Source: Sphingomonas canadensis (GTDB taxonomy: Bacteria > Pseudomonadota > Alphaproteobacteria > Sphingomonadales > Sphingomonadaceae). From it: DNA of 64,000 bases. The notes under the pieces are model-generated. The model saw only the letters and a list, made by a program, of their open reading frames with translations. It made no database searches and had not been told where the DNA came from. The position numbers were made by a program, and so were the translations under genes. The stretch covers positions 310,001 through 374,000 of the forward strand of contig NZ_JAPDRA010000002.1 in assembly GCF_026013525.1 (NCBI RefSeq). Direction: 5' to 3'. Positions 1-64,000 of this stretch are shown one piece after another (position 1 is the stretch's first letter; every line of letters begins with the position of its first letter).

Positions 1-145
1 TGACGGAACGTTTTGTCACCGCGAGAGTGTAGATCGGGTTAAGCCGCGCAAGGTTTTGGCGTGCCTTGCGCTTTTGCCCGTCCGCCGCTATGTGCCCGCC
101 CGACCGTTCCATGGGACGCGAAGCATTGGGACGCCCAAGGGCGTA

Positions 146-175
146 CGCCGGCCGACGAGGTTTCGTCCGCCGGCG
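146..175 (+). terminator. Strong hairpin upstream of ffh, possible terminator of the preceding gene
   Basis: Arms 146-158 and 163-175 pair at 12 of 13 positions around a four-base loop and are followed by GTGTTTT, a weak T-rich tail. It may end a gene lying left of the window or sit in the ffh leader. The first 214 bases otherwise hold no gene I can support. Confidence 0.4.
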
Positions 176-214
176 TGTTTTGCGTTTCCGGCACGGCAGG
201 ATGGAGTTTGGCGA

Positions 215-1717
215 TTGTTCGATAGTCTTAGCGAGCGGCTGGGGGGCGTATTCGATCGCCTGCGCGGGCGCGGCGCGCTATCCGAGGCCGATGTGCGCAC
301 GGCGATGCGCGAGGTGCGCGTCGCCCTGCTTGAGGCGGACGTCGCGCTGCCCGTCGCCCGCAGCTTCGTCGACAAGATCACCGAGGCCGCCGTCGGCCAG
401 CAGGTGCTGCGCTCGGTCACGCCCGGCCAGCAGGTCGTCAAGATCGTCCATGACGCGCTGGTGGACATGCTCGGGCCGGAAACGGCGGAGCTGGAGCTGG
501 CCGTCACCCCGCCGGCGGTGGTGATGCTGGTCGGTCTCCAGGGATCGGGCAAGACCACCACCACGGCCAAGCTGGGCCGCCTGCTCAAGTCGCAGGGCAA
601 GAAGGTGATGATGGCGTCGCTGGACGTGAACCGTCCGGCCGCGCAGGAACAGCTCGCCGTACTCGGCACCCAGACGGATGTGGCGACGCTGCCCATCGTC
701 GCGGGCCAGCAGCCGGTGGACATCGCCCGGCGCGCGCTCTCCGCCGCGAAGCTCCAGGGCTTTGACGTGCTGATGCTCGATACCGCGGGCCGCCTGCATG
801 TCGATCAGGCGCTGATGGACGAGATGAAGGCGGTCGCCGGCATCGCGAACCCGGCCGAGATCCTGCTCGTCGTCGACAGCCTGACCGGCCAGGACGCGGT
901 GAACGTCGCCAGCAGCTTCAGCGAACAGGTGCCGCTGACCGGCGTGGTCCTGACCCGCATGGACGGCGATGCGCGCGGCGGCGCGGCGCTTTCGATGCGC
1001 GCCGTCACCGGCAAGCCGATCAAGTTCGCGGGCATGGGCGAGAAGCTCGACGCGCTCGAGCCGTTCCATCCCAAGCGCGTCGCGGGCCGCATCCTGGGCA
1101 TGGGCGACGTGGTGTCGCTGGTCGAAAAGGCCGCCGCCTCGATCGAGCAGGAAGACGCCGAGCGGATGGCGCAGCGGCTTGCCAAAGGCAAGTTCGACAT
1201 GAACGATCTGCGCGCCCAGCTCGGCCAGATGCGCCGGATGGGCGGCATCGGCGCGCTGGCGGGGATGATCCCGGGCATGAAAAAGGCCCAGGCCGCGGTG
1301 GATCAGGTGGGCGGCGACAAGGTGCTGCTGCGCATGGACGCGATGATCACCTCGATGACGCCCAAGGAGCGCGAGAAGCCCGAGCTGATCAACGCCAAGC
1401 GCAAGATCCGCATCGCCAAGGGCAGCGGCACGACCGTTCAGGATGTGAACAAGCTGCTGAAAATGCACCAGGAAATGCAGACCGCGATGAAGCGCATCAA
1501 GAAGATGGGCGGGCTGAAGGGGCTGATGGGCCTGTTCGGCGGCGGCGGTGGCGGCATGGGCGGCATGGGGGGAGCGGGCGGCCCCGGCGCGGCCGGTGCG
1601 CCCGACATGGGCGACATGATGGGCAAGCTGGGCGGCCCCGGCGGCCTTCCCGGGCTGGGCGGCCCCGGCATGCCGAAGCTGCCCCCTGGTTTCGAGAATT
1701 TCCTGAAAAAGAAGTGA
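215..1717 (+). CDS. ffh: Signal recognition particle protein Ffh
   Basis: SRP54-type GTPase that binds signal sequences of nascent inner-membrane proteins with the SRP RNA and docks on FtsY. The protein is 500 residues, the usual length. It has the N domain, then the GTPase G1 loop GLQGSGKTTTTAKLG, the DTAGRLH motif and TRMDGDARGG (TRMD replaces the usual TKxD), then the methionine-rich M domain and a Gly/Met/Pro tail. I chose the TTG at 215 because the family begins MFDSLSERL and a GGAG lies eight bases upstream (203-206). The reading frame stays open upstream to 56, but that extension is low-complexity and unlike the family. First gene of the ffh-rpsP-rimM block. Confidence 0.95.
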   Translation: MFDSLSERLGGVFDRLRGRGALSEADVRTAMREVRVALLEADVALPVARSFVDKITEAAVGQQVLRSVTPGQQVVKIVHDALVDMLGPETAELELAVTPPAVVMLVGLQGSGKTTTTAKLGRLLKSQGKKVMMASLDVNRPAAQEQLAVLGTQTDVATLPIVAGQQPVDIARRALSAAKLQGFDVLMLDTAGRLHVDQALMDEMKAVAGIANPAEILLVVDSLTGQDAVNVASSFSEQVPLTGVVLTRMDGDARGGAALSMRAVTGKPIKFAGMGEKLDALEPFHPKRVAGRILGMGDVVSLVEKAAASIEQEDAERMAQRLAKGKFDMNDLRAQLGQMRRMGGIGALAGMIPGMKKAQAAVDQVGGDKVLLRMDAMITSMTPKEREKPELINAKRKIRIAKGSGTTVQDVNKLLKMHQEMQTAMKRIKKMGGLKGLMGLFGGGGGGMGGMGGAGGPGAAGAPDMGDMMGKLGGPGGLPGLGGPGMPKLPPGFENFLKKK

Positions 1718-1753
1718 TTTAAGACTTAGAGTTAGAGAAGGAAGAGAAGTACA

Positions 1754-2227
1754 ATGGCACTTTCCATGCGTCTTTCGCGCGGCGGTTCGAAGAAGCGCCC
1801 CTATTACCGGATCGTGGTGGCCGACGGCCGCAGCCCGCGTGACGGCAAGTTCATCGAGAAGATCGGCACCTACAACCCGCTGCTCGCCAAGGATTCGCCG
1901 GAGCGCGTGAAGCTGGACGGCGATCGCGCCAGCTATTGGCTGGGCGTCGGTGCGCAGCCGACCGATCGCGTCGCCCGCTTCCTCGACGCCGCCGGCATCA
2001 AGGAGCGCGCCGCGCGCAACAACCCGAAGAAGGCCGAGCCGGGCGAGAAGGCCAAGGAGCGCGCCGAGGAGCGTGCCGAGAAGCAGAAGGCCGCCGAGGA
2101 AGCCCAGGCCGCCGAGGCCGTGGCCGTCGTCGCCGCCGAGGTGGAAGCCGCCACCGCGGAGCCGACTCCGGAGGCCGAGCAGGTCGCCGAGGCGACCGCC
2201 GAAGAGACCCCGCCGGCCGAGGCCTGA
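1754..2227 (+). CDS. rpsP: 30S ribosomal protein S16
   Basis: Small-subunit ribosomal protein needed for 30S assembly. The first 80 residues are the canonical S16 fold ([20 protein letters not shown], then IGTYNPLL). The protein is 157 residues, about twice the bacterial minimum, because of an Ala/Glu/Lys-rich low-complexity tail from about residue 85, typical of alphaproteobacterial S16. ATG start with AAGGAAGAG just upstream. It lies 36 bp after ffh and is probably co-transcribed with it. Confidence 0.96.
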
Positions 2228-2235
2228 TCCTACTC

Positions 2236-2333
2236 CCCCTCCCGCTTGCGGGAGGGGTCAGGGGAGGGCCTGTGAGCCATTCCGCCCCGACAGGGAAAAG
2301 CCTTCCCGCATCCCCTCCCGCTGCCGGGAGGGG
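2236..2333. repeat. Pair of intergenic palindromes, rpsP-rimM gap
   Basis: Two related hairpins: CCCCTCCCGC/GCGGGAGGGG (2236-2245 with 2248-2257) and CCCCTCCCG/CGGGAGGGG (2312-2320 with 2325-2333). They belong to the same style of C/G-rich intergenic palindrome seen at 43682-43824 and 49716-49845. The right arm of the second hairpin supplies the Shine-Dalgarno sequence of rimM. Confidence 0.75.
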
Positions 2334-2340
2334 AGAGCGG

Positions 2341-2817
2341 GTGGTCACGCTGGCCGTCGTCATCGGCGCGCATGGCGTGGCGGGCGAGGTGCGGCTCAAG
2401 GTCTTCGCGCAGGACCTTGCCGCCTTCCGCGCCTTCAACGGCGGCGCGCTGACGCTGCGGAGCGCGCGGCAAGGCCCGAACGGCACGATCGCGCGCTTCG
2501 CCGAGGTGGCCGATCGCAACGCCGCCGAGGCGCTGCGCGGCACCGAGCTGACCGTACCGCGATCCGCGCTGCCGCCGCTGGGCGAGGGCGAATATTATCA
2601 TTGCGACCTGATCGGTCTCGCCGCCGTTTCCGAGGGCGGGGAGCCGATCGGCCGTGTCGTCGCGGTCGACAATTTCGGCGCGGGCGACGTGATCGAGGTC
2701 GAGCGGCCCGCCGCGGGCGACCGGCCGGGCACGCGCTTCATGGTGCCGATGCAGCCCCGGGCCGTGCCCCGCTGGGACGATTTGACGCTCACCATCGCGG
2801 ACGGCTGGGCGGATTGA
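2341..2817 (+). CDS. rimM: Ribosome maturation factor RimM
   Basis: Late 30S assembly factor that binds S19 and helps mature the 16S 3' domain. The N-terminal barrel starts VVTLAVVIGAHGVAGEVRLK and the C-terminal PRC-like barrel contains YYHCDLIGL and ends VPRWDDLTLTIADGW; 158 residues. GTG start at 2341. Its Shine-Dalgarno (AGGGGAG, 2329-2335) overlaps the right arm of the 2312-2333 hairpin, so initiation could depend on RNA folding. In most bacteria trmD follows directly; here six genes separate rimM from trmD. Confidence 0.93.
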   Translation: MVTLAVVIGAHGVAGEVRLKVFAQDLAAFRAFNGGALTLRSARQGPNGTIARFAEVADRNAAEALRGTELTVPRSALPPLGEGEYYHCDLIGLAAVSEGGEPIGRVVAVDNFGAGDVIEVERPAAGDRPGTRFMVPMQPRAVPRWDDLTLTIADGWAD

Positions 2818-2869
2818 GGCCGCCCCGGTATCGTCGCGCCATCGGCGTGGCGATCAGGGAGATTCGGTG

Positions 2870-4381
2870 ATGCGGTGGATGCTGGCTTCGGCCCTGGCGA
2901 TGGCGTTCGCGCCGCTCCCCGCCGCCGCCCAGACGGTGGCGGAGCACAACGAACTTCCCGCGCCCGCGCGCGCCGCCATCGACAAGGCCTTCGCCGACTT
3001 CCGCGATCGCACGCCCGTTCCCGGCATGGTCTATGCCGTGGTGCGCGACGGGCGGATCGTCCACCTCGGCGCCTGGGGCGTACAGGAGATCGGCGGATCG
3101 GCCGTCACCGCACAGACCCATTTCCGCATCGCATCGATGAGCAAGGCGTTCACCGCGCTGGCGATCCTCTCGCTGCGCGACAAGGGCAAGCTCTCGCTGG
3201 ACGATCTGGCGGAGAAGCACATCCCCCAGATGCGCCGCTGGACCTATCCCACCGCCGATGCGCCGCGCATCCGCATCCGCGACCTGCTCCAGCATGTCGC
3301 CGGCTTCGTCACCGACGATCCCTGGGGCGATCGCCAGCAGGTTATGAGCGAGGCCGATTTCACCCGCACCATCGCCGCGGGCGTGCCGTGGAGCCGGGTG
3401 GGGCAGAGCCAGCATGAATATTCCAACTTCGGCTATGCGCTGCTCGGCCGCATCGTCACCAATGTTTCGGGCATGCCGTACCAGCAGTATATCCGGCGCA
3501 CGATCCTGGAGCCGCTGGGGATGCGCGAGACCGGCTATGAGGTCGGCAATGTCGGCAAGGACCGGCTGGCCGCCGGCTATCGCTGGGAGAATGACCAGTG
3601 GGTGCTGGAGCCGTTCATGAAGGACGGCGCGTTCGGCGCGATGGGCGGGATCAACACCACCGCCGAAGACTATGCGAAGTGGGTCGCGTTCCTGCTTTCC
3701 GCCTGGCCGGCGCGCGACGATCCCGATGCCGGGCCGGTGAAGCGCGCGACCGTGCGCGAGATGGCGCAGGGCCTCAACTTCGTCCGTATCGCCCCGCGCC
3801 CCGGCGCGGCGGCGGACGACAAATGCGTCCATGCCATCGCCTATGGCATGGGCATGCGCGTGTCGCCCGATTGCGACCTTGGGCTCACGCTGTTCCATGG
3901 CGGCGGCTATCCCGGCTACGGCAGCTTCGTGGTGCTGGCGCCGGAGACGGGCACGGCGGTGTTCGGCTTCGCCAACCGCACCTATCAGGCGCCGTCGCTG
4001 CCGGTATGGCAGTCGCTGTGGGCGCTGGCCCGCGCGGGGGTGATCGCGCCGCGCCCGGTGCCGCTGAACCCGCTGCTGGGCGAGATGCAGGATATCGCGC
4101 GTGCCGCCTATCGCGCGGGCGGGCTGGGGCCGCTGGAGGGGCGGCTGGCGATGAACTTCCTGCTCGATCGTTCGGCGGAAAACTGGGCCGCGGAATTCGC
4201 CCGGATCAAGGGCCTGGTGGGCGAATGCTCCACCGCCGAGCCGCTTGCGCCGACCGGCAGTCTTTCGACCGCGTTCCGATGGAATTGCGAGAAGGGGCAG
4301 CTCGACGGCCAGATCCTGCTTTCGCCCACCAATCCGCCCGCGATTCAGGCGCTGCGCTTCAATCCGCGTCCGGCGCCCTAG
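2870..4381 (+). CDS. Exported serine hydrolase (class C beta-lactamase/esterase family)
   Basis: Penicillin-binding-protein-like serine hydrolase, 503 residues. An N-terminal signal peptide probably ends at AAAQ near residue 20. The catalytic SxxK is SMSK (Ser89, Lys92), the Tyr motif is HEYSNFGYALLG, and the late motif is HGGGYPGYG in place of KTG. Family members hydrolyse beta-lactams, D-aminoacyl peptides or esters, and the substrate cannot be read from sequence. A GTG at 2867 precedes the ATG at 2870; the ATG is better spaced from GGGAG (2857-2862). A C-terminal extension of about 120 residues follows the hydrolase domain. It has no obvious link to the neighbouring ribosome genes. Confidence 0.85.
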   Translation: MRWMLASALAMAFAPLPAAAQTVAEHNELPAPARAAIDKAFADFRDRTPVPGMVYAVVRDGRIVHLGAWGVQEIGGSAVTAQTHFRIASMSKAFTALAILSLRDKGKLSLDDLAEKHIPQMRRWTYPTADAPRIRIRDLLQHVAGFVTDDPWGDRQQVMSEADFTRTIAAGVPWSRVGQSQHEYSNFGYALLGRIVTNVSGMPYQQYIRRTILEPLGMRETGYEVGNVGKDRLAAGYRWENDQWVLEPFMKDGAFGAMGGINTTAEDYAKWVAFLLSAWPARDDPDAGPVKRATVREMAQGLNFVRIAPRPGAAADDKCVHAIAYGMGMRVSPDCDLGLTLFHGGGYPGYGSFVVLAPETGTAVFGFANRTYQAPSLPVWQSLWALARAGVIAPRPVPLNPLLGEMQDIARAAYRAGGLGPLEGRLAMNFLLDRSAENWAAEFARIKGLVGECSTAEPLAPTGSLSTAFRWNCEKGQLDGQILLSPTNPPAIQALRFNPRPAP

Positions 4382-4408
4382 GCGGGCAGGGCGTCACGAT
4401 GGCGTAAT

Positions 4409-4423
4409 ATATATCGGATATAT
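4409..4423. promoter_or_regulatory. ATATATC-G-GATATAT inverted repeat before the GRDP-like gene
   Basis: A perfect 7+7 inverted repeat with a one-base centre lies ten bases upstream of the next start codon in an otherwise GC-rich region. It is a possible operator or AT-rich promoter element. Confidence 0.4.
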
Positions 4424-4432
4424 GGGAATTAG

Positions 4433-5017
4433 ATGAGCGAACCGGCGCACCCGCAGGCTTCGCACCGGGATCACCCGGTCTGGGCATTGCTTTCCCGCTA
4501 CACCATCGGCCCGGAAGACGCCGCGCTCGGCTTCGCACGGCGCCTTGCGCGCGAGAACGGCTGGAGCCTCGACCATGCGGGCCGCGTGATCGAGGAATAT
4601 AAGCGCTTCGCCTTCCTGGCTGTCACCGGCACGCGCGACGTGACGCCCTCCGACCCGGTCGACCAGGCCTGGCACCTGCACCTCACCTATTCGCGCGATT
4701 ATTGGGAGCGCTTCTGCCCCCAGGTGCTGGGCCGCGCGCTGCACCACGGGCCGACGCTGGGGGGCGAGGGGGAGCGCCACCGCCACTTCGCCCAATATGC
4801 CGATACGCTGAAACGCTATGAGGCCGAGTTTGGCCCGCCGCCCGCCGATATCTGGCCCCCGGCCGCGCATCTGTTGCTGGAGGCGCCGCACCTGCGCCGC
4901 GTCGATCTGCGCGGGCGGCTGATCGTGCCGCGCTCGCTTGCCTGGGCGGCGGTTGCGGCGGTGGCGCTGCTTGCCATCCTGCTTGTGTCGATGATCGTGT
5001 TGGAAGCGAAAGGCTGA
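4433..5017 (+). CDS. Glycine-rich-domain-protein-like (GRDP-like) protein with C-terminal membrane anchor
   Basis: 194 residues. The central segment carries TPSDPVDQAWHLHLTYSRDY, resembling the D-x-x-WHxHL signature of the GRDP-like family (Pfam PF07173), whose biochemical role is unknown. One transmembrane helix lies near the C-terminus (about 167-188, SLAWAAVAAVALLAILLVSM). ATG start with GGGA a few bases upstream. It is followed after five bases by the TIGR04222-like protein, so the two are almost certainly co-transcribed and may act together at the membrane. Confidence 0.72.
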   Translation: MSEPAHPQASHRDHPVWALLSRYTIGPEDAALGFARRLARENGWSLDHAGRVIEEYKRFAFLAVTGTRDVTPSDPVDQAWHLHLTYSRDYWERFCPQVLGRALHHGPTLGGEGERHRHFAQYADTLKRYEAEFGPPPADIWPPAAHLLLEAPHLRRVDLRGRLIVPRSLAWAAVAAVALLAILLVSMIVLEAKG

Positions 5018-5022
5018 CTGCG

Positions 5023-5862
5023 ATGACTTCACCCTTTGATCTTACCGGGCCGATGTTCCTGCTGCTGTATCTGGCCCTGCTGGCGGCAGCGATCGTGGCG
5101 GGCATGCTGCTGCCGCGCTGGCTGCGCGCGGAGGGGCGCGAGCCTGCGGTGACCGATCCGGACCAGCTTGCCTATCTGGCCGGCGGCCGCACGCGGCTGG
5201 CGGAGACGGTCACCTCCCGCCTGCTCGCCTCCGGCGCGATCGCGATCGACGCCGGGGGCCGGTTTCAGCATGGCGAGCATGCCCGCGGGCGCACCGCGGC
5301 CGAGCGTGCGGTGCTCGCGCTGCCCCAGGACGCGCGCTGGACCCGGGTTTCGGCCGCGGTCGCCCGGCAGGCGGACGGGGTGGCACAGCGGCTCACCGAC
5401 GCGGGGCTGCTGCTCGACGGCGGCGAGGCGCTGCGCGCGCGGATCGTGCAGACCTTGCCCTATCTGCTGGTGATGGCGATCGGGCTGGTGAAGCTGAACG
5501 TCGGGCTGGAGCGCGAACGGCCGGTGGAGGCACTGACGGTGCTGCTGGTGATTACCGGGGTGCTGGCGCTGATCCGCTTCGCCGTGCTCGATCGCCGGAC
5601 GCGCGGGGCGCTGGCGGTGCTGGCCTCGGCGCGGGCGCGCAGCGAGCGCCTGCGGCTGGCGCCCACCGCGCCGGAGACCGACATGGCGGTTGCGCTGTTC
5701 GGCACCGCGGTACTCGCCGGATCGGGCTGGGCGGCGTTCCACAGCCTGCGGACGTCGAGCGGCAGCAGCGACTCCGGCGGCAGCGGGTGCAGCAGCGACA
5801 GCGGATGCAGCGGCGGCGACGGTGGTGGCGGCGGCTGCGGCGGTTGCGGCGGCGGGGACTGA
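5023..5862 (+). CDS. TIGR04222-like membrane protein with Gly/Cys-rich tail
   Basis: 279 residues with a membrane helix near residues 10-30, a soluble stretch, two helices around 145-190, another near 220-235, and a C-terminal tail that is almost only Ser, Gly, Cys and Asp, ending GGCGGCGGGD. Proteins named by TIGR04222 have this arrangement; function unknown. It overlaps no neighbour but follows the GRDP-like gene by five bases. The tail holds seven cysteines and could bind metal or be a modification or sorting signal, which is inference only. Confidence 0.72.
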   Translation: MTSPFDLTGPMFLLLYLALLAAAIVAGMLLPRWLRAEGREPAVTDPDQLAYLAGGRTRLAETVTSRLLASGAIAIDAGGRFQHGEHARGRTAAERAVLALPQDARWTRVSAAVARQADGVAQRLTDAGLLLDGGEALRARIVQTLPYLLVMAIGLVKLNVGLERERPVEALTVLLVITGVLALIRFAVLDRRTRGALAVLASARARSERLRLAPTAPETDMAVALFGTAVLAGSGWAAFHSLRTSSGSSDSGGSGCSSDSGCSGGDGGGGGCGGCGGGD

Positions 5863-5902
5863 CGGGGGGACATCGCCCGGCGGGCCTGCTAGACAAGGGG
5901 CC

Positions 5903-6178
5903 ATGCTCGCCCTCTTCGAAATGATGGCCGTCCACCTCCTCGCGCTGGCGATCCTCGCCCTGACGCGGCGCGGGCGCGCGCCCTGGCTGGCCGAGGACGC
6001 GCTGCTCTACGTCATCGGCCTGGGGCCGGCGCTGGCGATCCCCTTCCTCACGCTGTCGGGCGAACTGGCGCTGGGGCCTGTCGGCGTGACCGGATATATG
6101 GCCGGGCTGTTGCTGACGGGGGTGATCGGCACCGGCACCGCCCTGACGGTGGAGAGCGCTCCGTCGCGGCGGGCTTGA
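5903..6178 (+). CDS. Small hydrophobic membrane protein
   Basis: 91 residues with three probable transmembrane helices (about 5-20, 30-48, 58-80). The ATG at 5903 has AAGGGG immediately upstream (5895-5900). I do not recognise the family. It sits 40 bp after the TIGR04222-like gene and 45 bp before the vapBC operator, so it may be the last gene of the upstream group. Confidence 0.6.
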   Translation: MLALFEMMAVHLLALAILALTRRGRAPWLAEDALLYVIGLGPALAIPFLTLSGELALGPVGVTGYMAGLLLTGVIGTGTALTVESAPSRRA

Positions 6179-6191
6179 CGCTCCGGCGGCG

Positions 6192-6214
6192 CGTATATAC
6201 CTGATGTATATACG
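6192..6214. promoter_or_regulatory. Probable VapB operator
   Basis: A perfect inverted repeat CGTATATAC-CTGAT-GTATATACG lies directly before vapB. Its last base starts the GGAGG ribosome-binding site (6214-6218). The position and symmetry fit autorepression by the AbrB/MazE-fold antitoxin, as in other VapBC systems. Confidence 0.7.
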
Positions 6215-6223
6215 GAGGCCGTG

Positions 6224-6508
6224 ATGACCAAGGAATATCGCGCCCGCACCTTCAAGTCGGGCAATTCGGTGGCGCTGCGCCTGCCGAAGGGCCTGGGCAT
6301 CGAGCCCGGCCGCGAGATGCGCGTGCGCGAGGAGCAGGGCCGCTTCACGGTCGAACCGGCGGACGTGAAGCGCAAGATCGACGTGAGCAAATTTTGGGGA
6401 AAGGCGCCGGGCCTGACCGTGCCGTCGCGTGATGACTTCGATGATCCGCCGCGCGCGTGGGATCGGCCCGGCTGGCCGGGTTGGCCCGATTCCAGCACGC
6501 CCGAATGA
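6224..6508 (+). CDS. vapB: Antitoxin of VapBC module, AbrB/MazE-fold
   Basis: 94 residues. The N-terminal swapped-hairpin DNA-binding region reads TFKSGNSVALRLPKGLGIEPG, typical of AbrB/SpoVT-fold VapB antitoxins. The C-terminal part (DFDDPPRAWDRPGWPGW) is the acidic, aromatic toxin-wrapping tail. The ATG at 6224 is preferred over the GTG at 6221 because GGAGG ends six bases upstream. It overlaps vapC by four bases (ATGA). Probably autoregulated through 6192-6214. Confidence 0.85.
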   Translation: MTKEYRARTFKSGNSVALRLPKGLGIEPGREMRVREEQGRFTVEPADVKRKIDVSKFWGKAPGLTVPSRDDFDDPPRAWDRPGWPGWPDSSTPE

Positions 6509-6882
6509 CGATCGCGCTGCTCGGCACGGACATGTGTCTCTACGCTCTCGCCGGGTCGCATCCGCGGCTGCGTGAACGCCTGGAGGATCGCGAGCCCGGA
6601 TCGGTTGCGATCTCGGCCGTCACCCTCGCCGAGATCGCGCTGGGATCGGCGAACGGCAAGGCTCCGCCCGTCGAGGTGCTGGACGCATTCGTCGAGCAGA
6701 TCATACTCTTGGATTTCGATGGTGCGGCGGCCTGGGCCTATGCGTCTCTTCCGTTCCGGCGAGGGCGTTTCGACCGGTTGCTGGGTGCGCATGCGCTGAG
6801 CCTGGGAGCGGTGCTCGTCACCGACAACGAACGCGACTTTGCCGATATTCCCGGCCTGCAGATCGAGAACTGGACCCTGTGA
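6505..6882 (+). CDS. vapC: VapC toxin, PIN-domain ribonuclease
   Basis: 125 residues starting [17 protein letters not shown]. The PIN acidic residues are visible: Asp in GTDMC, Glu in [11 protein letters not shown], Asp in [10 protein letters not shown] and the closing [20 protein letters not shown] block. Members cleave tRNA or rRNA and are held inactive by VapB. The start overlaps vapB (ATGA), and the stop overlaps the GTG of trmD (GTGA), so translation of the essential trmD may be coupled to the toxin gene. All acidic positions are intact, so the toxin looks functional. Confidence 0.87.
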
Positions 6883-7613
6883 CCTTCGCCGCGACGATCC
6901 TGACGCTCTATCCGGAGATGTTCCCCGGCCCGCTCGGCCATTCGCTCGCCGGGCGTGCGCTGCGCGAGGGGCTGTGGCGGTTCGAGGCGGTGCAAATCCG
7001 CGATTTCGCCGCCGACCGGCATCGATCGGTGGACGATACCCCGGCCGGGGGCGGGGCGGGGATGGTGATGCGCGCCGATGTGGTGGCGTCCGCGCTGGAC
7101 AGCGTGGCCGCGGCCGGCCGCCCGGTGCTGGCGATGACGCCGCGCGGAGCGCCGCTCACCCAGGCCCGCGTGCGCGATCTGGCGGCGGGCCCGGGCGCGG
7201 TGATCCTGTGCGGCCGGTTCGAGGGGATCGACGAGCGGCTGTTCGAGGCGCGCGCCATCGAACCGGTGTCGATCGGCGACTATGTGCTGTCCGGGGGCGA
7301 GATGGCGGCGCTGACGCTGCTCGACGCTTGCATTCGCCTCATTCCCGGCGTAATGGGCGCGGCTTCCAGCGGCATGGACGAGAGCTTCGAGACGGGGCTT
7401 CTCGAATATCCGCAATATACCCGACCTGTCGAATGGGAAGGGCGCACGATCCCCGAAGTGCTGCGATCGGGGGATCATGCGAGGATCGCGGCCTGGCGCA
7501 AGCAGATGGCCGAGACCGATACACGGCTAAGGAGGCCGGACCTTTGGGAGCGCCATGAGGGCGCTCGGGTCAAGCCTCCCTCTGGCGCGCGGCAGAGAAG
7601 CAAGGACGAATGA
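6879..7613 (+). CDS. trmD: tRNA (guanine-37-N1)-methyltransferase TrmD
   Basis: Makes m1G37 in tRNAs to prevent +1 frameshifting, using AdoMet bound in a trefoil knot. 244 residues. Motifs: [17 protein letters not shown] at the N-terminus, [25 protein letters not shown] and [15 protein letters not shown] (knot region), and [12 protein letters not shown]. The GTG start at 6879 overlaps the vapC stop codon, with no independent ribosome-binding site apparent, which suggests translational coupling. rplS follows after one base. Confidence 0.95.
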
Positions 7614-7614
7614 G

Positions 7615-8001
7615 ATGAACCTCATCCAGACGCTCGAGGCCGAGCAGATCAAGAAGTTCAACGAAGCCAAGAAGATTCCGGAATTCCGCCCGGGCGACAC
7701 GCTGAAGGTCGGCGTGAAGGTGGTCGAGGGCGACCGCACCCGCGTCCAGAATTTCGAGGGCGTGTGCATCGCCCGCGCCAACAAGGGCATGGGCAGCAGC
7801 TTCACCGTCCGCAAGATCAGCTTCGGCGAGGGCGTCGAGCGCGTCTTCCCGCTCTATTCGCCGAACATCGATTCGATCGAGGTCGTCCGCCGCGGCGTCG
7901 TGCGCCGTGCGAAGCTCTATTATCTGCGTGGCCGCACCGGCAAGTCGGCGCGTATCGCCGAGCGCCGCGACGTCCGCACCGAGGAAGCCGCGGCCGAGTA
8001 A
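7615..8001 (+). CDS. rplS: 50S ribosomal protein L19
   Basis: Large-subunit protein at the 30S-50S interface; 128 residues. [31 protein letters not shown] and the [20 protein letters not shown] block are canonical. I set the start at the ATG at 7615, one base after the trmD stop and just downstream of AAGGACGA. An in-frame upstream ATG at 7555 would add residues that overlap trmD and are not in the family. Followed by a strong terminator. Confidence 0.96.
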
Positions 8002-8024
8002 TCGCCGCCTTCCGTGCTGGAACG

Positions 8025-8057
8025 AAAAGGGCGCCGGTCAATCCCGGCGCCCTTTTT
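8025..8057. terminator. Rho-independent terminator after rplS
   Basis: Stem GGGCGCCGG (8029-8037) with CCGGCGCCC (8044-8052), six-base loop, preceded by AAAA and followed by TTTTT. It ends the ffh-rplS block and, read on the other strand, can also serve the small minus-strand gene that ends at 8079. Confidence 0.93.
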
Positions 8058-8078
8058 CGTGCCCGCGCACGCAGCGGT

Positions 8079-8480
8079 TCAGCGGACGCAGAGCTTCAGG
8101 AACTTCGCCGCGGCGATCGAACCGTCGGAGATGTCCAGCCACTTGGTCTCCGCTTCGGACAGGCTGAAGTGGAACGTTTCCTTACCGTCCTCGTCCAGGT
8201 CGATCATCTCGCGCAGGCGGATCGTGCTGGCCGCGCAATCGATCTCCTCGCGCGAATGCGATTCGGCGGGATCGTCGGCCTTGGTATCCTCCGCTCCCGT
8301 GAAGTCGGCCCGGATCCAGAAGGCGACGATGTCGCCCTTTCGCACGATCGAGGCGGAGTCGTAATCGTATCGGATGCCGCTTTCGGATTCGACCAGGAAC
8401 ATCCAGTCGGCATCCGGGCCGGGTGCGGCCTGGGGCGCGGAAACGGCGGCCAGCGCCCATGCAAGCTTCGCGATCAGCAA
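8079..8480 (-). CDS. Small exported protein, possibly surface-adhesin E-like
   Basis: 133 residues with an N-terminal hydrophobic leader ending near APQAAPG, then a compact domain with DWMFLVESESGIRYDYDSASI, FWIRADF and EEIDCAASTIRLREM. The pattern (Trp near the start, Tyr-x-Asp, late EIDC) resembles the Adhesin_E-type domain, but I rate this tentative. Start is TTG at 8480, chosen for a GGGGGAG seven bases upstream and because it begins the signal peptide. It stands alone. Confidence 0.62.
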   Translation of the reverse strand: MLIAKLAWALAAVSAPQAAPGPDADWMFLVESESGIRYDYDSASIVRKGDIVAFWIRADFTGAEDTKADDPAESHSREEIDCAASTIRLREMIDLDEDGKETFHFSLSEAETKWLDISDGSIAAAKFLKLCVR

Positions 8481-8730
8481 CCGGCTTCTCCCCCTCGCCC
8501 GCGCGACGCGGCGCGCAATGAAAGCCTATGCCGCGCGGGTGCAGGCCGCAATGCCCCCGCTTGCATCCGCCGGAGGCCGGCCGTGAAATTCAACGGCCAC
8601 GCCATCTCTGCCGCGTTCGATCCTGCTGTGCCGAAGTCTTGCTCCGCCAGCGCGACCGGATCGGCCGGGGCGAGGTGCGATTGCCGCCGCAGCTTCGCCA
8701 CCGGCACGCCGTCCCGCTGGCAATTGTCCG

Positions 8731-8784
8731 GCACCGGCACCGCAAGGGCAAGGGCAAGGGCATGGGCATGCGCATGGGCATGCG
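8731..8784. repeat. Imperfect hexamer tandem repeat, nine units
   Basis: Units read GCACCG x2, CAAGGG x3, then alternating CATGGG and CATGCG x2. It is a short variable-number-type repeat in noncoding DNA upstream of the aromatic-catabolism genes. Confidence 0.75.
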
Positions 8785-8877
8785 GCAGGCCGTGTAATGC
8801 GGGGTGAAACGGATGGATTCGCGATGCGGCGGGGGCCTATCTGGCGGTTTCTGCCGTTGCCGATCGCCGAAGATTGA

Positions 8878-8896
8878 TTGTATGTGTCAGATACAA
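8878..8896. promoter_or_regulatory. Palindrome TTGTAT-N7-ATACAA, candidate MarR operator
   Basis: A six-base inverted repeat with a seven-base centre lies 125 bp upstream of the aldehyde dehydrogenase in an AT-richer patch. Size and symmetry suit a MarR-family dimer. The MarR gene at 11636 closes the same gene group and is the natural candidate. Confidence 0.45.
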
Positions 8897-9021
8897 TTTT
8901 CGACCGGCTGGGCGCGGCCCCTTGGCCGCGCGGGGGAGAGGGTGCAATGCCGATCGATAGTGCCCCGGCCGCGCGCGCCGGACTGGCGGCCCCCGTTCCG
9001 GCGGCGCATTGAGGAGTATCC

Positions 9022-10449
9022 ATGGCCTATCCCGAGCTTTGCATGATCATCGACGGCGAGCGCGTCACGGGCGGCGGGCGCCGCACGCATGCCGTCGTCA
9101 ATCCCGCCACCGGTGAAACGCTGGGCGAGCTGCCGCTGGCGAGCGCAGCCGATCTCGATCGCGCGCTGGAAACGGCGGCGCGGGGGTTCCGCATCTGGCG
9201 CGATTCCACGCCGCAGCAGCGCGCCGCCGTGCTCCAGGGCGCGGCCCGGCTGATGCTGGAGCGGCAGGAGGATATCGCCCGCGTCGCGACGATGGAGGAA
9301 GGCAAGACCATCGGCGAGGCGCGCATCGAAGTGCTGATGAACGTCGGCCTGTTCAACTTCTATGCCGGGGAGGCCGCGCGCCTCTATGGCCGCTCGCTGG
9401 TGCGGCCGGCGGGCACGCGATCGACGGTCACCTGGGAGCCGGTAGGCCCCGTCGCCGCCTTCGCGCCGTGGAACTTCCCCATCGGAAACCCCGGCCGCAA
9501 GCTGGGCGCGCCGATCGCGGCCGGCTGCTCGGTGATCCTCAAATCGGCCGAGGAAACGCCCGCCAGCGCGATCGCGGTGCTCCAGTGCCTGCTCGACGCC
9601 GGGCTGCCCAAGGAGGTGGCGCAGGCGGTGTTCGGCGTGCCGGACGAGGTGTCGCGCCACCTGCTCGGATCGCCGGTGATCCGCAAGCTGAGCTTCACCG
9701 GATCGACCGTTATCGGAAAGCATCTCGCCAAGCTGGCCGCAGAGGACATGAAGCGCACCACCATGGAGCTGGGCGGCCATGGCCCGGTGCTGGTGTTCGA
9801 CGACGTCGATGTCGATCAGGTGCTCGATACGATGGTCCCGGCCAAGTTCCGCAACGCGGGCCAGGTCTGCGTCTCGCCGACGCGCTTCATCGTCCAGGAG
9901 GACGTGTTCGACCGCTTCCGCCAGGGCTTTGCCGAGCGCGCCGCGCGGCTGGTGGTGGGCGACGGGCTCGATCCCGCCAGCCAGATGGGGCCGATGGCCA
10001 ACCCGCGCCGCCCGGACGCGATGGAGCGGCTGATCGGCGATGCCGTGGCGCGCGGCGGCAAGTTGCACACCGGCGGCGAGCGGATCGGCAACCGCGGTTT
10101 CTTCTACCGGCCGACGCTGTTGTCCGAAGTGCCGCTGGATGCCGACATCCTGAACGAGGAGCCGTTCGGCCCGGTCGCGATCGCCAACCCCTTCGCGAAC
10201 GAGGAGGCGATGATCGCCGAGGCGAACCGGCTGCCCTATGGCCTGGCCGCCTATGCCTGGACGCAGGACGCCAAGCGCCAGCGCCGCCTTGCGCGCGAGG
10301 TTGAGAGCGGGATGGTGGGGATCAACACCACGATGATCGGGGGCGCCGACGCGCCGTTCGGCGGCGTGAAATGGTCTGGCCACGGATCGGAGGACGGGCC
10401 GGAAGGCGTGCAGGCCTGCCTGGTGGTGAAGGCCGTGCATGAGGGCTGA
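9022..10449 (+). CDS. NAD(P)-dependent aldehyde dehydrogenase
   Basis: 475-residue ALDH-superfamily enzyme oxidising an aldehyde to a carboxylate. Visible landmarks: PWNFPIGNPGRKLGAPIAAGCSVILKSAEETP (cofactor region), FTGSTVIGK, the general base Glu in TMELGGHGPV, the catalytic Cys in NAGQVCVSPTRF and NEEPFGPVA. It resembles the succinate-semialdehyde/betaine-aldehyde branch. Fifty bases separate it from ligW, so a role on an aromatic aldehyde feeding 5-carboxyvanillate is plausible but inferred. It could also serve as a general semialdehyde dehydrogenase; the window lacks an adjacent xylA. Confidence 0.9.
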   Translation: MAYPELCMIIDGERVTGGGRRTHAVVNPATGETLGELPLASAADLDRALETAARGFRIWRDSTPQQRAAVLQGAARLMLERQEDIARVATMEEGKTIGEARIEVLMNVGLFNFYAGEAARLYGRSLVRPAGTRSTVTWEPVGPVAAFAPWNFPIGNPGRKLGAPIAAGCSVILKSAEETPASAIAVLQCLLDAGLPKEVAQAVFGVPDEVSRHLLGSPVIRKLSFTGSTVIGKHLAKLAAEDMKRTTMELGGHGPVLVFDDVDVDQVLDTMVPAKFRNAGQVCVSPTRFIVQEDVFDRFRQGFAERAARLVVGDGLDPASQMGPMANPRRPDAMERLIGDAVARGGKLHTGGERIGNRGFFYRPTLLSEVPLDADILNEEPFGPVAIANPFANEEAMIAEANRLPYGLAAYAWTQDAKRQRRLAREVESGMVGINTTMIGGADAPFGGVKWSGHGSEDGPEGVQACLVVKAVHEG

Positions 10450-10499
10450 TCCGGCCGCTTCGGCCCGAGCTGCGTAGTTTCAAGACTGGAGAGTATAGC

Positions 10500-11555
10500 T
10501 TGACACACGAACTGAAGACCGGCGGTGATCGCGGCTATCTGCGCATCGCGTCCGAGGAAGCTTTTGGCGTCCGCGAGATCATCGACGTCTATCTGCGCAT
10601 GGTACGCGACGGCACCGCGGACAAGGCGACCACGTCGCTCTGGGGCTTCTATGCCACCAGCACCTCCGAACGCGCGCAGCTTATCATGGAGCGCCTGCTC
10701 GACCTGGGTGAGCGCCGTATCGCGGACATGGATGCGACCGGCATCGACAAGGCGGTGCTCTCGCTCACCTCGCCCGGCGTCCAGCCGTTCCTGGACGTGG
10801 CGGAGGCGACCGCAATGGTCGGCCGTGCCAACGACACGCTGAAGGATGCATGCGAGCGCTATCCGGACCGCTTCTACGGCATGACCTCGATCGCACCGCA
10901 GGACCCCGAATGGTCCGCCGCCGAGATCCGTCGGGGCGCCGGCGAACTGGGCTTCCACGGCGTGATGGTGAACAGCCACACCCAGGGCCATTATCTGGAC
11001 GAGCCGCAGTTCGATCCGATCCTGCGCGCCGTGGCCGATGCCGGGCAGGTGCTCTACATCCATCCCCAGTCGCCGCCCGACGCGATGATCGGAACGATGG
11101 TGGAGGCCGGGCTGGACGGCGCGCTGTTCGGCTTCGGCGTGGAGACCGCGTTCCACACGCTGCGGCTGATGACGTCGGGCGTGTTCGATCGCTATCCCGA
11201 TCTTCAGGTGATGATCGGTCATGGCGGCGAGGCGCTGCCCTATTGGCTGTTCCGCCTGGACTATATGCATCGCGCGGGCGTCGCCTCGCAGCGCTATGAG
11301 CGGATGAAGCCGCTGAAGCGCTGGCTTCCGGAGATCATGCGCAAGAATATCCTGGTCACCACCAGCGGCATGGCATCGCCGCCCGCGATCAAGCTGTGCC
11401 TCGACGTGATGGGCGAGGATCGTGTGCTCTATGCGATGGACTATCCCTATGAATATGTCGGTGACGAGGTGCGTACCCACGACCTGCTCGACATTCCGGA
11501 CAGCACCAAGAAGAAGCTGATGCAGACCAACGCCGAGCGGGCCTTCGGCCTGTGA
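10500..11555 (+). CDS. ligW: 5-carboxyvanillate decarboxylase LigW
   Basis: Amidohydrolase-superfamily Mn-dependent decarboxylase converting 5-carboxyvanillate to vanillate in 5,5'-dehydrodivanillate (biphenyl lignin) catabolism. 351 residues, starting THELKTGGDRGYLRIASEEAF, closely matching the sphingomonad LigW enzymes as I remember them. The family's metal ligands fall at exactly the known numbers: Glu19, His188 (YIHPQ) and Asp314 (AMDYPYEY). The start is TTG at 10500 with GGAGAG six bases upstream. It lies between an aldehyde dehydrogenase and a MarR regulator, probably one unit. The paralogous gamma-resorcylate decarboxylases are the main alternative. Confidence 0.88.
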   Translation: MTHELKTGGDRGYLRIASEEAFGVREIIDVYLRMVRDGTADKATTSLWGFYATSTSERAQLIMERLLDLGERRIADMDATGIDKAVLSLTSPGVQPFLDVAEATAMVGRANDTLKDACERYPDRFYGMTSIAPQDPEWSAAEIRRGAGELGFHGVMVNSHTQGHYLDEPQFDPILRAVADAGQVLYIHPQSPPDAMIGTMVEAGLDGALFGFGVETAFHTLRLMTSGVFDRYPDLQVMIGHGGEALPYWLFRLDYMHRAGVASQRYERMKPLKRWLPEIMRKNILVTTSGMASPPAIKLCLDVMGEDRVLYAMDYPYEYVGDEVRTHDLLDIPDSTKKKLMQTNAERAFGL

Positions 11556-11635
11556 AGTCCCCGCGCCGCAATCCGTCCGCCGGCAAGCGTGGCGGGCGGA
11601 TTGACGGGCGCGGGCTTTTCCCCCATCCGGGCGGC

Positions 11636-12100
11636 ATGGCGGAAACAAGCCCGGCAGGGCCGCCGTCCGCGGCGGACGCGGATGGCATCGGCGAGATCGA
11701 CTCGATCCTGGGCTTCCACATCCGGTTGGCCTATGGAACCGTCTATCGCCACTTCACCGAAACCTTCACGGATCTGGGGCTGACCCAGAAGCAGGTTTCG
11801 GTGCTGTGGCTGATCGACGATCATCCCGATATCGCCCAGGCGGACATCGGCAGGCGTCTTCAGATCGACCGCGCGACCGTGATGGCGATCGTCAACCGGC
11901 TGCAGAAGCGCGGCTTTGTGGAGCGTGGGCGCTCGTCCAGCGACAAGCGCCGCCAGACGCTGCACATGACCGTGCTGGGCCATGAGGCGCTGGTGAACGC
12001 GCGCGAAGCGATCCTGGAGCATGAGCGCTGGCTCAAGAGCCGCTTCAGCCCTGCCGAGGTGCGCGACCTGATCGACAAGCTGCGCCGCATCCACCAATAG
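11636..12100 (+). CDS. MarR-family transcriptional regulator
   Basis: 154-residue winged-helix regulator: helices around GFHIRLAYGTVYRHFTETF, the recognition region ADIGRRLQIDRATVMAIVNRL, the wing RGRSSSDKRRQTLHMT, then a dimerisation helix. MarR proteins usually repress nearby catabolic genes and are released by aromatic ligands, so control of the aldehyde dehydrogenase/ligW genes is likely. I chose the ATG at 11636. A GTG at 11552 overlapping the ligW stop would add 28 low-complexity residues; if used, the genes would be translationally coupled. Confidence 0.83.
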   Translation: MAETSPAGPPSAADADGIGEIDSILGFHIRLAYGTVYRHFTETFTDLGLTQKQVSVLWLIDDHPDIAQADIGRRLQIDRATVMAIVNRLQKRGFVERGRSSSDKRRQTLHMTVLGHEALVNAREAILEHERWLKSRFSPAEVRDLIDKLRRIHQ

Positions 12101-12109
12101 CGCGGCGCG

Positions 12110-12763
12110 CTACCAGCGCAGCAGCCGCGGCCCCAGCAGCGCGCCCAGCCCGGTCGCCGCGGCGATGCCCAGCGAATACCAGCTCAGCACGAACAGCGCC
12201 GAAGGCTCGGCGCAATGCAGCGAATAGACGAAGGTCGCCGCCGCGCCCGAAGCCAGGCCCGCCGCCGCCCCCGCCAGCGCCAGCCGCGTGGGCGCCAGCC
12301 GCCGCATCGCCAGCATCAGCGCCGCCATCACCGGCAGCGAGAAGAACAGGATGCGCCACGGGCATTCGCGCCAGCTTCCCCCCAGCCACATCGCGGGCCA
12401 ATGCGACACGGGGCTGCGCATCATCTCGCCTGCCGCGATGCCCGCCAGCAGCAGCACCGGGGGCAGCGCGGCGGCGATCAGCCAGGGCGCGGGCGTGCGC
12501 GCCTCCGGCCGCGCGAGCCGCAGCGCGGCGGCGGTGGCGATCACGCACAATGCCAGCGCATAGCCCAGCTTGATCCACAGCATCGGCGATCCCATCGCGG
12601 CGGCCAGATCGGGCCGGAAACCGGCGATCAGCCCCATCGCCACGGTGGTGGCCAGCGCACCCCCTGCGAGCGCCGCGAGCATCAGCCGCGATGGCCCTCC
12701 CGGACGCACGGGGGGCACGTCCTGCGCCAGCCGGTCGATCAGCAGGTCCGCGTGCATCGTCAT
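12110..12763 (-). CDS. NrsF-like (DUF1109) anti-sigma membrane protein
   Basis: 217 residues with six probable transmembrane helices and a conserved short cytoplasmic N-terminus (MHADLLIDRLAQDVPPVRP). This is the DUF1109/NrsF layout, the membrane anti-sigma partner of SigF-type ECF sigma factors in Caulobacter and sphingomonads. It starts at an ATG that overlaps the sigma-factor stop by four bases (ATGA), as expected for a sigma/anti-sigma pair. Cysteines such as those in SWRECPW and LHCAEP may take part in sensing, which is inference. Confidence 0.85.
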   Translation of the reverse strand: MTMHADLLIDRLAQDVPPVRPGGPSRLMLAALAGGALATTVAMGLIAGFRPDLAAAMGSPMLWIKLGYALALCVIATAAALRLARPEARTPAPWLIAAALPPVLLLAGIAAGEMMRSPVSHWPAMWLGGSWRECPWRILFFSLPVMAALMLAMRRLAPTRLALAGAAAGLASGAAATFVYSLHCAEPSALFVLSWYSLGIAAATGLGALLGPRLLRW

Positions 12764-13293
12764 TTCCCCCGAACCCGCGCCGCCAGCGCCTTGATCCCGC
12801 GATGCACCGAAACCTTCACGTCGGATTCGCTCATGCTGCGCAGGCCCGATGCCTCGGCAATGCTCAGCCCGTCGATCCTGGTGTCCGCGATCGCCCGCGC
12901 CTGCTTGGCGGGCAGGCCGCGCAGCAGGCGGCCGATATCCAGCCGCGCGCCGGCCTCGTCCTCGAAGCCTTCGCGCACCAGCATCGCCGACAGGTCCTCG
13001 ATGTTTGCATGGCGGCGGTGGCGGCGGAAATGGTCGATCAGCTTGTAGCGGGCGATGGCATACATCCATGCGGTGAAGGGACGGCGGGGGTCATAGGTCG
13101 CGCGGCGCGTGTGCACCGCGATCAGCGTTTCCTGCACCAGATCCTCGGCATCGTCGCGCAGCTCGCCCAGACGGCGGGTGAAGAAGCCGCGCAGCACCGG
13201 GGCGATCAGCGACAACAGGTTGCGGTGCGCCCCGGCGTCGCCCGCCAGGCCGGCCGTCATCAGCATCCGCAACTGTTCCTCGCTTGCCCGCAT
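12760..13293 (-). CDS. ECF RNA polymerase sigma factor, SigF-like
   Basis: 177 residues. Sigma region 2 reads DDAEDLVQETLIAVHTRRATYDPRRPFTAWMYAIARYKLIDHFRRH. Region 4 covers LRGLPAKQARAIADTRIDGLSIAEASGLRSMSESDVKVSVHRGIKAL. Start ATG at 13293 with GGAG upstream. Paired by a four-base overlap with the NrsF-like anti-sigma, so it probably drives an envelope or oxidative-stress regulon when released. Its target promoter cannot be read from the window. Confidence 0.9.
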   Translation of the reverse strand: MRASEEQLRMLMTAGLAGDAGAHRNLLSLIAPVLRGFFTRRLGELRDDAEDLVQETLIAVHTRRATYDPRRPFTAWMYAIARYKLIDHFRRHRRHANIEDLSAMLVREGFEDEAGARLDIGRLLRGLPAKQARAIADTRIDGLSIAEASGLRSMSESDVKVSVHRGIKALAARVRGK

Positions 13294-13347
13294 CGCCGCT
13301 CCACGATGCCATTCGCCCGCGCGCCGGGAAAGGTTACGCCGCCGCGC

Positions 13348-15831
13348 TCAGGGCTCGATATAGATGCGCTGCACCTTGCGGCCGATCCGCACCATCAACT
13401 CGTGCGCGATCGTGCCGCCCAGCGTCGCCGCCGCCTCCGGCCGGATCACATGCCCGCCGTGCGTGCCGTACAGCAGCACCTCCGCGCCGTCCTCCACCGG
13501 GCCGATGTCGGTCACGTCCACCAGCATCTGGTCCATGCTGATCGCGCCCACGATCGGTGCCGGGCGGCCGCCGATCAGTACATGGCCCTTGCCCGAAAGG
13601 CTGCGCGGCATCCCGTCGTCATAGCCATAGGGGACGACGCCCACGCGCACCCGGCGCGGCGCGGTGAAGGTCGCGTTATAGCCGAAGCGGCTGCCGGGTG
13701 AGAATTCGCGCGTGCTGGCCACATGGCTGGTGACGCCGATCGCCAGCTCCAGCGCCAGCGGGTCATGGTCCACCGGCGCGGCATGGATGCCGTAGAGCCC
13801 GATGCCCACGCGCACCATGTTGTAGTGCGCCTGGGGGAAGCGGATCGTGCCCGCGGTATTGGCGGCGTGGATGCGCAGCCCGTCGAACCCCTCGGCCTTC
13901 AGCGCGGCGATCACCGCGTCGAAGGTGGCGATCTGATCCAGCGTGGCATCGTCCGCGCCCGCATCCTCGGCCGAGGCGAAATGGGTGGCGAGCCCGTCGA
14001 GCCGCAGCCCCGGGCAGTCGCGGATGCGCCGCGCCAGCGCCACCGCCTCGCCGGGCTCAACGCCCACCCGGTGCATGCCCGTATCCACCTTCAGATGCAC
14101 CGGCAGCGGCGCCGATCGCGAAGCCGCGCGCGCCAGGAACCGCTCCACGATGCTGCGCGAATAGAGCACGGGCGTCAGCCGGTATTCGGCCAGCGCGTCC
14201 ATGTCGTCGCGATCGGGGAGGAAGACGTAGATTTCCTGCGATGCCCCCGCCAGCCGCGCGGCGATGCCCTCCTGCGTGGAGGATACGCCGATATGCGCGA
14301 CGCCGAGCTGCGGCATCCATCGCGCGAGCTGGACCAGATCGGTGCCATAGGCCAGCGCCTTCAGCACCGCCATCACCGCCACCTCGCCGCCGCAATGCCG
14401 GCGGAACTTGGCGATGTTGCCCGCGATGGCGCCCAGATCGACCCACAGCGCGCGCTGGGCGATCGATCCGGACAGGTGGCGCGCGGCGTTGGACAGGCCC
14501 AGCCCGCGCGGCCCCTTGAACAGCACGGTGTCGCCGCGCCGGAGCAGCGGGCGCAGCTCGTGCTGGAGCGCGTCGGGATCGGCCGCGTGCATCACCACGC
14601 CATCGGGCTTGCGCGCGCGATAGCCCTCTGCGGTGGCGGCCGGGATGTCCGGCCCCACCAGCGCCAGGTGGCTGCACCCATATTCGGCGGCACAGGCGCC
14701 CACCCGGGCATGTTCCTCGAGCGAAAGCCCCGCCAGCTCGCGCATCCCGCCGAACGCGAACAGGAAACGCCCCTCGGCCGGCGTACTCAGCGCGGCGGTG
14801 CGGATCGCGGCGAGGACGGAGAGTGGATCGGCGCTGTGCGCGTCGTTGATGATGCGGATGCCCTCCGATGAGGAGAGGACCTCCATCCGCGTCGGGCTGG
14901 GCGCATAGCCTTCGAGCGCGCCCGCGATCTCGCGCAGCGGCACGCCCAGCAGCCGCGCGGCGGTAACGGCCATGCGCAGGTCCGCGACGATCTCGGGCGA
15001 TCGCGTGCGGACCTCCACCGAATGGCGCTCCTCGCCCTCGATCAGGTCCAGCACCTGCCCGTTGCTGACGAACGATCCGGGGACGATGCGCACCATGCCC
15101 GCATCGGCGCCGACGCGGACGATGCGGCACTTCAGCTTCGCCAGATGCGGCTCGATCAGCGGCTCGCCGTCGGGCACGATCAGCCAGCCTTCGGGCGGCA
15201 GGCTGGCGAACAGCGCCATCTTCTCCGCCGCGATCGCCTCGCGGCTGCCGAAGCTGGCGAAATGCGCCTTGCCGATATTGACCAGGATGCCGATATCGGG
15301 CGCCGCGATCCGTTCCAGCCGCGCCATCTCGCCGGGCTGGGAGATGCCGGCCTCCAGCACTGCAAGCTCGACGCTGCGTCCGGCCGAAAGCACCGCCACC
15401 GGCAGGCCGAGCTGGCTGTTGAAGCTGCCGGGCGAGGCGAACACGTCGCGCCGCGCCAGCAGCGTCTCCAGCATGTTCTTTACCACCGTCTTGCCGTTGC
15501 TGCCGGTGATCGCCAGCACCCGGCCCAGCGCCTCGCGCCGGTGCCAGCGGGCCAGATCCTGCAATGCCGCGAGCGGGGAGGGGACGGCGATGGCGGCCAG
15601 CCCGGCGGGCACCTGCGCGCCCTCCGCCACCAGCGCGGCGGCCGCGCCGTTGCGCTGGGCATCGGCCAGGAAGCGATGCCCGTCGGTCGCCGAGCCCTTC
15701 AGCGCGACGAACAGCGCGCCGGGCGAAGCCGCCCGCGAATCGGTGCAGATACGGTGGATCGTGCGGTCTTCGCCGCCCGTCAGGACGCCGCCGACGATCT
15801 GTGCGATTCTGGAGAGCGGCAACGCGATCAT
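13348..15831 (-). CDS. Bifunctional MurF-alanine racemase fusion
   Basis: 827 residues combining two cell-wall enzymes. Residues 1-455 are a MurF-type UDP-MurNAc-tripeptide:D-Ala-D-Ala ligase with TDSRAASPGALFVALKG, the ATP loop ITGSNGKT (108-115) and NDAHSADPLS. Residues 460-827 are a PLP alanine racemase with the PLP lysine Lys491 (VLKALAYG), NMVRVGIGLYG, the catalytic Tyr737 in PYGYDDG and GAISMDQMLVDVTD. Both active sites look intact. Such fusions are familiar from Bacteroidetes; in proteobacteria murF is normally a separate dcw-cluster gene, so this may be an additional copy. Stand-alone transcript. Confidence 0.92.
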   Translation of the reverse strand: MIALPLSRIAQIVGGVLTGGEDRTIHRICTDSRAASPGALFVALKGSATDGHRFLADAQRNGAAAALVAEGAQVPAGLAAIAVPSPLAALQDLARWHRREALGRVLAITGSNGKTVVKNMLETLLARRDVFASPGSFNSQLGLPVAVLSAGRSVELAVLEAGISQPGEMARLERIAAPDIGILVNIGKAHFASFGSREAIAAEKMALFASLPPEGWLIVPDGEPLIEPHLAKLKCRIVRVGADAGMVRIVPGSFVSNGQVLDLIEGEERHSVEVRTRSPEIVADLRMAVTAARLLGVPLREIAGALEGYAPSPTRMEVLSSSEGIRIINDAHSADPLSVLAAIRTAALSTPAEGRFLFAFGGMRELAGLSLEEHARVGACAAEYGCSHLALVGPDIPAATAEGYRARKPDGVVMHAADPDALQHELRPLLRRGDTVLFKGPRGLGLSNAARHLSGSIAQRALWVDLGAIAGNIAKFRRHCGGEVAVMAVLKALAYGTDLVQLARWMPQLGVAHIGVSSTQEGIAARLAGASQEIYVFLPDRDDMDALAEYRLTPVLYSRSIVERFLARAASRSAPLPVHLKVDTGMHRVGVEPGEAVALARRIRDCPGLRLDGLATHFASAEDAGADDATLDQIATFDAVIAALKAEGFDGLRIHAANTAGTIRFPQAHYNMVRVGIGLYGIHAAPVDHDPLALELAIGVTSHVASTREFSPGSRFGYNATFTAPRRVRVGVVPYGYDDGMPRSLSGKGHVLIGGRPAPIVGAISMDQMLVDVTDIGPVEDGAEVLLYGTHGGHVIRPEAAATLGGTIAHELMVRIGRKVQRIYIEP

Positions 15832-15932
15832 GGGAACCCCGGCGCCCTATCATCGCGTTGGGGCGCTGTCACCCGCCCCGATCCGGCGCGGTGACGGCGG
15901 ATTTTCCGGCAACACTGCCATTACCTGCAATA

Positions 15933-15952
15933 ATACGTAGGTTTTTCCGTAT
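15933..15952. promoter_or_regulatory. Weak inverted repeat ATACG-N10-CGTAT before arsR-type gene
   Basis: Five-base arms flank a T-rich centre within an AT-rich segment 45 bp upstream of the regulator start. It may be its operator or part of the promoter between the divergent murF-alr and arsR-type genes. Confidence 0.3.
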
Positions 15953-15996
15953 GATAGCTGTTGCAACCGGCGCCTGCCCCGAATAGCCATTGTCGT

Positions 15997-16305
15997 GTGA
16001 CGACAGACTTTTCCGACGGCGCCGTTCGGGCCTCCAACTTCCTGAAGGCGCTGTCCGGGCGGAGCAGGATGGCGCTGCTGCTGCACCTGCGGCACGGCGA
16101 GCAGTCGGTGGGCGAGCTGGCCCGGCTGACGGGCGCGCGCGACACCGCGGTTTCGCAGCAGCTCGCGGTGCTGCGGTCCAGCGGCGTGGTCTCCGCGCGG
16201 CGCGACGGGCAGACGATCTATTATTCGCTGACGAACGATGCCGCCGCCAGCGTTCTGGCGATCCTCGACGATCTGTTCGGCGGGCTGAATCCGTCCTCGG
16301 GCTGA
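15997..16305 (+). CDS. ArsR/SmtB-family helix-turn-helix regulator
   Basis: 102 residues (from the GTG at 15997). The winged helix is obvious: NFLKALSGRSRMALLLHL, SVGELARLTGARDTAVSQQLAVLRSSGVVSARRDGQTIYYSL. The fold and first helix resemble BigR-type ArsR proteins, but there is no cysteine at all, so thiol or persulfide sensing is excluded and the signal is unknown. The start is uncertain: neither GTG 15997 nor the in-frame TTG 15961 has a clear ribosome-binding site. Convergent with pfkB, whose stop lies nine bases away. Confidence 0.8.
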   Translation: MTTDFSDGAVRASNFLKALSGRSRMALLLHLRHGEQSVGELARLTGARDTAVSQQLAVLRSSGVVSARRDGQTIYYSLTNDAAASVLAILDDLFGGLNPSSG

Positions 16306-16313
16306 ATCCGGCG

Positions 16314-17243
16314 CTATCCCAGCGCGGCGCGCAGCCGCTCGATATCCTCGCGCCGGGCGAGCTGCGTGCCGGGGGCGAGCAGCGCGGCGGCGCCGGCGGC
16401 CAGGCCCCAGCGCACCGCCTCCGCCGGTTCCGCCCCGCGTGAGAGCATCAGCACCATCGCCGCGATCATCGAATCCCCGGCGCCGACGCCGCTCACGGCC
16501 TTGACCGGGATCGCCGCGAACCGCTCCGCCCCGGCTTCGCTGACCAGCAGCGCCCCGCGCTCGGCGAGCGACACCAGCACCATCTGCGCAAAGCCGCGCG
16601 CCAGCAGCTCGCGGGCCGCTTCCACCTGTGCCGCCTCCTCGCTCACATCGCGTCCGGCCAGCGCGCCCAATTCGCTGTAGCTCGGCTTGATCAGGAACGG
16701 GCGCACGCCCTCGCATGCCGCCAGCGCGGGGCCGGAGCTGTCGATCACCAGCCGGGCGCCGGTGCGCGCGGCGATGGCGGCGATGCGGCGGTAGAGCGCC
16801 GCCGCCTCCACACCCGGCGGCATGCTGCCGCTCACCACGATCCAGCGCGGCGGCCCGCCGATTCCCTCCAGCGCGGCGATCACCGCGTCCAGCTCGGCGG
16901 GGGCGATCTGCGGGCCGGGCAGGATGAAGCGGAACTGGTCGCCGCTGCCGGTCTCGTCCACGGTGAAGCTCTCGCGCGTGGTTCCGGCGATGGGGACGGG
17001 CAGGGCGGGCACCCCGGCCCCGGCCAGCAGCGCGCTCACCGCGGCGCCCGTCGGCCCGCCCGCGGGGAACAGCGCGATCGCGTCGCCACCCAGCGCGCGC
17101 ACCACCCGCGCCACGTTGATCCCGCCGCCGCCGGGATCGCGCCGGGGCGGCGCACAGCGCAGCTTGTGGACCGGCTCGACCTGCGGAACGCTGGTCGTCA
17201 CGTCCAGCGCGGGGTTCATCGTCAGCGTTACGATTTCGGCCAT
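16314..17243 (-). CDS. pfkB: 6-phosphofructokinase, PfkB (ribokinase) family
   Basis: 309-residue sugar kinase very like E. coli PfkB: LTMNPALDVTTSVPQVEPVHKLRC at the N-terminus, PGGGGINVARVVRALGG, FPAGGPTG, VVSGSMPPGV, VIDSSGPAL, and the anion-hole/catalytic signature GVGAGDSMIAAMVL with the base Asp. It phosphorylates fructose-6-phosphate or a related phosphosugar. Sphingomonads mainly use the Entner-Doudoroff route, so its role may be tied to stress or gluconeogenic balance. The ATG at 17243 has AGGGAG upstream. It follows the COG2187/COG0645-type kinase by eight bases in one operon. Confidence 0.9.
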   Translation of the reverse strand: MAEIVTLTMNPALDVTTSVPQVEPVHKLRCAPPRRDPGGGGINVARVVRALGGDAIALFPAGGPTGAAVSALLAGAGVPALPVPIAGTTRESFTVDETGSGDQFRFILPGPQIAPAELDAVIAALEGIGGPPRWIVVSGSMPPGVEAAALYRRIAAIAARTGARLVIDSSGPALAACEGVRPFLIKPSYSELGALAGRDVSEEAAQVEAARELLARGFAQMVLVSLAERGALLVSEAGAERFAAIPVKAVSGVGAGDSMIAAMVLMLSRGAEPAEAVRWGLAAGAAALLAPGTQLARREDIERLRAALG

Positions 17244-17251
17244 CGGCTCCC

Positions 17252-18340
17252 TCAGCGGCGCACGCGGTTCAGCACGGCGCGCGCCGCGGGAACGATCAGG
17301 TCCAGCGGGCGGTTCACCCGCATCCGGTGCCATCCGCCCAGATCGCCCACCGGCCGGCGCGATTGATCGCGCACCACGTCGATGCTGGCGTCGGATGCGT
17401 CGCCGGCCCGTTCGGCGACGCGGGCGATGCGGTCCTGCTCGGGCGCCTCCAGCCAGATGCCGGTGAAGGGCGCGCGCATCTGGCGGGCGAGCAACTCGGC
17501 CACCTCGCGCTCGCTGCGGCTCATGAACACGCCGTCCAGGATCACGCTGGTCCCGCACGACAGATGCTGCTGGGCGGATTCGAACATCGCCTCGAACGTC
17601 TCTTCGTCGTTGCGGCGGGTGTAATGGGCGGGGGGCAGCCGGGTTTCGGGGGGCAGCCCGGCGATGCGCTTGCGGAACACGTCGCTGCGCAGGATGCGCG
17701 CGCCCGGCGCCCGGCCGATGCGGCTGCCCAGCATCCGCGCCAGCGTCGTCTTGCCCGTGCCCGAAAGCCCGCCGATCGCCACCAGCCGCGGCGGCACGGG
17801 GTTGAGCAGCTCCAGCGCCAGCCGCGCGTCGCGCGTGCGCAGCGACAGGAACAGCGGCAGCAGCGTCCATCCCGCCGCGCCCTGGGGCGATACGTCGACA
17901 TAGCGGTTGGCGATCATGTTCGCCTGGGTGCCCAGGCCGATCGACCAGAGGTCCGCCAGCAGCGCCGCCAGATCGAGCAGCACGTCGATCGGCTCGCCGG
18001 CGCCGGGCGCCAGGCGCAGCTCGCCGTCCACGATCGCGATGCTGGCCAGCCCGATGTCGCCATGGCCGCGCCGCACCCTTCCGGAGCGCGAGCGGGTGTC
18101 CAGATGGGGGGTGCAGCGCGTCAGCTCGGCCGCCTGCGCCGCCAGCAGCGGATCGTCCGCCGCCAGCCGCGCGCGCACCAGCGCGGCATCGTCGGCCGCC
18201 AGCGCGGGGGCCGCGGCATGAAGCGCGACGATGCGATCGGCCAGCCGCAGCATCGCCGGCGGTTCCAGCATGCGCAGCGCCCCGGGCTCGCTCAGCAGCG
18301 AACCCGTCGAAGCATCCGAACTCGCGGCATCCGCCGCCAT
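17252..18340 (-). CDS. Shortened phosphotransferase-like/AAA kinase fusion (COG2187-COG0645 type)
   Basis: 362 residues. The N-terminal half keeps the aminoglycoside-phosphotransferase-like piece HGDIGLASIAIVDG followed by DVLLDLAALLADLWSIG, but lacks about the first 130 residues of full COG2187 proteins. The C-terminal half is a P-loop kinase: Walker A GLSGTGKTTLARML, ILRSDVFRKRIAG and VILDGVFMSRSEREV. Substrate unknown. The full-length architecture occurs in the mycobacterial DosR-regulon protein Rv2004c, and pfkB homologues share that regulon, so co-operonic pfkB here suggests a hypoxia or stress link (inference). Start ATG 18340 with GAGAGG upstream. Confidence 0.78.
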   Translation of the reverse strand: MAADAASSDASTGSLLSEPGALRMLEPPAMLRLADRIVALHAAAPALAADDAALVRARLAADDPLLAAQAAELTRCTPHLDTRSRSGRVRRGHGDIGLASIAIVDGELRLAPGAGEPIDVLLDLAALLADLWSIGLGTQANMIANRYVDVSPQGAAGWTLLPLFLSLRTRDARLALELLNPVPPRLVAIGGLSGTGKTTLARMLGSRIGRAPGARILRSDVFRKRIAGLPPETRLPPAHYTRRNDEETFEAMFESAQQHLSCGTSVILDGVFMSRSEREVAELLARQMRAPFTGIWLEAPEQDRIARVAERAGDASDASIDVVRDQSRRPVGDLGGWHRMRVNRPLDLIVPAARAVLNRVRR

Positions 18341-18434
18341 CGCACCTCTCCATCCAGGCGCCGGCCAGTGCGCCCGGGGGAGCTGATAGCGGATCGTTTT
18401 GCGATTGGCACCACCCCTGGGCGCGCCGCCTGCA

Positions 18435-19583
18435 TCACCGCGCCGGGGCGGCTGCCAATGCCTGGCGGATCGCGGTGTACAGCGGCTTGGGCTTGAACGC
18501 CGCGTCATAGGGCGTGGCGCGCATCGGCGCCTTGTCCTTGCGCGGGCTGAAGCCGTTGAGCCAGGTGTATTTGTCGCACATGCCCCAGGCGAGCACGTCC
18601 TTGAGCTGCGTGTAGCTCAGGCAGATGTCCAGATAGGCCTTGGAATAGTCCGCGATCGCGCGGTCGCGCGTGGCGATATCGGCGGGCAGCGCCGCGTCGT
18701 TCACGTCGAATTCGGTGATGGCCAGCCGGTATCCCATGCCCACCACCTCGTCCAGGAAGGCCCGCCAGTCGGATTCCTGGCGCCCCACCAGCCGGGCGGT
18801 GGGCTCGTTGCCCACCCAGATGTGCGATTGCAGCCCCAGCGTGTCGCACGGCACCCCGCGCTTGCGGAAAGCCTCCAGCATCTTCAGCACGCCGCTGCGG
18901 AACGGGCCCTGGCCGGGTTCCCAGCTCATATAGTCGTTATAGACCAGCTCGGCGTCCGGCGCGGCGGCGCGGGCGGTGTGGAAGGCAAGGTCCAGCATCG
19001 CCTCCGTTCCGCCCATCGCCTTCGACACGTTGGATTCGCGCAACGCGCCGGTCTGGTCGTCCACCGTCTCGTTGACCACGTCGAAGCTGGCGATCCGCCC
19101 GGCGTAGAGCTTGCCCACCGTCTTGATGTGCTGGGTCAGCAGGCGGGTGGCTTCCTTCTTCGGATCCGCGCCGAAATCATGGTCGAGCAGCCAGCGGGGG
19201 AAACGCTCGGTCTTGTGCCAGAACAGCGTGTGGCCGCGCATCGCCATGCCCTTGGCCTCGGCATAGTCGATCATGTCGGCGAAGCGTTCGACGTCGAAGG
19301 TCTTGGCATCGGGGCGCAGCGCCTGCCACTTGAACTCGTTCTCTGCCACCAGCACGCCGCAGTCGCGCTCCAGCAGCGCGGCATAGGCGGGGTTGGCGAA
19401 GGATGCGCGGTCGGCGCCGGACTGGCTCCAGGAGACGCACGATCCGAAGCGCAGGCCGCGGGTCTTCGCCACCGCGTTCAGCCCCGGCTCGCCCTGTGCC
19501 ATGGCAAGGGCGCGGCCGGCGCCCGCCGTCAGCGCCGCGATGCCGCCCGCGGCCAATGCGGTACGGCGCGTGAGCCTGGTCAT
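18435..19583 (-). CDS. GH10 endo-1,4-beta-xylanase, Tat-exported
   Basis: 382 residues. Begins MTRLTRRTALAAGG, a twin-arginine signal. The GH10 barrel shows NEFKWQALRP, GHTLFWHKTERFPRWL, the acid/base Glu in FDVVNETVDD, NDYMSWE, GLQSHIWVG, the nucleophile Glu in LAITEFDVND, and WGMCDKYTWLNGF. It cuts the beta-1,4-xylan backbone, probably in the periplasm or outside. Start ATG 19583 with GAGGAAG upstream. It lies directly after manD (stop-to-start 22 bp) and belongs to the xylan locus. Confidence 0.94.
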   Translation of the reverse strand: MTRLTRRTALAAGGIAALTAGAGRALAMAQGEPGLNAVAKTRGLRFGSCVSWSQSGADRASFANPAYAALLERDCGVLVAENEFKWQALRPDAKTFDVERFADMIDYAEAKGMAMRGHTLFWHKTERFPRWLLDHDFGADPKKEATRLLTQHIKTVGKLYAGRIASFDVVNETVDDQTGALRESNVSKAMGGTEAMLDLAFHTARAAAPDAELVYNDYMSWEPGQGPFRSGVLKMLEAFRKRGVPCDTLGLQSHIWVGNEPTARLVGRQESDWRAFLDEVVGMGYRLAITEFDVNDAALPADIATRDRAIADYSKAYLDICLSYTQLKDVLAWGMCDKYTWLNGFSPRKDKAPMRATPYDAAFKPKPLYTAIRQALAAAPAR

Positions 19584-19605
19584 CTTCCTCTCCTCGGTTG
19601 CGGGC

Positions 19606-20817
19606 TCACCAGCTAAAGACGGTGCCGTCCTCAAGCCGCGCGACCGGAAGGTACGCCCGCTTGTATTCGTATCTGGCGGCCAGGGCCTCGTCGATGGTCA
19701 CGCCCAGCCCGGGTGCATCGCCCGGATGCAGCATGCCGTCCGCCAGGCGATAGGCGTGCGGGAACACCGCGTCGGTCTCGTCGGTGTGGCGCATATATTC
19801 CTGGATTCCGAAATTGGGCACCGAGAGTCCGAAGTGCAGCGCCGCGGCCATGCACACCGGCGACAGGTCGGTCGCGCCATGGCAGCCGGTGCGCACCTGG
19901 TAGAGATCGGCCAGGCTGGCGACGCGGCGCAGGTGGGTGATCCCGCCGCCGTGGACCACGGTCATGCGGATATAGTCGATCAACTGCTCCTCGATGAGCT
20001 GCTTGGCGTCCCAGATGGTGTTGAACACCTCGCCCACCGCCAGCGGCGTGGTGGTGTGCTGGCGGATGACGCGGAAGGCGGCCTGGTTCTCGGCTGGTGT
20101 CGCATCCTCCAGCCAGAACAGGCGGAAGGGCTCTAGCTCCTTGCCCAGCCGCCCCGCCTCGATCGGGGTGCAGCGATGGTGGACGTCGTGCAGCAGGTGG
20201 ACGTCCCATCCCAGCGCGTCGCGCGCCTTCTGGAACAGCGGCGGCACCGATCGCATGTATTTCTCGGTCGACCACAGGCTTTCGGTCGGCAGGTCCGCGT
20301 CGGCGGGCTCGTAGAAATAGCGGTCCTTCGACACGCCATAGGTCGCCGCCAGCCCCGGCACGCCCGATTGCAGGCGGATCGCCCTATAGCCCTGCTCCTT
20401 GTAGTGGAGCGCGTTGTCGATCGTCTCCTCGATGTCGCGGCCGTTGGCGTGGCCATAGACCATGCAGCCCTCGCGGCTCGCCCCGCCCAGAAGCTGGTAG
20501 AGCGGCAGCCCCGCCACCTTGCCCTTGATGTCCCACAGCGCCATGTCCACCGCGGCGATCGCCGCCATGGTCACCGGTCCGCGCCGCCAATAGGCGCCCT
20601 TGTAGAGGAACTGCCAGACGTCCTCGATCCGGTGCGCGTCGCGGCCGATCAGCATCGGCACGACATGCTCGGAAAGATAGCTGGCCACCGCCAGCTCGCG
20701 CCCGTTCAGCGTGGCGTCGCCCAGTCCCGTCACGCCGTCGCTGGTTTCGATCAGCAGCGTCACGAAGTTGCGGCCCGGGCAGGTGATGATCACCCGTGCC
20801 GATTTGATGCGGCTCAT
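19606..20817 (-). CDS. manD: D-mannonate dehydratase ManD (enolase superfamily)
   Basis: 403 residues, matching characterised ManD length. Family marks: [24 protein letters not shown] at the start, [20 protein letters not shown] (catalytic Arg/Tyr region), the metal/base pair [26 protein letters not shown] and the [10 protein letters not shown] loop. It dehydrates D-mannonate to 2-keto-3-deoxygluconate, the step that takes glucuronate released from glucuronoxylan into central metabolism. Start ATG 20817. It shares a divergent control region with aguA, containing the TAGCGCTA operator. Confidence 0.93.
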
Positions 20818-20893
20818 GCGCGGCGACTCCTCGCCTTGCGATCTGCGCGCTCCGCCATATCCCCCTCCTGCGACTCTGAACAATATTGTCTGA

Positions 20894-20907
20894 TGATAGC
20901 GCTACCA
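20894..20907. promoter_or_regulatory. LacI-type operator in manD/aguA divergent promoter
   Basis: TGATAGCGCTACCA contains the palindromic core TAGCGCTA (20897-20904). The same 14 bases recur exactly at 52798-52811 before xylX, and the core recurs before the TonB receptor and GH3. Confidence 0.82.
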
Positions 20908-20913
20908 ATGGTG

Positions 20914-20939
20914 CCATGCTATCGGCCCATGCTATCGGC
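20914..20939. repeat. Perfect 13-bp tandem direct repeat with operator half-sites
   Basis: CCATGCTATCGGC is repeated twice without a gap, immediately after the operator. Each unit contains GCTATC, the complement of the operator half-site GATAGC, so it may give extra regulator contacts. Confidence 0.7.
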
Positions 20940-20988
20940 TTTGTCAACGGCATCCTATGCCGGCCGATGTGGAGAGGACGGGATACGC

Positions 20989-23142
20989 ATGGTGAAGTGG
21001 CTTGTTTCGCTGGCGCTGGTGCTTGCCATCGCGCTGCCGGGCGTGGCGCGCGCCGAGGACGGGTACGACCTGTGGCTGCGCTATCGCCCGGTGGAGGGCG
21101 AATGGCACAAGGCCTATGATCCCGCCGTCACCGCGCTGGTGGTGCAGGGCGGCGGCGCCACGATCGCGGCCGCCGCGGCGGAGCTGGAGCGCGGGGTCAA
21201 GGGGATGCTGGGCCATCGCCTGCCGCGCACGGGATCGGTGGCGGCGGATGGCGCGGTGGTGATCGGCACACCCGCCACCTCGCCGATCGTCGCAGCGCTG
21301 GGGCTGCCGCTCGCGGGTCTTGGCGACGAGGGCTATCTGATCCGCTCGGTCACGATCGACGGGCGCCGCGCCACCGTGATCGCCGCGAACGGGGAGAAGG
21401 GGGTCCTCTACGGCGCCTTCCGCCTGCTCAAGGCGATGCAGCTCCGCGAGCGGATCGACGCGCTCGACATCGCCGACGCCCCGAAGCTCAAGCTGCGCGT
21501 GCTCAACCATTGGGACAATCTCGATCGCCATGTCGAGCGCGGCTATGCGGGGCAATCGCTGTGGGACTGGCAGAAGCTGCCGCTGCACCTCGATCCGCGC
21601 TACACCGATTATGCCCGCGCCAACGCCTCGATCGGCATCAACGGCGTGGTGCTGACCAACGTCAACGCCAATGCCGAGATACTGAAGCCCATCTGGCTGG
21701 AGAAGGTGAAGGCGCTGGCGGGGGCGTTCAGGCCCTATGGCATCCGCGTCTATCTCACCGCGCGGTTCAGCGCGCCGATCGAGATCGGGGGACTCAAGAC
21801 CGCCGATCCGCTCGATCCCGCGGTCGCGGCATGGTGGAAGGCGAAGGCGGACGAAATCTATCGCGTCATCCCCGATTTCGGCGGCTTCCTGGTGAAGGCC
21901 AATTCGGAGGGGCAGCCGGGGCCGAACGACTATCATCGCACCCATGCCGATGGCGCGAACATGCTGGCCGACGCGCTGGCGCCGCACGGCGGGATCGTGA
22001 TGTGGCGCGCCTTCGTCTATGCCGCCGAGAACCCGGAGGACCGCGCGAAGCAGGCCTATACCGAGTTCCAGCCGCTCGACGGCAGGTTCCGCGACAATGT
22101 GATGGTGCAGGTGAAGAACGGCGCCATCGATTTCCAGCCGCGCGAGCCCTTCCATCCGCTGTTCGGCGCGATGCCGCGCACGCCGATGATGATGGAGTTC
22201 CAGATCACCAAGGAATATCTCGGCTTCGCCACCCACCTCGTCTACCTCGGCACGATGTGGGAGGAGGCGCTGGCCGCCGATACTTTCCGCCCGGCGCGCG
22301 GCACCACGGTGGCCGATGTGCTGGAAACCGCGGTGGATGCCGCCGCGCCCACCGGCATGGCCGGGGTCGCCAATATCGGCAGCGACCGCAACTGGTCCGG
22401 TTCGCAGTTCGATCAGGCCAATTGGTACGCCTATGGCCGCCTCGCCTGGAACCCGCAGGGCGGGGCGGAGGCGATCGCGCGCGAATGGATCCGCATGACG
22501 TGGAGCGGCGATCCCGCCACCGTCGATGCCATCGCCGGGATGATGATGGGATCGCACGAGGCGGTGGTCGATTACATGACCCCGCTCGGCCTCGCCCATC
22601 TGATGGCGACGGGCCACCATTATGGCCCCGGCCCCTGGGTATCCGATCTGGCGCGGCCCGAATGGAACCCGGCCTATTATCACAAGGCCGACGCCGCCGG
22701 CATCGGCTTCGACCGGAGCAGGACGGGCAGCAACGCGGTGGCGCAATATGCCCCCGAACTCGCCGATCGCTTCGGCAGCGTGAAGAAGGTGCCCGAGGAA
22801 TTCCTCCTGTGGTTCCATCACCTGCCCTGGGATTTCCGCGTCCGCTCCTCGGGCCGGACGCTGTGGGACGAGCTGGTGGTCCGCTACGATCGCGGCGTCG
22901 CGGCGGTGGCGGCGATGCAGGCGCGCTGGGCCGCGCTGGAGAGCAGGGTGGACCGGCGCCGCTGGGAGGAGGTCCGCGACTTCCTCGCCATCCAGCGCGA
23001 GGAGGCGCAATGGTGGCGCGACGCATCGATCGCCTATTTCCAGTCGGTCTCGAAACGCCCGCTCCCCGAAGGCCACGCCGCCCCGCCCATGCCGCTCGAC
23101 CATTACAAGGCGATCGACAACCGCTACGCTCCGGGGAACTGA
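20989..23142 (+). CDS. aguA: GH67 alpha-glucuronidase
   Basis: 717 residues with a signal peptide (about 1-22, ending RARAED). It removes (4-O-methyl)glucuronic acid from the non-reducing end of xylo-oligosaccharides made by GH10 xylanase. Catalytic landmarks of GH67 are present: the acid Glu in KANSEGQPGPNDYHRTHADGAN and the base pair in NGAIDFQPREPFHP and MMMEFQITKEYLG. ATG start with GGAGAGGA upstream. Divergent from manD, which processes the released uronate, and convergent with the cupin-like gene. Confidence 0.94.
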   Translation: MVKWLVSLALVLAIALPGVARAEDGYDLWLRYRPVEGEWHKAYDPAVTALVVQGGGATIAAAAAELERGVKGMLGHRLPRTGSVAADGAVVIGTPATSPIVAALGLPLAGLGDEGYLIRSVTIDGRRATVIAANGEKGVLYGAFRLLKAMQLRERIDALDIADAPKLKLRVLNHWDNLDRHVERGYAGQSLWDWQKLPLHLDPRYTDYARANASIGINGVVLTNVNANAEILKPIWLEKVKALAGAFRPYGIRVYLTARFSAPIEIGGLKTADPLDPAVAAWWKAKADEIYRVIPDFGGFLVKANSEGQPGPNDYHRTHADGANMLADALAPHGGIVMWRAFVYAAENPEDRAKQAYTEFQPLDGRFRDNVMVQVKNGAIDFQPREPFHPLFGAMPRTPMMMEFQITKEYLGFATHLVYLGTMWEEALAADTFRPARGTTVADVLETAVDAAAPTGMAGVANIGSDRNWSGSQFDQANWYAYGRLAWNPQGGAEAIAREWIRMTWSGDPATVDAIAGMMMGSHEAVVDYMTPLGLAHLMATGHHYGPGPWVSDLARPEWNPAYYHKADAAGIGFDRSRTGSNAVAQYAPELADRFGSVKKVPEEFLLWFHHLPWDFRVRSSGRTLWDELVVRYDRGVAAVAAMQARWAALESRVDRRRWEEVRDFLAIQREEAQWWRDASIAYFQSVSKRPLPEGHAAPPMPLDHYKAIDNRYAPGN

Positions 23143-23174
23143 GCCGGGCGTCTCCGGCCGGCCACCGTCCCCCT

Positions 23175-24191
23175 TCAGGGCCGCTGCAACCCCCGCAGCA
23201 GATACTGGCGGACATAATCGCGCAGCCGCGGCGTCGGCGTGCCCAGCACGCCGCGATGTTCGGGCGCCAGATGCTCCGCCGGATCGCCATGCTTGCGGAA
23301 CACGAAGGTGTCGAACATCGCCTGCCACGCCGCGCGCCGTTCCGGGGGCAGCGGGCCGATCGTGGTGGCGGCATAGACCATCGCGTCGAAGCGCGCGGCC
23401 ATGTCGGGCGAATCCACCCACCAATAGTTCACCAGCACGTTGACCGGCGACAGCGCCTCGACATGGTGCCACCACAGCGCCGGGATGAAGATCGCATCGC
23501 CCGGCTCCAGCTCTGCCGACACGGCATGCGCCATCGCTTCGGCGAAGCGCGGGTAGCGGTCCAGGTCCGGCGCGGCCAGGTCCACCATGCTCGCGGGCTG
23601 CCCGGCCATCGTATGGTCGAGCGGCCCGGCGTAGAGATTGTGGATCTGGTCCGGCGGGAACAGCGTGAAGCGCCGCCGCCCGGCCGCCACCACCGCGATA
23701 TTGTCCGAAGCGTCGAAATGGGTGCTGACGATGCTGGCGTTGCCGATCCAGATGCGCGGCACCCCACCCATCGCCTCTGCGGCGGGCAGGGGGTTCGCCT
23801 CGGCCAGCCCGGGCAGCAGCCGCGCCGTCTCCAGCGCGCCGGCATAGACGGCGGGCGGCTCGGCGGCGGCCTCGATCCCCTCCAGATAGCGCAGCAGGCC
23901 GCTGAGCGGCCCCCGGCGGCGCTCGAAGTTGAAGCCGCGCATGTCGGCGGCATAGAAGAAGCGCCGTCCGGCCCCCGGCGCCGCCCAGAAGGCCTCCACC
24001 TCCGCGCCCCGATCGAAGCCGAGCAGATAGCTGGAAAGCGCGCCCGTGCCCTCGCGCGCGGCCGCCACCAGCGGCCAGCGCGCGGCCAGTCCGCGGATCA
24101 CGACGGGGCGGTATGCCGCGGCCAGCGCCGCAGCGCCGCCCTCCAGCGCGCCGGCATCCATTTCGCCGATGCGTCCGCCGCCGCCATTCAT
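23175..24191 (-). CDS. Cupin-like (JmjC-fold, Cupin_8) oxygenase-like protein
   Basis: 338 residues. The Fe(II)-binding facial triad of the cupin/JmjC fold is visible: STHFDASDNIAVV (HxD) and the distal His in WWHHVEALSPVNVLVNYWW. Further landmarks are YRPVVIRGLAARWP, FYAADMRGFNF and LFPPDQIHNLY. Relatives are 2-oxoglutarate-dependent hydroxylases, and this branch is commonly encoded beside TonB receptors and tryptophan-halogenase-like genes. Substrate unknown. Start uncertain: ATG 24191 chosen; GTG 24236 and ATG 24161 are alternatives. Divergent from the DUF6445-like gene. Confidence 0.83.
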   Translation of the reverse strand: MNGGGGRIGEMDAGALEGGAAALAAAYRPVVIRGLAARWPLVAAAREGTGALSSYLLGFDRGAEVEAFWAAPGAGRRFFYAADMRGFNFERRRGPLSGLLRYLEGIEAAAEPPAVYAGALETARLLPGLAEANPLPAAEAMGGVPRIWIGNASIVSTHFDASDNIAVVAAGRRRFTLFPPDQIHNLYAGPLDHTMAGQPASMVDLAAPDLDRYPRFAEAMAHAVSAELEPGDAIFIPALWWHHVEALSPVNVLVNYWWVDSPDMAARFDAMVYAATTIGPLPPERRAAWQAMFDTFVFRKHGDPAEHLAPEHRGVLGTPTPRLRDYVRQYLLRGLQRP

Positions 24192-24289
24192 TCCGTGGCC
24201 CGCCTTCCCGGAAACATGACAAGGTAATTCAGACACATATGGAAAATAGCTGACATAGCCAGGAAAGCGCGCTGCGCCAGGGTCGTGCG

Positions 24290-25009
24290 GTGTCCACCGT
24301 TGCGTCGCATGCGTTCTCGCTCAATTCGCGCCCGCGGGTCGCGTCCGCCCGGGTGGGCGAGGAAGGCGAGCCCATCCTGCGCATCGGCGGGCTGATGCGC
24401 AACCCGATGGCGCTGGTCGATCATGCCGCGGGGGAGGGCGTGTTCGCCCCGGCCTATGGCCCGGCGGGCGGCTATCCCGGCGTGCGCGCGGCGGCGCCGC
24501 TCGATTATGTCGCTGCCGTGGTCCGCGCGCTCGATCCGCTGCTGTGCCAGGCGTTCGGCCTCGGCGCGGCGCGGCCTGCGCACGCCGAGTGCAATTATTC
24601 GATGGTCACGCTGCCCGCCGAACGGCTGGTCGCGGATCAGCGCGCGCCGCATGTCGATACCGATACGCCAATGCAGCTCGCGCTGCTCCACTATCTGTGC
24701 GGCCCGGAACATGGCGGCACGGGCTTCTTCCGACATCGCGCCACCGGATTCGAACGGGTGACGCCCGATCGCCTCGTCCGCTATCGGGCCGCGCGCGCGC
24801 AGGATGCGCCGCCCGGCCCGGGCTATGCCGCCGGCGATAGCGGCGCGTTCGTCCAGACTGCCGCGGTCCCGGCCGCGTTCGATCGGATGCTCGTCTATCG
24901 CAGCCATCTTCTCCACTCCGGGCTGATCGCGCCCGCAGCGCCGCTCTCCGCCGATCCCCGGCGCGGGCGGCTCACCGCCAACATCTTCCTCACCTACGCA
25001 CCGTCCTGA
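24290..25009 (+). CDS. DUF6445-family protein (2OG-oxygenase-like fold)
   Basis: 239 residues. It shows an HxD-like pair in QRAPHVDTDTPMQLALLHYL, GGTGFFRHRATGFE, and a distal His followed by Arg in VYRSHLLHSG and RGRLTANIFLTY, the order expected in prolyl-4-hydroxylase-like 2-oxoglutarate oxygenases. The family usually travels with TonB receptors, cupin-like proteins and tryptophan-halogenase-like proteins, as here. Function not established. The GTG start at 24290 has only a weak ribosome-binding site (CAGGG). It is convergent with the TonB receptor, which ends 72 bp away. Confidence 0.75.
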   Translation: MSTVASHAFSLNSRPRVASARVGEEGEPILRIGGLMRNPMALVDHAAGEGVFAPAYGPAGGYPGVRAAAPLDYVAAVVRALDPLLCQAFGLGAARPAHAECNYSMVTLPAERLVADQRAPHVDTDTPMQLALLHYLCGPEHGGTGFFRHRATGFERVTPDRLVRYRAARAQDAPPGPGYAAGDSGAFVQTAAVPAAFDRMLVYRSHLLHSGLIAPAAPLSADPRRGRLTANIFLTYAPS

Positions 25010-25020
25010 TCCGGAGTTCG

Positions 25021-25056
25021 AAAAAAAAGGCGCCGCCGGGGTGAACCGGCAGCGCC
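25021..25056 (-). terminator. Rho-independent terminator of the TonB receptor
   Basis: On the minus strand the hairpin formed by 25046-25056 and 25029-25039 (10 of 11 pairs, six-base loop) is followed by a run of eight U (25021-25028). It also separates the convergent DUF6445-like gene. Confidence 0.9.
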
Positions 25057-25080
25057 AGGGCAGGGTGTGATCGTCGATGC

Positions 25081-28000
25081 CTAGAAGTTGAAGCGGACGA
25101 TGCCGGAGAAGCGGCGATCGTTCATGTACCAGCCGCGCGGCACCCGGATGTTGCCCGGCGTGTTCGGGTCAGTGTCCGTATCGATCGCCGCGGTGGTGCG
25201 CGTCACCTCGTTGAGGAGGTTCGAGCCCTGGATGCCGACCTTGATGTTCGGCGTGATCGCGAAGAACACCGATGCGTCGAGCTGGCCCGTCGCCTCGTTG
25301 AAGATCGGATCATAGGGCACGATCACGTCGCGCACCGTCAGCAGGAAGTCCGAACGCCACGAATAGGTCGCACGGGCCGAGAACGGGCCGATGTCGATGA
25401 ACGGGGTGATGTTCAGCGTGTGCTTGGACAGACCCTGCAGCGGCAGCTCGGCGGTATTTATCGTCGTCACGCGGCCCGCGCCCACGTCCGGATCGGTCGA
25501 CGAGAGCGTGCTCTGCGGAACGCCGGAGGAATGGACGTAGGTGTAGTTCGCCTGCAGGCCCAGGCCCTTCAGGAAGCCGGGCAGGAAGTCGAACGTCTGC
25601 TGATAGGCGACCTCGAAGCCCAGGATCTTACCCGTATCCGGCGAGTTGCCCGGCGTGGTCACCACCGCGCTGAACGTCTGGCCCGCGTTGGTGAAGTCCA
25701 GGCGCTCCGTGGTGTTGGTCAGCACGCCGTGCAGCCGCTTGTAGAAGCCGGAGAGCGTGACCTGGCCGACGTCGGAGAAATACCACTCCGCGGTCAGGTC
25801 GAAATTGTCCGCGGTGGTCGGCTTCAGATAGGGATTGCCGACGGTGGCGGTCGCCTGCAGCGTGTAGCTGCCCGGGATCGCCTGGCCGTTGGCGTTCACA
25901 TTCTGCACCGGCGCAAGCGTGAGCGGATAGAAATTGCGGATATATCCGGTCTGCGGCGGCGCCACGCCCTTGAAATAGGCAGCGCGGAACTGAACGCCGC
26001 CGCCCACTTCGAGCTTCAGGTTCATGCTCGGCAGCCAATAGTTGTAATTGGTCTTCACCGTGCTGGCGATGTTGGCGCCGTTCGCCCAGGCCCGCGCCTG
26101 GTTCCGCACGGCGACGCTGAAGGTGCAGAACGGCGGCGGATCGTTCGGCGGCACCACCGCGGCGCAATCCGTGTCGGTCGGGAAGTTACCGAGCAGGAAG
26201 CTCTGCGTGCCCGAGGACGTGCGATCCGTGGTGGTGTAGCGCACGCCGACGTTGCCGGTCAGGCGCCACCCGTTCGAGAATTCGCTGTCGATCCGGGCCA
26301 TGGCATAGCCGGCCCAGTTCTTCTCGCGGATCGGGTTGATCTCGCCCGGCAGGAACGGCGTTCCCGCGACCACTCCCGGACGGTTCGCCAGCGAAACCCA
26401 GCCGCTGCCGCCACCCGTCGGGTTGGTTGTCCATTCGCGGACGATCATGTTGGCGTAGCGGATCATGCCCGCATAGTCGCCCACGGTATCGCCGGCATAG
26501 AACAGGCGCGGCTGGCCATTGAGCGGGTTGGCAACCGATCCGCGGAAGAAGTTGGGGAAGCCATAGGCCTCCCATCCGCCGATCGGCGTGCCGGTGCTGT
26601 GATCGGTGCTGTCGCCGTTCACGGGGGTATCCAGCCAGATCGGGCCGTTGTTGCCCCACTGCTCGGACAGCGCACCCCAGTTATAGGTGGAGAAGCGCGC
26701 AGTCTGGTCGCGGTCGGCATAGCGGCCGCCAACCTGAACCGATTTCAGGAAGTTGTTGTCGGGGAAGCTGTATTCCAGGTCGAGGCGGAAGGCGTCGGAA
26801 TTGCCGTCGCTCTGCTCGATATGGTCCATCGCCGCGCGATAGAAGCTGTTGAACGGATCCGCGAAGCTGTTGTGCCCGGCGCCGTAATAGGCGGGGCTGT
26901 ACTGCGATCCGGCGACGTCCGCCGGGCGCGATCCGAATCCGGCGCAGTCGTTGTCGCCGCCCGGCGGGTTGGTCGCGTTGGCGGAGGGGCCGCTGCAGAC
27001 CTGCGGCGGGGTGAACTGCACCGTCGGGAACTTGCTGCCGTTCAACTGGATGAACGCATTCTGATAGGTCGAAATCCAGAGCGTATTGTCCAGCAGGTCG
27101 GTGGTCGAGCGGACGTGCTGGTAATCGAACTTCAGGCCCAGCCGCTCGTTCACGTCCCACTTGAAGTTGAAGCCGATATCGTCGGTCACCAGCTTCTGCT
27201 GCTGATCGCGGCGGATATTGTTCGACTGAAGGCCCAGCATCGGCACGCGGGCGGCGCCGGTGAACTGGTCCGCACGCCAGCCGGTCGGCCCGGTGATCGT
27301 GCCGCTGGAGAACAGCTTGTCCGAATCGAACGCCAGCGTGGTGCCCACGACGCGGCGGGAGTCGCCGTTGCCCGCGACGTTGTCGGTCGCGATCTCGATC
27401 GTGCGCTCGGTCCATTCCTGGCGCGCGTCGGAACGCAGGAACTGGAGCAGCGCCTCCATCGATCCGTCGTTGCTGCGCCACTGAACCGCCGCGCCATAGC
27501 CATAGCGCTCCCGGTCGAACTCCTGTGTGCCTTCCACGGCGCCGCGCGGGAAATATCCGCTGCCGGTGATCGTGGTCGGCGCCGCGGCGCCCCCGATGTC
27601 GCTGGCGTCACGGGTGTTCTGGACGACGTCCCCATCGGAATAGATGTTGCGCAGGCGGAAGCTGGAGAGCTGGAAACGGTCCGCCCGGGTCTTCAGCCGC
27701 GAATAGGACACGTTGGCCAGCACGCCGAACTCGCCGACGCCGGTCTCCCAGCGGTTGCTGATCAGGAACGATCCCGTCGGCGCCCACTTCTTCACGAAGT
27801 CGCCATAATTGGCCTCGGCCGAAGCAGCGATCGTGAAGCCCTTGGCGTCGAACGGACGGCGGGTGCGCAGGTTGACCACGCCGGAGATGCCGCCTTCGAT
27901 GTGATCGGCCGACGGCGATTTGAACACGTCCACGCCGCCCAGCATTTCGGAGGGCACGTCGGCGAAGCTCAGCGCGCGGCCGTTATTGGCACTGAAGGTT

Positions 28001-28431
28001 TCGCGCCCGTTGAACTCCGACATCACATAGGTGAGGCCGCGCACGACCACGCCCGAACCCTCCACCGAGAAGTGGTCGGGATCGACGCCGGCGGCGAAGC
28101 GGTTGATCGACACGCCCGGGATGCGCTGCAGCGCCTCGGTCACGGAGCGGTCGGGAAGGGCGCTGATGTCCTCGGCGGTGACCGAGTCGACGATCACGTC
28201 CGAATCCTTCTTCAGCTTCTGCGCGCTCTGCAGCGAATCGCGATAGCCCTTGACGACGATCTCGTCGCCGCTGTCCTGGTCCTGCGCACTTTCGGCCTGC
28301 GTATCCTGTGCCCATGCAGGACCGGCCACCGAAAGAACCGCCAGCGCCGCCGCGGAAACCCCGGCGCGAAGCAGCCCCGAGCGCGACATGGCAGCGTTGT
28401 CACGACGATTGAATGAAACGAGCTTGACCAT
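25081..28431 (-). CDS. TonB-dependent outer-membrane receptor, Xanthomonas/Caulobacter type
   Basis: 1116 residues. A signal peptide of about 40 residues ends at GPAWAQDTQ. A TonB-box-like DEIVVKGYRDSLQSAQKLKK segment follows, then the plug domain (DVIVDSVTAEDISALPDRSVTEALQRIPGVSINRF) and a long beta-barrel ending in the C-terminal aromatic signal YMNDRRFSGIVRFNF. It imports large oligosaccharides across the outer membrane with TonB energy; the context points to (glucurono)xylo-oligosaccharides. I chose ATG 28431 because GGAGGGGAGG lies upstream. TAGCGCTA operator at 28453-28460, just upstream of the start. The frame is open to 28533, but that extension crosses the operator. Confidence 0.93.
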   Translation of the reverse strand: MVKLVSFNRRDNAAMSRSGLLRAGVSAAALAVLSVAGPAWAQDTQAESAQDQDSGDEIVVKGYRDSLQSAQKLKKDSDVIVDSVTAEDISALPDRSVTEALQRIPGVSINRFAAGVDPDHFSVEGSGVVVRGLTYVMSEFNGRETFSANNGRALSFADVPSEMLGGVDVFKSPSADHIEGGISGVVNLRTRRPFDAKGFTIAASAEANYGDFVKKWAPTGSFLISNRWETGVGEFGVLANVSYSRLKTRADRFQLSSFRLRNIYSDGDVVQNTRDASDIGGAAAPTTITGSGYFPRGAVEGTQEFDRERYGYGAAVQWRSNDGSMEALLQFLRSDARQEWTERTIEIATDNVAGNGDSRRVVGTTLAFDSDKLFSSGTITGPTGWRADQFTGAARVPMLGLQSNNIRRDQQQKLVTDDIGFNFKWDVNERLGLKFDYQHVRSTTDLLDNTLWISTYQNAFIQLNGSKFPTVQFTPPQVCSGPSANATNPPGGDNDCAGFGSRPADVAGSQYSPAYYGAGHNSFADPFNSFYRAAMDHIEQSDGNSDAFRLDLEYSFPDNNFLKSVQVGGRYADRDQTARFSTYNWGALSEQWGNNGPIWLDTPVNGDSTDHSTGTPIGGWEAYGFPNFFRGSVANPLNGQPRLFYAGDTVGDYAGMIRYANMIVREWTTNPTGGGSGWVSLANRPGVVAGTPFLPGEINPIREKNWAGYAMARIDSEFSNGWRLTGNVGVRYTTTDRTSSGTQSFLLGNFPTDTDCAAVVPPNDPPPFCTFSVAVRNQARAWANGANIASTVKTNYNYWLPSMNLKLEVGGGVQFRAAYFKGVAPPQTGYIRNFYPLTLAPVQNVNANGQAIPGSYTLQATATVGNPYLKPTTADNFDLTAEWYFSDVGQVTLSGFYKRLHGVLTNTTERLDFTNAGQTFSAVVTTPGNSPDTGKILGFEVAYQQTFDFLPGFLKGLGLQANYTYVHSSGVPQSTLSSTDPDVGAGRVTTINTAELPLQGLSKHTLNITPFIDIGPFSARATYSWRSDFLLTVRDVIVPYDPIFNEATGQLDASVFFAITPNIKVGIQGSNLLNEVTRTTAAIDTDTDPNTPGNIRVPRGWYMNDRRFSGIVRFNF

Positions 28432-28450
28432 CAAGCTATCCTCCCCTCCT

Positions 28451-28462
28451 GTTAGCGCTATC
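28451..28462. promoter_or_regulatory. LacI-type operator before TonB receptor
   Basis: GTTAGCGCTATC with the intact core TAGCGCTA lies 20 bp upstream of the receptor start codon. Confidence 0.82.
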
Positions 28463-28637
28463 ACCTTATGGTGTTCGCTTATCAGGCGCGTAGCTAATGG
28501 AGATCGGGGCCCGAGATCAAGCCATCTTGTCACAAATTGGCCATTAACGGGCGCGTTGCGTGTCGAATATGCAACGAAATGGCGCTGCTGCTGCCATATC
28601 CGCAGGACCGTTTGCGCCGCGTTGACGCTCGCCGGAC

Positions 28638-28649
28638 GGGAGCGCTAAC
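28638..28649. promoter_or_regulatory. Variant LacI-type operator before halogenase operon
   Basis: GGGAGCGCTAAC differs from the GTTAGCGCTAAC consensus at two positions. It sits 25 bp before the first halogenase-like start, suggesting that both halves of this divergent region are controlled. Confidence 0.6.
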
Positions 28650-28673
28650 AATTCCGCTGGGAGAGGAAAGCCG

Positions 28674-30176
28674 ATGCTCGTGAAGCGCATCCTGATCGTG
28701 GGAGGCGGCACCGCCGGGTGGATGACCGCGGCGGCGCTGGCGCACAAGCTCGGCAGCACGCCCGTCGAGATTCGCCTGATCGAATCGGCCGAAGTCGGGA
28801 CGGTCGGCGTCGGTGAGGCCACCGTGCCGCACATCCGCCATTACAACGCGACGCTCGGCTTCGACGAGGCCGAGTTCATGGCGCGCACCCAGGGCACGTT
28901 CAAGCTGGGCATCGAATTCGTGAACTGGGGCCGGATCGGCGACAGCTATATCCACCCCTTCGGCGCGTTCGGCGGCGATATCGGCGGGGTTCCGTTCCAT
29001 CACCAGTGGCTGCGCATGCGCCAGCGGGGGCCGGTGCCGGATTTCGAGGCGTTCTCGCTGCCGGTCCAGGCGGCGCGGCGCGGCCGGTTCCGCCATCCCG
29101 GCACCGATCCCGCGTCGCCGCTCAACAGCTACAACTATGCCTATCAGTTCGATGCGGGGCTCTACGCCCGTTTCCTGCGCGAATATGCCGAGGCGCGCGG
29201 CGTGCAGCGCAAGGAGGGCAAGGTCGTCGATGCCGCGCTGGAGGGCGAGAGCGGCTTCGTTCGCTCTGTCACGCTGGAGAATGGCGAGAAGCTGAAGGCG
29301 GACCTGTTCGTCGATTGCTCGGGCTTCCGCGGGCTGCTGATCGAGCAGGCGCTGAAGACCGGCTATGAGGAATGGACGCACTGGCTGCCGTGCGATCGCG
29401 CCATCGCGCTGCCCTGCGCGAACGAGGAGCGGATCGCCCCCTTCACCCGCGCCACCGCCCAGAAATCGGGCTGGGTTTGGAAGATCCCGCTGCAGCACCG
29501 CTGCGGCAACGGCCATGTCTATTCCAGCGGATTCCTTTCGGATGAGGACGCGCTGGAGACGCTGCTGGGCGCCATCGCCGCGCCGCCGATGGCGGAGCCG
29601 AACCGGCTGCGCTTCGTCACCGGCAAGCGCAGGCGGCAATGGGTGGGCAACGTCGTGGCGATCGGGCTTTCCTCGGGTTTCCTGGAGCCGCTCGAATCGA
29701 CCAGCATCCACCTGATCCAGCTCGCGATCGGCCGGCTGCTCGATCTGTTCCCCACCCAGGCGTGGGACCCGCTCGATGCGGAGGAGTTCAACCGGCTGAT
29801 GGCGTTCGAATATGAGCGCGTCCGCGACTTCATCATCCTCCATTATCACGCCACCCAACGCGACGATTCGGACTTCTGGAACCATTGCCGCACGATGCGG
29901 CTGCCGGATTCGCTGGAATATAAGATGGCGTTGTTCCGCGAACGCGGCGTGGTGGTGAACTATCGCGACGGCATGTTCCTGGAGCCGAGCTGGCTGGCCG
30001 TCTACCTGGGCCAGCGCGTCCTGCCCCGCCACGCCGATCCGCTGGCGGAGAAGGTGGCGGAGGACCAGGTTCTGGCGGCGATGGCCGCGATGACGGCGCG
30101 CAATATTGCCATGGCGGATGGCTTCCCCACCCATGAGGCGGCGCTCGCGGAGCTTGCCGCGGCCGCGGCGGCCTGA
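28674..30176 (+). CDS. Tryptophan-halogenase-like flavoprotein 1
   Basis: 500 residues, FAD-dependent halogenase family. FAD loop GGGTAGW (about 10-16), catalytic-type Lys77 in GTFKLGIEFVNW, the WxWxIP signature as SGWVWKIPLQHR, and EPLESTS holding the Glu equivalent to PrnA Glu346. All landmarks of true tryptophan halogenases are present, so it may be catalytically active, but family members next to TonB receptors have no proven substrate. First gene of a tight five-gene run with hal2-4 and GH43. ATG start with GAGAGGAAAG upstream. Confidence 0.9.
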   Translation: MLVKRILIVGGGTAGWMTAAALAHKLGSTPVEIRLIESAEVGTVGVGEATVPHIRHYNATLGFDEAEFMARTQGTFKLGIEFVNWGRIGDSYIHPFGAFGGDIGGVPFHHQWLRMRQRGPVPDFEAFSLPVQAARRGRFRHPGTDPASPLNSYNYAYQFDAGLYARFLREYAEARGVQRKEGKVVDAALEGESGFVRSVTLENGEKLKADLFVDCSGFRGLLIEQALKTGYEEWTHWLPCDRAIALPCANEERIAPFTRATAQKSGWVWKIPLQHRCGNGHVYSSGFLSDEDALETLLGAIAAPPMAEPNRLRFVTGKRRRQWVGNVVAIGLSSGFLEPLESTSIHLIQLAIGRLLDLFPTQAWDPLDAEEFNRLMAFEYERVRDFIILHYHATQRDDSDFWNHCRTMRLPDSLEYKMALFRERGVVVNYRDGMFLEPSWLAVYLGQRVLPRHADPLAEKVAEDQVLAAMAAMTARNIAMADGFPTHEAALAELAAAAAA

Positions 30177-30185
30177 GGGCGCGGG

Positions 30186-31655
30186 ATGGGGCATATCCGC
30201 GATATCGTCATCGCCGGGGGCGGCGTCGCGGGGTGGATGAGCGCGCTGGCGTTGGCCAATGCGCGTGCGGGCGAACGAGTGACGCTGGTGGAAACCGGCG
30301 GGCCGGACCACAGCCTGGGTCCGTTCGGCCCGGCCGAGGCGACGCTGCCCGAATTCGCCGCCTTCCTGATCGCCAACGGCATTGACGAGGATGCGCTGAT
30401 GCGCGCGGCGCGGGGCAGCTTTTCGCTGGGCGGCGCCTTCAGCGGATGGGCGGGTGAGGGCGTCACCTGGTTCCTGCCGCATGGCGAAACCGGGGCGCCG
30501 ATCGGGCCGGTGGCCTTCCACCATCTCGCCGCGCGGCTGCGCGCGGGGCGGCGCGAGGTGCGGCTGGCCGATTTCTCGCTCGCGGCGGTGGCCGCGCAAT
30601 CGGGCCGTTTCGCCCGGCCCAGCGCGGATCGCCGGTCGCCGCTGTCGGCGCTGGGATATGGGCTGCATCTCGATCGCGCGGGGTTCGCGGCGCTGCTGCG
30701 CGATCGCGCGCTGGCGGCGGGCGTGGCCGCGCATCCGGCGCCGCTGCGCGCGGTGCGGCTGGCCGGGGATGGATCGATCGCGGCGATCGAAACCGGGCCG
30801 GGGGAGGTGGCGGGTGATCTGTTCCTCGATTGCACCGGCCCGGGCGCGCTGCTGATCGGCGGTGCGCTGGGCGTGGGGTTCGATGGCTGGTCGCAATGGC
30901 TGCCGTGCGATCGCGCGATCGAATGGAGCAACGCGGCGGAGGGCGTGCCGCCGCCCTATGCCCATTCCGGCGCGTTCGATGCCGGCTGGCGGCGCATGCT
31001 GCCGCTGGCGCGCGGGCAGGGGGAGGCGCTGGTCTATTCCTCCGCCCATCTCGACGATGCGGCGGCCAGCGCGGCGTTCGGCGGGGCGGCGCCGGTGCCG
31101 GTGGCTTTCGGGCGGCGGGCCAGCTTCTGGCGGCGCAACTGCGTGGCGATCGGGGCGGCGGCGGCGCTGTTCGATCCGCTCCACGGCACCGCACTCCAGC
31201 TCGTCCATTCGGCGCTGCGGCGGCTGATCGCGTTGTTCCCGCATGCGGCGGACGGGCCGGAGGGCGCGGAGTTCGATCGCATCCAGCTGGCCGAGGCCGA
31301 TCGCGCGCGCGATTTCCTGATCCTCCATTACAAGACCAACGGGCGGAAGGGCGATCCGATGTGGGATGCCGCCCGCGCGATGGCGGTGCCCGATCCGCTG
31401 CAATACAAGCTCGATCTCTATGCCAGCCGAGGGCGCCTGCCGGTCTATGACGAGGAGCTGTTCGACCGGCCCGAATGGATCGCCGTGCTCGATGGCCAGG
31501 GCGTGCGCCAGCGCCGCTACGACGCGCTGGCCGATGCCATTCCCGAACCCGCGCTGATGCAGCATTTCGGGCGGCTGCGGGAGGTGATCCTCCAGGCCGC
31601 GAAGCAGCTTCCCGGCCATGGCGCCGCGCTGGCCGCCGCCGGGGTGCGCGCATGA
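30186..31655 (+). CDS. Degenerate tryptophan-halogenase-like protein 2
   Basis: 489 residues. It keeps the FAD loop GGGVAGW and overall collinearity, but every catalytic landmark is changed: the active-site Lys is Ser80 (RGSFSLGG), WxWxIP is replaced by AGWRRMLPL, and EPLEST by DPLHGT. It is therefore unlikely to halogenate. It may be a structural partner of its paralogues, an oxidoreductase of other type or a decaying copy, though the frame is intact over the full length and overlaps hal3 by four bases, which argues for maintained use. Nine bases after hal1. Confidence 0.85.
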   Translation: MGHIRDIVIAGGGVAGWMSALALANARAGERVTLVETGGPDHSLGPFGPAEATLPEFAAFLIANGIDEDALMRAARGSFSLGGAFSGWAGEGVTWFLPHGETGAPIGPVAFHHLAARLRAGRREVRLADFSLAAVAAQSGRFARPSADRRSPLSALGYGLHLDRAGFAALLRDRALAAGVAAHPAPLRAVRLAGDGSIAAIETGPGEVAGDLFLDCTGPGALLIGGALGVGFDGWSQWLPCDRAIEWSNAAEGVPPPYAHSGAFDAGWRRMLPLARGQGEALVYSSAHLDDAAASAAFGGAAPVPVAFGRRASFWRRNCVAIGAAAALFDPLHGTALQLVHSALRRLIALFPHAADGPEGAEFDRIQLAEADRARDFLILHYKTNGRKGDPMWDAARAMAVPDPLQYKLDLYASRGRLPVYDEELFDRPEWIAVLDGQGVRQRRYDALADAIPEPALMQHFGRLREVILQAAKQLPGHGAALAAAGVRA

Positions 31656-33196
31656 CCGCATCCGGGCCGATCCGCAGCGTGGTGATCGTCGGCGGGGGCA
31701 CCGCCGGCTGGATGGCGGCGGCGGCGATGGCCAAGCTGGTCCGCGCGGGCGTCTCGGTCACCCTCGTCGAATCCGATGCGATCGGCACGGTGGGGGTGGG
31801 CGAAGCGACCATCCCGCCGATCCGCAACTTCAACGCGCTGCTGGGCATCGACGAGGCCGATTTCCTGGCCCGCACCGCCGGTTCGATCAAGCTGGGCATC
31901 GAGTTCGTCGACTGGACGCGCGAGGGGCATCGCTATGCCCACCCCTTCGGCGAATTCGGCTTCGATCTCGATGGCGTGAAGTTCCACCATTATTGGCGCA
32001 AGCTGCATGAGAGCGGCGCGGCGGGATGGATCGAGGATTATAATTTCTGCGCGGTGGCGATGCGCGCGGGCAAATATCTGCCCCCGGTGGCCGATCCCAA
32101 TTCGGTGCTGTCGCGGCTTGCCTATGCCTATCATTTCGATGCCTCGCTCTACGCCGCCTATCTGCGCGAATATGCCGAGGCGCGCGGCGTGGTGCGGCGC
32201 GAGGGCCGCGTGGTGGACGTCGCGCTGCGCGGCGAGGACGGCTTCATCGAGTCGGTGAAGCTGGAGAATTCCGGCAACATCGAAGGCGACTTGTTCCTCG
32301 ATTGCTCGGGCTTCCGGGGGCTGCTTATCCAACAGGCGCTGGGCACCGGTTTCGAAAGCTGGGCGCATTGGCTCCAGTGCGATCGCGCCGTGGCGGTGCC
32401 CAGCGCCTCGGCGGGGGAGGAGGTCACGCCCTTCACCCGATCCACCGCGCGCGCGGCCGGCTGGCAATGGCGCATCCCGCTCCAGCATCGGGTGGGCAAC
32501 GGATATGTCTATTGTTCCAATGACATATCGGATGAGGACGCGCGCGCCACGCTGCTCGCCAACCTGGATGGGGAGCCGCTGCGCGACCCCTTCGTCATCC
32601 GGTTCGAGGCGGGGCGGAGCAAGCTGGTGTGGAACCGCAACTGCGTCGCGCTGGGCCTTGCCTCGGGATTCCTGGAGCCGCTCGAATCCACCAGCATCCA
32701 CCTGATCCAGACCGGCATCTCAAAGCTGCTGGCGCTGTTCCCCGATCGCGGTTTTTCGCCGGTGGAACGCAATGAATACAATAGGTTGAGCATCACCCAG
32801 CTTGAGCAGGTGCGCGATTTCATCATCTTCCACTATCACGCCAACCAGCGCCGCACCGGCGACCTGTGGCGCCGCGTGCGCGAGATGGAGGTGCCCGATA
32901 CGCTGGCGCGCAAGGTGGCGCTCTTCGCCGAGGGTGGGCGCTTCTTCCGCTATGAGGACGAGCTGTTCGCCGAATCGAGCTGGATCGCGGTGATGCTGGG
33001 GCAGGGCGTGATGCCGCGGCGCTGGGACCGGCTGGTCGACGCGATCGACCCGGCCGAGGTCAAGGACCGGCTGGACCGCATCCGCGCCGCCTTCGCCCGC
33101 GCCGCCGAAGCCATGCCGCGCCACCACGAATGGCTCGCGAAACACTGCCCGTCCACGGTGCCCGCGCCGATGCCGCAAGTCACCGCAGGCGCTTGA
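31652..33196 (+). CDS. Tryptophan-halogenase-like flavoprotein 3
   Basis: 514 residues. FAD loop GGGTAGW, Lys80 in GSIKLGIEFVDW, AGWQWRIPLQHR and EPLESTS are all intact. It starts at an ATG overlapping the hal2 stop (ATGA); an in-frame extension upstream to 31475 is only the shadow of hal2. The C-terminus carries a short extra Pro-rich tail (CPSTVPAPMPQVTAGA) absent from hal1 and hal4. Same operon; presumably the same class of substrate as hal1 and hal4. Confidence 0.9.
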   Translation: MTASGPIRSVVIVGGGTAGWMAAAAMAKLVRAGVSVTLVESDAIGTVGVGEATIPPIRNFNALLGIDEADFLARTAGSIKLGIEFVDWTREGHRYAHPFGEFGFDLDGVKFHHYWRKLHESGAAGWIEDYNFCAVAMRAGKYLPPVADPNSVLSRLAYAYHFDASLYAAYLREYAEARGVVRREGRVVDVALRGEDGFIESVKLENSGNIEGDLFLDCSGFRGLLIQQALGTGFESWAHWLQCDRAVAVPSASAGEEVTPFTRSTARAAGWQWRIPLQHRVGNGYVYCSNDISDEDARATLLANLDGEPLRDPFVIRFEAGRSKLVWNRNCVALGLASGFLEPLESTSIHLIQTGISKLLALFPDRGFSPVERNEYNRLSITQLEQVRDFIIFHYHANQRRTGDLWRRVREMEVPDTLARKVALFAEGGRFFRYEDELFAESSWIAVMLGQGVMPRRWDRLVDAIDPAEVKDRLDRIRAAFARAAEAMPRHHEWLAKHCPSTVPAPMPQVTAGA

Positions 33197-33215
33197 AATC
33201 CAGGGGAAAACAGGA

Positions 33216-34727
33216 ATGTCCGACAGCCGCATCCGCAAGATCGTCATCGTCGGCGGGGGAACCGCCGGCTGGATGACCGCGGCCACCCTCGCGCGGATCC
33301 TGACGACCCGGTATTGCGAGATCACGCTGATCGAATCCGACGAGATCGGCATCGTCGGCGTGGGCGAGGCGACCATTCCCCAGATGGCGACCTTCAACCG
33401 CATGCTGGGCCTCGACGAGAACCAGTTCATCCGCGAGACCAGGGGCAGCTTCAAGCTGGGCATCCAGTTCGTGAACTGGGGCCGGATCGGGCACCGGTAT
33501 TTCCACCCCTTCGGCCGCTATGGCCTTGATATGGGAGGCGTTTCCTTCCACGCCTATTTCCTGCGCATGCACCAGGCGGGTGAGGCGCCGGACATCGACG
33601 AATGGTCGCTCCAGGCCAAGGCCGGGCAGATGGACAAGTTCATGCGATCGATCGACGCGGGCAATTCGCCGCTGTCCGACATCGCCTATGCCTTCCACTT
33701 CGATGCCGGGCTCTACGCCCGTTTCCTGCGCCGCTACGCCGAGGAGCGCGGCGTGGTGCGGCGTGAGGGCAGGATCACCGGCGTCAATCTGCGCGGCACC
33801 GACGGCTTCGTCGAATCGGTGACGATGGAGGACGGCGCCACCGTGGAGGGCGAGCTGTTCATCGATTGCTCGGGCTTCCGCGGCCTGATCATCGAACAGG
33901 CGCTGAAGGCGGGCTACACCGATTGGTCGCACTGGCTGCCATGTAACCGCGCGGTGGCGGTGCCCTGCGCCAGCGTCGATTCCTGGACGCCCTACACGCG
34001 ATCGACGGCGCACAGTGCCGGCTGGCAATGGCGCATCCCGCTGCAGCACCGCATCGGCAACGGCCATGTCTTCTCGACGGACTATATGAGCGAGGACGAG
34101 GCGACCGCGATCCTGCTCGCCAACCTGGACGGCGAGCCGCTGGCCGAGCCGCGCACCGTTCCCTTCACCACCGGCCACCGCAACAGCTTCTGGGAGAAGA
34201 ACTGCGTCGCGATCGGACTTGCCTCTGGCTTCATGGAGCCGCTCGAATCCACCAGCATCTGGCTGATCCAGAGCGGCATCGCCCGGCTGATGGCGATGTT
34301 CCCCGATCGCGGCTTCGCCCCCGCCGGGCGCGAGCGGTACAACCGCATCATGCTGACCGAGTTCGAGGAGATCCGGGACTTCCTGATCCTCCATTATCAT
34401 GCGACCGAACGGACCGATTCCCCCTTCTGGAACTATTGCCGCACGATGGAGATCCCCGAACGGCTGGCGGAGAAGATGCGCGTCTATCGCGAGCACGGCC
34501 GCGTGTTCCGCGAGAATGAGGAGCTGTTCAATGACACGAGCTGGTTCGCGGTGATGTTCGGGCAACTCATGCAGCCGAAGGGCTTCGATCCCGTCGCCGA
34601 GGTGATGAGCCTGGAAGAGACGCGCGACCGGCTGGCGCATATCCGCCAGGCGATCGCCAATTCGGCGGATTACATGCCCGCGCACCGCGAGTTCATCCGC
34701 CAGAACTGCGCGGCGGAGGCGGCATGA
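33216..34727 (+). CDS. Tryptophan-halogenase-like flavoprotein 4
   Basis: 503 residues. FAD loop GGGTAGW, Lys80 in GSFKLGIQFVNW, AGWQWRIPLQHR and EPLESTS are intact. ATG start with CAGGGGAAAACAGGA upstream. It overlaps GH43 by four bases (ATGA), so halogenase-like and hydrolase genes are translationally linked. That is strong evidence that these flavoproteins serve the polysaccharide locus rather than a separate natural-product pathway. Confidence 0.9.
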   Translation: MSDSRIRKIVIVGGGTAGWMTAATLARILTTRYCEITLIESDEIGIVGVGEATIPQMATFNRMLGLDENQFIRETRGSFKLGIQFVNWGRIGHRYFHPFGRYGLDMGGVSFHAYFLRMHQAGEAPDIDEWSLQAKAGQMDKFMRSIDAGNSPLSDIAYAFHFDAGLYARFLRRYAEERGVVRREGRITGVNLRGTDGFVESVTMEDGATVEGELFIDCSGFRGLIIEQALKAGYTDWSHWLPCNRAVAVPCASVDSWTPYTRSTAHSAGWQWRIPLQHRIGNGHVFSTDYMSEDEATAILLANLDGEPLAEPRTVPFTTGHRNSFWEKNCVAIGLASGFMEPLESTSIWLIQSGIARLMAMFPDRGFAPAGRERYNRIMLTEFEEIRDFLILHYHATERTDSPFWNYCRTMEIPERLAEKMRVYREHGRVFRENEELFNDTSWFAVMFGQLMQPKGFDPVAEVMSLEETRDRLAHIRQAIANSADYMPAHREFIRQNCAAEAA

Positions 34728-36451
34728 TGCGCGCGTTCCCGCATAGGATGACAGCGTTGGCTGTCGCTTCGTTCCTGCTGGCCCCGCAGGCGCAGGCCCA
34801 GGTTCCGGCATCGCCCGGGGCCTGGGCCTCGTTCGACTGGTTCGAATATAGCGGGCGCGATCCGCACGATGCGGCCGGGCGGCCCGGGCAGGGAGAATAT
34901 GCCAATCCGGTGCTGCAGGGCTTCTACCCGGACCCCAGCGTGACGCGCGTTGGCGACGAGTTCTACCTGGTCAATTCCACCTTCGCCTGGTTCCCCGGCA
35001 TCCCCGTGTGGCACAGCCGCGATCTGGTCCACTGGACCCAGATCGGCAACGCGATCGATCGCAGCAGCCAGCTCGATTTCAAGAAGCTGGGCCTGTCGCG
35101 CGGGGTGTTCGCGCCCGCGATCAGCCACAAGGACGGCGTCTTCTACATCCTCAACACCTGCGTCGATTGCGGCGGGAACTTCGTGATCACCGCGCGCGAT
35201 CCGGCGGGGCCGTGGTCCGATCCCGTCTGGCTGCCGGATCTGGAGGGGGGCATCGATCCCTCGCTGTTCTTCGACGCGGACGGGCGCACCTGGATCGTCA
35301 ACAATGGCCCGCCGGAGGGAACGCCGCTCTACCAGGGGCATCGCGCGATCTGGATCCAGGAGTTCGACCTGGCGAAGCTGCGCACGATCGGCCCGCGCCA
35401 GATGCTGGTGAACGGCGGCGTCGACATCGCCACGAAGCCGATCTGGATCGAAGGGCCGCACATCTTCCGCAAGGACGGATGGTATTATCTGAGCTGCGCG
35501 GAGGGCGGCACCGCCGAGGGGCACAGCCAGGTGATCCTGCGGTCGAAGAGCGTGACCGGTCCCTATGTTCCCGGCCCGCGCAACCCGATCCTGACCCAGC
35601 GCGATCTGCCGCGCGACCGGGCGATGCCGATCACCTCGGCGGGGCACGCGCAACTGGTGACCACGCCCGCGGGCGATTGGTGGGCCACTTTCCTCGCGGT
35701 GCGGCCCTATGAGGGCGACCATTACAACACCGGGCGGGAGACGTTCCTGATGCCGGTGGAATGGGTGGACGGATGGCCGGTCATCACCCGGCCGGGGCAG
35801 GCCATCCCCTATTTCGCCGATCGCAAGGGGCTGCCCGCCGCGCCTACGCCAGCGGTGCCCGCCAGCGGCCCCTTCACGGTGCGCGACGAGTTCGATGGGG
35901 CTGCGCTGCCGCCCTATTGGATGATGATGCGCAACCCGCAGGGGAACTGGTTCCGCCTCGAAAGGGGCGCGCTTGTGCTCGACGTGCGGCCGGTGGGGCT
36001 GGCGGATTTCGGCAACCCCTCGTTCCTGGCGCGGCGCCAGCAGCATATGATGGCCAGTGCCGAGACCGAGGTGCGGCTGCACCCCCGCAAGGATGGCGAC
36101 AGCGCCGGGATCGCCGTGCTCCAGAACGACGAATATTGGTATTATCTGGCGGTCACGGCGCGCGGCGGCGGGCTCCAGGTCTCGGTACTCTCGCGCACCG
36201 GCGGGAAGCAGCCGCCCGGGCTGGCGCTCGGCGCGCCGCGCACGCTAGCCATTCCTGCGGGTGAGCCCGTCCGGCTGCGTATCGACAGCGACGGCGAGAG
36301 CTATCGCTTTGCCTACCTGGATGATCATGGGCAGAGAAACAAACCAAATTGGATTGGTCTGGGCAGCCTGGACGCCCGCCCGCTGAGTACCAAGTCCGCA
36401 GGCGGATTCGTGGGCGCGGTTTTTGGCGTGTTCGCGCGATCGGGCGAATAG
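34724..36451 (+). CDS. GH43 beta-xylosidase/alpha-L-arabinofuranosidase with C-terminal sandwich domain
   Basis: 575 residues with a signal peptide ending QAQAQ (about 26). The five-blade propeller carries the GH43 triad: base Asp in FYPDPSVTRV, Asp in GGIDPSLFFD and acid Glu in IWIEGPHIFRK. From about 380 a concanavalin-like domain begins (FTVRDEFDGAALPPYWMMMRNP), as in GH43 xylosidases. It probably trims xylosyl or arabinosyl units from xylo-oligosaccharides. The start overlaps the hal4 stop; a second ATG follows at 34727. Confidence 0.92.
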   Translation: MMRAFPHRMTALAVASFLLAPQAQAQVPASPGAWASFDWFEYSGRDPHDAAGRPGQGEYANPVLQGFYPDPSVTRVGDEFYLVNSTFAWFPGIPVWHSRDLVHWTQIGNAIDRSSQLDFKKLGLSRGVFAPAISHKDGVFYILNTCVDCGGNFVITARDPAGPWSDPVWLPDLEGGIDPSLFFDADGRTWIVNNGPPEGTPLYQGHRAIWIQEFDLAKLRTIGPRQMLVNGGVDIATKPIWIEGPHIFRKDGWYYLSCAEGGTAEGHSQVILRSKSVTGPYVPGPRNPILTQRDLPRDRAMPITSAGHAQLVTTPAGDWWATFLAVRPYEGDHYNTGRETFLMPVEWVDGWPVITRPGQAIPYFADRKGLPAAPTPAVPASGPFTVRDEFDGAALPPYWMMMRNPQGNWFRLERGALVLDVRPVGLADFGNPSFLARRQQHMMASAETEVRLHPRKDGDSAGIAVLQNDEYWYYLAVTARGGGLQVSVLSRTGGKQPPGLALGAPRTLAIPAGEPVRLRIDSDGESYRFAYLDDHGQRNKPNWIGLGSLDARPLSTKSAGGFVGAVFGVFARSGE

Positions 36452-36473
36452 GCCCGCGACAAGGGAGAGGAAC

Positions 36474-38357
36474 ATGAAGCGATCGATAGCCGCCGCGCCG
36501 CTGGCACTCGCCATAATGCTCGCCCTGCCGGCGCTGGCCGGCCAACCGCGCGCCGATGGCGGGCCGGTCAGCCCGATCCGCATGAACCAGACCGGGCTGG
36601 AGGCGGCAGGCCCCAAGCGCGCGATGCTAACGGACGAATCCGGCGATCCGATCGCCTGGGAACTGCGCGACGCGCGCGGGAAGCCGGTGCTGAGCGGCCG
36701 CACCATCGTATTCGGGCCGGATGCGCAGGCGGGCGAGAGCGTCCACATCATCGATTTCGGCGGATTCGCCACGCCGGGGACGGGCTATCGCCTGAAGGCC
36801 GGGGAGCGGCTGAGCCGGCCCTTCACCATCGCCTGCGGCGCGCGCGGGCGGCTGGCGCTCGACGCGCTGGCCTTCTTCTACCACCAGCGGGCGGGCGTGC
36901 CGATCGAGGCGCGGCTGGTGGGAGAGCGCTGGGCGCGCCCCGCCGGGCACGCGGGGGAGACCGCCGCCTGCTTCAGGGGCAAGGATATGCGCGGGCTGGA
37001 ATGGCCCGGCTGCTCCTATTCGCGGGAGCTGGCGGGCGGATGGTATGACGCGGGCGACCAGGGAAAATATGTCGTCAACGGCGGCATATCGGTGTGGACG
37101 CTGCTCAACGCCTATGAGCGCGGCCAGGCGCGGGGCGCGGCGCCCTTCGCCGACGGCAGCGCCGCGATCCCGGAGGCGGGAAACGGCGTCAACGACCTGC
37201 TCGACGAGGCGCGGTTCGAGCTGGAGTTCCTGCTGAAGATGCAGGTGCCGGAGGGGACGCGCGCCAGCGTGCCCGCGGGGCCGTTCAAGCCCGCGTCGCC
37301 GGGCCAGCCCGTCTGGATGACCACGCCGCCCGATTTCGCGACGATCGACGCTTCGGGGATGGCGCACCAGAAGGTGGCCGACCGCCACTGGACCGCATTG
37401 CCCACGCCGCCGCATCGCGACACGCAGGATCGGCTGCTGTATCCGCCTACCACCGCGGCGACGCTCAACCTGGCGGCGGTGACGGCCCAGTGCGCACGGA
37501 TCTGGCGCGGGATCGACGCGGCCTTCGCCGCACGGTGCCTGGCCGCGTCCGAGCGCGCCTGGGCGGCGGCGCTGCGCAACCCGGAAATCTATGCCACCAA
37601 TTCGTTCGACGGCAGCGGCGGCTATGGCGACAGCGACGTGTCGGACGAGTTCTTCTGGGCAGCAACCGAGCTCTACGCGACCACGGGCAAGCAGCTCTAT
37701 GGCGAGGTGGTCCGCAGATCGAAGCATTTCGCCGCGCCCGTGACCGAGCCCGGCTGGCCCCGCACCGCGCCGCTCGGCGCGATCACGCTGGCGACGGTGC
37801 CGTCCGGCTTGTCAGGGAAGGAGACGAAGCGGCTGCGCGCCGCGCTCTTTTCCGCCGCGGACGGCTGGCTGAAGGAGCGCGACGCGACCGGCTATCGCAT
37901 CCCCTTTGCCACCGCATCCTGGCCCTGGGGGTCCACCGCGTCGATCCTAAACCGCGCGATGATCCTTGGCGTCGCGGGCGACCTGACCGGGGAGAAGAAA
38001 TATCGCGATGGCGTGATCGACGCGATCGACTTCCTTCTCGGCCGCAACCCGTTGGACATATCGTTCGTCAGCGGCTTCGGTATCCGCGCGATGGCGAACC
38101 CGCACCACCGTTTCTGGGCGCCCTCGGCCGATGTTTCGCTGCCTCCGCCGCCGCCGGGCGTGCTTTCGGGCGGGCCGAACAACAGCAGCATGTCCGATCC
38201 GGTGGCGCAGAAGCTGAAGGGCAATTGCGCGCCGATGCGCTGCTGGGCCGACGACATCAGCGCCTATGCGCTGAACGAGGTGGCGATCAACTGGAACGCG
38301 CCGCTGGTGTGGGCCGCGGCATGGCTGGATGCGGAGGCTGCCGCGAAGCCGGAGTGA
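36474..38357 (+). CDS. GH9 endoglucanase-family glycoside hydrolase
   Basis: 627 residues with a signal peptide (to about 22, ALAGQ). An N-terminal Ig-like CelD_N domain starts IRMNQTGLEAAGPKRAMLTD. The (alpha/alpha)6 GH9 domain has the nucleophile/base motif GGWYDAGDQGKYVVNGG and the acid Glu in LNEVAINWNAPLVW. GH9 enzymes cut beta-1,4-glucan, mixed-linkage glucan or xyloglucan, so the locus may also process non-xylan hemicellulose. ATG 36474 chosen for GGGAGAGG upstream. Only 22 bp after GH43. Confidence 0.92.
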   Translation: MKRSIAAAPLALAIMLALPALAGQPRADGGPVSPIRMNQTGLEAAGPKRAMLTDESGDPIAWELRDARGKPVLSGRTIVFGPDAQAGESVHIIDFGGFATPGTGYRLKAGERLSRPFTIACGARGRLALDALAFFYHQRAGVPIEARLVGERWARPAGHAGETAACFRGKDMRGLEWPGCSYSRELAGGWYDAGDQGKYVVNGGISVWTLLNAYERGQARGAAPFADGSAAIPEAGNGVNDLLDEARFELEFLLKMQVPEGTRASVPAGPFKPASPGQPVWMTTPPDFATIDASGMAHQKVADRHWTALPTPPHRDTQDRLLYPPTTAATLNLAAVTAQCARIWRGIDAAFAARCLAASERAWAAALRNPEIYATNSFDGSGGYGDSDVSDEFFWAATELYATTGKQLYGEVVRRSKHFAAPVTEPGWPRTAPLGAITLATVPSGLSGKETKRLRAALFSAADGWLKERDATGYRIPFATASWPWGSTASILNRAMILGVAGDLTGEKKYRDGVIDAIDFLLGRNPLDISFVSGFGIRAMANPHHRFWAPSADVSLPPPPPGVLSGGPNNSSMSDPVAQKLKGNCAPMRCWADDISAYALNEVAINWNAPLVWAAAWLDAEAAAKPE

Positions 38358-38393
38358 CCCGCCGGCCGGGCGCGTAGCCGGCCGCCGCCCGCG

Positions 38394-38417
38394 CCCCTCC
38401 CGGAAAGCCGGAAGGGG
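38394..38417. terminator. Hairpin between convergent GH9 and GH3
   Basis: Arms CCCCTCCCGG (38394-38403) and CCGGAAGGGG (38408-38417) pair at nine of ten positions around AAAG. There is no T-run. It lies in the only gap between the two convergent units. Confidence 0.5.
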
Positions 38418-38432
38418 CGGGGCGCCGGGCGG

Positions 38433-40877
38433 TTACTCCACCGTCAGCGTGGTACTCTTCAGCGTCGCCGAATCCGCGCCGGCGGAGATGGTGAAGGTGC
38501 CGGGCTCCACCACGCGGCGCATGTCGACGTTGTAGAAGCTGAGATCGCGCGGATTTAGCGTGAAGCTCACCGTGCGCTTCTCGCCCGGCTGGAGCGTCAC
38601 GCGCTGGAAGCGCTTCAGCTCCTTCACCGGCCGCGTCACGCTGGCGTGATCGTCGCGGACGTAGAGCTGCACCACCTCGTCGCCCGCGCGGGCGCCGGTG
38701 TTGGTCACGTCCACCTTCACGGTCACGCTCTCGCTCACGCCGATCGTGGCGGAGGACAGCGCGGGCGCGGAGATGTCGAAGCTGGTGTAGCTGAGCCCGA
38801 AGCCGAAGGGGAACAGCGGCGAGGTTTCGGCGAACAGATAGCCGCGCCGCGCCGAGGGCTTGTAGTTGTAGAAGATCGGGAGTTGCCCCACGTCGCGCGC
38901 GATCGAAACGGGCAGCTTGCCGCCCGGATTATATCGGCCGAACAGCACATCGGCCATCGCGTTGCCGGTCTCCTGGCCCAGATACCATCCCTCGACGATC
39001 GCGGGGGCGTTCTCCGCCAGATAGTTGACCGACAGCGGGCGGCCGTTGAGCAGCACCACGACCACCGGCTTGCCCAGCGCCAGCAGCTCCTTGGCGAGCT
39101 GGTTCTGCGATCCGATCAGGTCGAGCGAGTTGCGGTCGCCCAGATGGTTGTCGGCCCATGCCTCGCGGCTGAGCTGCTCGTTGTCGCCCAGCACCAGCAC
39201 GATCGTGTCGGCGCCCTTGGCCATCTCGACCGCCTCGGCACGCAGCTTGTCGTTGGTCGCGTCATCGACCAGCTCGACCTCGTCGGCGGCCCAGACGCGG
39301 CTCTTGGTCAGGCGCACGCCCTCGGCGAAATCGACCTGGAACTTGCCCTTGCCCTCGGCCTGGAGCCCTTCGAGCACGCTCACCACATGCGTGGGGATAT
39401 CGCTGTATCCGCCGATCGGCGTGTCCTTGGCATGGGTGCCGATCACCGCCAGCCGCTTGATCTTGCCCGCGTCGAGCGGGAGCAGGCCGTTGCTGTTCTT
39501 CAGCAGCACCACCGATTCACGGGCCGCCTCGCGGGCCAGCGCCACGGCGTCGGGCGTCTCGGTCTTCTTCGCCGCCGCCTTCTCGTCGACATAGGGATTC
39601 TCGAACAGGCCGGCGAGGAACTTCATCTTCAGGATGCGGCGCACCGCGATGTCGATCTGGTCCTCGGATACCTTGCCCGAACGGACGAGCGCGGGGAGCG
39701 TGTTATAGGCCTCGCCGTCCGGGGTCTCGAAATCGACGCCGGTATCGATCGCGCGCTGCGCGGCCTCCTCGATGGTCCCGAACATCTTGTGGCGGGTGTT
39801 GAGCTCGCGGATCGCGAAATAGTCGCTCAGCACCACGCCCTTGAACCCCCATTCGCCGCGCAGCACGTCGTGGATCAGCCATTTGTTGGCGTGGCTGGGG
39901 AGGCCGTCGATCTCGTTGTACGACGGCATGACGCTCATCACCGGCAGCTCGGTCACGGCGCGTTCGAAGGGCGGGAAGAACACCTCGCGCAGCGTGCGCT
40001 CGGTCACGTTCGCCGGGCCGATGTTGGTGCCGCTCTCCGGCTGGCCGTGGCCGGTCATGTGCTTGAGCGTGACGAACACCTTGTCCTTGGCCAGCGGCAG
40101 CGTGGCGCCCTGGAACCCGCGGATCGCGGCCAGGCCCATCTCGCCGACCAGATAGGGGTCCTCGCCATAGGTCTCCTCGATGCGGCCCCAGCGCGGATCA
40201 CGCGCCACGTCCACCACCGGGGCCAGCGCCAGATTGGCGCCCACCGCCCGCATCTCGCGCGAGGCGACCGAGAAGACGCGCTCCAGCAGCGAGGGGTTCC
40301 AACTGCTGGCGAGCGCGATCGATTGCGGAAAGCTGGTGCGGCCCGGCGCGACATAGCCGTGCAGCGCCTCCTCATGCATGAACATCGGGATGCCCAGGCG
40401 GGTCTTCTCCACCGCCCATTTCTGCGCGGCGTTGATGTAGCGCGCGGTATCGGCGGGGCCGCGGTTGACGGTGCCCGCCGCGGCGCCTGCGGCCGGCCCC
40501 TGGGTGATCGCGCGGCGGTCATAGGGGCGGGCGATCTGGCCCACGCCGTTGGGGAAGTTCCGCGACGCCTTCGCCGCATCGAACTCGCCGTCGGGCGACT
40601 GGATCTTCTCCTTCTCCAGCCATACCGCCACCATCTGCGCGACCTTCTCCTCCAGCGTCATGCGCTTGAGCAGGTCCTCGACGCGCAGGTCGACCGGCTG
40701 GGATGCGTCCTTGTAGAGCGGCTGGCCGGGGGTGGCGCGGGCGTCGGCCTTCGCACTCTGTGCCTGGAGCGCGGGCGCGATCATGGGGGACAGCGCGATC
40801 GCGGCAACCGCGGCAAGCGCAGCGATACGGATGCGGGCGGCGGATGCCCCCGGCTGGCGGCGACCGGACACGTCCAT
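38433..40877 (-). CDS. GH3 beta-xylosidase/beta-glucosidase
   Basis: 814 residues, exported (hydrophobic leader about 18-40, ending LQAQS). TIM-barrel with KHMTGHGQPESG and the nucleophile Asp in GVVLSDYFAI, then the alpha/beta sandwich (LPLDAGKIKRLAVIGTHA) and a C-terminal FnIII-like domain (VTVKVDVTNTGARAGDEVVQLYV). It releases terminal xylose or glucose from oligosaccharides. Start ATG 40877 with GAGGAAAT upstream. A TAGCGCTA operator lies between it and the divergent lacI-type gene. Confidence 0.93.
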   Translation of the reverse strand: MDVSGRRQPGASAARIRIAALAAVAAIALSPMIAPALQAQSAKADARATPGQPLYKDASQPVDLRVEDLLKRMTLEEKVAQMVAVWLEKEKIQSPDGEFDAAKASRNFPNGVGQIARPYDRRAITQGPAAGAAAGTVNRGPADTARYINAAQKWAVEKTRLGIPMFMHEEALHGYVAPGRTSFPQSIALASSWNPSLLERVFSVASREMRAVGANLALAPVVDVARDPRWGRIEETYGEDPYLVGEMGLAAIRGFQGATLPLAKDKVFVTLKHMTGHGQPESGTNIGPANVTERTLREVFFPPFERAVTELPVMSVMPSYNEIDGLPSHANKWLIHDVLRGEWGFKGVVLSDYFAIRELNTRHKMFGTIEEAAQRAIDTGVDFETPDGEAYNTLPALVRSGKVSEDQIDIAVRRILKMKFLAGLFENPYVDEKAAAKKTETPDAVALAREAARESVVLLKNSNGLLPLDAGKIKRLAVIGTHAKDTPIGGYSDIPTHVVSVLEGLQAEGKGKFQVDFAEGVRLTKSRVWAADEVELVDDATNDKLRAEAVEMAKGADTIVLVLGDNEQLSREAWADNHLGDRNSLDLIGSQNQLAKELLALGKPVVVVLLNGRPLSVNYLAENAPAIVEGWYLGQETGNAMADVLFGRYNPGGKLPVSIARDVGQLPIFYNYKPSARRGYLFAETSPLFPFGFGLSYTSFDISAPALSSATIGVSESVTVKVDVTNTGARAGDEVVQLYVRDDHASVTRPVKELKRFQRVTLQPGEKRTVSFTLNPRDLSFYNVDMRRVVEPGTFTISAGADSATLKSTTLTVE

Positions 40878-40920
40878 CGATTTCCTCTCCTCGGCTCGCG
40901 GCGCGGGGCGCCGTTCTTAT

Positions 40921-40932
40921 GGTAGCGCTATC
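40921..40932. promoter_or_regulatory. LacI-type operator between GH3 and the LacI gene
   Basis: GGTAGCGCTATC with the intact core TAGCGCTA, 44 bp upstream of the GH3 start and 110 bp upstream of the regulator start. It fits both target control and autoregulation. Confidence 0.83.
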
Positions 40933-41042
40933 AGTTATAGAGGCGGCGCTTCGCGGCGGTCAACCGAGACTGCGCGCGATCGTGCGCGGCAACGCAATTG
41001 CAATCTGGCGGGGCGACTTATATGCACCCGCGCGGAGGGCCG

Positions 41043-42134
41043 ATGAGCAGACCCAGCCGGAGGAGCCGGGGTAGCGTTACCGTTCAGGACGTCGCACGCG
41101 CCGCAGGCGTGTCCGCGATGACGGTTTCGCGCGTGGTGAACGGCGGCACCAACGTCCGCGCGACGACCCGCGCCGCCGTCCTCGAAGCGATCGAGCGTCT
41201 CAACTATTCGCCCAACAGCGCCGCGCGCAGCCTGGCCGCGGGCGAGGCGATGCGGATCGGCCTGCTCTATTCGAACCCGTCCGACGCCTATCTCTCGCAA
41301 TTCCTGATCGGCGCGCTGGCCGCCGCGCGCCGCGCCGGATGCCATCTGGTGCTGGAGGCGTGCGAGAGCGAGCGATCGGACGAGCAGGCGGAAGCCACCC
41401 GCCGCTTCGCCGCCACCGATGTGGAGGGCGTGATCCTGCCGTGCCCGCTGGCGGAGGCGGCGCCCGTGCAGGCCGAGCTGCTGTCGGCCGATATCCCCGC
41501 GGTTTCGGTGGCGATCGGAGTGCCGCCGGCCGGATCGCTCAACGTGCGGATCGACGATTACGGCGCGGCGGCGGCGATGACCCGCTATCTGCTGGGGCTG
41601 GGCCACCGCCGCATCGGCTTCATCCGCGGCAACCCGAACCAGAGTGCCAGCCTGGAGCGTTATCGCGGCTTCTGCGCGGCGCTGGAGGAGGCCGGGCTCG
41701 ACGTGGCCGACATGCCGGTGGAGCAGGGTTACTTCACCTTTCGATCCGGCATCATCGCCACCGAACGGCTGCTCGACCGGGGCGATCCGCCGACGGCGAT
41801 CTTCGCCTGCAACGACGATATGGCCGCCGCCGCCGTGGGCGTGGCGCACCGCCGCGGGATGAACGTGCCGCAGGACCTGTCGATCGTCGGCTTCGACGAT
41901 ACCCAGCTCGCCACCACCGTCTGGCCCGAGCTGACCACCATCCGCCAGCCGACCGCCGCGATGGCGGAGACCGCGCTGAACCTGCTGCTCGCCCATCTGC
42001 GCGCGCTGCGTTCTGGCGAGACGCCCCGGTTCGAGGAGCAGGTGCTGGATTACGAGCTGGTGGTGCGCGAATCCTCCGGGCCGCCTCCGGCAGTCGTCTC
42101 CGAACCCTCGCGGAGCCGCGGACGCCGCGCCTGA
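41043..42134 (+). CDS. LacI-family regulator of the xylan/xylose locus
   Basis: 363 residues. The N-terminal helix-turn-helix VTVQDVARAAGVSAMTVSRVVNGG and hinge helix LNYSPNSAARSLAAG are canonical, followed by the periplasmic-binding-protein-like sugar domain (IGLLYSNPSDAYLSQFLIGAL, GLGHRRIGFIRGN, FACNDDMAAAAVGVAHRRGMNVPQDLSIVGFDDT). The hinge Leu/Ala motif suits minor-groove insertion at a central CpG, matching TAGCGCTA operators. Start ATG 41043 with GGAGGG upstream. It is the only LacI protein in the window and sits in the middle of the operators. Confidence 0.92.
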   Translation: MSRPSRRSRGSVTVQDVARAAGVSAMTVSRVVNGGTNVRATTRAAVLEAIERLNYSPNSAARSLAAGEAMRIGLLYSNPSDAYLSQFLIGALAAARRAGCHLVLEACESERSDEQAEATRRFAATDVEGVILPCPLAEAAPVQAELLSADIPAVSVAIGVPPAGSLNVRIDDYGAAAAMTRYLLGLGHRRIGFIRGNPNQSASLERYRGFCAALEEAGLDVADMPVEQGYFTFRSGIIATERLLDRGDPPTAIFACNDDMAAAAVGVAHRRGMNVPQDLSIVGFDDTQLATTVWPELTTIRQPTAAMAETALNLLLAHLRALRSGETPRFEEQVLDYELVVRESSGPPPAVVSEPSRSRGRRA

Positions 42135-42198
42135 TCCTGCGCCGGGGCGCCTTCGCGGGCGCTTCCGGCGCTTGCTTTTCATCCGTAATGGGGCCACC

Positions 42199-42210
42199 GT
42201 TACCGCTAAC
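42199..42210. promoter_or_regulatory. Variant LacI-type operator before MFS transporter
   Basis: GTTACCGCTAAC differs from GTTAGCGCTAAC at one base. It is 45 bp upstream of the transporter start codon. Confidence 0.62.
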
Positions 42211-42255
42211 AGTCCCGCAGATTCCACGCGGACTGAGGGAGAGGGGTTCCAAGGG

Positions 42256-43671
42256 ATGAATGCATCGGCGGAGAGGACGAACATCGGCCTCGTCTTTGCC
42301 ATCGTCGCGGTGGCGACGATCGGCGGGTTGCTTTTCGGATATGACAGCGGTGCCGTGAACGGCACGCAGCCGGGCCTGATCGCCGCCTTCGGGCTCGACG
42401 ACAAGGGGCTGGGCTTCACGGTCGGGTCGCTGCTGATCGGCTGCGTGGTCGGCGCGTCGCTGGCGGGCGTACTCGCCGATGCGATGGGCCGCCGTGCCGT
42501 GATGCGGCTGGCCGCCGTGCTGTTCCTCGGCGGCGCGCTGGTCCAGGGCTTCGCGCACGATCACACGCTGTTCGTGATCGCCCGGATCATCGGCGGCATG
42601 GCGGTGGGCGCCGCATCGGTGCTGTCGCCCGCCTACATCTCCGAGGTCGCGCCCGCCAGCATCCGCGGCCGCATGACCACGGTGCAGCAGGTGATGATCA
42701 TCACCGGCCTGACCGCGGCGTTCCTTGCCAACTATTACGTCACCTCGGTCGCCGGCGTTTCGACCAACAAGATCTGGTTCGATATCGAGGCCTGGCGCTG
42801 GATGTACCTGCTCCAGGCGGTGCCGGCGGCGGTGTTCCTGATCGCGCTGTTCTTCATCCCCGAAAGCCCGCGCTACCTGGTGTCGAAGGGGCGGAACGAG
42901 GAAGCCAATTCGGTCCTGACCAACCTGTTCGGCGCGGGCGCGGCTTCCGCCAAGGTCGCCGAGATTCAGGCGAGCTTTTCCAACGATCACCGCCCGCGCC
43001 TCAGCGACGTACTCACGCCCGCGGGCGGCCGGGGCTTCCTGGGCGTCCGTTCGATCGTGTGGGTGGGCATCATGCTGGCGGTGTTCCAGCAACTCGTCGG
43101 CATCAACGTGATCTTCTATTACGGCGCGACGCTATGGCAGGCGGCCGGCTTCTCCGAGCAGGATTCGCTGATCATCAACATCGTGTCGGGCGCGGTTTCG
43201 ATCGCTGCCTGTTTCGTGACGATCGCGGTGATCGATCGCATCGGCCGCAAGCCGTTGCTGCTGATCGGCTCGGTCGGCATGGCGTTGTCGCTGTTCGCGA
43301 TGGTCTATGCGTTCAGCCAGGGCGGGCTGGTCGACGGCAAGCTCATGCTGCCGGACGATTCGGGCAAGATCGCGGTTTGGGCGGCCAACATCTATGTGAT
43401 CTTCTTCAACGTCAGTTGGGGTCCGGTGATGTGGGTGATGCTGGGCGAGATGTTCCCGAACCAGATCCGCGGCTCGGCGCTCGCGGTGGCGGGGTTCTTC
43501 CAGTGGGCCGCGAACTATGCGATCGCCCAGGCCTTCCCGATCATGCTCACCACGATCGGCCTTGCCGCCAGCTACAGCTTCTACGGCGTCTGCGCCGTGA
43601 TCAGCTTCTTCCTGGTCGTCCGGTTCATCCATGAGACCAAGGGCAAGGAACTGGAGGCGATGGAGGGCTGA
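42256..43671 (+). CDS. MFS sugar:proton symporter (XylE-like sugar porter)
   Basis: 471 residues, 12 predicted helices. Sugar-porter signatures: GGLLFGYDSGAVNG, AMGRRAVMR, PESPRYLVSKGR, FQQLVGINVIFYYG, DRIGRKPLLLIG and the closing FIHETKGKELEAMEG. It probably imports xylose or a related monosaccharide across the inner membrane. Start ATG 42256 with AAGGG close upstream. Preceded by a variant operator of the LacI regulon. The pentonate dehydratase follows after an intergenic palindrome. Confidence 0.92.
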   Translation: MNASAERTNIGLVFAIVAVATIGGLLFGYDSGAVNGTQPGLIAAFGLDDKGLGFTVGSLLIGCVVGASLAGVLADAMGRRAVMRLAAVLFLGGALVQGFAHDHTLFVIARIIGGMAVGAASVLSPAYISEVAPASIRGRMTTVQQVMIITGLTAAFLANYYVTSVAGVSTNKIWFDIEAWRWMYLLQAVPAAVFLIALFFIPESPRYLVSKGRNEEANSVLTNLFGAGAASAKVAEIQASFSNDHRPRLSDVLTPAGGRGFLGVRSIVWVGIMLAVFQQLVGINVIFYYGATLWQAAGFSEQDSLIINIVSGAVSIAACFVTIAVIDRIGRKPLLLIGSVGMALSLFAMVYAFSQGGLVDGKLMLPDDSGKIAVWAANIYVIFFNVSWGPVMWVMLGEMFPNQIRGSALAVAGFFQWAANYAIAQAFPIMLTTIGLAASYSFYGVCAVISFFLVVRFIHETKGKELEAMEG

Positions 43672-43681
43672 CGTCCCAAAT

Positions 43682-43824
43682 CCTCCCCGAGTTTTGCTCG
43701 GGGAGGGGGACCGCGCCCGAAGGGCGTGGTGGCGGGGGCGCCGCGTAAGCGGCGGTATCCCGCCGCCGCCCCTCCACCATTCGCTGCGCGAATGGTCCCC
43801 CTCCCCGAGACAAGCTCGGGGAGG
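43682..43824. repeat. Composite intergenic palindromic element
   Basis: Two outer hairpins CCTCCCCGAG/CTCGGGGAGG (43682-43706 and 43800-43824) bracket inner inverted repeats, including CCATTCG/CGAATGG. The whole 143-bp unit is itself nearly symmetrical. Same general type as 49716-49845 and 2236-2333. Confidence 0.85.
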
Positions 43825-43844
43825 AATTTGTTTGGAGCCGTGCC

Positions 43845-45626
43845 TTGACGACCCGTACCCCCGTCCGCCCCTTCCGATCGCGCGAATGGTTCGCCGCCCC
43901 GGGCCGCAGCGACATGGCGGCGCTCTATCTCGAGCGCTTCATGAATTACGGCATCACGCCGGACGAGCTGCGTAGCGGCAAGCCGATCATCGGCATCGCC
44001 CAATCGGGATCGGACATCGCGCCGTGCAACCGCATCCATCTGGAGACGGTGAAGCGCGTGCGCGAGGGCATATTGGCGGCGGGCGGCGTGCCGATGGAGT
44101 TTCCGCTCCACCCGATCTTCGAGAATTGCCGCCGCCCCACCGCGGCGCTGGACCGCAACCTGGCCTATCTGGGGCTGGTCGAGGTCCTCAACGGCTATCC
44201 CATCGACGCGGTGGTGCTGACCACCGGATGCGACAAGACCACGCCCAGCTCGCTGATGGCGGCATCCACGGTGGATATCCCGGCGATCGTCCTCTCGGGC
44301 GGGCCGATGCTCGACGGTTGGCATGAGGGCGAGCTGGTCGGCTCCGGCACCGTCATCTGGCGCAGCCGCCGCAAGATGGCCGCGGGCGAGATCGACGAGG
44401 AGGAGTTCCTGAAGCGCGCGATGGAGAGCGCGCCATCCGCCGGGCATTGCAACACCATGGGCACGGCATCGACGATGAACTCGATCGCCGAGGGGCTGGG
44501 CATGAGCCTGCCCGGCTGCGCGATGATCCCGGCGCCGTACCGCGAACGCGGGCAGATCGCCTTTGAGACCGGCAGGCGCATCGTGGAGATGGCCTATGAG
44601 GACCTGCGCCCGTCGAAGGTGCTCAGCCGGCAATCCTTCCTCAACGCGATCAAGCTGCTCACCGCGATCGGCGGATCGACCAACGCCCAGCCGCACCTGA
44701 ACGCGATGGCCCGCCACGCGGGCTTCACGCTGGACGCGGCGGACTGGATGGCCGGGTATGACCTGCCGCTGATCGTCAACATGCAGCCGGCCGGCGCCTA
44801 TCTGTCCGAGCGGTTCCACCGCGCGGGCGGCATCCCCGCCGTGCTGCGCGTGATGATCGAGGCGGGCGCGATCGACGGTTCGGTCGCCACCGTTACCGGC
44901 AGGACGCTGGCCGAGAATGTCGCTGCCGCGCCGATCAAGGATGCGGACGTCATCCTGCCCTGGGCCGCGCCGCTGAAGGAGCGGGCGGGGTTCCTGGTGC
45001 TGAAGGGCAATCTGTTCGACTTCGCGATCATGAAGACCAGCGTGATCGGCGAGGATTTCCGCGCCCGCTATCTCTCGCGCCCCGGCGCCGAGGGGGTGTT
45101 CGAGGGCCGCGCGATCGTGTTCGACGGATCGGACGACTATCATCACCGCATCAATGATCCCGCGCTGGCGATCGACGAGAACTGCATCCTCGTCATCCGC
45201 GGATCGGGCGTGCTCGGCTGGCCCGGATCGGCCGAGGTGGTGAACATGCAGCCGCCCGACGCGCTGCTGCAGAAGGGCATCCAGAGCCTGCCCACGCTGG
45301 GCGACGGGCGGCAATCGGGCACGTCGGACAGCCCCTCGATCCTCAACGCCTCGCCCGAGAGCGCGGCGGGCGGGGGCCTGCGCTGGCTGCGCACGGGAGA
45401 CACGATCCGCATCGATCTCAACACCGGCACCTGTGACGCGCTGGTGGATATGGCCGAGATCGCGCGCAGGCTGGCGGAGGAGACGATCCCGGCCGTGCCG
45501 CAGAGCAACACGCCCTGGGAGGAGTTGTACCGCGAGAAGACGGGCCAGCTAGGCGATGGCGGGGTGCTGGAGTTCGCGCTGAAATACCGGCGGACGAGCG
45601 AGAAGGTGCCGCGGCACAATCACTAG
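43845..45626 (+). CDS. xylD: Pentonate (xylonate/arabinonate) dehydratase, IlvD/Edd family
   Basis: 593 residues, Fe-S dehydratase family. Cluster-type cysteines appear in DIAPCNRIH, LTTGCDKTTPSS and SAGHCNTMGTASTMN. Other marks are AIGGSTNAQPHLNAMARHAG, GAYLSERFHRAGGIPAVL, and GSGVLGWPGSAEVVNMQPP near the C-terminus. Length and motifs fit pentonate dehydratases rather than IlvD proper. With xylB, xylC and xylX nearby the likely reaction is D-xylonate to 2-keto-3-deoxy-D-xylonate. L-arabinonate is the alternative substrate. TTG start at 43845 with GGAG seven bases upstream. Confidence 0.88.
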   Translation: MTTRTPVRPFRSREWFAAPGRSDMAALYLERFMNYGITPDELRSGKPIIGIAQSGSDIAPCNRIHLETVKRVREGILAAGGVPMEFPLHPIFENCRRPTAALDRNLAYLGLVEVLNGYPIDAVVLTTGCDKTTPSSLMAASTVDIPAIVLSGGPMLDGWHEGELVGSGTVIWRSRRKMAAGEIDEEEFLKRAMESAPSAGHCNTMGTASTMNSIAEGLGMSLPGCAMIPAPYRERGQIAFETGRRIVEMAYEDLRPSKVLSRQSFLNAIKLLTAIGGSTNAQPHLNAMARHAGFTLDAADWMAGYDLPLIVNMQPAGAYLSERFHRAGGIPAVLRVMIEAGAIDGSVATVTGRTLAENVAAAPIKDADVILPWAAPLKERAGFLVLKGNLFDFAIMKTSVIGEDFRARYLSRPGAEGVFEGRAIVFDGSDDYHHRINDPALAIDENCILVIRGSGVLGWPGSAEVVNMQPPDALLQKGIQSLPTLGDGRQSGTSDSPSILNASPESAAGGGLRWLRTGDTIRIDLNTGTCDALVDMAEIARRLAEETIPAVPQSNTPWEELYREKTGQLGDGGVLEFALKYRRTSEKVPRHNH

Positions 45627-45730
45627 CGCGGGCCGCTGCGGCCGGGATGGCTTGCGAGCCGGCGGCGGGGGCTTTCCCCAATGCGGTCTGCGTCGAACCC
45701 GGGCCTCGGCCTTCGCCGGGGAATATCCGG

Positions 45731-45760
45731 GGCTAAGAAACTTAGCCGATCGGCAAAGTT
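45731..45760. promoter_or_regulatory. Overlapping inverted repeats upstream of arsR-type gene
   Basis: GGCTAAG-AAA-CTTAGCC (45731-45747, perfect) overlaps AACTTAGCCGATCGGCAAAGTT (45739-45760, 10 of 11 pairs). The motif ACTTAGC recurs at 45791-45797. These are probable sites for autoregulation by the ArsR-type protein. Confidence 0.6.
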
Positions 45761-45800
45761 TTCGCTTGCGCCGCCGCGCCGGCTCGCAATACTTAGCGAT

Positions 45801-46142
45801 ATGTCTAACTATGATCCCGATCTCTCGCGGCTGTTTCACGCGCTCGCCGATCCCACGCGGCGGGCGATCCTGACGCGGCTGGCCAAGATGCCCGCGCGGG
45901 TGACCGATCTGGCCGGACCGACGGGGCTGCGCCTGCCCACGGTGATGCGCCACCTGTCCGTGCTGGAGGAGGCTGGACTGATCGCCACCTCCAAGGACGG
46001 GCGGATCCGCACCTGCGCGATCGTGCCCGAGGCATTCGATCCGGCGCGGACCTGGCTCGATGAGCAGCGCGCGATCTGGGAGGGCAGGCTGGACCGGCTG
46101 GACGCTTTCGTGATGCGAGTGATGAAGGAACGCGAAGAATGA
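45801..46142 (+). CDS. ArsR-family regulator paired with AHSA1-domain protein
   Basis: 113 residues. Winged helix LFHALADPTRRAILTRLAKMPARVTDLAG, recognition helix LRLPTVMRHLSVLEEAGLIATSKDGRIRT. Its only cysteine is in IRTCAIV, so classical thiolate metal sensing is unlikely. This subgroup typically forms an operon with an AHSA1/SRPBCC gene, which it overlaps here by four bases (ATGA). ATG at 45801 is preferred over an upstream frame extension that would run through the operator region. Confidence 0.88.
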   Translation: MSNYDPDLSRLFHALADPTRRAILTRLAKMPARVTDLAGPTGLRLPTVMRHLSVLEEAGLIATSKDGRIRTCAIVPEAFDPARTWLDEQRAIWEGRLDRLDAFVMRVMKEREE

Positions 46143-47047
46143 CGCAGGACAGTGCCGCCGTGCCCGCCGGCCCCCAGGACCGGTTTGCCACGCTCCGTTT
46201 CGAGCGGGAGGCTGCGGCCCCGCTGGACGTGCTGTGGGAGGCGTGGACCGCGCCCGCCGCCCGCGCGGTGTGGGCCGCGCCGTCGCCTGCAGTGACGGTG
46301 GCGTTCCTTGAGGCCGATAGCCGGGTGGGCGGGCGCGAGGTTTCACTCTGCAAGATTGCGGGCCAGCCGGACATCCGCTGCGAATGCGGCTGGCTGGCGC
46401 TGCAGCCTGCGCTGCGCAGCGTGAACTATGAGGTGGTCTCGGCGGAGGGCGAGACGCTGTCGATCGCGCTGGTGACCGCGGATTTCTCCGGCGACGCGGT
46501 GCGCAGCCGGCTGGTGGTGACGGTGCAGCTTTCCGCCGTCGCGAAGGATATGGCGGCGGGCTATCGCGAAGGATTCGGCGCGGGGCTCGACAATCTGGCG
46601 GCCGTGGCGGAGCGCACGATGCTGCTCCAGCGCGTGATCCGGGCGCCGCGCTCCGTGGTGTGGGGCGCGTGGGTGAACCCGGAGACGCTGCCGCAATGGT
46701 GGGGACCGGATGGCTTCTCGTGCCGCACCGATCGCATCGACCTGAGAAGCGGCGGCGAATGGGTGTTCGACATGATCGGGCCGGACGGCACGGTGTTCCC
46801 GAACCACCATCTCTATCACGAGGTGCTGCCGGAGGAACGGCTGGGCTATTCGCTGCTATGGGGCGAGAACGGCCCGAAGCACGCCGACGCCTGGGCTTCG
46901 TTCGAGGAATGGGACGGCGCGACGAAGGTGACGCTGGGGATGATATTCAGCACCGCCGCCGAGTTCCAGAACGCCAAGGGGTTCGGCGCGGTGGAACTGG
47001 GGCACCAGACGCTGGCCAAGCTGGAGCATTTCATCCAGCCGCGCTGA
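46139..47047 (+). CDS. Tandem AHSA1/SRPBCC-domain protein
   Basis: 302 residues with two START-like SRPBCC (AHSA1) domains. The first is about 15-155 (FEREAAAPLDVLWEAWTAPAARAVWA), the second about 160-300 (QRVIRAPRSVVWGAWVNPETLPQWWGPDGF, EWVFDMIGPDG, GAVELGHQTLAKLEHFI). The fold binds hydrophobic ligands or acts in Hsp90-co-chaperone-like roles, and bacterial function is unclear. Translationally coupled to the ArsR-type regulator. The second domain is the better conserved. Confidence 0.85.
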   Translation: MTQDSAAVPAGPQDRFATLRFEREAAAPLDVLWEAWTAPAARAVWAAPSPAVTVAFLEADSRVGGREVSLCKIAGQPDIRCECGWLALQPALRSVNYEVVSAEGETLSIALVTADFSGDAVRSRLVVTVQLSAVAKDMAAGYREGFGAGLDNLAAVAERTMLLQRVIRAPRSVVWGAWVNPETLPQWWGPDGFSCRTDRIDLRSGGEWVFDMIGPDGTVFPNHHLYHEVLPEERLGYSLLWGENGPKHADAWASFEEWDGATKVTLGMIFSTAAEFQNAKGFGAVELGHQTLAKLEHFIQPR

Positions 47048-47060
47048 TGCGGCGGGCGGC

Positions 47061-48257
47061 CTATAGCGCCTGCGCGGCGGCCCAGCCGCTGGCCCAGGCC
47101 CATTGGAAGTTATAGCCGCCCAGCCAGCCGGTGACGTCCACCGCCTCGCCGATCGCAAACAGCCCCGGCACGCGCCGCGCCTCCATCGTCTGCGAGGAGA
47201 GCTCGGCGGTGCTGATGCCGCCCACGGTCACCTCGGCCTTGGCGAAGCCCTCCGATCCGCTGGGGGTGAAGCGCCAGCCGGTCAGCCTGCGCTCGGCCTC
47301 GGCCAGCGCGCCATCGCGCAGGTTCGCCAGCTCGCCGTTCAGCGCGAGCCGTTCGGCCAGCGCCTCGGCCAGCCGGTCGGGCAGGGTGCGGGCGAGCAGG
47401 CTGCGCAGCGTGGCGCGCGGCTGGGCGCGCTTGGCCTCCGTCAGCCATCCCGGTGCCGCGCCGGGAAGAAAATCCACTGCGATCGCCTCGCCATGGCGCC
47501 AATAGGAAGAGACCTGGAGGATCGCCGGCCCCGATAGCCCGCGATGCGTGAACAGCGCGGCTTCCGCGAACGCCGCCTTGCCGCAACGCGCGACCACCGG
47601 GGCGGAGACGCCCGAAAGCTCGCGGAACAACGCCTCGTCCGGCCCCAATGTCAGCGGCACCAGCGCAGGGCGTGGCTCGACCACCTTGAGCCCGAAGCGG
47701 CGCGCCAGATCATAGGCGAAGCCGGTCGCGCCCAGCTTTGGGATCGAAGGGCCGCCGGTGGCGATCACCAGCGCGGGCGCCCGGGCGGTGCGGCTGCCGG
47801 CGGTGACGCGGAACATGCCGTCCGCATGCTCCACCGCCGCAATCGGCTGGCCCAGCGCGATCTCCACCCCGCCGCGATCGCATTCGTCCATCAGCATCGC
47901 CACGATCTGCTTCGCCGATCCGTCGCAGAAGAGCTGGCCCAGCGTCTTTTCGTGCCAGGCGATGCCGTGGCGGTCGACCAGCGCCAGGAAATCCTGCGGG
48001 CCGAAGCGGCTGAGCGCCGATTTGGCGAAATGCCGGTTGGCCGACAGGAAACGATCGGGCGCGGTGCCCAGATTGGTGAAGTTGCACCGCCCGCCGCCGG
48101 AGATCAGGATCTTGCGCCCCGGCGCGCCGGCATGATCGATCAGCAGCACGCGCCGCCCGCGCTGGCCCGCCATGGCGGCACAGAACATCCCTGCCGCCCC
48201 CGCGCCGAGCACGATAGCGTCATGGGTTTCGGGTTCGGCTGGGGCGTCTTGCGGCAT
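47061..48257 (-). CDS. HI0933/YhiN-type FAD-dependent oxidoreductase
   Basis: 398 residues. FAD loop VLGAGAAGMFCAAMAG, then the family hallmark GRKILISGGGRCNFTN, FCDGSAKQIVAMLMDECDRGGVEI, IATGGPSIPKLGATGFAYDLA and the closing AIGEAVDVTGWLGGYNFQWAWASGWAAA. Members are called aminoacetone-oxidase-family or BaiN-like flavoproteins; the physiological reaction is not settled. Start ATG 48257. It is 33 bp beyond the glutaredoxin-MauE gene on the same strand and could be the last gene of that operon. Confidence 0.88.
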   Translation of the reverse strand: MPQDAPAEPETHDAIVLGAGAAGMFCAAMAGQRGRRVLLIDHAGAPGRKILISGGGRCNFTNLGTAPDRFLSANRHFAKSALSRFGPQDFLALVDRHGIAWHEKTLGQLFCDGSAKQIVAMLMDECDRGGVEIALGQPIAAVEHADGMFRVTAGSRTARAPALVIATGGPSIPKLGATGFAYDLARRFGLKVVEPRPALVPLTLGPDEALFRELSGVSAPVVARCGKAAFAEAALFTHRGLSGPAILQVSSYWRHGEAIAVDFLPGAAPGWLTEAKRAQPRATLRSLLARTLPDRLAEALAERLALNGELANLRDGALAEAERRLTGWRFTPSGSEGFAKAEVTVGGISTAELSSQTMEARRVPGLFAIGEAVDVTGWLGGYNFQWAWASGWAAAQAL

Positions 48258-48290
48258 CGGTCCCGCGCTAGACGGTTTCCCGCGCCAAAG

Positions 48291-49031
48291 TCACCCCAGC
48301 AGCATCCACAGCGCCATTCCCACCATCATCAGATTCTCGGTGAGCGAGAGGAAGCCCAGCGGCACGTTGCTGTCGCCGCCCACGCAGGCGCATTTCAGCG
48401 TGCGCCGGTCGATATACACCGCCTTGAAAACCGAAACCGCGCCGATGCCGCCGATGAACAGCGATATCGGGATCGCGATCCGGTGCATCAGCGGCTCGCC
48501 CAGCATCAGCACGCCCGCCAGCGCCTCCGCATAAGGATAGACGCGGCCATAGGGCACCCAGCGGCGCGCGAGCAGGTCATAGTTGAGGAACATCGTCGCG
48601 AAGCTCTCCACATCGCGGAGCTTCAGGATCGCCAGCACGCACATGCTGAGCGCGACGAACCACTGCAGCGCCTGTGGCGTGAGGGCTGCTCCGGTGACGG
48701 CATGGCTGAGCGCCAGCGCCGCCGCGGCCGTCACCGCGAACAGCGCGATCACCGGAGCATAGCTGGTGGCCTTGGGATCGCGCACGCGCAGGCCGAAATG
48801 CCGTCGCAGATCGTCGTGCCCGCCGATGCGGACGCCGTCGATGAAGGTCTGCGGTGTGGTGGCGACGCCATGCTGGGCCTTGAACGCATCGGTTTCCGCG
48901 CGGGTCGTGAGCCAGCGGTCGTCCACCGCATAGCCGCGGCTGCGCAGCAGGTGCAGCGCCTTCAGTCCATAGGGGCAGACGTGATCGGGCATCACCATCC
49001 GGTAGAGGGTGGCCTGGGGCTTGCCGGTCAT
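48291..49031 (-). CDS. Glutaredoxin-MauE/DoxX-like membrane fusion
   Basis: 246 residues. The N-terminal glutaredoxin domain (about 5-85) has the redox site VCPYGLKALHLL, with CPYG instead of the usual CPYC, and TTPQTFIDGVRIGGHDDL. The C-terminal part has four transmembrane helices of the MauE/DoxX type and a conserved-looking KCACVGGDSNVPLGFLSLTEN loop. It suggests a membrane thiol-disulfide or metal-handling role (inference). It lies downstream of the cysteine-rich peptide gene on the same strand, apparently under the mer-type promoter. Confidence 0.85.
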   Translation of the reverse strand: MTGKPQATLYRMVMPDHVCPYGLKALHLLRSRGYAVDDRWLTTRAETDAFKAQHGVATTPQTFIDGVRIGGHDDLRRHFGLRVRDPKATSYAPVIALFAVTAAAALALSHAVTGAALTPQALQWFVALSMCVLAILKLRDVESFATMFLNYDLLARRWVPYGRVYPYAEALAGVLMLGEPLMHRIAIPISLFIGGIGAVSVFKAVYIDRRTLKCACVGGDSNVPLGFLSLTENLMMVGMALWMLLG

Positions 49032-49113
49032 CGCGGGTCTCGCTCGTTCGTTCGCCGGGAATGGGGGCGGGCCGCGCCGGGAAGAGGGGGGATGGCGCGG
49101 CCCGGCGCGGGCA

Positions 49114-49233
49114 TCAGCAGCCGCAGTTCTTGCAGCCGCAGCGCTTGCAGCCGCAGCGCTTGCTGTTCCGCGCGCAGTTGCACGGATTGCAGCGGCACGG
49201 GTTGCAGGTGCACCCCTGGGTCGGTTCGGTCAT
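49114..49233 (-). CDS. 39-residue Cys-rich metallothionein-like peptide
   Basis: Translated by hand: 39 residues, 12 cysteines (positions 8, 10, 13, 15, 18, 20, 27, 29, 32, 34, 37, 39), arranged as six CxC pairs (CTC, CRC, CNC and three CGC) with Lys/Arg/Asn between them. The peptide begins MTEPTQG and ends with Cys39. ATG at 49233 with GAGGAGA a few bases upstream; stop TGA at 49114-49116. The composition and spacing are those of a metallothionein, and the gene stands 39 bp after the -10 of a MerR-type promoter. I do not recognise a named family. Confidence 0.82.
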   Translation of the reverse strand: MTEPTQGCTCNPCRCNPCNCARNSKRCGCKRCGCKNCGC

Positions 49234-49271
49234 GGGTCTTCTCCTCATCTTGTCCAAGAGCGGACCCGGCC

Positions 49272-49303
49272 CATATAGGTTCCGTACCATGGTACGGAGT
49301 CAA
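49272..49303 (-). promoter_or_regulatory. MerR-type promoter of the metallothionein-like gene
   Basis: On the minus strand: -35 TTGACT (49298-49303), a 20-base spacer, -10 TATATG (49272-49277). The spacer contains the perfect palindrome CCGTACCATGGTACGG (49282-49297). The overlong spacer with a centred dyad is the hallmark of MerR-activated promoters, and the -35 plus dyad arms match the mercury-resistance operator as I remember it. Confidence 0.88.
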
Positions 49304-49305
49304 GC

Positions 49306-49707
49306 ATGAAAAGCATGACCATCGCGGGGCTGGCCAAGGCGGGCGGCGTGGGGGTGGAGACGGTGCGCTATTACCAGCGCCGCGGCCTGCTCGGTACGCC
49401 CGATCGCGGCGGCGGCGGCATCAACGGCGGTGTGCGGCGCTATACGGATGCGGACGCGCGGCGGCTGCGCTTCATCCGGTCGGCCCAGGCGGCGGGCTTT
49501 ACGCTGGACGAGATCGCCGAGCTGCTCGCGCTCGACGCCACCGGCGATCGCCCCCGTGCCCGCGCGCTGGCCGAGGAGCGCATCGCCGCGCTGGACGCGA
49601 AGATCGCCGAGCTGGAGGCGGCACGGGCGTCGTTGAAGCGTCTGGCGGGCGAATGCGCGGCAGGGACCAGCGGGCCGTGCCCGATCATCGCGGCGTTCGA
49701 GGGTTAG
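49306..49707 (+). CDS. MerR-family metalloregulator
   Basis: 133 residues. DNA-binding helix-turn-helix IAGLAKAGGVGVETVRYYQRRGLL, wing GVRRYTDADARRLRFIRSAQAAGFTLDEIAELL, dimerisation helix, and C-terminal metal loop with Cys117 and Cys125 (GECAAGTSGPCPIIAAF). In mercury MerR the ligands are Cys82, Cys117 and Cys126. The Cys82 equivalent is missing here (TGDRPRAR), so the ligand set is altered. Divergent from the Cys-rich peptide gene across the mer-type promoter, which it presumably controls together with its own transcription. Confidence 0.9.
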   Translation: MKSMTIAGLAKAGGVGVETVRYYQRRGLLGTPDRGGGGINGGVRRYTDADARRLRFIRSAQAAGFTLDEIAELLALDATGDRPRARALAEERIAALDAKIAELEAARASLKRLAGECAAGTSGPCPIIAAFEG

Positions 49708-49715
49708 GGGGCGTC

Positions 49716-49845
49716 CCAATCCTTCCCCGCCAGGGGGAGGTGGCACGCGCAGCGTGACGGAGGGGGAGGAAGCCCCGGCGGATGTTCTGGAAACCTCCCC
49801 CTCCACCGCTTCGCGGTCCCCCTCCCCCTGGCGGGGAAGGATTGG
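49716..49845. repeat. Intergenic long inverted repeat between merR-type gene and xylC
   Basis: A perfect 25-bp inverted repeat (49716-49740 against 49821-49845) is separated by 80 bp that contain a second GGGGGAGG/CCTCCCCC pair and CCGCTTCGCGG. Its position between convergent genes suits bidirectional termination. Confidence 0.88.
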
Positions 49846-49863
49846 AGGGAGACGGGCGGCCCC

Positions 49864-50751
49864 CTAAACCCCCACCCGGATTTCCGGGCAGGGGAGGCCC
49901 GGTACGGCCACCTCGAACGCGAACAGGTCGCCCTCGCGGGGTTCCTTCGCCACTTCCTCCGGTGTGCAGTGTTTGCGGGCGGTGGTGGCGTAGACGGTCT
50001 TCAGGCCGGGGCCGCCGAACGCGATCTTGGTGATCGCGCTCACGGGGAAGCGGATTACCTCCAGCAGCTCGCCCGCGGGCGAATAGCGGCGGACGGCACC
50101 GCCCTTGTACAGGCCCGTCCACACACAGCCCTCGGCATCCACGGTGGGGCCGTCGGGATAGCCTTCCTCATTGGGGATGGCCGCGAACAGGCGGCGGTTG
50201 GAAAGGCGGCCGTCCTCGCCCACGTCGCAGGCATGGATAAGGCCGCCCAGCGTATCGGTGTGATACAGGATGCGCCCGTCGGGGCTCAGCGCGGGGCCGT
50301 TGGTGATCGAGCAGAGATCGCTCTCGCGCACGCAGGCCCCGTCCGCGCCCAGGCGATAGATGCAGCCGCTCACCGTCGCCTCGCCATCGTCCATCGTGCC
50401 GAACCACAGCCGGCCGAGCGGATCGACGGTGGCGTCGTTCAGCCGGTTGTTCGGATGCTGCGGCTCTGGATCGCACAGCGGCGCGAAGCTGCCGTCTGCC
50501 GGATCGAAGCGCGCCAGCCCGGTCTTCAGCCCCGCGACGAAGCCGCCGCCCGCGATGGGGAGCACGAAGCCGACCTGATCCGGCGCGGCCCATTCGCTGC
50601 GCTCGCCGCTCGCCGGATCATAGCGATAGATGCGGTGGCGCTTGATGTCGGTGAACCACAGCGCTGCATCGCGCGCGACCCACACCGGCCCTTCGAGCAG
50701 CGGGCCGCCAAGCGCCCAGATGCTGACCGGTTCGGAGCGCTGGACGGCCAC
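49864..50751 (-). CDS. xylC: D-xylonolactonase (SMP-30/gluconolactonase family)
   Basis: 295-residue six-blade propeller. Resembles Caulobacter XylC: LGGPLLEGPVWVARDAALWFTDIKRHRIYRYDPASGER, NRLNDATVDPLGRLWFGTMDDGE (metal-binding Asn/Asp), SITNGPALSPDGRILYHTDT, YPDGPTVDAEGCVW. It opens xylono-lactone to xylonate in the Weimberg route. GTG start at 50751, ten bases after the xylB stop, with GAGG overlapping that stop. Last gene of xylX-xylB-xylC. Confidence 0.9.
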   Translation of the reverse strand: MAVQRSEPVSIWALGGPLLEGPVWVARDAALWFTDIKRHRIYRYDPASGERSEWAAPDQVGFVLPIAGGGFVAGLKTGLARFDPADGSFAPLCDPEPQHPNNRLNDATVDPLGRLWFGTMDDGEATVSGCIYRLGADGACVRESDLCSITNGPALSPDGRILYHTDTLGGLIHACDVGEDGRLSNRRLFAAIPNEEGYPDGPTVDAEGCVWTGLYKGGAVRRYSPAGELLEVIRFPVSAITKIAFGGPGLKTVYATTARKHCTPEEVAKEPREGDLFAFEVAVPGLPCPEIRVGV

Positions 50752-50761
50752 CGGCAGGGCC

Positions 50762-51559
50762 TCAGCGCCAACCGGCGTCGACGAAATATTCGTGGGCGGT
50801 GATCAGCCGCGCATCGTCGGACGCCAGGAACAGCGCCATCGCCGCGATGTCGTCGGGCACCAGCCGCCCCTTCAGGCATTGCGCGCCGACGATCTCCGCC
50901 TCGCCCTCGGGCGTGTACCACTTCATCTGGCGCGGCGTCTGAACGTTGCCGGGCACGATGCAGACCGATCGGATGCCGTCCGGCCCCAGCTCGCGCGCCA
51001 GGCTGCGGTTCAGCCCTTCGATCGCTGCCTTGGCGGTCTGGTAGAGCGTCAGCCCCTCCAGCCCCAGATGCCACGAGATCGAGCCCAGGTTCACGATCAC
51101 GCCGCCGCCCTTCTGCCGCATGCCGGGCACCACCGCCTGGGCGCAGAAGAACAGGTGCTTCAGGTTCACGTTCAGCCGGTTTTCCCAATAGGCCTCGGTG
51201 ATCTGGTCGATCGTGTGGCGATCGTCGTTGGCGGCGTTGTTGATCAGGATGTCGAACGGGCCGTTGTCGTCGATCAGCTTGCGGATCGTGGCCTGAACCG
51301 CTTCGATATCGGTCAGGTCTACGCGCTGGAAGATCGGCGGCTGCTGGACCCCCGACAGGCTTTCCACCAGCGCACGCGAATCCTCCTCTGCGATGTCGAA
51401 GAAGGTGACGTCGCACCCCTGGCGGACGAAGCCCTGGACGATGCCCGCACCGATGCCCGATCCGCCGCCGGTGACCAGCACGCGCTTTCCGCGAAGGCTG
51501 GGATAGATGGCGCGCTGTTCGCTGGTGAGCGGCTTGAGCATGGGATCAGCTTCCGACAT
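50762..51559 (-). CDS. xylB: D-xylose 1-dehydrogenase (NAD), short-chain dehydrogenase
   Basis: 265 residues, closely resembling Caulobacter XylB. NAD loop LVTGGGSGIGAGIVQGF, Asp-rich FFDIAEEDSRAL favouring NAD, NNAANDDRH, catalytic Ser in GSISWHLGLEGLTLYQTAKAAIEG with the YxxxK pair, PGNVQTPRQMKWYTPEGEAEIVGAQCLKGR, and C-terminal HEYFVDAGWR. It oxidises D-xylose to xylonolactone. The annotated ATG 51559 has a poor ribosome-binding site; an in-frame ATG at 51541 with GGAAG eight bases upstream may be the real start. Confidence 0.92.
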   Translation of the reverse strand: MSEADPMLKPLTSEQRAIYPSLRGKRVLVTGGGSGIGAGIVQGFVRQGCDVTFFDIAEEDSRALVESLSGVQQPPIFQRVDLTDIEAVQATIRKLIDDNGPFDILINNAANDDRHTIDQITEAYWENRLNVNLKHLFFCAQAVVPGMRQKGGGVIVNLGSISWHLGLEGLTLYQTAKAAIEGLNRSLARELGPDGIRSVCIVPGNVQTPRQMKWYTPEGEAEIVGAQCLKGRLVPDDIAAMALFLASDDARLITAHEYFVDAGWR

Positions 51560-51634
51560 TAGAAATTGCTACTCCGGAACAGCGCGCGGCGCCCGGGCGC
51601 GCGAAAATCGTGACTTGGGAAGGGGCGCGGCCGC

Positions 51635-52792
51635 TCACGATGCGAGCAGCCCGCGCGCGGCAAGGTTACGCATCAGATCACGGATGCCGAAATCCCAGGG
51701 GGCGGCGTCCTTCGAGGTGGTGACGCGATTGACGAGCCTGCCCAGCTTCGGCGCGGAGATGCTTACCACGTCGCCCAGCTTGTGGGTGAAGCCGCGGCCG
51801 GGATCGTCGCGATCCTGGATCGGCGCGAACAGCGTGCCCAGGAACAGCACGAAGCCGTCCGGATACTGATGCTCGCTCATCGTCTGGCGGACCAGATCCG
51901 TGGGATCGCGGCTGATCTCGCTCATCTTGTTGGTGCCTTCGAGGCGGTAGTTGTCCTGCCCCTCGATCACCAGATCGACGGTGGCGCTGCGCACGTCGTC
52001 CATGGTGAAGCCATCGTCGAAGATGCGGATGAAGGGGCCGAGCGCGGTGGAGGCGTTGTTGTCCTTCGCCTTGCCCAGCAGCAGCGCGCTGCGCCCTTCG
52101 ATGTCGCGCAGGTTGACGTCGTTGCCCAGCGTCGCGCCGCGGATGTTACCGTTGCGGTCCACCGCCAGCACAACTTCTGGCTCCGGATTATTCCAGTCGC
52201 TGTTGGAACGCACGCCGATCTCCGCGCCCCAGCCGACCGCGGAGAGGACCGGCGCCTTGGTGAACACCTCCGCATCCGGGCCGATCGCGACCTCAAGATA
52301 TTGCGACCACATGCCGGCCTCGATCAGCGCCGCCTTGAGCGCCGCCGCCTCGTCGCTGCCCGGAACCACCGCGCGGATGCCCGATCCGACGCGCGCCTCC
52401 AGGTCGCCGCGGATCTCGGCGGCTCGGGCGGAATCGCCGCGGGCGCGCTCCTCGATCACGCGCTCGATCGCGGAAACGGCGAAGGTGACGCCCGCCGCCT
52501 TGATGCACTGGAGGTCCACCGGGGCCAGCAGCCGGGGCTGGCCGGGCGCATTGAGCGCGCTAACATCGCACAGCGCGGGGCCGGTCAGCGTCGCCAGATC
52601 ATCGCGTTCCAGTAGGTCGGCGACCGTCGGCGCCACGCCCGAGAGATCATGGACCACGCCATCGCGCACCGCCACCGGAGTGGGGCCTGCGGAAAGCAGC
52701 ACCCGGCCGATCAAGCTGGCCTGCCCATGATCGATGGGCAGCATATCTTCTGAAAACCGCGCTTCCAAGTCCCCGCCCGTCCGTTGGGTCAT
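51635..52792 (-). CDS. xylX: 2-keto-3-deoxy-D-xylonate dehydratase (FAH family)
   Basis: 385 residues, fumarylacetoacetate-hydrolase fold, resembling Caulobacter XylX: LLAPVDLQCIKAAGVTFAVSAIERVIEERARGD, WSQYLEVAIGPDAEVFTKAP, WNNPEPEVVLAVD, GNDVNLRDIEGRSALLLGKAKDNNAS and MSEHQYPDGFVLFLGTLFAPIQDRD. It makes 2-oxoglutarate semialdehyde. First gene of xylX-xylB-xylC. The ATG at 52792 lies only six bases from the TAGCGCTA operator core and lacks a clear ribosome-binding site; an in-frame ATG at 52744 would leave room for a promoter and leader. Confidence 0.92.
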   Translation of the reverse strand: MTQRTGGDLEARFSEDMLPIDHGQASLIGRVLLSAGPTPVAVRDGVVHDLSGVAPTVADLLERDDLATLTGPALCDVSALNAPGQPRLLAPVDLQCIKAAGVTFAVSAIERVIEERARGDSARAAEIRGDLEARVGSGIRAVVPGSDEAAALKAALIEAGMWSQYLEVAIGPDAEVFTKAPVLSAVGWGAEIGVRSNSDWNNPEPEVVLAVDRNGNIRGATLGNDVNLRDIEGRSALLLGKAKDNNASTALGPFIRIFDDGFTMDDVRSATVDLVIEGQDNYRLEGTNKMSEISRDPTDLVRQTMSEHQYPDGFVLFLGTLFAPIQDRDDPGRGFTHKLGDVVSISAPKLGRLVNRVTTSKDAAPWDFGIRDLMRNLAARGLLAS

Positions 52793-52797
52793 CTATT

Positions 52798-52811
52798 TGA
52801 TAGCGCTACCA
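52798..52811. promoter_or_regulatory. LacI-type operator before xylX
   Basis: TGATAGCGCTACCA, identical to the site at 20894-20907, with similar right flanks (ATTGGTTCC against ATGGTGCC). It links the xylose genes to the xylan-locus regulator. Confidence 0.83.
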
Positions 52812-52862
52812 TTGGTTCCGGCGGGCGCGGCTGTCAAGCGCGGGCTTTACGGAGGGCGCGGT

Positions 52863-53528
52863 TCAGCGCGCGGCGGTGGGGATATGGCTCGCTATTTCGG
52901 CGGCGATCACTTCGGGATCGCGCATCGCGCCGTCTTCGCTGGCGCGCACCACGCGCCAGGGGGCGAGCAGCCCGGCGGCCACCATCGCTTCGTAATTGGC
53001 GCGCACGCGGGCCTGGAGCGCGGCATCGGCCTCATATTCGTCATAGGCGCGATCGGTGTAGCTGCGCTGCGCTTTCCGCAGGATCAGCTCGCGCGCCATC
53101 TCCCACGGCGTGTCGAGATAGATCGACAGATCGGGGCGGGGGAGGGCGAACTGGCCGGTTTCCAGCGCCAGGATCCAGTCCATCAGCGCGCGCGCCGCCG
53201 CGCCGTCCATCTTCGCGGCCTGATAGGCCATGTTCGACGCGATGTAGCGATCGAAGATCACCACATCATGCGCGGCCTGCGCATCCAGGATCGCCTGGCG
53301 CCATTCGAACCGGTCGAGCGCATAGAGCACCGCGGCGGCATGCGGGCTGGCGGCTACGGGCAACTCGCCCGCCAGCAGCCGTCCGATGGTGACGCCGGCC
53401 ACCGTTTCGCCATAGCGGGGGAAGCCGATCACGATGGCGTTGCGGCCTGCGGCCGTCAGCCTGGCGTGCAGCCGCGCCGCCGCCGTAGCCTTGCCCACGC
53501 CGTCGGCGCCCTCGATCGCGACGAGCAT
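52863..53528 (-). CDS. tmk: Thymidylate (dTMP) kinase
   Basis: 221 residues. P-loop EGADGVGKATAA, DRY motif VVIFDRYIASNMAYQAAK, lid region LRKAQRSYTDRAYDEYEAD. It phosphorylates dTMP to dTDP. The P-loop reads GKAT instead of the more common GKST/GKTT, so one hydroxyl residue is lost. The arginine-containing P-loop variant is also absent. It could be a second, divergent tmk or a related nucleotide kinase; whether another copy exists cannot be seen here. Start ATG 53528. Confidence 0.8.
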   Translation of the reverse strand: MLVAIEGADGVGKATAAARLHARLTAAGRNAIVIGFPRYGETVAGVTIGRLLAGELPVAASPHAAAVLYALDRFEWRQAILDAQAAHDVVIFDRYIASNMAYQAAKMDGAAARALMDWILALETGQFALPRPDLSIYLDTPWEMARELILRKAQRSYTDRAYDEYEADAALQARVRANYEAMVAAGLLAPWRVVRASEDGAMRDPEVIAAEIASHIPTAAR

Positions 53529-53733
53529 CGCACTTGTTCCCTTGCTTGCGAGGCCCTTTCCCTAGGCGGCGGGCGCCGGATTGTCACGCCGCCGCGCCGC
53601 GTCCCGGTTAAATTATTGTAATACTATAATATTCTAAACGAACGGGATTAGGTACAAGCCCGTAGTCGTTGCCGCGCCGTGGCGTGCCTATCGTTTCTTC
53701 CACAATCTGGCCGCCGCGTTGGGAAGGGGAAAC

Positions 53734-54102
53734 GTGAGCGAAGTCGATGTCATGATCGTGCTCGTGCTGCGCGATGCGGGTCTGCGCAGCATCCTGGCCG
53801 CGCGCCTGTCGTTCGCGGGGGCTCAGGTGGTGACCGCCCAGGCGATCCATGATCCAGCGGTGACGCGCCACATCCGCAAGCGCGCGGTGCTGGTGGTGGA
53901 GGCCGAAGCCGTGGCGGGCCGTTCCGGGGAGTGGATCGATGCGCTGGTAGACGATCCGCTGTGGATCGAGGTGGTGGTGCTGGTGGAAGAAGGCGAGCGC
54001 GAGTGCCTGCCGGACGAACCGCGGCTGTTGCCGGTCCATCGCATCCGCGCCTATCCCGAGCTCTATGCGCGGCTGCCCTATTGGACCGATGCCGCCCGCT
54101 GA
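53734..54102 (+). CDS. Small protein of unknown function beside FixLJ-like genes
   Basis: 122 residues from GTG 53734 (AGGGGAAA upstream). Alternating hydrophobic strands and helices (VDVMIVLVLRDAGLRSILAARLSFAGAQVVTAQ, AVLVVEAEAV, IEVVVLVEEGE) suggest a Rossmann-like or receiver-like fold, but no clear phosphoacceptor Asp pocket. I do not recognise the family. It is convergent with the FixJ-like regulator, ten bases from its stop. An AT-rich promoter-like stretch lies upstream at about 53610-53640. Confidence 0.6.
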   Translation: MSEVDVMIVLVLRDAGLRSILAARLSFAGAQVVTAQAIHDPAVTRHIRKRAVLVVEAEAVAGRSGEWIDALVDDPLWIEVVVLVEEGERECLPDEPRLLPVHRIRAYPELYARLPYWTDAAR

Positions 54103-54111
54103 GCCCGGGGA

Positions 54112-54726
54112 TCAGGGATCGGGGATCAGCCCCGCAGCGAAGGCGATGCGCAGCGCTTCGGAAAGGCTGCGCACCTCGAGCTTTTCCATCAGGTTGGCGC
54201 GATAGATCTCCACCGTGCGCGGGCTGATATCGAGGTTATAGGCGATAACCTTGTTCGCCTGCCCCTCGATCAGGCCGCGCAGGACGTCGCTCTCGCGCGG
54301 GGAAAGGCGGGCGATCTTGGTCTTGGCCACCTCGACCCGTGCCGCGACCTCGCTGTCCTGCTCGAAACGCTGGAAGGCGTTTTCGACCATCTCCATCAGC
54401 GTTTCGGCCTCATAGGGCTTTTCGATGAAGTCGAGCGCGCCGGCCTTCATCGCCTGCACCGCGAGGTCCACGTTGCCGCGCCCGGTGAGGATGATCGCGG
54501 CGAACTTGCCGTTCCCCCGAATCGCCCGCAGAACGTCCAGTCCCGATGCGCCCGGCATGTGGAAATCGAGAAGCAGCACCCCCGGGTCCAGATCCGGCGC
54601 CTCCTCAAGAAACGCCTCGCCCGATCGGAAACCGCGAATCAGCAACCCGGTGCGGACCGACAGAAGGCTGTGCAGGGAGGCGCGGACGGCGTCGTCGTCG
54701 TCGACGATGTATATTGTCCTACTCAT
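54112..54726 (-). CDS. FixJ-like response regulator
   Basis: 204 residues. The receiver domain (4-120) has YIVDDDDAVRASLHSLL, phosphoacceptor Asp54 (LLLDFHMPG), LTGRGNVDLAVQAMKAGALDFIEKPY. The LuxR/NarL-type helix-turn-helix (about 140-200) has LSPRESDVLRGLIEGQANKVIAYNLDISPRTVEIYRANLMEKL. This is the FixJ/NodW arrangement. The start ATG at 54726 overlaps the end of the kinase gene by eight bases, so the two are co-translated. Confidence 0.92.
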   Translation of the reverse strand: MSRTIYIVDDDDAVRASLHSLLSVRTGLLIRGFRSGEAFLEEAPDLDPGVLLLDFHMPGASGLDVLRAIRGNGKFAAIILTGRGNVDLAVQAMKAGALDFIEKPYEAETLMEMVENAFQRFEQDSEVAARVEVAKTKIARLSPRESDVLRGLIEGQANKVIAYNLDISPRTVEIYRANLMEKLEVRSLSEALRIAFAAGLIPDP

Positions 54727-56470
54727 TCTCTTCACCCTCCGTTGCGGCGGGCAGGGTGAAGCGGAACTCTGCTCCTCCCTCGGGCCGGTTTCCGGCACTC
54801 AATGTCCCACCGTGCGCTTCAATGATACGCTTACTGATCGAAAGTCCAATACCCATTCCGCTATCGCCTGGCTTTGACGTGGCGAAGCGGGAGAAAATAT
54901 CATCAAGCAGGTTTCCGGGGATTCCCGGACCACTGTCGATGATCGTAATTTCGATCTCAACCTTACCGATCTTACACGAACGAATATTAATCTGGCGTTT
55001 ACCTCCAGAAGTGGTGCGCATTGCCTGCAAAGAATTACGAAGAAGGTTAACAAGAACTTGCTGAATCTGGACTCCGTCGGCGTAGACCCGGGGTGCGGCG
55101 GGATCGAGATCGAACGCCACATCGGTGTCAAAATGGCCCGTTCCGGCGAAGACCAGCGCGGCCGCCTCGCGCACCAGCTTGTCCACCTCGGTGGGCCGCA
55201 TCGCGACTTCGCCACGGGCGGTGAAGTTGCGCATGCGGCGGATGATCTCGCCGGCGCGCTGGGTCTGTTCGGAGGCGAAGCGCAGCACCTCGGCGACGCT
55301 TTCCCCGCTGTCGCCACGTTCGGCCAGCGTGCGCGCGGCGGCGAGGAAGTTGGCGATCGCGGCGAGCGGCTGGTTCAGTTCATGCGCCAGATCGGCGGCA
55401 AGCTCGCTCATCGCCGACTGGCGCGTGACGTGGGCCAGCTCCGCATGCAGCTCCGCCAGCCGCGCCTCCGCATCCAGGCGGCGGGAGATGTCGCGGAAGA
55501 AGATGGTGATCAGCCGTTCCCCCCCGGCGGGCAGCGCGCCGGTGACCACCTCGACCGGGAAGCTGCGCCCGTCGGCGGCCTGGCCGACCGCGAGCGAGGC
55601 CTCGTCCGCCCTGCCGGGCGCGCGGGTGAACAACGCGGTGAAGGCGCTGTGCTGGTGCGACGGGGCGAGTATCTTCAGGTTCTGGCCGACCACCTCGGCG
55701 GCGGTATGGCCCCACATCCGCTCCGCCGCCGCGCTGAACTCGCGGATCGTGCCGTGCTCGTCGACCAGCACCATCGCGTCGGGCACGGTTTCCAGCACGA
55801 GCCGGAGCTGCGCCTCACGGGCATTCAGCGCGCGCGATCCGCGCAGCAGGCCGAAGTCGAGGTTCCACGCCAGCAGTGCCAGCGAGAGCAGGATCGACGC
55901 GATCACGCCCGGCAGCGAGGCGCGCAGCGCGATCGCCGGAGAGCCCGCCGCGGGCGCGAACACGAACAGCAGCAGCATGGCGAGGCCGATCGCCAGCACC
56001 GCGCTGGCGAGCAGCGCGCTCGCCTCCCGGCGTATCCAGCGCCCGTGGCTCGCCGCATAGCCCGAGCTGGCGAGAAGCAGCAGGACCAGCGCTCCGCCTG
56101 GCCCCGTCCTCCCCGGATCGGCAACCGGCACCGCGCCGACCTGAGCGGGAAAGAGCAGCAGATCAGTGCCCAGGCGAAGGCCCGTCATCGATTGGAACAG
56201 CGCGGCCGCGGCGATGGCCAGCACCGCCCCCCACAACCACAACGCCAGCACATGCCGTTCGCGGATCGCCGCGATCAGGCCGGCGGCCATCGCCGCATAG
56301 CCGATCGCGGTGGCCGGCCACATCGGCGAAGTCGCTAGGCCGAACCCGCCAAGTCTTGCGGAGCCCGTTAACCATCCCGCGAAGGAGAGCAGGCAACAGA
56401 AAAGCGCCAGCGCAGCAAGAAGCGACGCCATTCTTCTGCCCATGGGCGCCGGATTCGTTCCCGGCATCAT
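54719..56470 (-). CDS. FixL-like membrane sensor histidine kinase
   Basis: 583 residues: about six or seven transmembrane helices (14-205), a PAS domain (220-330, AMVLVDEHGTIREFSAAAERMWGHTAAEVVGQNL), HisKA with His363 (ADLAHELNQPLAAIANF) and an HATPase domain (LVNLLRNSLQAM, DSGPGIPGNL, GMGIGLSISKRI). The PAS resembles FixL, and a His in SHQHSAF could correspond to the haem ligand, but this is uncertain. The HATPase segment (about 54860-55080) has AT-rich codons unlike the rest. Start could also be ATG 56443. It presumably phosphorylates the overlapping FixJ-like regulator. Confidence 0.88.
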   Translation of the reverse strand: MMPGTNPAPMGRRMASLLAALALFCCLLSFAGWLTGSARLGGFGLATSPMWPATAIGYAAMAAGLIAAIRERHVLALWLWGAVLAIAAAALFQSMTGLRLGTDLLLFPAQVGAVPVADPGRTGPGGALVLLLLASSGYAASHGRWIRREASALLASAVLAIGLAMLLLFVFAPAAGSPAIALRASLPGVIASILLSLALLAWNLDFGLLRGSRALNAREAQLRLVLETVPDAMVLVDEHGTIREFSAAAERMWGHTAAEVVGQNLKILAPSHQHSAFTALFTRAPGRADEASLAVGQAADGRSFPVEVVTGALPAGGERLITIFFRDISRRLDAEARLAELHAELAHVTRQSAMSELAADLAHELNQPLAAIANFLAAARTLAERGDSGESVAEVLRFASEQTQRAGEIIRRMRNFTARGEVAMRPTEVDKLVREAAALVFAGTGHFDTDVAFDLDPAAPRVYADGVQIQQVLVNLLRNSLQAMRTTSGGKRQINIRSCKIGKVEIEITIIDSGPGIPGNLLDDIFSRFATSKPGDSGMGIGLSISKRIIEAHGGTLSAGNRPEGGAEFRFTLPAATEGEENE

Positions 56471-56685
56471 CGCTGGGGGCTCTCCACGCTACTCGACACC
56501 CCGCCCGGGTCGGTCATGCGTGCTAAGCTTACTGGCTGCGGCGCGAATGGAAACTGATTTTTCCGGCGTGTGAGCGGCGGGGCGGTGCGCGCAGAGGCGC
56601 CTTGCCAAAGCGGCACGGTAACGCGATCACTGGTGCATCGGCGCGGACGCGATCCGCGCCAGGAACCTGTCCAGGGAGCTGCAAG

Positions 56686-58110
56686 TTGATCCGCACAATC
56701 CTGATCCTCGGAGCGGCCGCCTCCGCGCTGGGCGCCTGCGCCAGCGGCGGCGGCGCCAAGCCGCAGACCGCATCGGCCGAACCCGCCGCCAGCGCCCCAG
56801 GCAAGGGCAAGGGGTATAACCACGATCCCTATCCCTCGACCTACAAGGCCTATCCCGGCGTGCCGACGCTGTTGACCAACGTCACCATCCTGGATGGCGA
56901 GGGCGGGCGGATCGACAAGGGCGCGATCTTCTTCAAGGACGGCAAGATCGTCGCGCTGGGCGCGGACGTGACCGGTGAGCCCGGCGCGGTGGTGATCGAC
57001 GGCGGCGGCACCTATGTCACCCCCGGCGTGATCGACATCCACAGCCACCTGGGCGACTATCCCAGCCCCGGCGTGCAGGCGCATTCCGACGGCAACGAGA
57101 TGACCGGCCCGGTCACCGCCGAGGTTTGGGCCGAGCACAGCGTGTGGCCGCAGGACCCGGGCTTCGGCCGCGCGCTGGCCAATGGCGGCGTCACCACGCT
57201 GCAGATCCTGCCGGGCTCCGCCAACCTGTTCGGCGGGCGATCCGTGGTGCTCAAGAACGTCTATGCCCGCACGATGCAGGGTATGAAGTTCCCCGGCGCG
57301 CCCTATGGCCTGAAGATGGCGTGCGGCGAGAACCCCAAGCGCGTCTATGGCGCCAAGGGCCGTTCGCCCGCCACGCGGATGGGCAACATCGCCGTCGATC
57401 GCGCGACCTGGGCCAAGGCTGTGGAATATAAGCGCCGCTGGGACCGGTATGAGGAGAAGGGCGGCGAGCCGCCCGCGCGCGACATCCAGATGGATACGCT
57501 GCGCGGCGTTCTGGAAGGCGAGATCCTGGTCCAGAACCACTGCTATCGTGCCGACGAGATGGCCATCGTCATGGATATGGCCAAGGAGTTCGGATACCAT
57601 GTCAGCGCGTTCCACCACGCGGTGGAGGCCTATAAGATCGCCGATCTGCTGAAGGCCAACGGCACCTGCGCCGCCGTGTGGGCGGACTGGTATGGCTTCA
57701 AGATGGAATCCTATGACGCGGTGAACGAGAACCTGGCGATCATCGACCAGGAAGGCGCCTGCGCGATGATCCATTCGGACGACGACAACGGCATCCAGCG
57801 GCTGAACCAGGAGGTTGCGAAGGCGCGCGCGGCGGGGCTGCGCGCGGGCTTCAAGATCACCGAGGAACATGCCTGGACCTGGCTGGCGATCAACCCCGCC
57901 AAGGCGCTGGGCATCGCCGACAAGACCGGCAGCCTGAAGCCCGGCAAGATGGCCGATATCGTGCTGTGGAACGGCAATCCGTTCAGCGTCTACACCCGCC
58001 CCGCGATGGTGTGGGTGGACGGCGCGCTGATGTTCGACGCCAAGGACCCCAAGCGGCGTCCGGTTTCCGATTTCGAGCTCGGCCAGCCGGGCGAGGGGGA
58101 TGTGAAGTGA
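56686..58110 (+). CDS. Amidohydrolase-family lipoprotein
   Basis: 474 residues. I start at TTG 56686 because GGGAG lies eight bases upstream and the product begins with a short lipoprotein signal (IRTILILGAAASALGAC, lipobox Cys at 17). Amidohydrolase landmarks: VTILDGEGGRIDKG, YVTPGVIDIHSHLGDY with the metal-binding HxH, FGYHVSAFHHAVEAYKIADLL, MIHSDDDNGIQRLNQEVAKA, NPAKALGIADKTGSLKPGKMADIVLW. The substrate is probably a cyclic amide or peptide-like molecule, not identifiable. The next amidohydrolase overlaps by one base (TGATG), and the two probably form a complex. Confidence 0.87.
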   Translation: MIRTILILGAAASALGACASGGGAKPQTASAEPAASAPGKGKGYNHDPYPSTYKAYPGVPTLLTNVTILDGEGGRIDKGAIFFKDGKIVALGADVTGEPGAVVIDGGGTYVTPGVIDIHSHLGDYPSPGVQAHSDGNEMTGPVTAEVWAEHSVWPQDPGFGRALANGGVTTLQILPGSANLFGGRSVVLKNVYARTMQGMKFPGAPYGLKMACGENPKRVYGAKGRSPATRMGNIAVDRATWAKAVEYKRRWDRYEEKGGEPPARDIQMDTLRGVLEGEILVQNHCYRADEMAIVMDMAKEFGYHVSAFHHAVEAYKIADLLKANGTCAAVWADWYGFKMESYDAVNENLAIIDQEGACAMIHSDDDNGIQRLNQEVAKARAAGLRAGFKITEEHAWTWLAINPAKALGIADKTGSLKPGKMADIVLWNGNPFSVYTRPAMVWVDGALMFDAKDPKRRPVSDFELGQPGEGDVK

Positions 58111-59417
58111 TGCGCAACCTGCTGATCAGCGCCGCCGCGGCGGCAATCGCGCTTGCCGCGCCCGCCGCCGCGCAGGATGTGGCGATCGTCAACGCGAAGC
58201 TCGTCATCGGCGACGGCTCCGGCCCCGTCGAGGGCGGCACCGTGGTGATCCGCAACGGCCGCGTCACCGCGGCGGGCACGGGGGTGTCCGTGCCCGCGGG
58301 CGTGCGGACGATCGATGCGGGCGGCAAATGGGTGTCGCCGGGCATCTTCGCCGGCTTCACCCGCCTGGGCATCGTCGAGGTGGATGCGGTGGAAGGCACC
58401 AACGACAGCTCCGCGCGCAATTCGCCGTTCAACGCCGCCATCGACGTGGCGCCTGCGGTGAACCCGCGCTCCAGCCCGATCGCGATCAACCGCACCGATG
58501 GCGTCACCCGCGCGGTGGTCGCGCCCGAAACCGCCGGGTCGATCTTCGCGGGCCAGGGCGCGATCATCGATCTGGGCGCGGACATGGATGCGGTGAGCAA
58601 GGCCCAGGCCTTCCAGTTCATGGAATATGGCGAGGCGGGGGCGGGTGCTGCGGGCGGCAGCCGCCCGGCGGCCTATGCGATGCTGCGCAACGCGCTGTTC
58701 GAGGCGCGCGAATATGCCCGCAACCCGGGCCGGTTCCTCGATCGCGGCAAGGAAGCGATGCTGACCCGGCTCGACGCCGCCGCGCTGGTGCCGGTGGCCG
58801 AGGGGCGGATGCCGCTGCTGGTGCATGTCGAGCGCGCGTCGGACATGCTGGTGCTGCTGAAGCTGAAGCGCGAGATGCCGTCGCTGAAGCTGGTGTTCGT
58901 CGGCGCGACCGAGGGCTGGACGGTGGCGAAGCAGATCGCCGATGCGGGCGTTCCCGTGATCGCCACCGCGCTGAACGACCTGCCCGGCACGTTCGAACAG
59001 CTTGCCGCCACCCAGTCGAACATCGGGCGGATGAAGGCGGCCGGCGTCGATGTGGGCGTCGGCACGATCAATCAGGACGATGCCCGCCAGGCGCGCTGGG
59101 CGCGGCAATATGCCGGCAACCTTGTGGCGCTGACGCGCGTTCCGGGTGCCAGCGGGCTGGATTGGGGCGCGGCCTTCGCCGCGATCAGCTCCAAGCCTGC
59201 CGAGGCGCTGGGGCTGGGCGGCGACTATGGCTCGCTGCGCCCGGGGCGCCACGGCGACGTGGTGATCTGGGACGGCGACCCGCTGGAGCTGGCCACCGCT
59301 CCGGTGACGGTGCTGATCGACGGCGTCGAGCAGCCGCTGGAGAACCGCCAGACCCGGTTGCGGCAGCGCTACCTCGATCCCAAGGAGGATGGGCTGCCCA
59401 AGGCCTATGAACGCTGA
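58110..59417 (+). CDS. Amidohydrolase-like periplasmic protein lacking HxH
   Basis: 435 residues with a signal peptide (to APAAAQ, about 21). The N- and C-terminal composite beta-sandwich parts are conserved (DVAIVNAKLVIGDGSGPVEGGTVVIRNGRV; SKPAEALGLGGDYGSLRPGRHGDVVIWDGDP), but the metal-binding segment GxIDxHxH reads WVSPGIFAGFTRLGIVEV, with no histidine. It is therefore unlikely to bind the usual binuclear metal site. It overlaps its intact partner by one base, suggesting a non-catalytic subunit of a heteromeric hydrolase. Confidence 0.85.
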   Translation: MRNLLISAAAAAIALAAPAAAQDVAIVNAKLVIGDGSGPVEGGTVVIRNGRVTAAGTGVSVPAGVRTIDAGGKWVSPGIFAGFTRLGIVEVDAVEGTNDSSARNSPFNAAIDVAPAVNPRSSPIAINRTDGVTRAVVAPETAGSIFAGQGAIIDLGADMDAVSKAQAFQFMEYGEAGAGAAGGSRPAAYAMLRNALFEAREYARNPGRFLDRGKEAMLTRLDAAALVPVAEGRMPLLVHVERASDMLVLLKLKREMPSLKLVFVGATEGWTVAKQIADAGVPVIATALNDLPGTFEQLAATQSNIGRMKAAGVDVGVGTINQDDARQARWARQYAGNLVALTRVPGASGLDWGAAFAAISSKPAEALGLGGDYGSLRPGRHGDVVIWDGDPLELATAPVTVLIDGVEQPLENRQTRLRQRYLDPKEDGLPKAYER

Positions 59418-59443
59418 CCGGGGGAAGCGGGCTAGTACCGCCC

Positions 59444-59469
59444 GGAAATGCGCGCTTCCGCGCATTTCC
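59444..59469. terminator. Perfect 11-bp hairpin after the amidohydrolase pair
   Basis: GGAAATGCGCG-CTTC-CGCGCATTTCC. No T-run follows (AAACAAAC), so it may be an RNA-stability element or a weak terminator ahead of the lipoprotein gene. Confidence 0.6.
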
Positions 59470-59512
59470 AAACAAACTCTGGCCCGCCCGGCGGCGGCGA
59501 AAGGAGACGGAG

Positions 59513-59902
59513 ATGCGAAGGACGACGATCGCCGCCCTGATGGGCGCAATGGCCCTGGCGCTTGGCGCCTGCGGCGGCACCGGCGAGGAGCCGGCCGCCA
59601 ACACCGCCGGTGAAGCCGAAGCCGAAGCCAACGCGCTGGGCAACGATATCGGCGGCAACGCCGCGGAGGCGGGCAACGTCACCGCCAAGGTGCTGGCGAT
59701 GAACGATTCGCTGCGCAACATCACGCTGGTGCGTGCGCTGATCGACCTCGACCTGCCGTGCGAGGGCGTCCTCAAGTCCGAAAGGATGGACGATTACGAG
59801 GGGCTGCCGGTGTGGCGCGCCCAGTGCAAGTCGGGCGACTATTATCTGATCAGCATCGATCCGGGCGGGATCGCCCATGTGCGCTCGCGCCCGCAGCGCT
59901 GA
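59513..59902 (+). CDS. Small lipoprotein of unknown function
   Basis: 129 residues. Lipoprotein signal MRRTTIAALMGAMALALGAC with lipobox LGAC, then an Ala/Glu/Asn-rich linker and a C-terminal region with DLDLPCEGVLKSERMDDYEGLPVWRAQCKSGDYYLISIDPGG. It has two cysteines in the mature domain that could form a disulfide. I do not recognise the domain. ATG start with AAAGGAGAC upstream. Convergent with phoX across a large hairpin. Confidence 0.75.
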   Translation: MRRTTIAALMGAMALALGACGGTGEEPAANTAGEAEAEANALGNDIGGNAAEAGNVTAKVLAMNDSLRNITLVRALIDLDLPCEGVLKSERMDDYEGLPVWRAQCKSGDYYLISIDPGGIAHVRSRPQR

Positions 59903-59990
59903 TCGCCGGCGGCATCGCGCCGCTAATCCGGATCGTTTTCGAACGGGGCGGATCAGATACTCAGGGGTTCAAGCGATCCGGGAAAGGGAA

Positions 59991-60022
59991 GGGGCGGCGC
60001 CCGCGATCGCGGACGCCGCCCC
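59991..60022. terminator. Large hairpin between convergent lipoprotein and phoX genes
   Basis: The 32-base near-perfect palindrome GGGGCGGCG...CGCCGCCCC has CCGCGATCGCGG at its centre. No strong T-run on either side. Its location fits shared termination. Confidence 0.65.
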
Positions 60023-60046
60023 CTCTTGCTTCAGCCCGGCTGCGCG

Positions 60047-62545
60047 TCAGAGCGCGACGACGCCGCCATCATTCTTGGTGATGATCGCGATCGCCGAGCG
60101 CGGGCGCACGGTGGCGCCGGCGCTGCCGCTCGCCTGGCTGGCCGGCCAGTGGCTGGAGGGCGCGGCCGGCGTGCCGTTCTCGCCCGGATGCTGGATGCCG
60201 ACGAACAGCGTGCGGCCGTCCGGCGTGGTATCGACGCCGGTGATCTCGCACTCGACCGGGCCGACCAGGAAGCGCTTCAGCGTCGCCGCGGTGGCGGGGG
60301 CGCCGACGCGGGTCGCCTGGGTGGCGGTGGCGCCGCCCGATCCGGTGTTGGTGATCGTGCGCGCGCCGCCGTCGCCGACGGTGCCCGGCATCGCCGCCAG
60401 CATCATGCAGTTGGTGACGTCCGTGTAGGCGCCGTCGTCGGTCTGGATCCACAGGACCGGCTTCACGAGGCCCGATGCGTTCTGGGGACGGCCGAACCAC
60501 AGGCCGTCCGGGCTGGAGAAGTCGTTGTCCGCGGTCAGGCCGGAGATGTTGATGTTGGCCGGATCCAGATCGGAACCCGCGCCGAACAGATAGATGTCCC
60601 AGGTGAAGCCGGTGGCGGCGGGATCGTCGCCGGTCTCGCGCAGGCGGATGATGTGGCCGTTCGGGTTGCCGAACTGGTTGGTCGCGCCCTTCGGGTCGTT
60701 ATAGTGGCGCGGGTTGGCCGCATCGGTGCCGTTCAGCGGACGGACGCTGGCGTTGTTGTTGGTCAGCGTCAGATAGACCTCGCCGTTCACCGGGTTGACG
60801 GCGGTCCATTCCGGACGGTCCATCTTGGTGGCGCCCAGCGCATCGCCCGCCAGGCGCGCGTTGGCCAGGATGTCGGCCTGGTCCTGGAAGACATAGACCG
60901 GATCGGCGCCCACCGCGGGGCGATCCGGCACCGATCCGAACACCAGCGGCAGCCAGTTGCCGGTGCCGTCGGCATTGAACTTCGCGACGTAAAGCGTTCC
61001 GGCATCCAGATATTTGTCGCCGATCGCGATGCGGTTCGCGGCCTGGGCGTCGGCATCGCTCCAGGCAACGTTCGAGACGAACTTGTAGAGATATTCGCCG
61101 CGCGCGTCGTCGCCGAGATAGACGGCCAGCTTCTTGCCGGCGATCGTCTTGCTCAGCCATGCGCCTTCATGGCCCATGCGGCCGAGCGCGGTGCGCTTGC
61201 GCGGGGCGATCGTGCGGTCATAGGGGTCGATCTCGACCACCCAGCCGAACTGGTTGGCTTCGTAGCGATAGTCGCCCGTGCCGTCGGCCGGCTTGGTGGT
61301 GTCCACGGTCAGGTCGAAGCGGCGGAAGCTGGTGTTCGCCGGATCGGCGGGGACGACGGTGGCCCAGCCATAGCTGCCCGCGGCTCCCTGAGAGATGCCA
61401 TAGCGGTTGAGCTGGGTGACCTCGCGCGCGGTGCGGTTGGCATTGTCGCCGGCGCCGCGCTTGAAATAGCCCGCCCAATTCTCTTCGCAGGTCAGGTTGG
61501 TGCCCCAGCCGGTGTGGCCATTGGCGCAGTTGTTCAGCGTGCCGCGGCCCGCGGTGCCGTTGGTCGAATAGGCGGTCTTGAGCAGTGCGCTGCCCGCGGC
61601 CGGGCCGGAGAAGGTGGCCGGCGTGTTCGGCGTCACGCGGCGGTTGAAGCTGCTGTTCTGCACATAGGACCAGGAGCGGTTCGCGCCCTCGACATATTCG
61701 ACGACGCTGACGCCGTGGCACTCGATCTCCTTGATCGCCTCCGCCTCGGGACGGATGCCGCCCGGCGCGGTGGGGCCTGCAGGGTGCAGGTACTGCTGGT
61801 TGATGTTCTCATGGTTCTGCACGATCAGCCCGCGGAACGAGCTGTTGTCGTCGCGGCCGCCGGCGGTGTTGAGGCCGTACCAGTAGAGCGCGTCGCCATG
61901 ATCGCCGATGCGCTGCGCGTAGTTGCCGTCGGTGCCGTCGTTGGCGAAGGCAGCCACGCCGGTCGCGATCGGATCGCCCAGGCGCGCGCCGATCTGGACC
62001 TTGTAGCCGGCCGGAACGGTGACCACGTCGAGCTTGTTCTTGGCGACCGCGGTGAAGCCGAGCGCCGCCGGCTGGATCGTGACCGTGGTGTCGACGGTCA
62101 CGACGTTCCCCGAATCGTCGGTTACCGAGGTGCGGAACACCAGCGGGGTGGCGGCGGAAACGGCCGGGGCGATGAAGTTGCACTCCGCGGTGCCCGCGTT
62201 GACCAGCGTGACCGCCGGGCCTGAGAGCTGCGAATAGCTGTAGCCGGTGATCGTGCCGTTGTCATAGGCGGTTGCGGTGAGCGTCACCACGTTGCCGGCG
62301 CGCGCGGTTCCTGCCTGGCCGACCGACATCGCAGGGGCCGGATCGGCCGGCAGCGCGCTGTTGTCGCACCCGGCGAGCATGGATCCGCCGAACACCGCCG
62401 CGGCGGTGGCAACCGCGCCGCTGCGCAGCGTCTGACGGCGCGAATAGCGCTGGGCGACCAGATCGTTGAGGGTCGGGCCTGCGGTGAGGTTGGTATCGAC
62501 GTCGCCGTCGGTGTAGCCGAACTGGATATCGCTGGAATTGCTCAT
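60047..62545 (-). CDS. phoX: PhoX-family alkaline phosphatase, Tat-exported
   Basis: 832 residues. The N-terminus has a twin-arginine motif (YSRRQTLRSG, about 34-43) preceded by a long n-region, and a lipobox-like SMLAGC near residue 60. Residues about 75-160 form an inserted Ig/PKD-like domain. The rest is the DUF839/PhoX propeller: LIVQNHENINQQYL, NCANGHTGWGTNLTCEENWAGYF, GRMGHEGAWL, DGLWFGRPQN, CEITGVDTTPDGRTLFVGIQHPGENG. PhoX enzymes are Ca/Fe-dependent phosphomonoesterases induced by phosphate limitation. Start ATG 62545. Divergent from type II secretion-like genes. Confidence 0.9.
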   Translation of the reverse strand: MSNSSDIQFGYTDGDVDTNLTAGPTLNDLVAQRYSRRQTLRSGAVATAAAVFGGSMLAGCDNSALPADPAPAMSVGQAGTARAGNVVTLTATAYDNGTITGYSYSQLSGPAVTLVNAGTAECNFIAPAVSAATPLVFRTSVTDDSGNVVTVDTTVTIQPAALGFTAVAKNKLDVVTVPAGYKVQIGARLGDPIATGVAAFANDGTDGNYAQRIGDHGDALYWYGLNTAGGRDDNSSFRGLIVQNHENINQQYLHPAGPTAPGGIRPEAEAIKEIECHGVSVVEYVEGANRSWSYVQNSSFNRRVTPNTPATFSGPAAGSALLKTAYSTNGTAGRGTLNNCANGHTGWGTNLTCEENWAGYFKRGAGDNANRTAREVTQLNRYGISQGAAGSYGWATVVPADPANTSFRRFDLTVDTTKPADGTGDYRYEANQFGWVVEIDPYDRTIAPRKRTALGRMGHEGAWLSKTIAGKKLAVYLGDDARGEYLYKFVSNVAWSDADAQAANRIAIGDKYLDAGTLYVAKFNADGTGNWLPLVFGSVPDRPAVGADPVYVFQDQADILANARLAGDALGATKMDRPEWTAVNPVNGEVYLTLTNNNASVRPLNGTDAANPRHYNDPKGATNQFGNPNGHIIRLRETGDDPAATGFTWDIYLFGAGSDLDPANINISGLTADNDFSSPDGLWFGRPQNASGLVKPVLWIQTDDGAYTDVTNCMMLAAMPGTVGDGGARTITNTGSGGATATQATRVGAPATAATLKRFLVGPVECEITGVDTTPDGRTLFVGIQHPGENGTPAAPSSHWPASQASGSAGATVRPRSAIAIITKNDGGVVAL

Positions 62546-62741
62546 CGGGTTCCCCTGTCAATCGAATCGAAGCCGCCGCGCGAACGCCGCGCCCGGACGC
62601 GCTCTCCGTGGGAGGGGGGGGTGACTTGCTGATGCGATTCCTGTTTCGCGACGGAGACTGTTTCGCGGCAGTTTGATGAGCGGGACGCCAAAGGACGCGC
62701 GGCTTTGCCTAGCGGCCCGCCGCGCGCTAGGGGGCGCGGCG

Positions 62742-63278
62742 ATGGATGCGCCCCCGAACGATTCCCCCAGCCACAGCCTTGCCGGCCGGATCGCCGCCGC
62801 GGCACGGGCGATGCTGGCCCACGGCGAGGCCGCACCGCCGCCCGGCAGGCGCGACTGGATCGTGGCGGGCGCGCTCGCAGCACTGATCGCCGCGGGGCCG
62901 CTGGTAACGATCGCGGGCGCCAAGCTGATGGCTGGGGCCGCGCGTGCGGATGCCCGGCGGATGACGGAGGCGGCGGCGCCCCGTATCGCCGCGCGCGATG
63001 CGGCGGCGCGCGACCGGCGGGTGCTGGCCGCGCTCGTCCGCCGTGCGGGGGCCGGCGCCACGCTGGAGGCGCTGGCCAAGGCGCTGCCGCCGGAGGCGCG
63101 GGTCCAGTTCATCGCGCGCGGCGCGGACGGCCGGATCGAGGCCGATGTCGCCGCGCCCGATCCGGATGCGCTGCGGGCCGCGATCCGTGCTGAGCCGCTG
63201 CTCGCCGGGCTGCGCGATGCGGGCCAGCGCCAGGCCGATACGATGATGATCGTCTCGCTGAAGGAGCTGGCGCAATGA
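62742..63278 (+). CDS. Type II secretion/pilus-assembly inner-membrane protein (GspL C-terminal/PilN-like)
   Basis: 178 residues. A short cytoplasmic N-terminus, one transmembrane helix (about 43-63, WIVAGALAALIAAGPLVTIAGAKL), then a periplasmic coiled and ferredoxin-like part (LEALAKALPPEARVQFIARGADGRIEADVAAPDPDAL) as in GspL C-terminal/PilN domains. ATG 62742 is chosen for GGGGGC upstream; an in-frame ATG at 62676 is possible. Four-base overlap with the next gene. Identification rests on architecture and the neighbouring genes. Confidence 0.65.
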   Translation: MDAPPNDSPSHSLAGRIAAAARAMLAHGEAAPPPGRRDWIVAGALAALIAAGPLVTIAGAKLMAGAARADARRMTEAAAPRIAARDAAARDRRVLAALVRRAGAGATLEALAKALPPEARVQFIARGADGRIEADVAAPDPDALRAAIRAEPLLAGLRDAGQRQADTMMIVSLKELAQ

Positions 63279-63721
63279 AGGTGCCGCCGCTGGCCGTGGG
63301 GGCGGGCGCGGGCCTGCTGCTCGCGCTGCTGCTCGCGCCCGCCACGGGCGGCGCGCTGGGCGATCTTTCGCGCGCACGGGCCGATCGGGCCAAGGCTGCG
63401 GCGGACGCGGCCGTTCCCGCGGGTCCGCAGCCTGCTCTGGTGGCGCCCGGCCTGGTGACCGGTGAGGCGGCGGCGCTGGTGGCGCGGGTGCGCGCGCGGG
63501 CCAAGGACGGCGGCGTGCTGGTGGAGGAAGCGGCGGAACTGCCGGTTCAGGGGGCGCTCGCCCGCGTCCGGTTGCGGCTTTCCGGGCCGGAGAAGGCGGT
63601 GCTGGCGCTCGCCGATTCGCTGGAGCGCGAGCCGCCGCTGGTGCGGCTGGCCGCATGGCGGATCGATCCGATCGAGGGCGGATTGCGGCTGACGGCCGAG
63701 GCCGTGGCGGTGCGGCAATGA
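63275..63721 (+). CDS. Type II secretion GspM/PilO-like protein
   Basis: 148 residues. One N-terminal transmembrane helix (about 6-26), an Ala/Arg coiled region, then a small alpha/beta domain (VRLRLSGPEKAVLALADSLEREPPLVRLAAWRIDPIEGGLRLTAEAVAV) typical of GspM/PilO periplasmic domains. It overlaps both neighbours by four bases (ATGA), as secretion-assembly operons often do. Family call by layout, not by a unique motif. Confidence 0.65.
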   Translation: MKVPPLAVGAGAGLLLALLLAPATGGALGDLSRARADRAKAAADAAVPAGPQPALVAPGLVTGEAAALVARVRARAKDGGVLVEEAAELPVQGALARVRLRLSGPEKAVLALADSLEREPPLVRLAAWRIDPIEGGLRLTAEAVAVRQ

Positions 63722-64000
63722 TCACGCGGCGCGAGATGGCGGCGCTGGGCGCGGCGGGGCTGGCGGCGGTGGCGATGCCGGTGCTGTTGCTGCTCCCCGG
63801 CGCGGGCGGAGCGCCCGCAAAGGCGCCCGCGGCCCCCGCCGGGCCGTTGACGGTCACCGCCGGGCCGGAACTTGCGTTGGTCTATCAGCGCCCGCTGTTC
63901 GCCGGAGCGCCTGCGGGCGAGGGCGCGGCCGGCGAGGCGCCCGCCGATGCTCCGGCGCTGGTGGGCATTGCCGGGCGGCTGGATCAGGACGCGGTGGCGA
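63718..64000 (+). CDS. Type II secretion GspC/GspN-like protein (partial, runs off window)
   Basis: The first 94 residues are visible. N-terminal helix (MAALGAAGLAAVAMPVLLLL), an Ala/Pro linker, then LALVYQRPLFAG and ALVGIAGRLDQDAVA, reminiscent of the RPLF...LxG homology region of GspC/GspN-type proteins. The end lies beyond the window. It overlaps the preceding gene by four bases. Confidence 0.55.
   Translation, partial: MITRREMAALGAAGLAAVAMPVLLLLPGAGGAPAKAPAAPAGPLTVTAGPELALVYQRPLFAGAPAGEGAAGEAPADAPALVGIAGRLDQDAVA

Follow-up and report, generated by a model that had tools for sequence, protein, structure and literature searches.

A two-cysteine MerR promoter in Sphingomonas canadensis precedes a 39-residue peptide, a probable miniature metallothionein-like metal buffer

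What could a peptide of 39 residues, 12 of them cysteines, do behind a MerR-type promoter, does it need its neighbours, and which metal would it serve? To our knowledge, few bacterial metallothionein families have been described, and 25–40 residues would be very short for a thiolate protein binding several metal ions. In the stretch of the Sphingomonas canadensis genome analyzed here (64,000 nucleotides, referred to as the window), three genes were confirmed: merR, the peptide gene, and a gene for a membrane glutaredoxin fused to a MauE domain (Grx-MauE) (Table 1). The source genome comprises 4.2 Mb and is 99.99% complete. With a probability of about two in three, we consider the peptide to be a miniature cytosolic metallothionein-like buffer that is induced by the two-cysteine MerR, with Cu(I) (or else Ag(I)) as its likeliest metal. 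A palindromic repeat (ccttccccgccagggggagg ... cctccccctggcggggaagg) was also observed directly 3' of merR at 49714–49850; its type is presumably known from other alphaproteobacterial genomes.

Table 1. Positions of the genes and signals of the locus, in coordinates of the window.
Feature	Position	Strand	Description
Grx-MauE membrane fusion	48291..49031	-	246 aa; CPYG, one active-site Cys; C214xC216
GC-rich hairpin	49068..49104	-	11-bp stem, 15-nt loop, no U run; between peptide stop and grx-mauE
Peptide gene	49114..49233	-	MTEPTQGCTCNPCRCNPCNCARNSKRCGCKRCGCKNCGC; 39 aa, 12 Cys; CxCxxCxCxxCxC blocks at residues 8-20 and 27-39
Peptide-gene ribosome-binding site AGGAG	49241..49245	-	7 nt ahead of ATG
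-10 box CTATAT	49273..49278	-	long 19-bp spacer to the -35 box, as in MerR-type promoters
MerR operator and -35 box TTGACTCCGTACCATGGTACGG	49282..49303	-	dyad CCGTAC-CATG-GTACGG
MerR-family regulator	49306..49707	+	133 aa with just two Cys; metal loop C-x7-C; C82/S77 position occupied by Arg

The predicted peptide of CxC pairs was present as an open reading frame, with its 12 cysteines in two blocks of identical spacing. The pattern CxCxxCxCxxCxC occurred twice in the window, both times inside this frame, and none of 100 dinucleotide shuffles of the window contained such a block. The small size and very high cysteine content in CxC and CxxC pairs that are typical of metallothioneins were present in the window peptide, and 6–10 cysteines were counted in the 25–40 residues of the ten other operator-linked peptides. 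Neither the window peptide at an E-value of 1 nor ten relatives at 0.1 (eight of the ten other operator-linked peptides and those of genomes G279 and G646) matched PF02069, which we take to be the Pfam accession of the SmtA/BmtA family. The eukaryotic metallothionein family PF12749 gave the window peptide 14.1 bits (E 0.046), below the cut-off of 22, and no Pfam cut-off was reached and no NCBIfam model matched by the window peptide or the ten relatives. Searches of the PDB and of plasmids returned no relative, no named, annotated record containing the peptide was found, and the open-licence literature (titles and abstract starts, with subscription journals mostly uncovered) described neither the peptide nor the MerR/Grx-MauE pair. 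With mostly shorter versions behind the same switch in related genomes, the peptide seems to belong to a family of miniature metal binders that has escaped annotation, and thiolate capture of metal, which the original prediction had proposed for a soft metal, would be the best reading of the window peptide.

Eleven operator-linked peptide genes were identified, including that of the window: seven in 295 genomes of the genus and four in other genera of the family. The sparseness within the genus counts against our explanation. Eight relatives (G012, G492, G506, G127, G336, G379, G279, and G646) were found through their cysteine sequence alone, and in six of the eight the operator was observed 40–46 nt ahead of the ATG with 0–3 mismatches. 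The window peptide as query yielded G012 and G279; a profile of three peptides yielded G492, G506, G127, and G646 from 397 genomes of the family; and a profile of nine peptides yielded G336 and G379 from the 295 genus genomes. The initial searches resembled noise, since composition correction apparently hides cysteine-rich relatives; the true relatives were recovered by checking the loci for cysteine spacing, and the blocks of the matches were confirmed by reading the loci. Matches dropped before counting had no cysteine block (L002, L003, L005–L007, L118–L146, most of L156–L182, L245, and L247–L250) or had cysteine runs without acceptable start or context (L162/L217, L165/L218, and L251), and 53 further match places from the peptide and profile searches had neither block nor operator. 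Across 289 genomes spread over the class, no peptide was detected besides that of the window; two weak matches were dropped there, and the profile comprised family members only. A second subgroup of CxC peptides, kept outside the 11, was seen in G279 (L151, 2274–2396; MTEQCPCNPCSCTPTCRC...) and G646 (L158/L212, in L212 at 2237–2362; MTKTCQCNPCTCPPKCSC...). These peptides carry two cysteine blocks of other spacing, and an AraC-type regulator, labeled by eye, adjoins both. The MerR operator is absent at both, which counts against our explanation.

The 11 genes shared one anatomy: an operator, an interval, GGAG, 25–40 codons with CxCxxCxCxxCxC blocks, a stop, and a GC-rich hairpin. In all 11, the operator ended 40–63 nt ahead of the ATG and GGAG lay within the 20 nt preceding it; two close ATGs leave the start ambiguous in G354, G492, G254, and G379, so that the values for these four vary by a few residues. 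The common frame, cysteine blocks, operator, and ribosome-binding site provide the conservation in related genomes on which the original prediction had been made to depend, and the peptide is probably translated. The six block cysteines were present in 11 of 11 genes, an invariance that is partly by construction, since members were recognized by the block; operator, ribosome-binding site, and hairpin were not recognition criteria for six of the members. The typical block reads CxCxPCTCKxCxC, with Thr at position 7 in ten members and Arg in the window, and the N-termini could hardly be aligned at all. Each gene looked like a self-contained unit, closed after the stop by a hairpin whose stem ran without interruption for 10–15 bp; the mean stem was 11.7 bp versus 6.5 bp in shuffles, and no shuffle round exceeded 8.0 bp. 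The folding energy lay beyond all 200 shuffles in only five of the 11 genes, that of the window hairpin was ordinary (z -1.2), and the terminator scan did not score the window hairpin as a terminator. Short T runs (3–5) follow several of the hairpins and none follows that of the window, so read-through into grx-mauE would be expected there. The window hairpin may be a putative leaky terminator or an mRNA-stabilizing stem.

Six-cysteine versions of the peptide occupy the same chromosomal place in G354, which has Grx-MauE, and in G439, which lacks it. A dehydratase-like flanking gene is common to these two and the window (88–91% identity). G354 shares four more flanking genes with the window (SMP30-, SDR-, FAH-, and thymidylate-kinase-like, labeled by eye), and G439 shares the flavoprotein-like one. 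Given these single-block syntenic relatives, the double block of the window would most simply be a duplication, and the unit would be a 13-residue block of six cysteines, doubled in this genome. An extended form with ten cysteines was found in G127. Single and double blocks offer a natural series for setting cluster size against cysteine number. A MerR tree was built from 72 rows, in which the named loci were represented by the even-numbered ones, the MerR of G336 was absent, and that of G254 came from L223, which is not where its peptide lies. In this tree, the peptide-linked regulators needed 7 changes; shuffled labels needed 9.6 on average, and 1 of 500 shuffles was as low. Because the tree was mostly unresolved, it supports neither a single nor a multiple origin of the peptide linkage.

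On the minus strand, the window promoter reads from 49303 down to 49273 as TTGACT, 19 bp containing CCGTACCATGGTACGG, and CTATAT. Operator, long spacer, and -10 box were all read in the window, in agreement with the predicted place of the peptide gene as the first after a MerR-type promoter. A generic sigma-70 scan with spacers of 16–18 bp reported no promoter at the locus, as expected from the 19-bp spacer. Over 131 distinct intergenic regions (consensus TTGACT-CCGTACCATGGTACGG-ACC-CTATAT), the operator was strongly conserved, with at most two mismatches in 112. The source genome contains one exact operator; allowing up to three mismatches added a single match, which is this palindrome again, read from the opposite strand. 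Sites with at most two mismatches were found in 155 of 295 genus genomes (0–4 per genome), and the reversed control pattern gave 0 sites in every genome listed. The 49 operator regions that were read (L183–L211 and L219–L238) included 43 with Grx-MauE, four with a peptide (G354 has both), one with a DHSMHGM-repeat protein, and two with an acyl-CoA dehydrogenase-like gene; the 20 regions L219–L238 were picked as unusual, being mostly without known Grx-MauE or from two-site genomes, so the share without Grx is not a frequency. At the latter two (L220 of G287, at 3027, with Pfam run on this locus; L221 of G237, at 3009), the operator stands directly 5' of the dehydrogenase-like gene, with neither MerR nor Grx-MauE in the surrounding 6-kb stretch; the gene may belong to the regulon for reasons yet unexplained, or the site may be a fossil. 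The operator address, 40–63 nt 5' of the start, could be used to find further hidden peptide genes and to define the regulon of the large two-cysteine MerR group.

Gene positions and Pfam matches agreed with the predicted layout, in which merR diverges from the peptide gene and Grx-MauE follows on the peptide's strand. The MauE domain (5.5e-12, 46.5 bits, cut-off 27) and the glutaredoxin domain (3.7e-5, 24.3 bits, cut-off 22.9) both scored above their Pfam cut-offs in one open reading frame. Near-full-length Grx-MauE was found in 106 of 151 genus genomes, or 118 if 12 that match the glutaredoxin part only are included, and the protein is also widespread among Alphaproteobacteria and Lysobacteraceae, where at least 576 matches were confirmed and 80 named loci retained. 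Besides the window, 107 divergent MerR/Grx pairs were measured; the median gap was 69 bp, and the 274 bp of the window was the largest. The set of 109 rows contained the window twice (L001 and L008), L004, 103 of the 109 loci L009–L117, and three plasmid loci; it was taken without L014 (gap 827), L150 (regulator on the same strand), and L012, L021, L060, L115, and L117 (MerR unmatched in the stretch). Among the 109 loci L009–L117, none had a cysteine-rich frame (at least 20% Cys over 30–40 residues) between MerR and Grx, and none had a CxC-type block anywhere in the stretch. These results did not support the proposal that the three parts form one dedicated module: MerR and Grx-MauE are a widespread pair, and the peptide is an optional extra. 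Glutathione-S-transferase-like genes, labeled by eye, lie between MerR and Grx-MauE, or after MerR, at L014 (G316, 655–1498) and L219 (G230, 3422–4003); L014, where the peptide is absent, adjoins the dehydratase-like gene that also flanks the window locus.

All ten other peptide genomes contained MerR, and in five of the ten, each 99–100% complete, Grx-MauE was unmatched at an E-value of 1e-20. In G012, the peptide gene is located downstream of grx-mauE and has its own operator copy. The peptide is therefore a separable output of the regulator without a general need of the glutaredoxin, and the suggestion that the glutaredoxin keeps the peptide reduced does not stand as a general requirement. 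Co-occurrence showed the two proteins to be outputs of one MerR that may replace or add to each other and are not obligate partners. Cys19, Cys214, and Cys216 of Grx-MauE were invariant in 141 of 141 rows. The predicted structure of Grx-MauE had a mean pLDDT of 78, falling below 50 at residues 211–224, the CxC loop. The 50 Foldseek matches listed were glutaredoxin, GST-fold, and thioredoxin-like chains, and the MauE part was unmatched among them. With one active-site cysteine in the glutaredoxin and the invariant CxC in the MauE part, a hand-over of metal or glutathione-thiolate at the membrane by Grx-MauE is possible.

The regulator matched MerR_1 (3.7e-16) and MerR-DNA-bind (3.9e-18) and could be aligned to mercury MerR, CadR, and CueR, with mercury MerR as its nearest solved or named relative (5crl, 5.2e-27; PRK13752, 3.3e-30). 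It missed both NCBIfam cut-offs, with 101 bits for MerR (cut-off 151) and 80 bits for CueR (cut-off 147). The metal-binding cysteines of mercury MerR are 82, 117, and 126. The two cysteines of the window regulator correspond to Cys117 and Cys126, the loop between them is one residue shorter and has the CueR length, and Arg replaces Cys82. Among 142 distinct MerRs, 131 had C-x7-C, 133 had this Arg (7 His, 1 Ser), and 137 had only two cysteines; all three features were found in ten of ten peptide-genome MerRs read, the window included. The loss of the third mercury cysteine speaks against Hg, and a mercury regulator was rejected on this ground. Within the MerR family, a two-cysteine x7 loop fits a sensor of monovalent Cu(I), Ag(I), or Au(I). 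The C-x7-C loop of CueR was found, whereas its Ser77 was not; the Arg in that place is unusual and counts against copper.

The neighbourhoods of Grx-MauE were searched with CopA–D, copper oxidase, azurin-type, and small copper-binding queries, and control sites with the same set. Copper-resistance homologues lay within 4 kb at 22 of the 80 named loci (17 of 80 once the loci were cut back to 3.08 kb), whereas the 48 control sites (~3 kb) had none, in a comparison favoured towards a positive result by the queries, which came from plasmids beside Grx-MauE. Adding DUF411 and the DHSMHGM protein raised the count to 31 of 80. Of 12 annotated plasmid loci, five had copper genes within 5–6 kb, not counting an H6 plasmid gene labeled cueR, which is the MerR relative itself, and the 12 contexts held no mercury-annotated gene, as read by annotation. 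Copper genes were found near none of ten peptide loci, an argument against copper as the metal of the peptide. The DHSMHGM-repeat protein, which is of secreted type and has no Pfam or NCBIfam match, is encoded in G254 (L223, 3121–4485) opposite the same MerR and operator. On two Sphingobium plasmids, its relatives are encoded ~1 kb away from Grx-MauE, and relatives also occur within 7 of the 80 named loci. Met/His-rich repeats are typical of periplasmic copper proteins, and the DHSMHGM protein is a candidate for an unnamed copper protein family. Other small peptides of secreted type, in which CC pairs are combined with a His/Met tail (e.g., GSCCADMACCKEGADCC...), were seen near Grx-MauE at L022, L023, L026, L028, L067, and L083; they are putatively another kind of Cys-rich metal peptide. 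Among the soft metals originally listed, Cu(I)/Ag(I) is favoured by the C-x7-C loop and the copper genes at Grx-MauE loci, and Hg is disfavoured by the Arg in place of the third cysteine.

The choice of metal is where another reading has most to offer. As a metallothionein-like buffer, the peptide might serve several metals, or a soft metal other than copper (Hg, Cd, Zn, or As), with copper the business of the Grx-MauE neighbours only. Mercury MerR as the nearest named relative and the copper-free peptide loci favour this reading, and CxC-rich peptides bind Cd and Zn too. However, the regulator has Arg for mercury C82, keeps only two cysteines, and has a loop of CueR length, while copper genes occur near Grx-MauE and mercury-annotated genes do not in the plasmid contexts read; we regard this reading as rather unlikely. 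The peptide might instead act as a cysteine-rich chaperone and pass Cu(I) on to Grx-MauE, and Grx-MauE would then move or reduce copper at the membrane through Cys19 and C214xC216. The invariance of these cysteines agrees with such a role, as do the single operator ahead of both genes in the window and G354 and the Grx-MauE of 6 of 11 peptide genomes, the window included. With Grx-MauE absent from half of the other peptide genomes, the peptide missing between MerR and Grx at all 109 loci, and a low-confidence model of the CxC loop, such a chaperone is distinctly unlikely.

The position of the peptide frame 5' of grx-mauE, with a hairpin between them, would also suit a regulatory leader in which metal bound by nascent cysteines alters translation or termination and controls grx-mauE. 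Copper-sensing uORFs, such as CruR, have been described (PMC9426467). This reading is improbable, since the next downstream gene is on the other strand in G506 and G439 (by an ORF heuristic), the G012 peptide sits after grx-mauE with its own operator, five of ten genomes have no grx-mauE, and the cysteine blocks end at or near the C-terminus with no RAPP-like arrest motif seen by eye. Least credible, and very nearly dismissed by us, is an untranslated chance frame over a GC-rich tandem repeat. The second block does have a 15-nt tandem character (TGCGGCTGCAAGxxx), and the plasmid and PDB searches returned no relative; against this stand ten relatives of different sequence with operator, ribosome-binding site, and hairpin in place, and the block-free shuffles.

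The preferred reading, a buffer for Cu(I) or Ag(I), is drawn from the CueR-length C-x7-C loop, the lost third mercury cysteine, and the copper genes near Grx-MauE loci. By analogy with MerR and CueR, the two-cysteine MerR would bind metal in its C-x7-C loop and remodel the promoter with its 19-bp spacer, so that Cu(I) or Ag(I) would induce the operon. The first product would be the peptide, whose 6 to 12 cysteines could wrap the metal in cytosolic thiolate clusters, and the hairpin after the peptide may let a lower level of Grx-MauE follow through reduced read-through. A bolder extension, which we offer as doubtful speculation, holds that the peptides are a new class of modular, ultra-short metallothioneins whose brick of 13 residues and six cysteines multiplies by duplication, that a distinct Arg-type two-cysteine MerR swaps its outputs between genomes (peptide, Grx-MauE, and DHSMHGM-repeat protein), and that the window peptide loads Grx-MauE. 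If such loading occurs in the window, it would be a minimal cytosol-to-membrane copper route without CopZ.

The locus shares features with several known systems. The mercury MerR/mer promoter has the same regulator fold and 19-bp spacer, and the half-sites of the window (CCGTAC-N4-GTACGG) are, as we take it, those of the mer operator. In contrast, the window MerR has Arg for Cys82 and the shorter loop, and the 12 annotated plasmid Grx-MauE loci contain no mercury-annotated gene. SmtA/BmtA resembles the peptide as a metallothionein by cysteine content; it is larger, contains His, and has a zinc-finger-like fold, and the window peptide and ten relatives had no Pfam match to its family. The copper-sensing uORF CruR is likewise a small Cys-bearing frame that heads a metal operon (PMC9426467), whereas the peptide also stands alone in G506 and G439 with its own promoter and hairpin. 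A CruR-type leader heads the operon that it controls and carries CXXC and a C-terminal RAPP; the peptide genes include stand-alone units, and no RAPP was seen by eye in the 11 peptides.

Among described systems, MymT and the copZ-prxgrx-gorB operon come closest. MymT has another sequence, is not known to contain CxCxxCxCxxCxC modules, and its regulator is RicR of the CsoR family, not a MerR; the regulator of copZ-prxgrx-gorB is CueR. MymT is a mycobacterial copper metallothionein on which Cu resistance is stated to depend, with a predicted capacity of up to six Cu(I), and it resembles the peptide as a small Cys-rich protein from a once-unannotated frame (PMC7558416). The copZ-prxgrx-gorB operon of Bordetella pertussis is copper-controlled and has a folded CopZ where the window has a Cys peptide, and a peroxiredoxin-glutaredoxin with a glutathione reductase where the window has the membrane Grx-MauE (PMC7794356). 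Like the window locus with its predicted copper role, it combines a small protein that sequesters copper and an enzyme that contains a glutaredoxin (PMC7794356).
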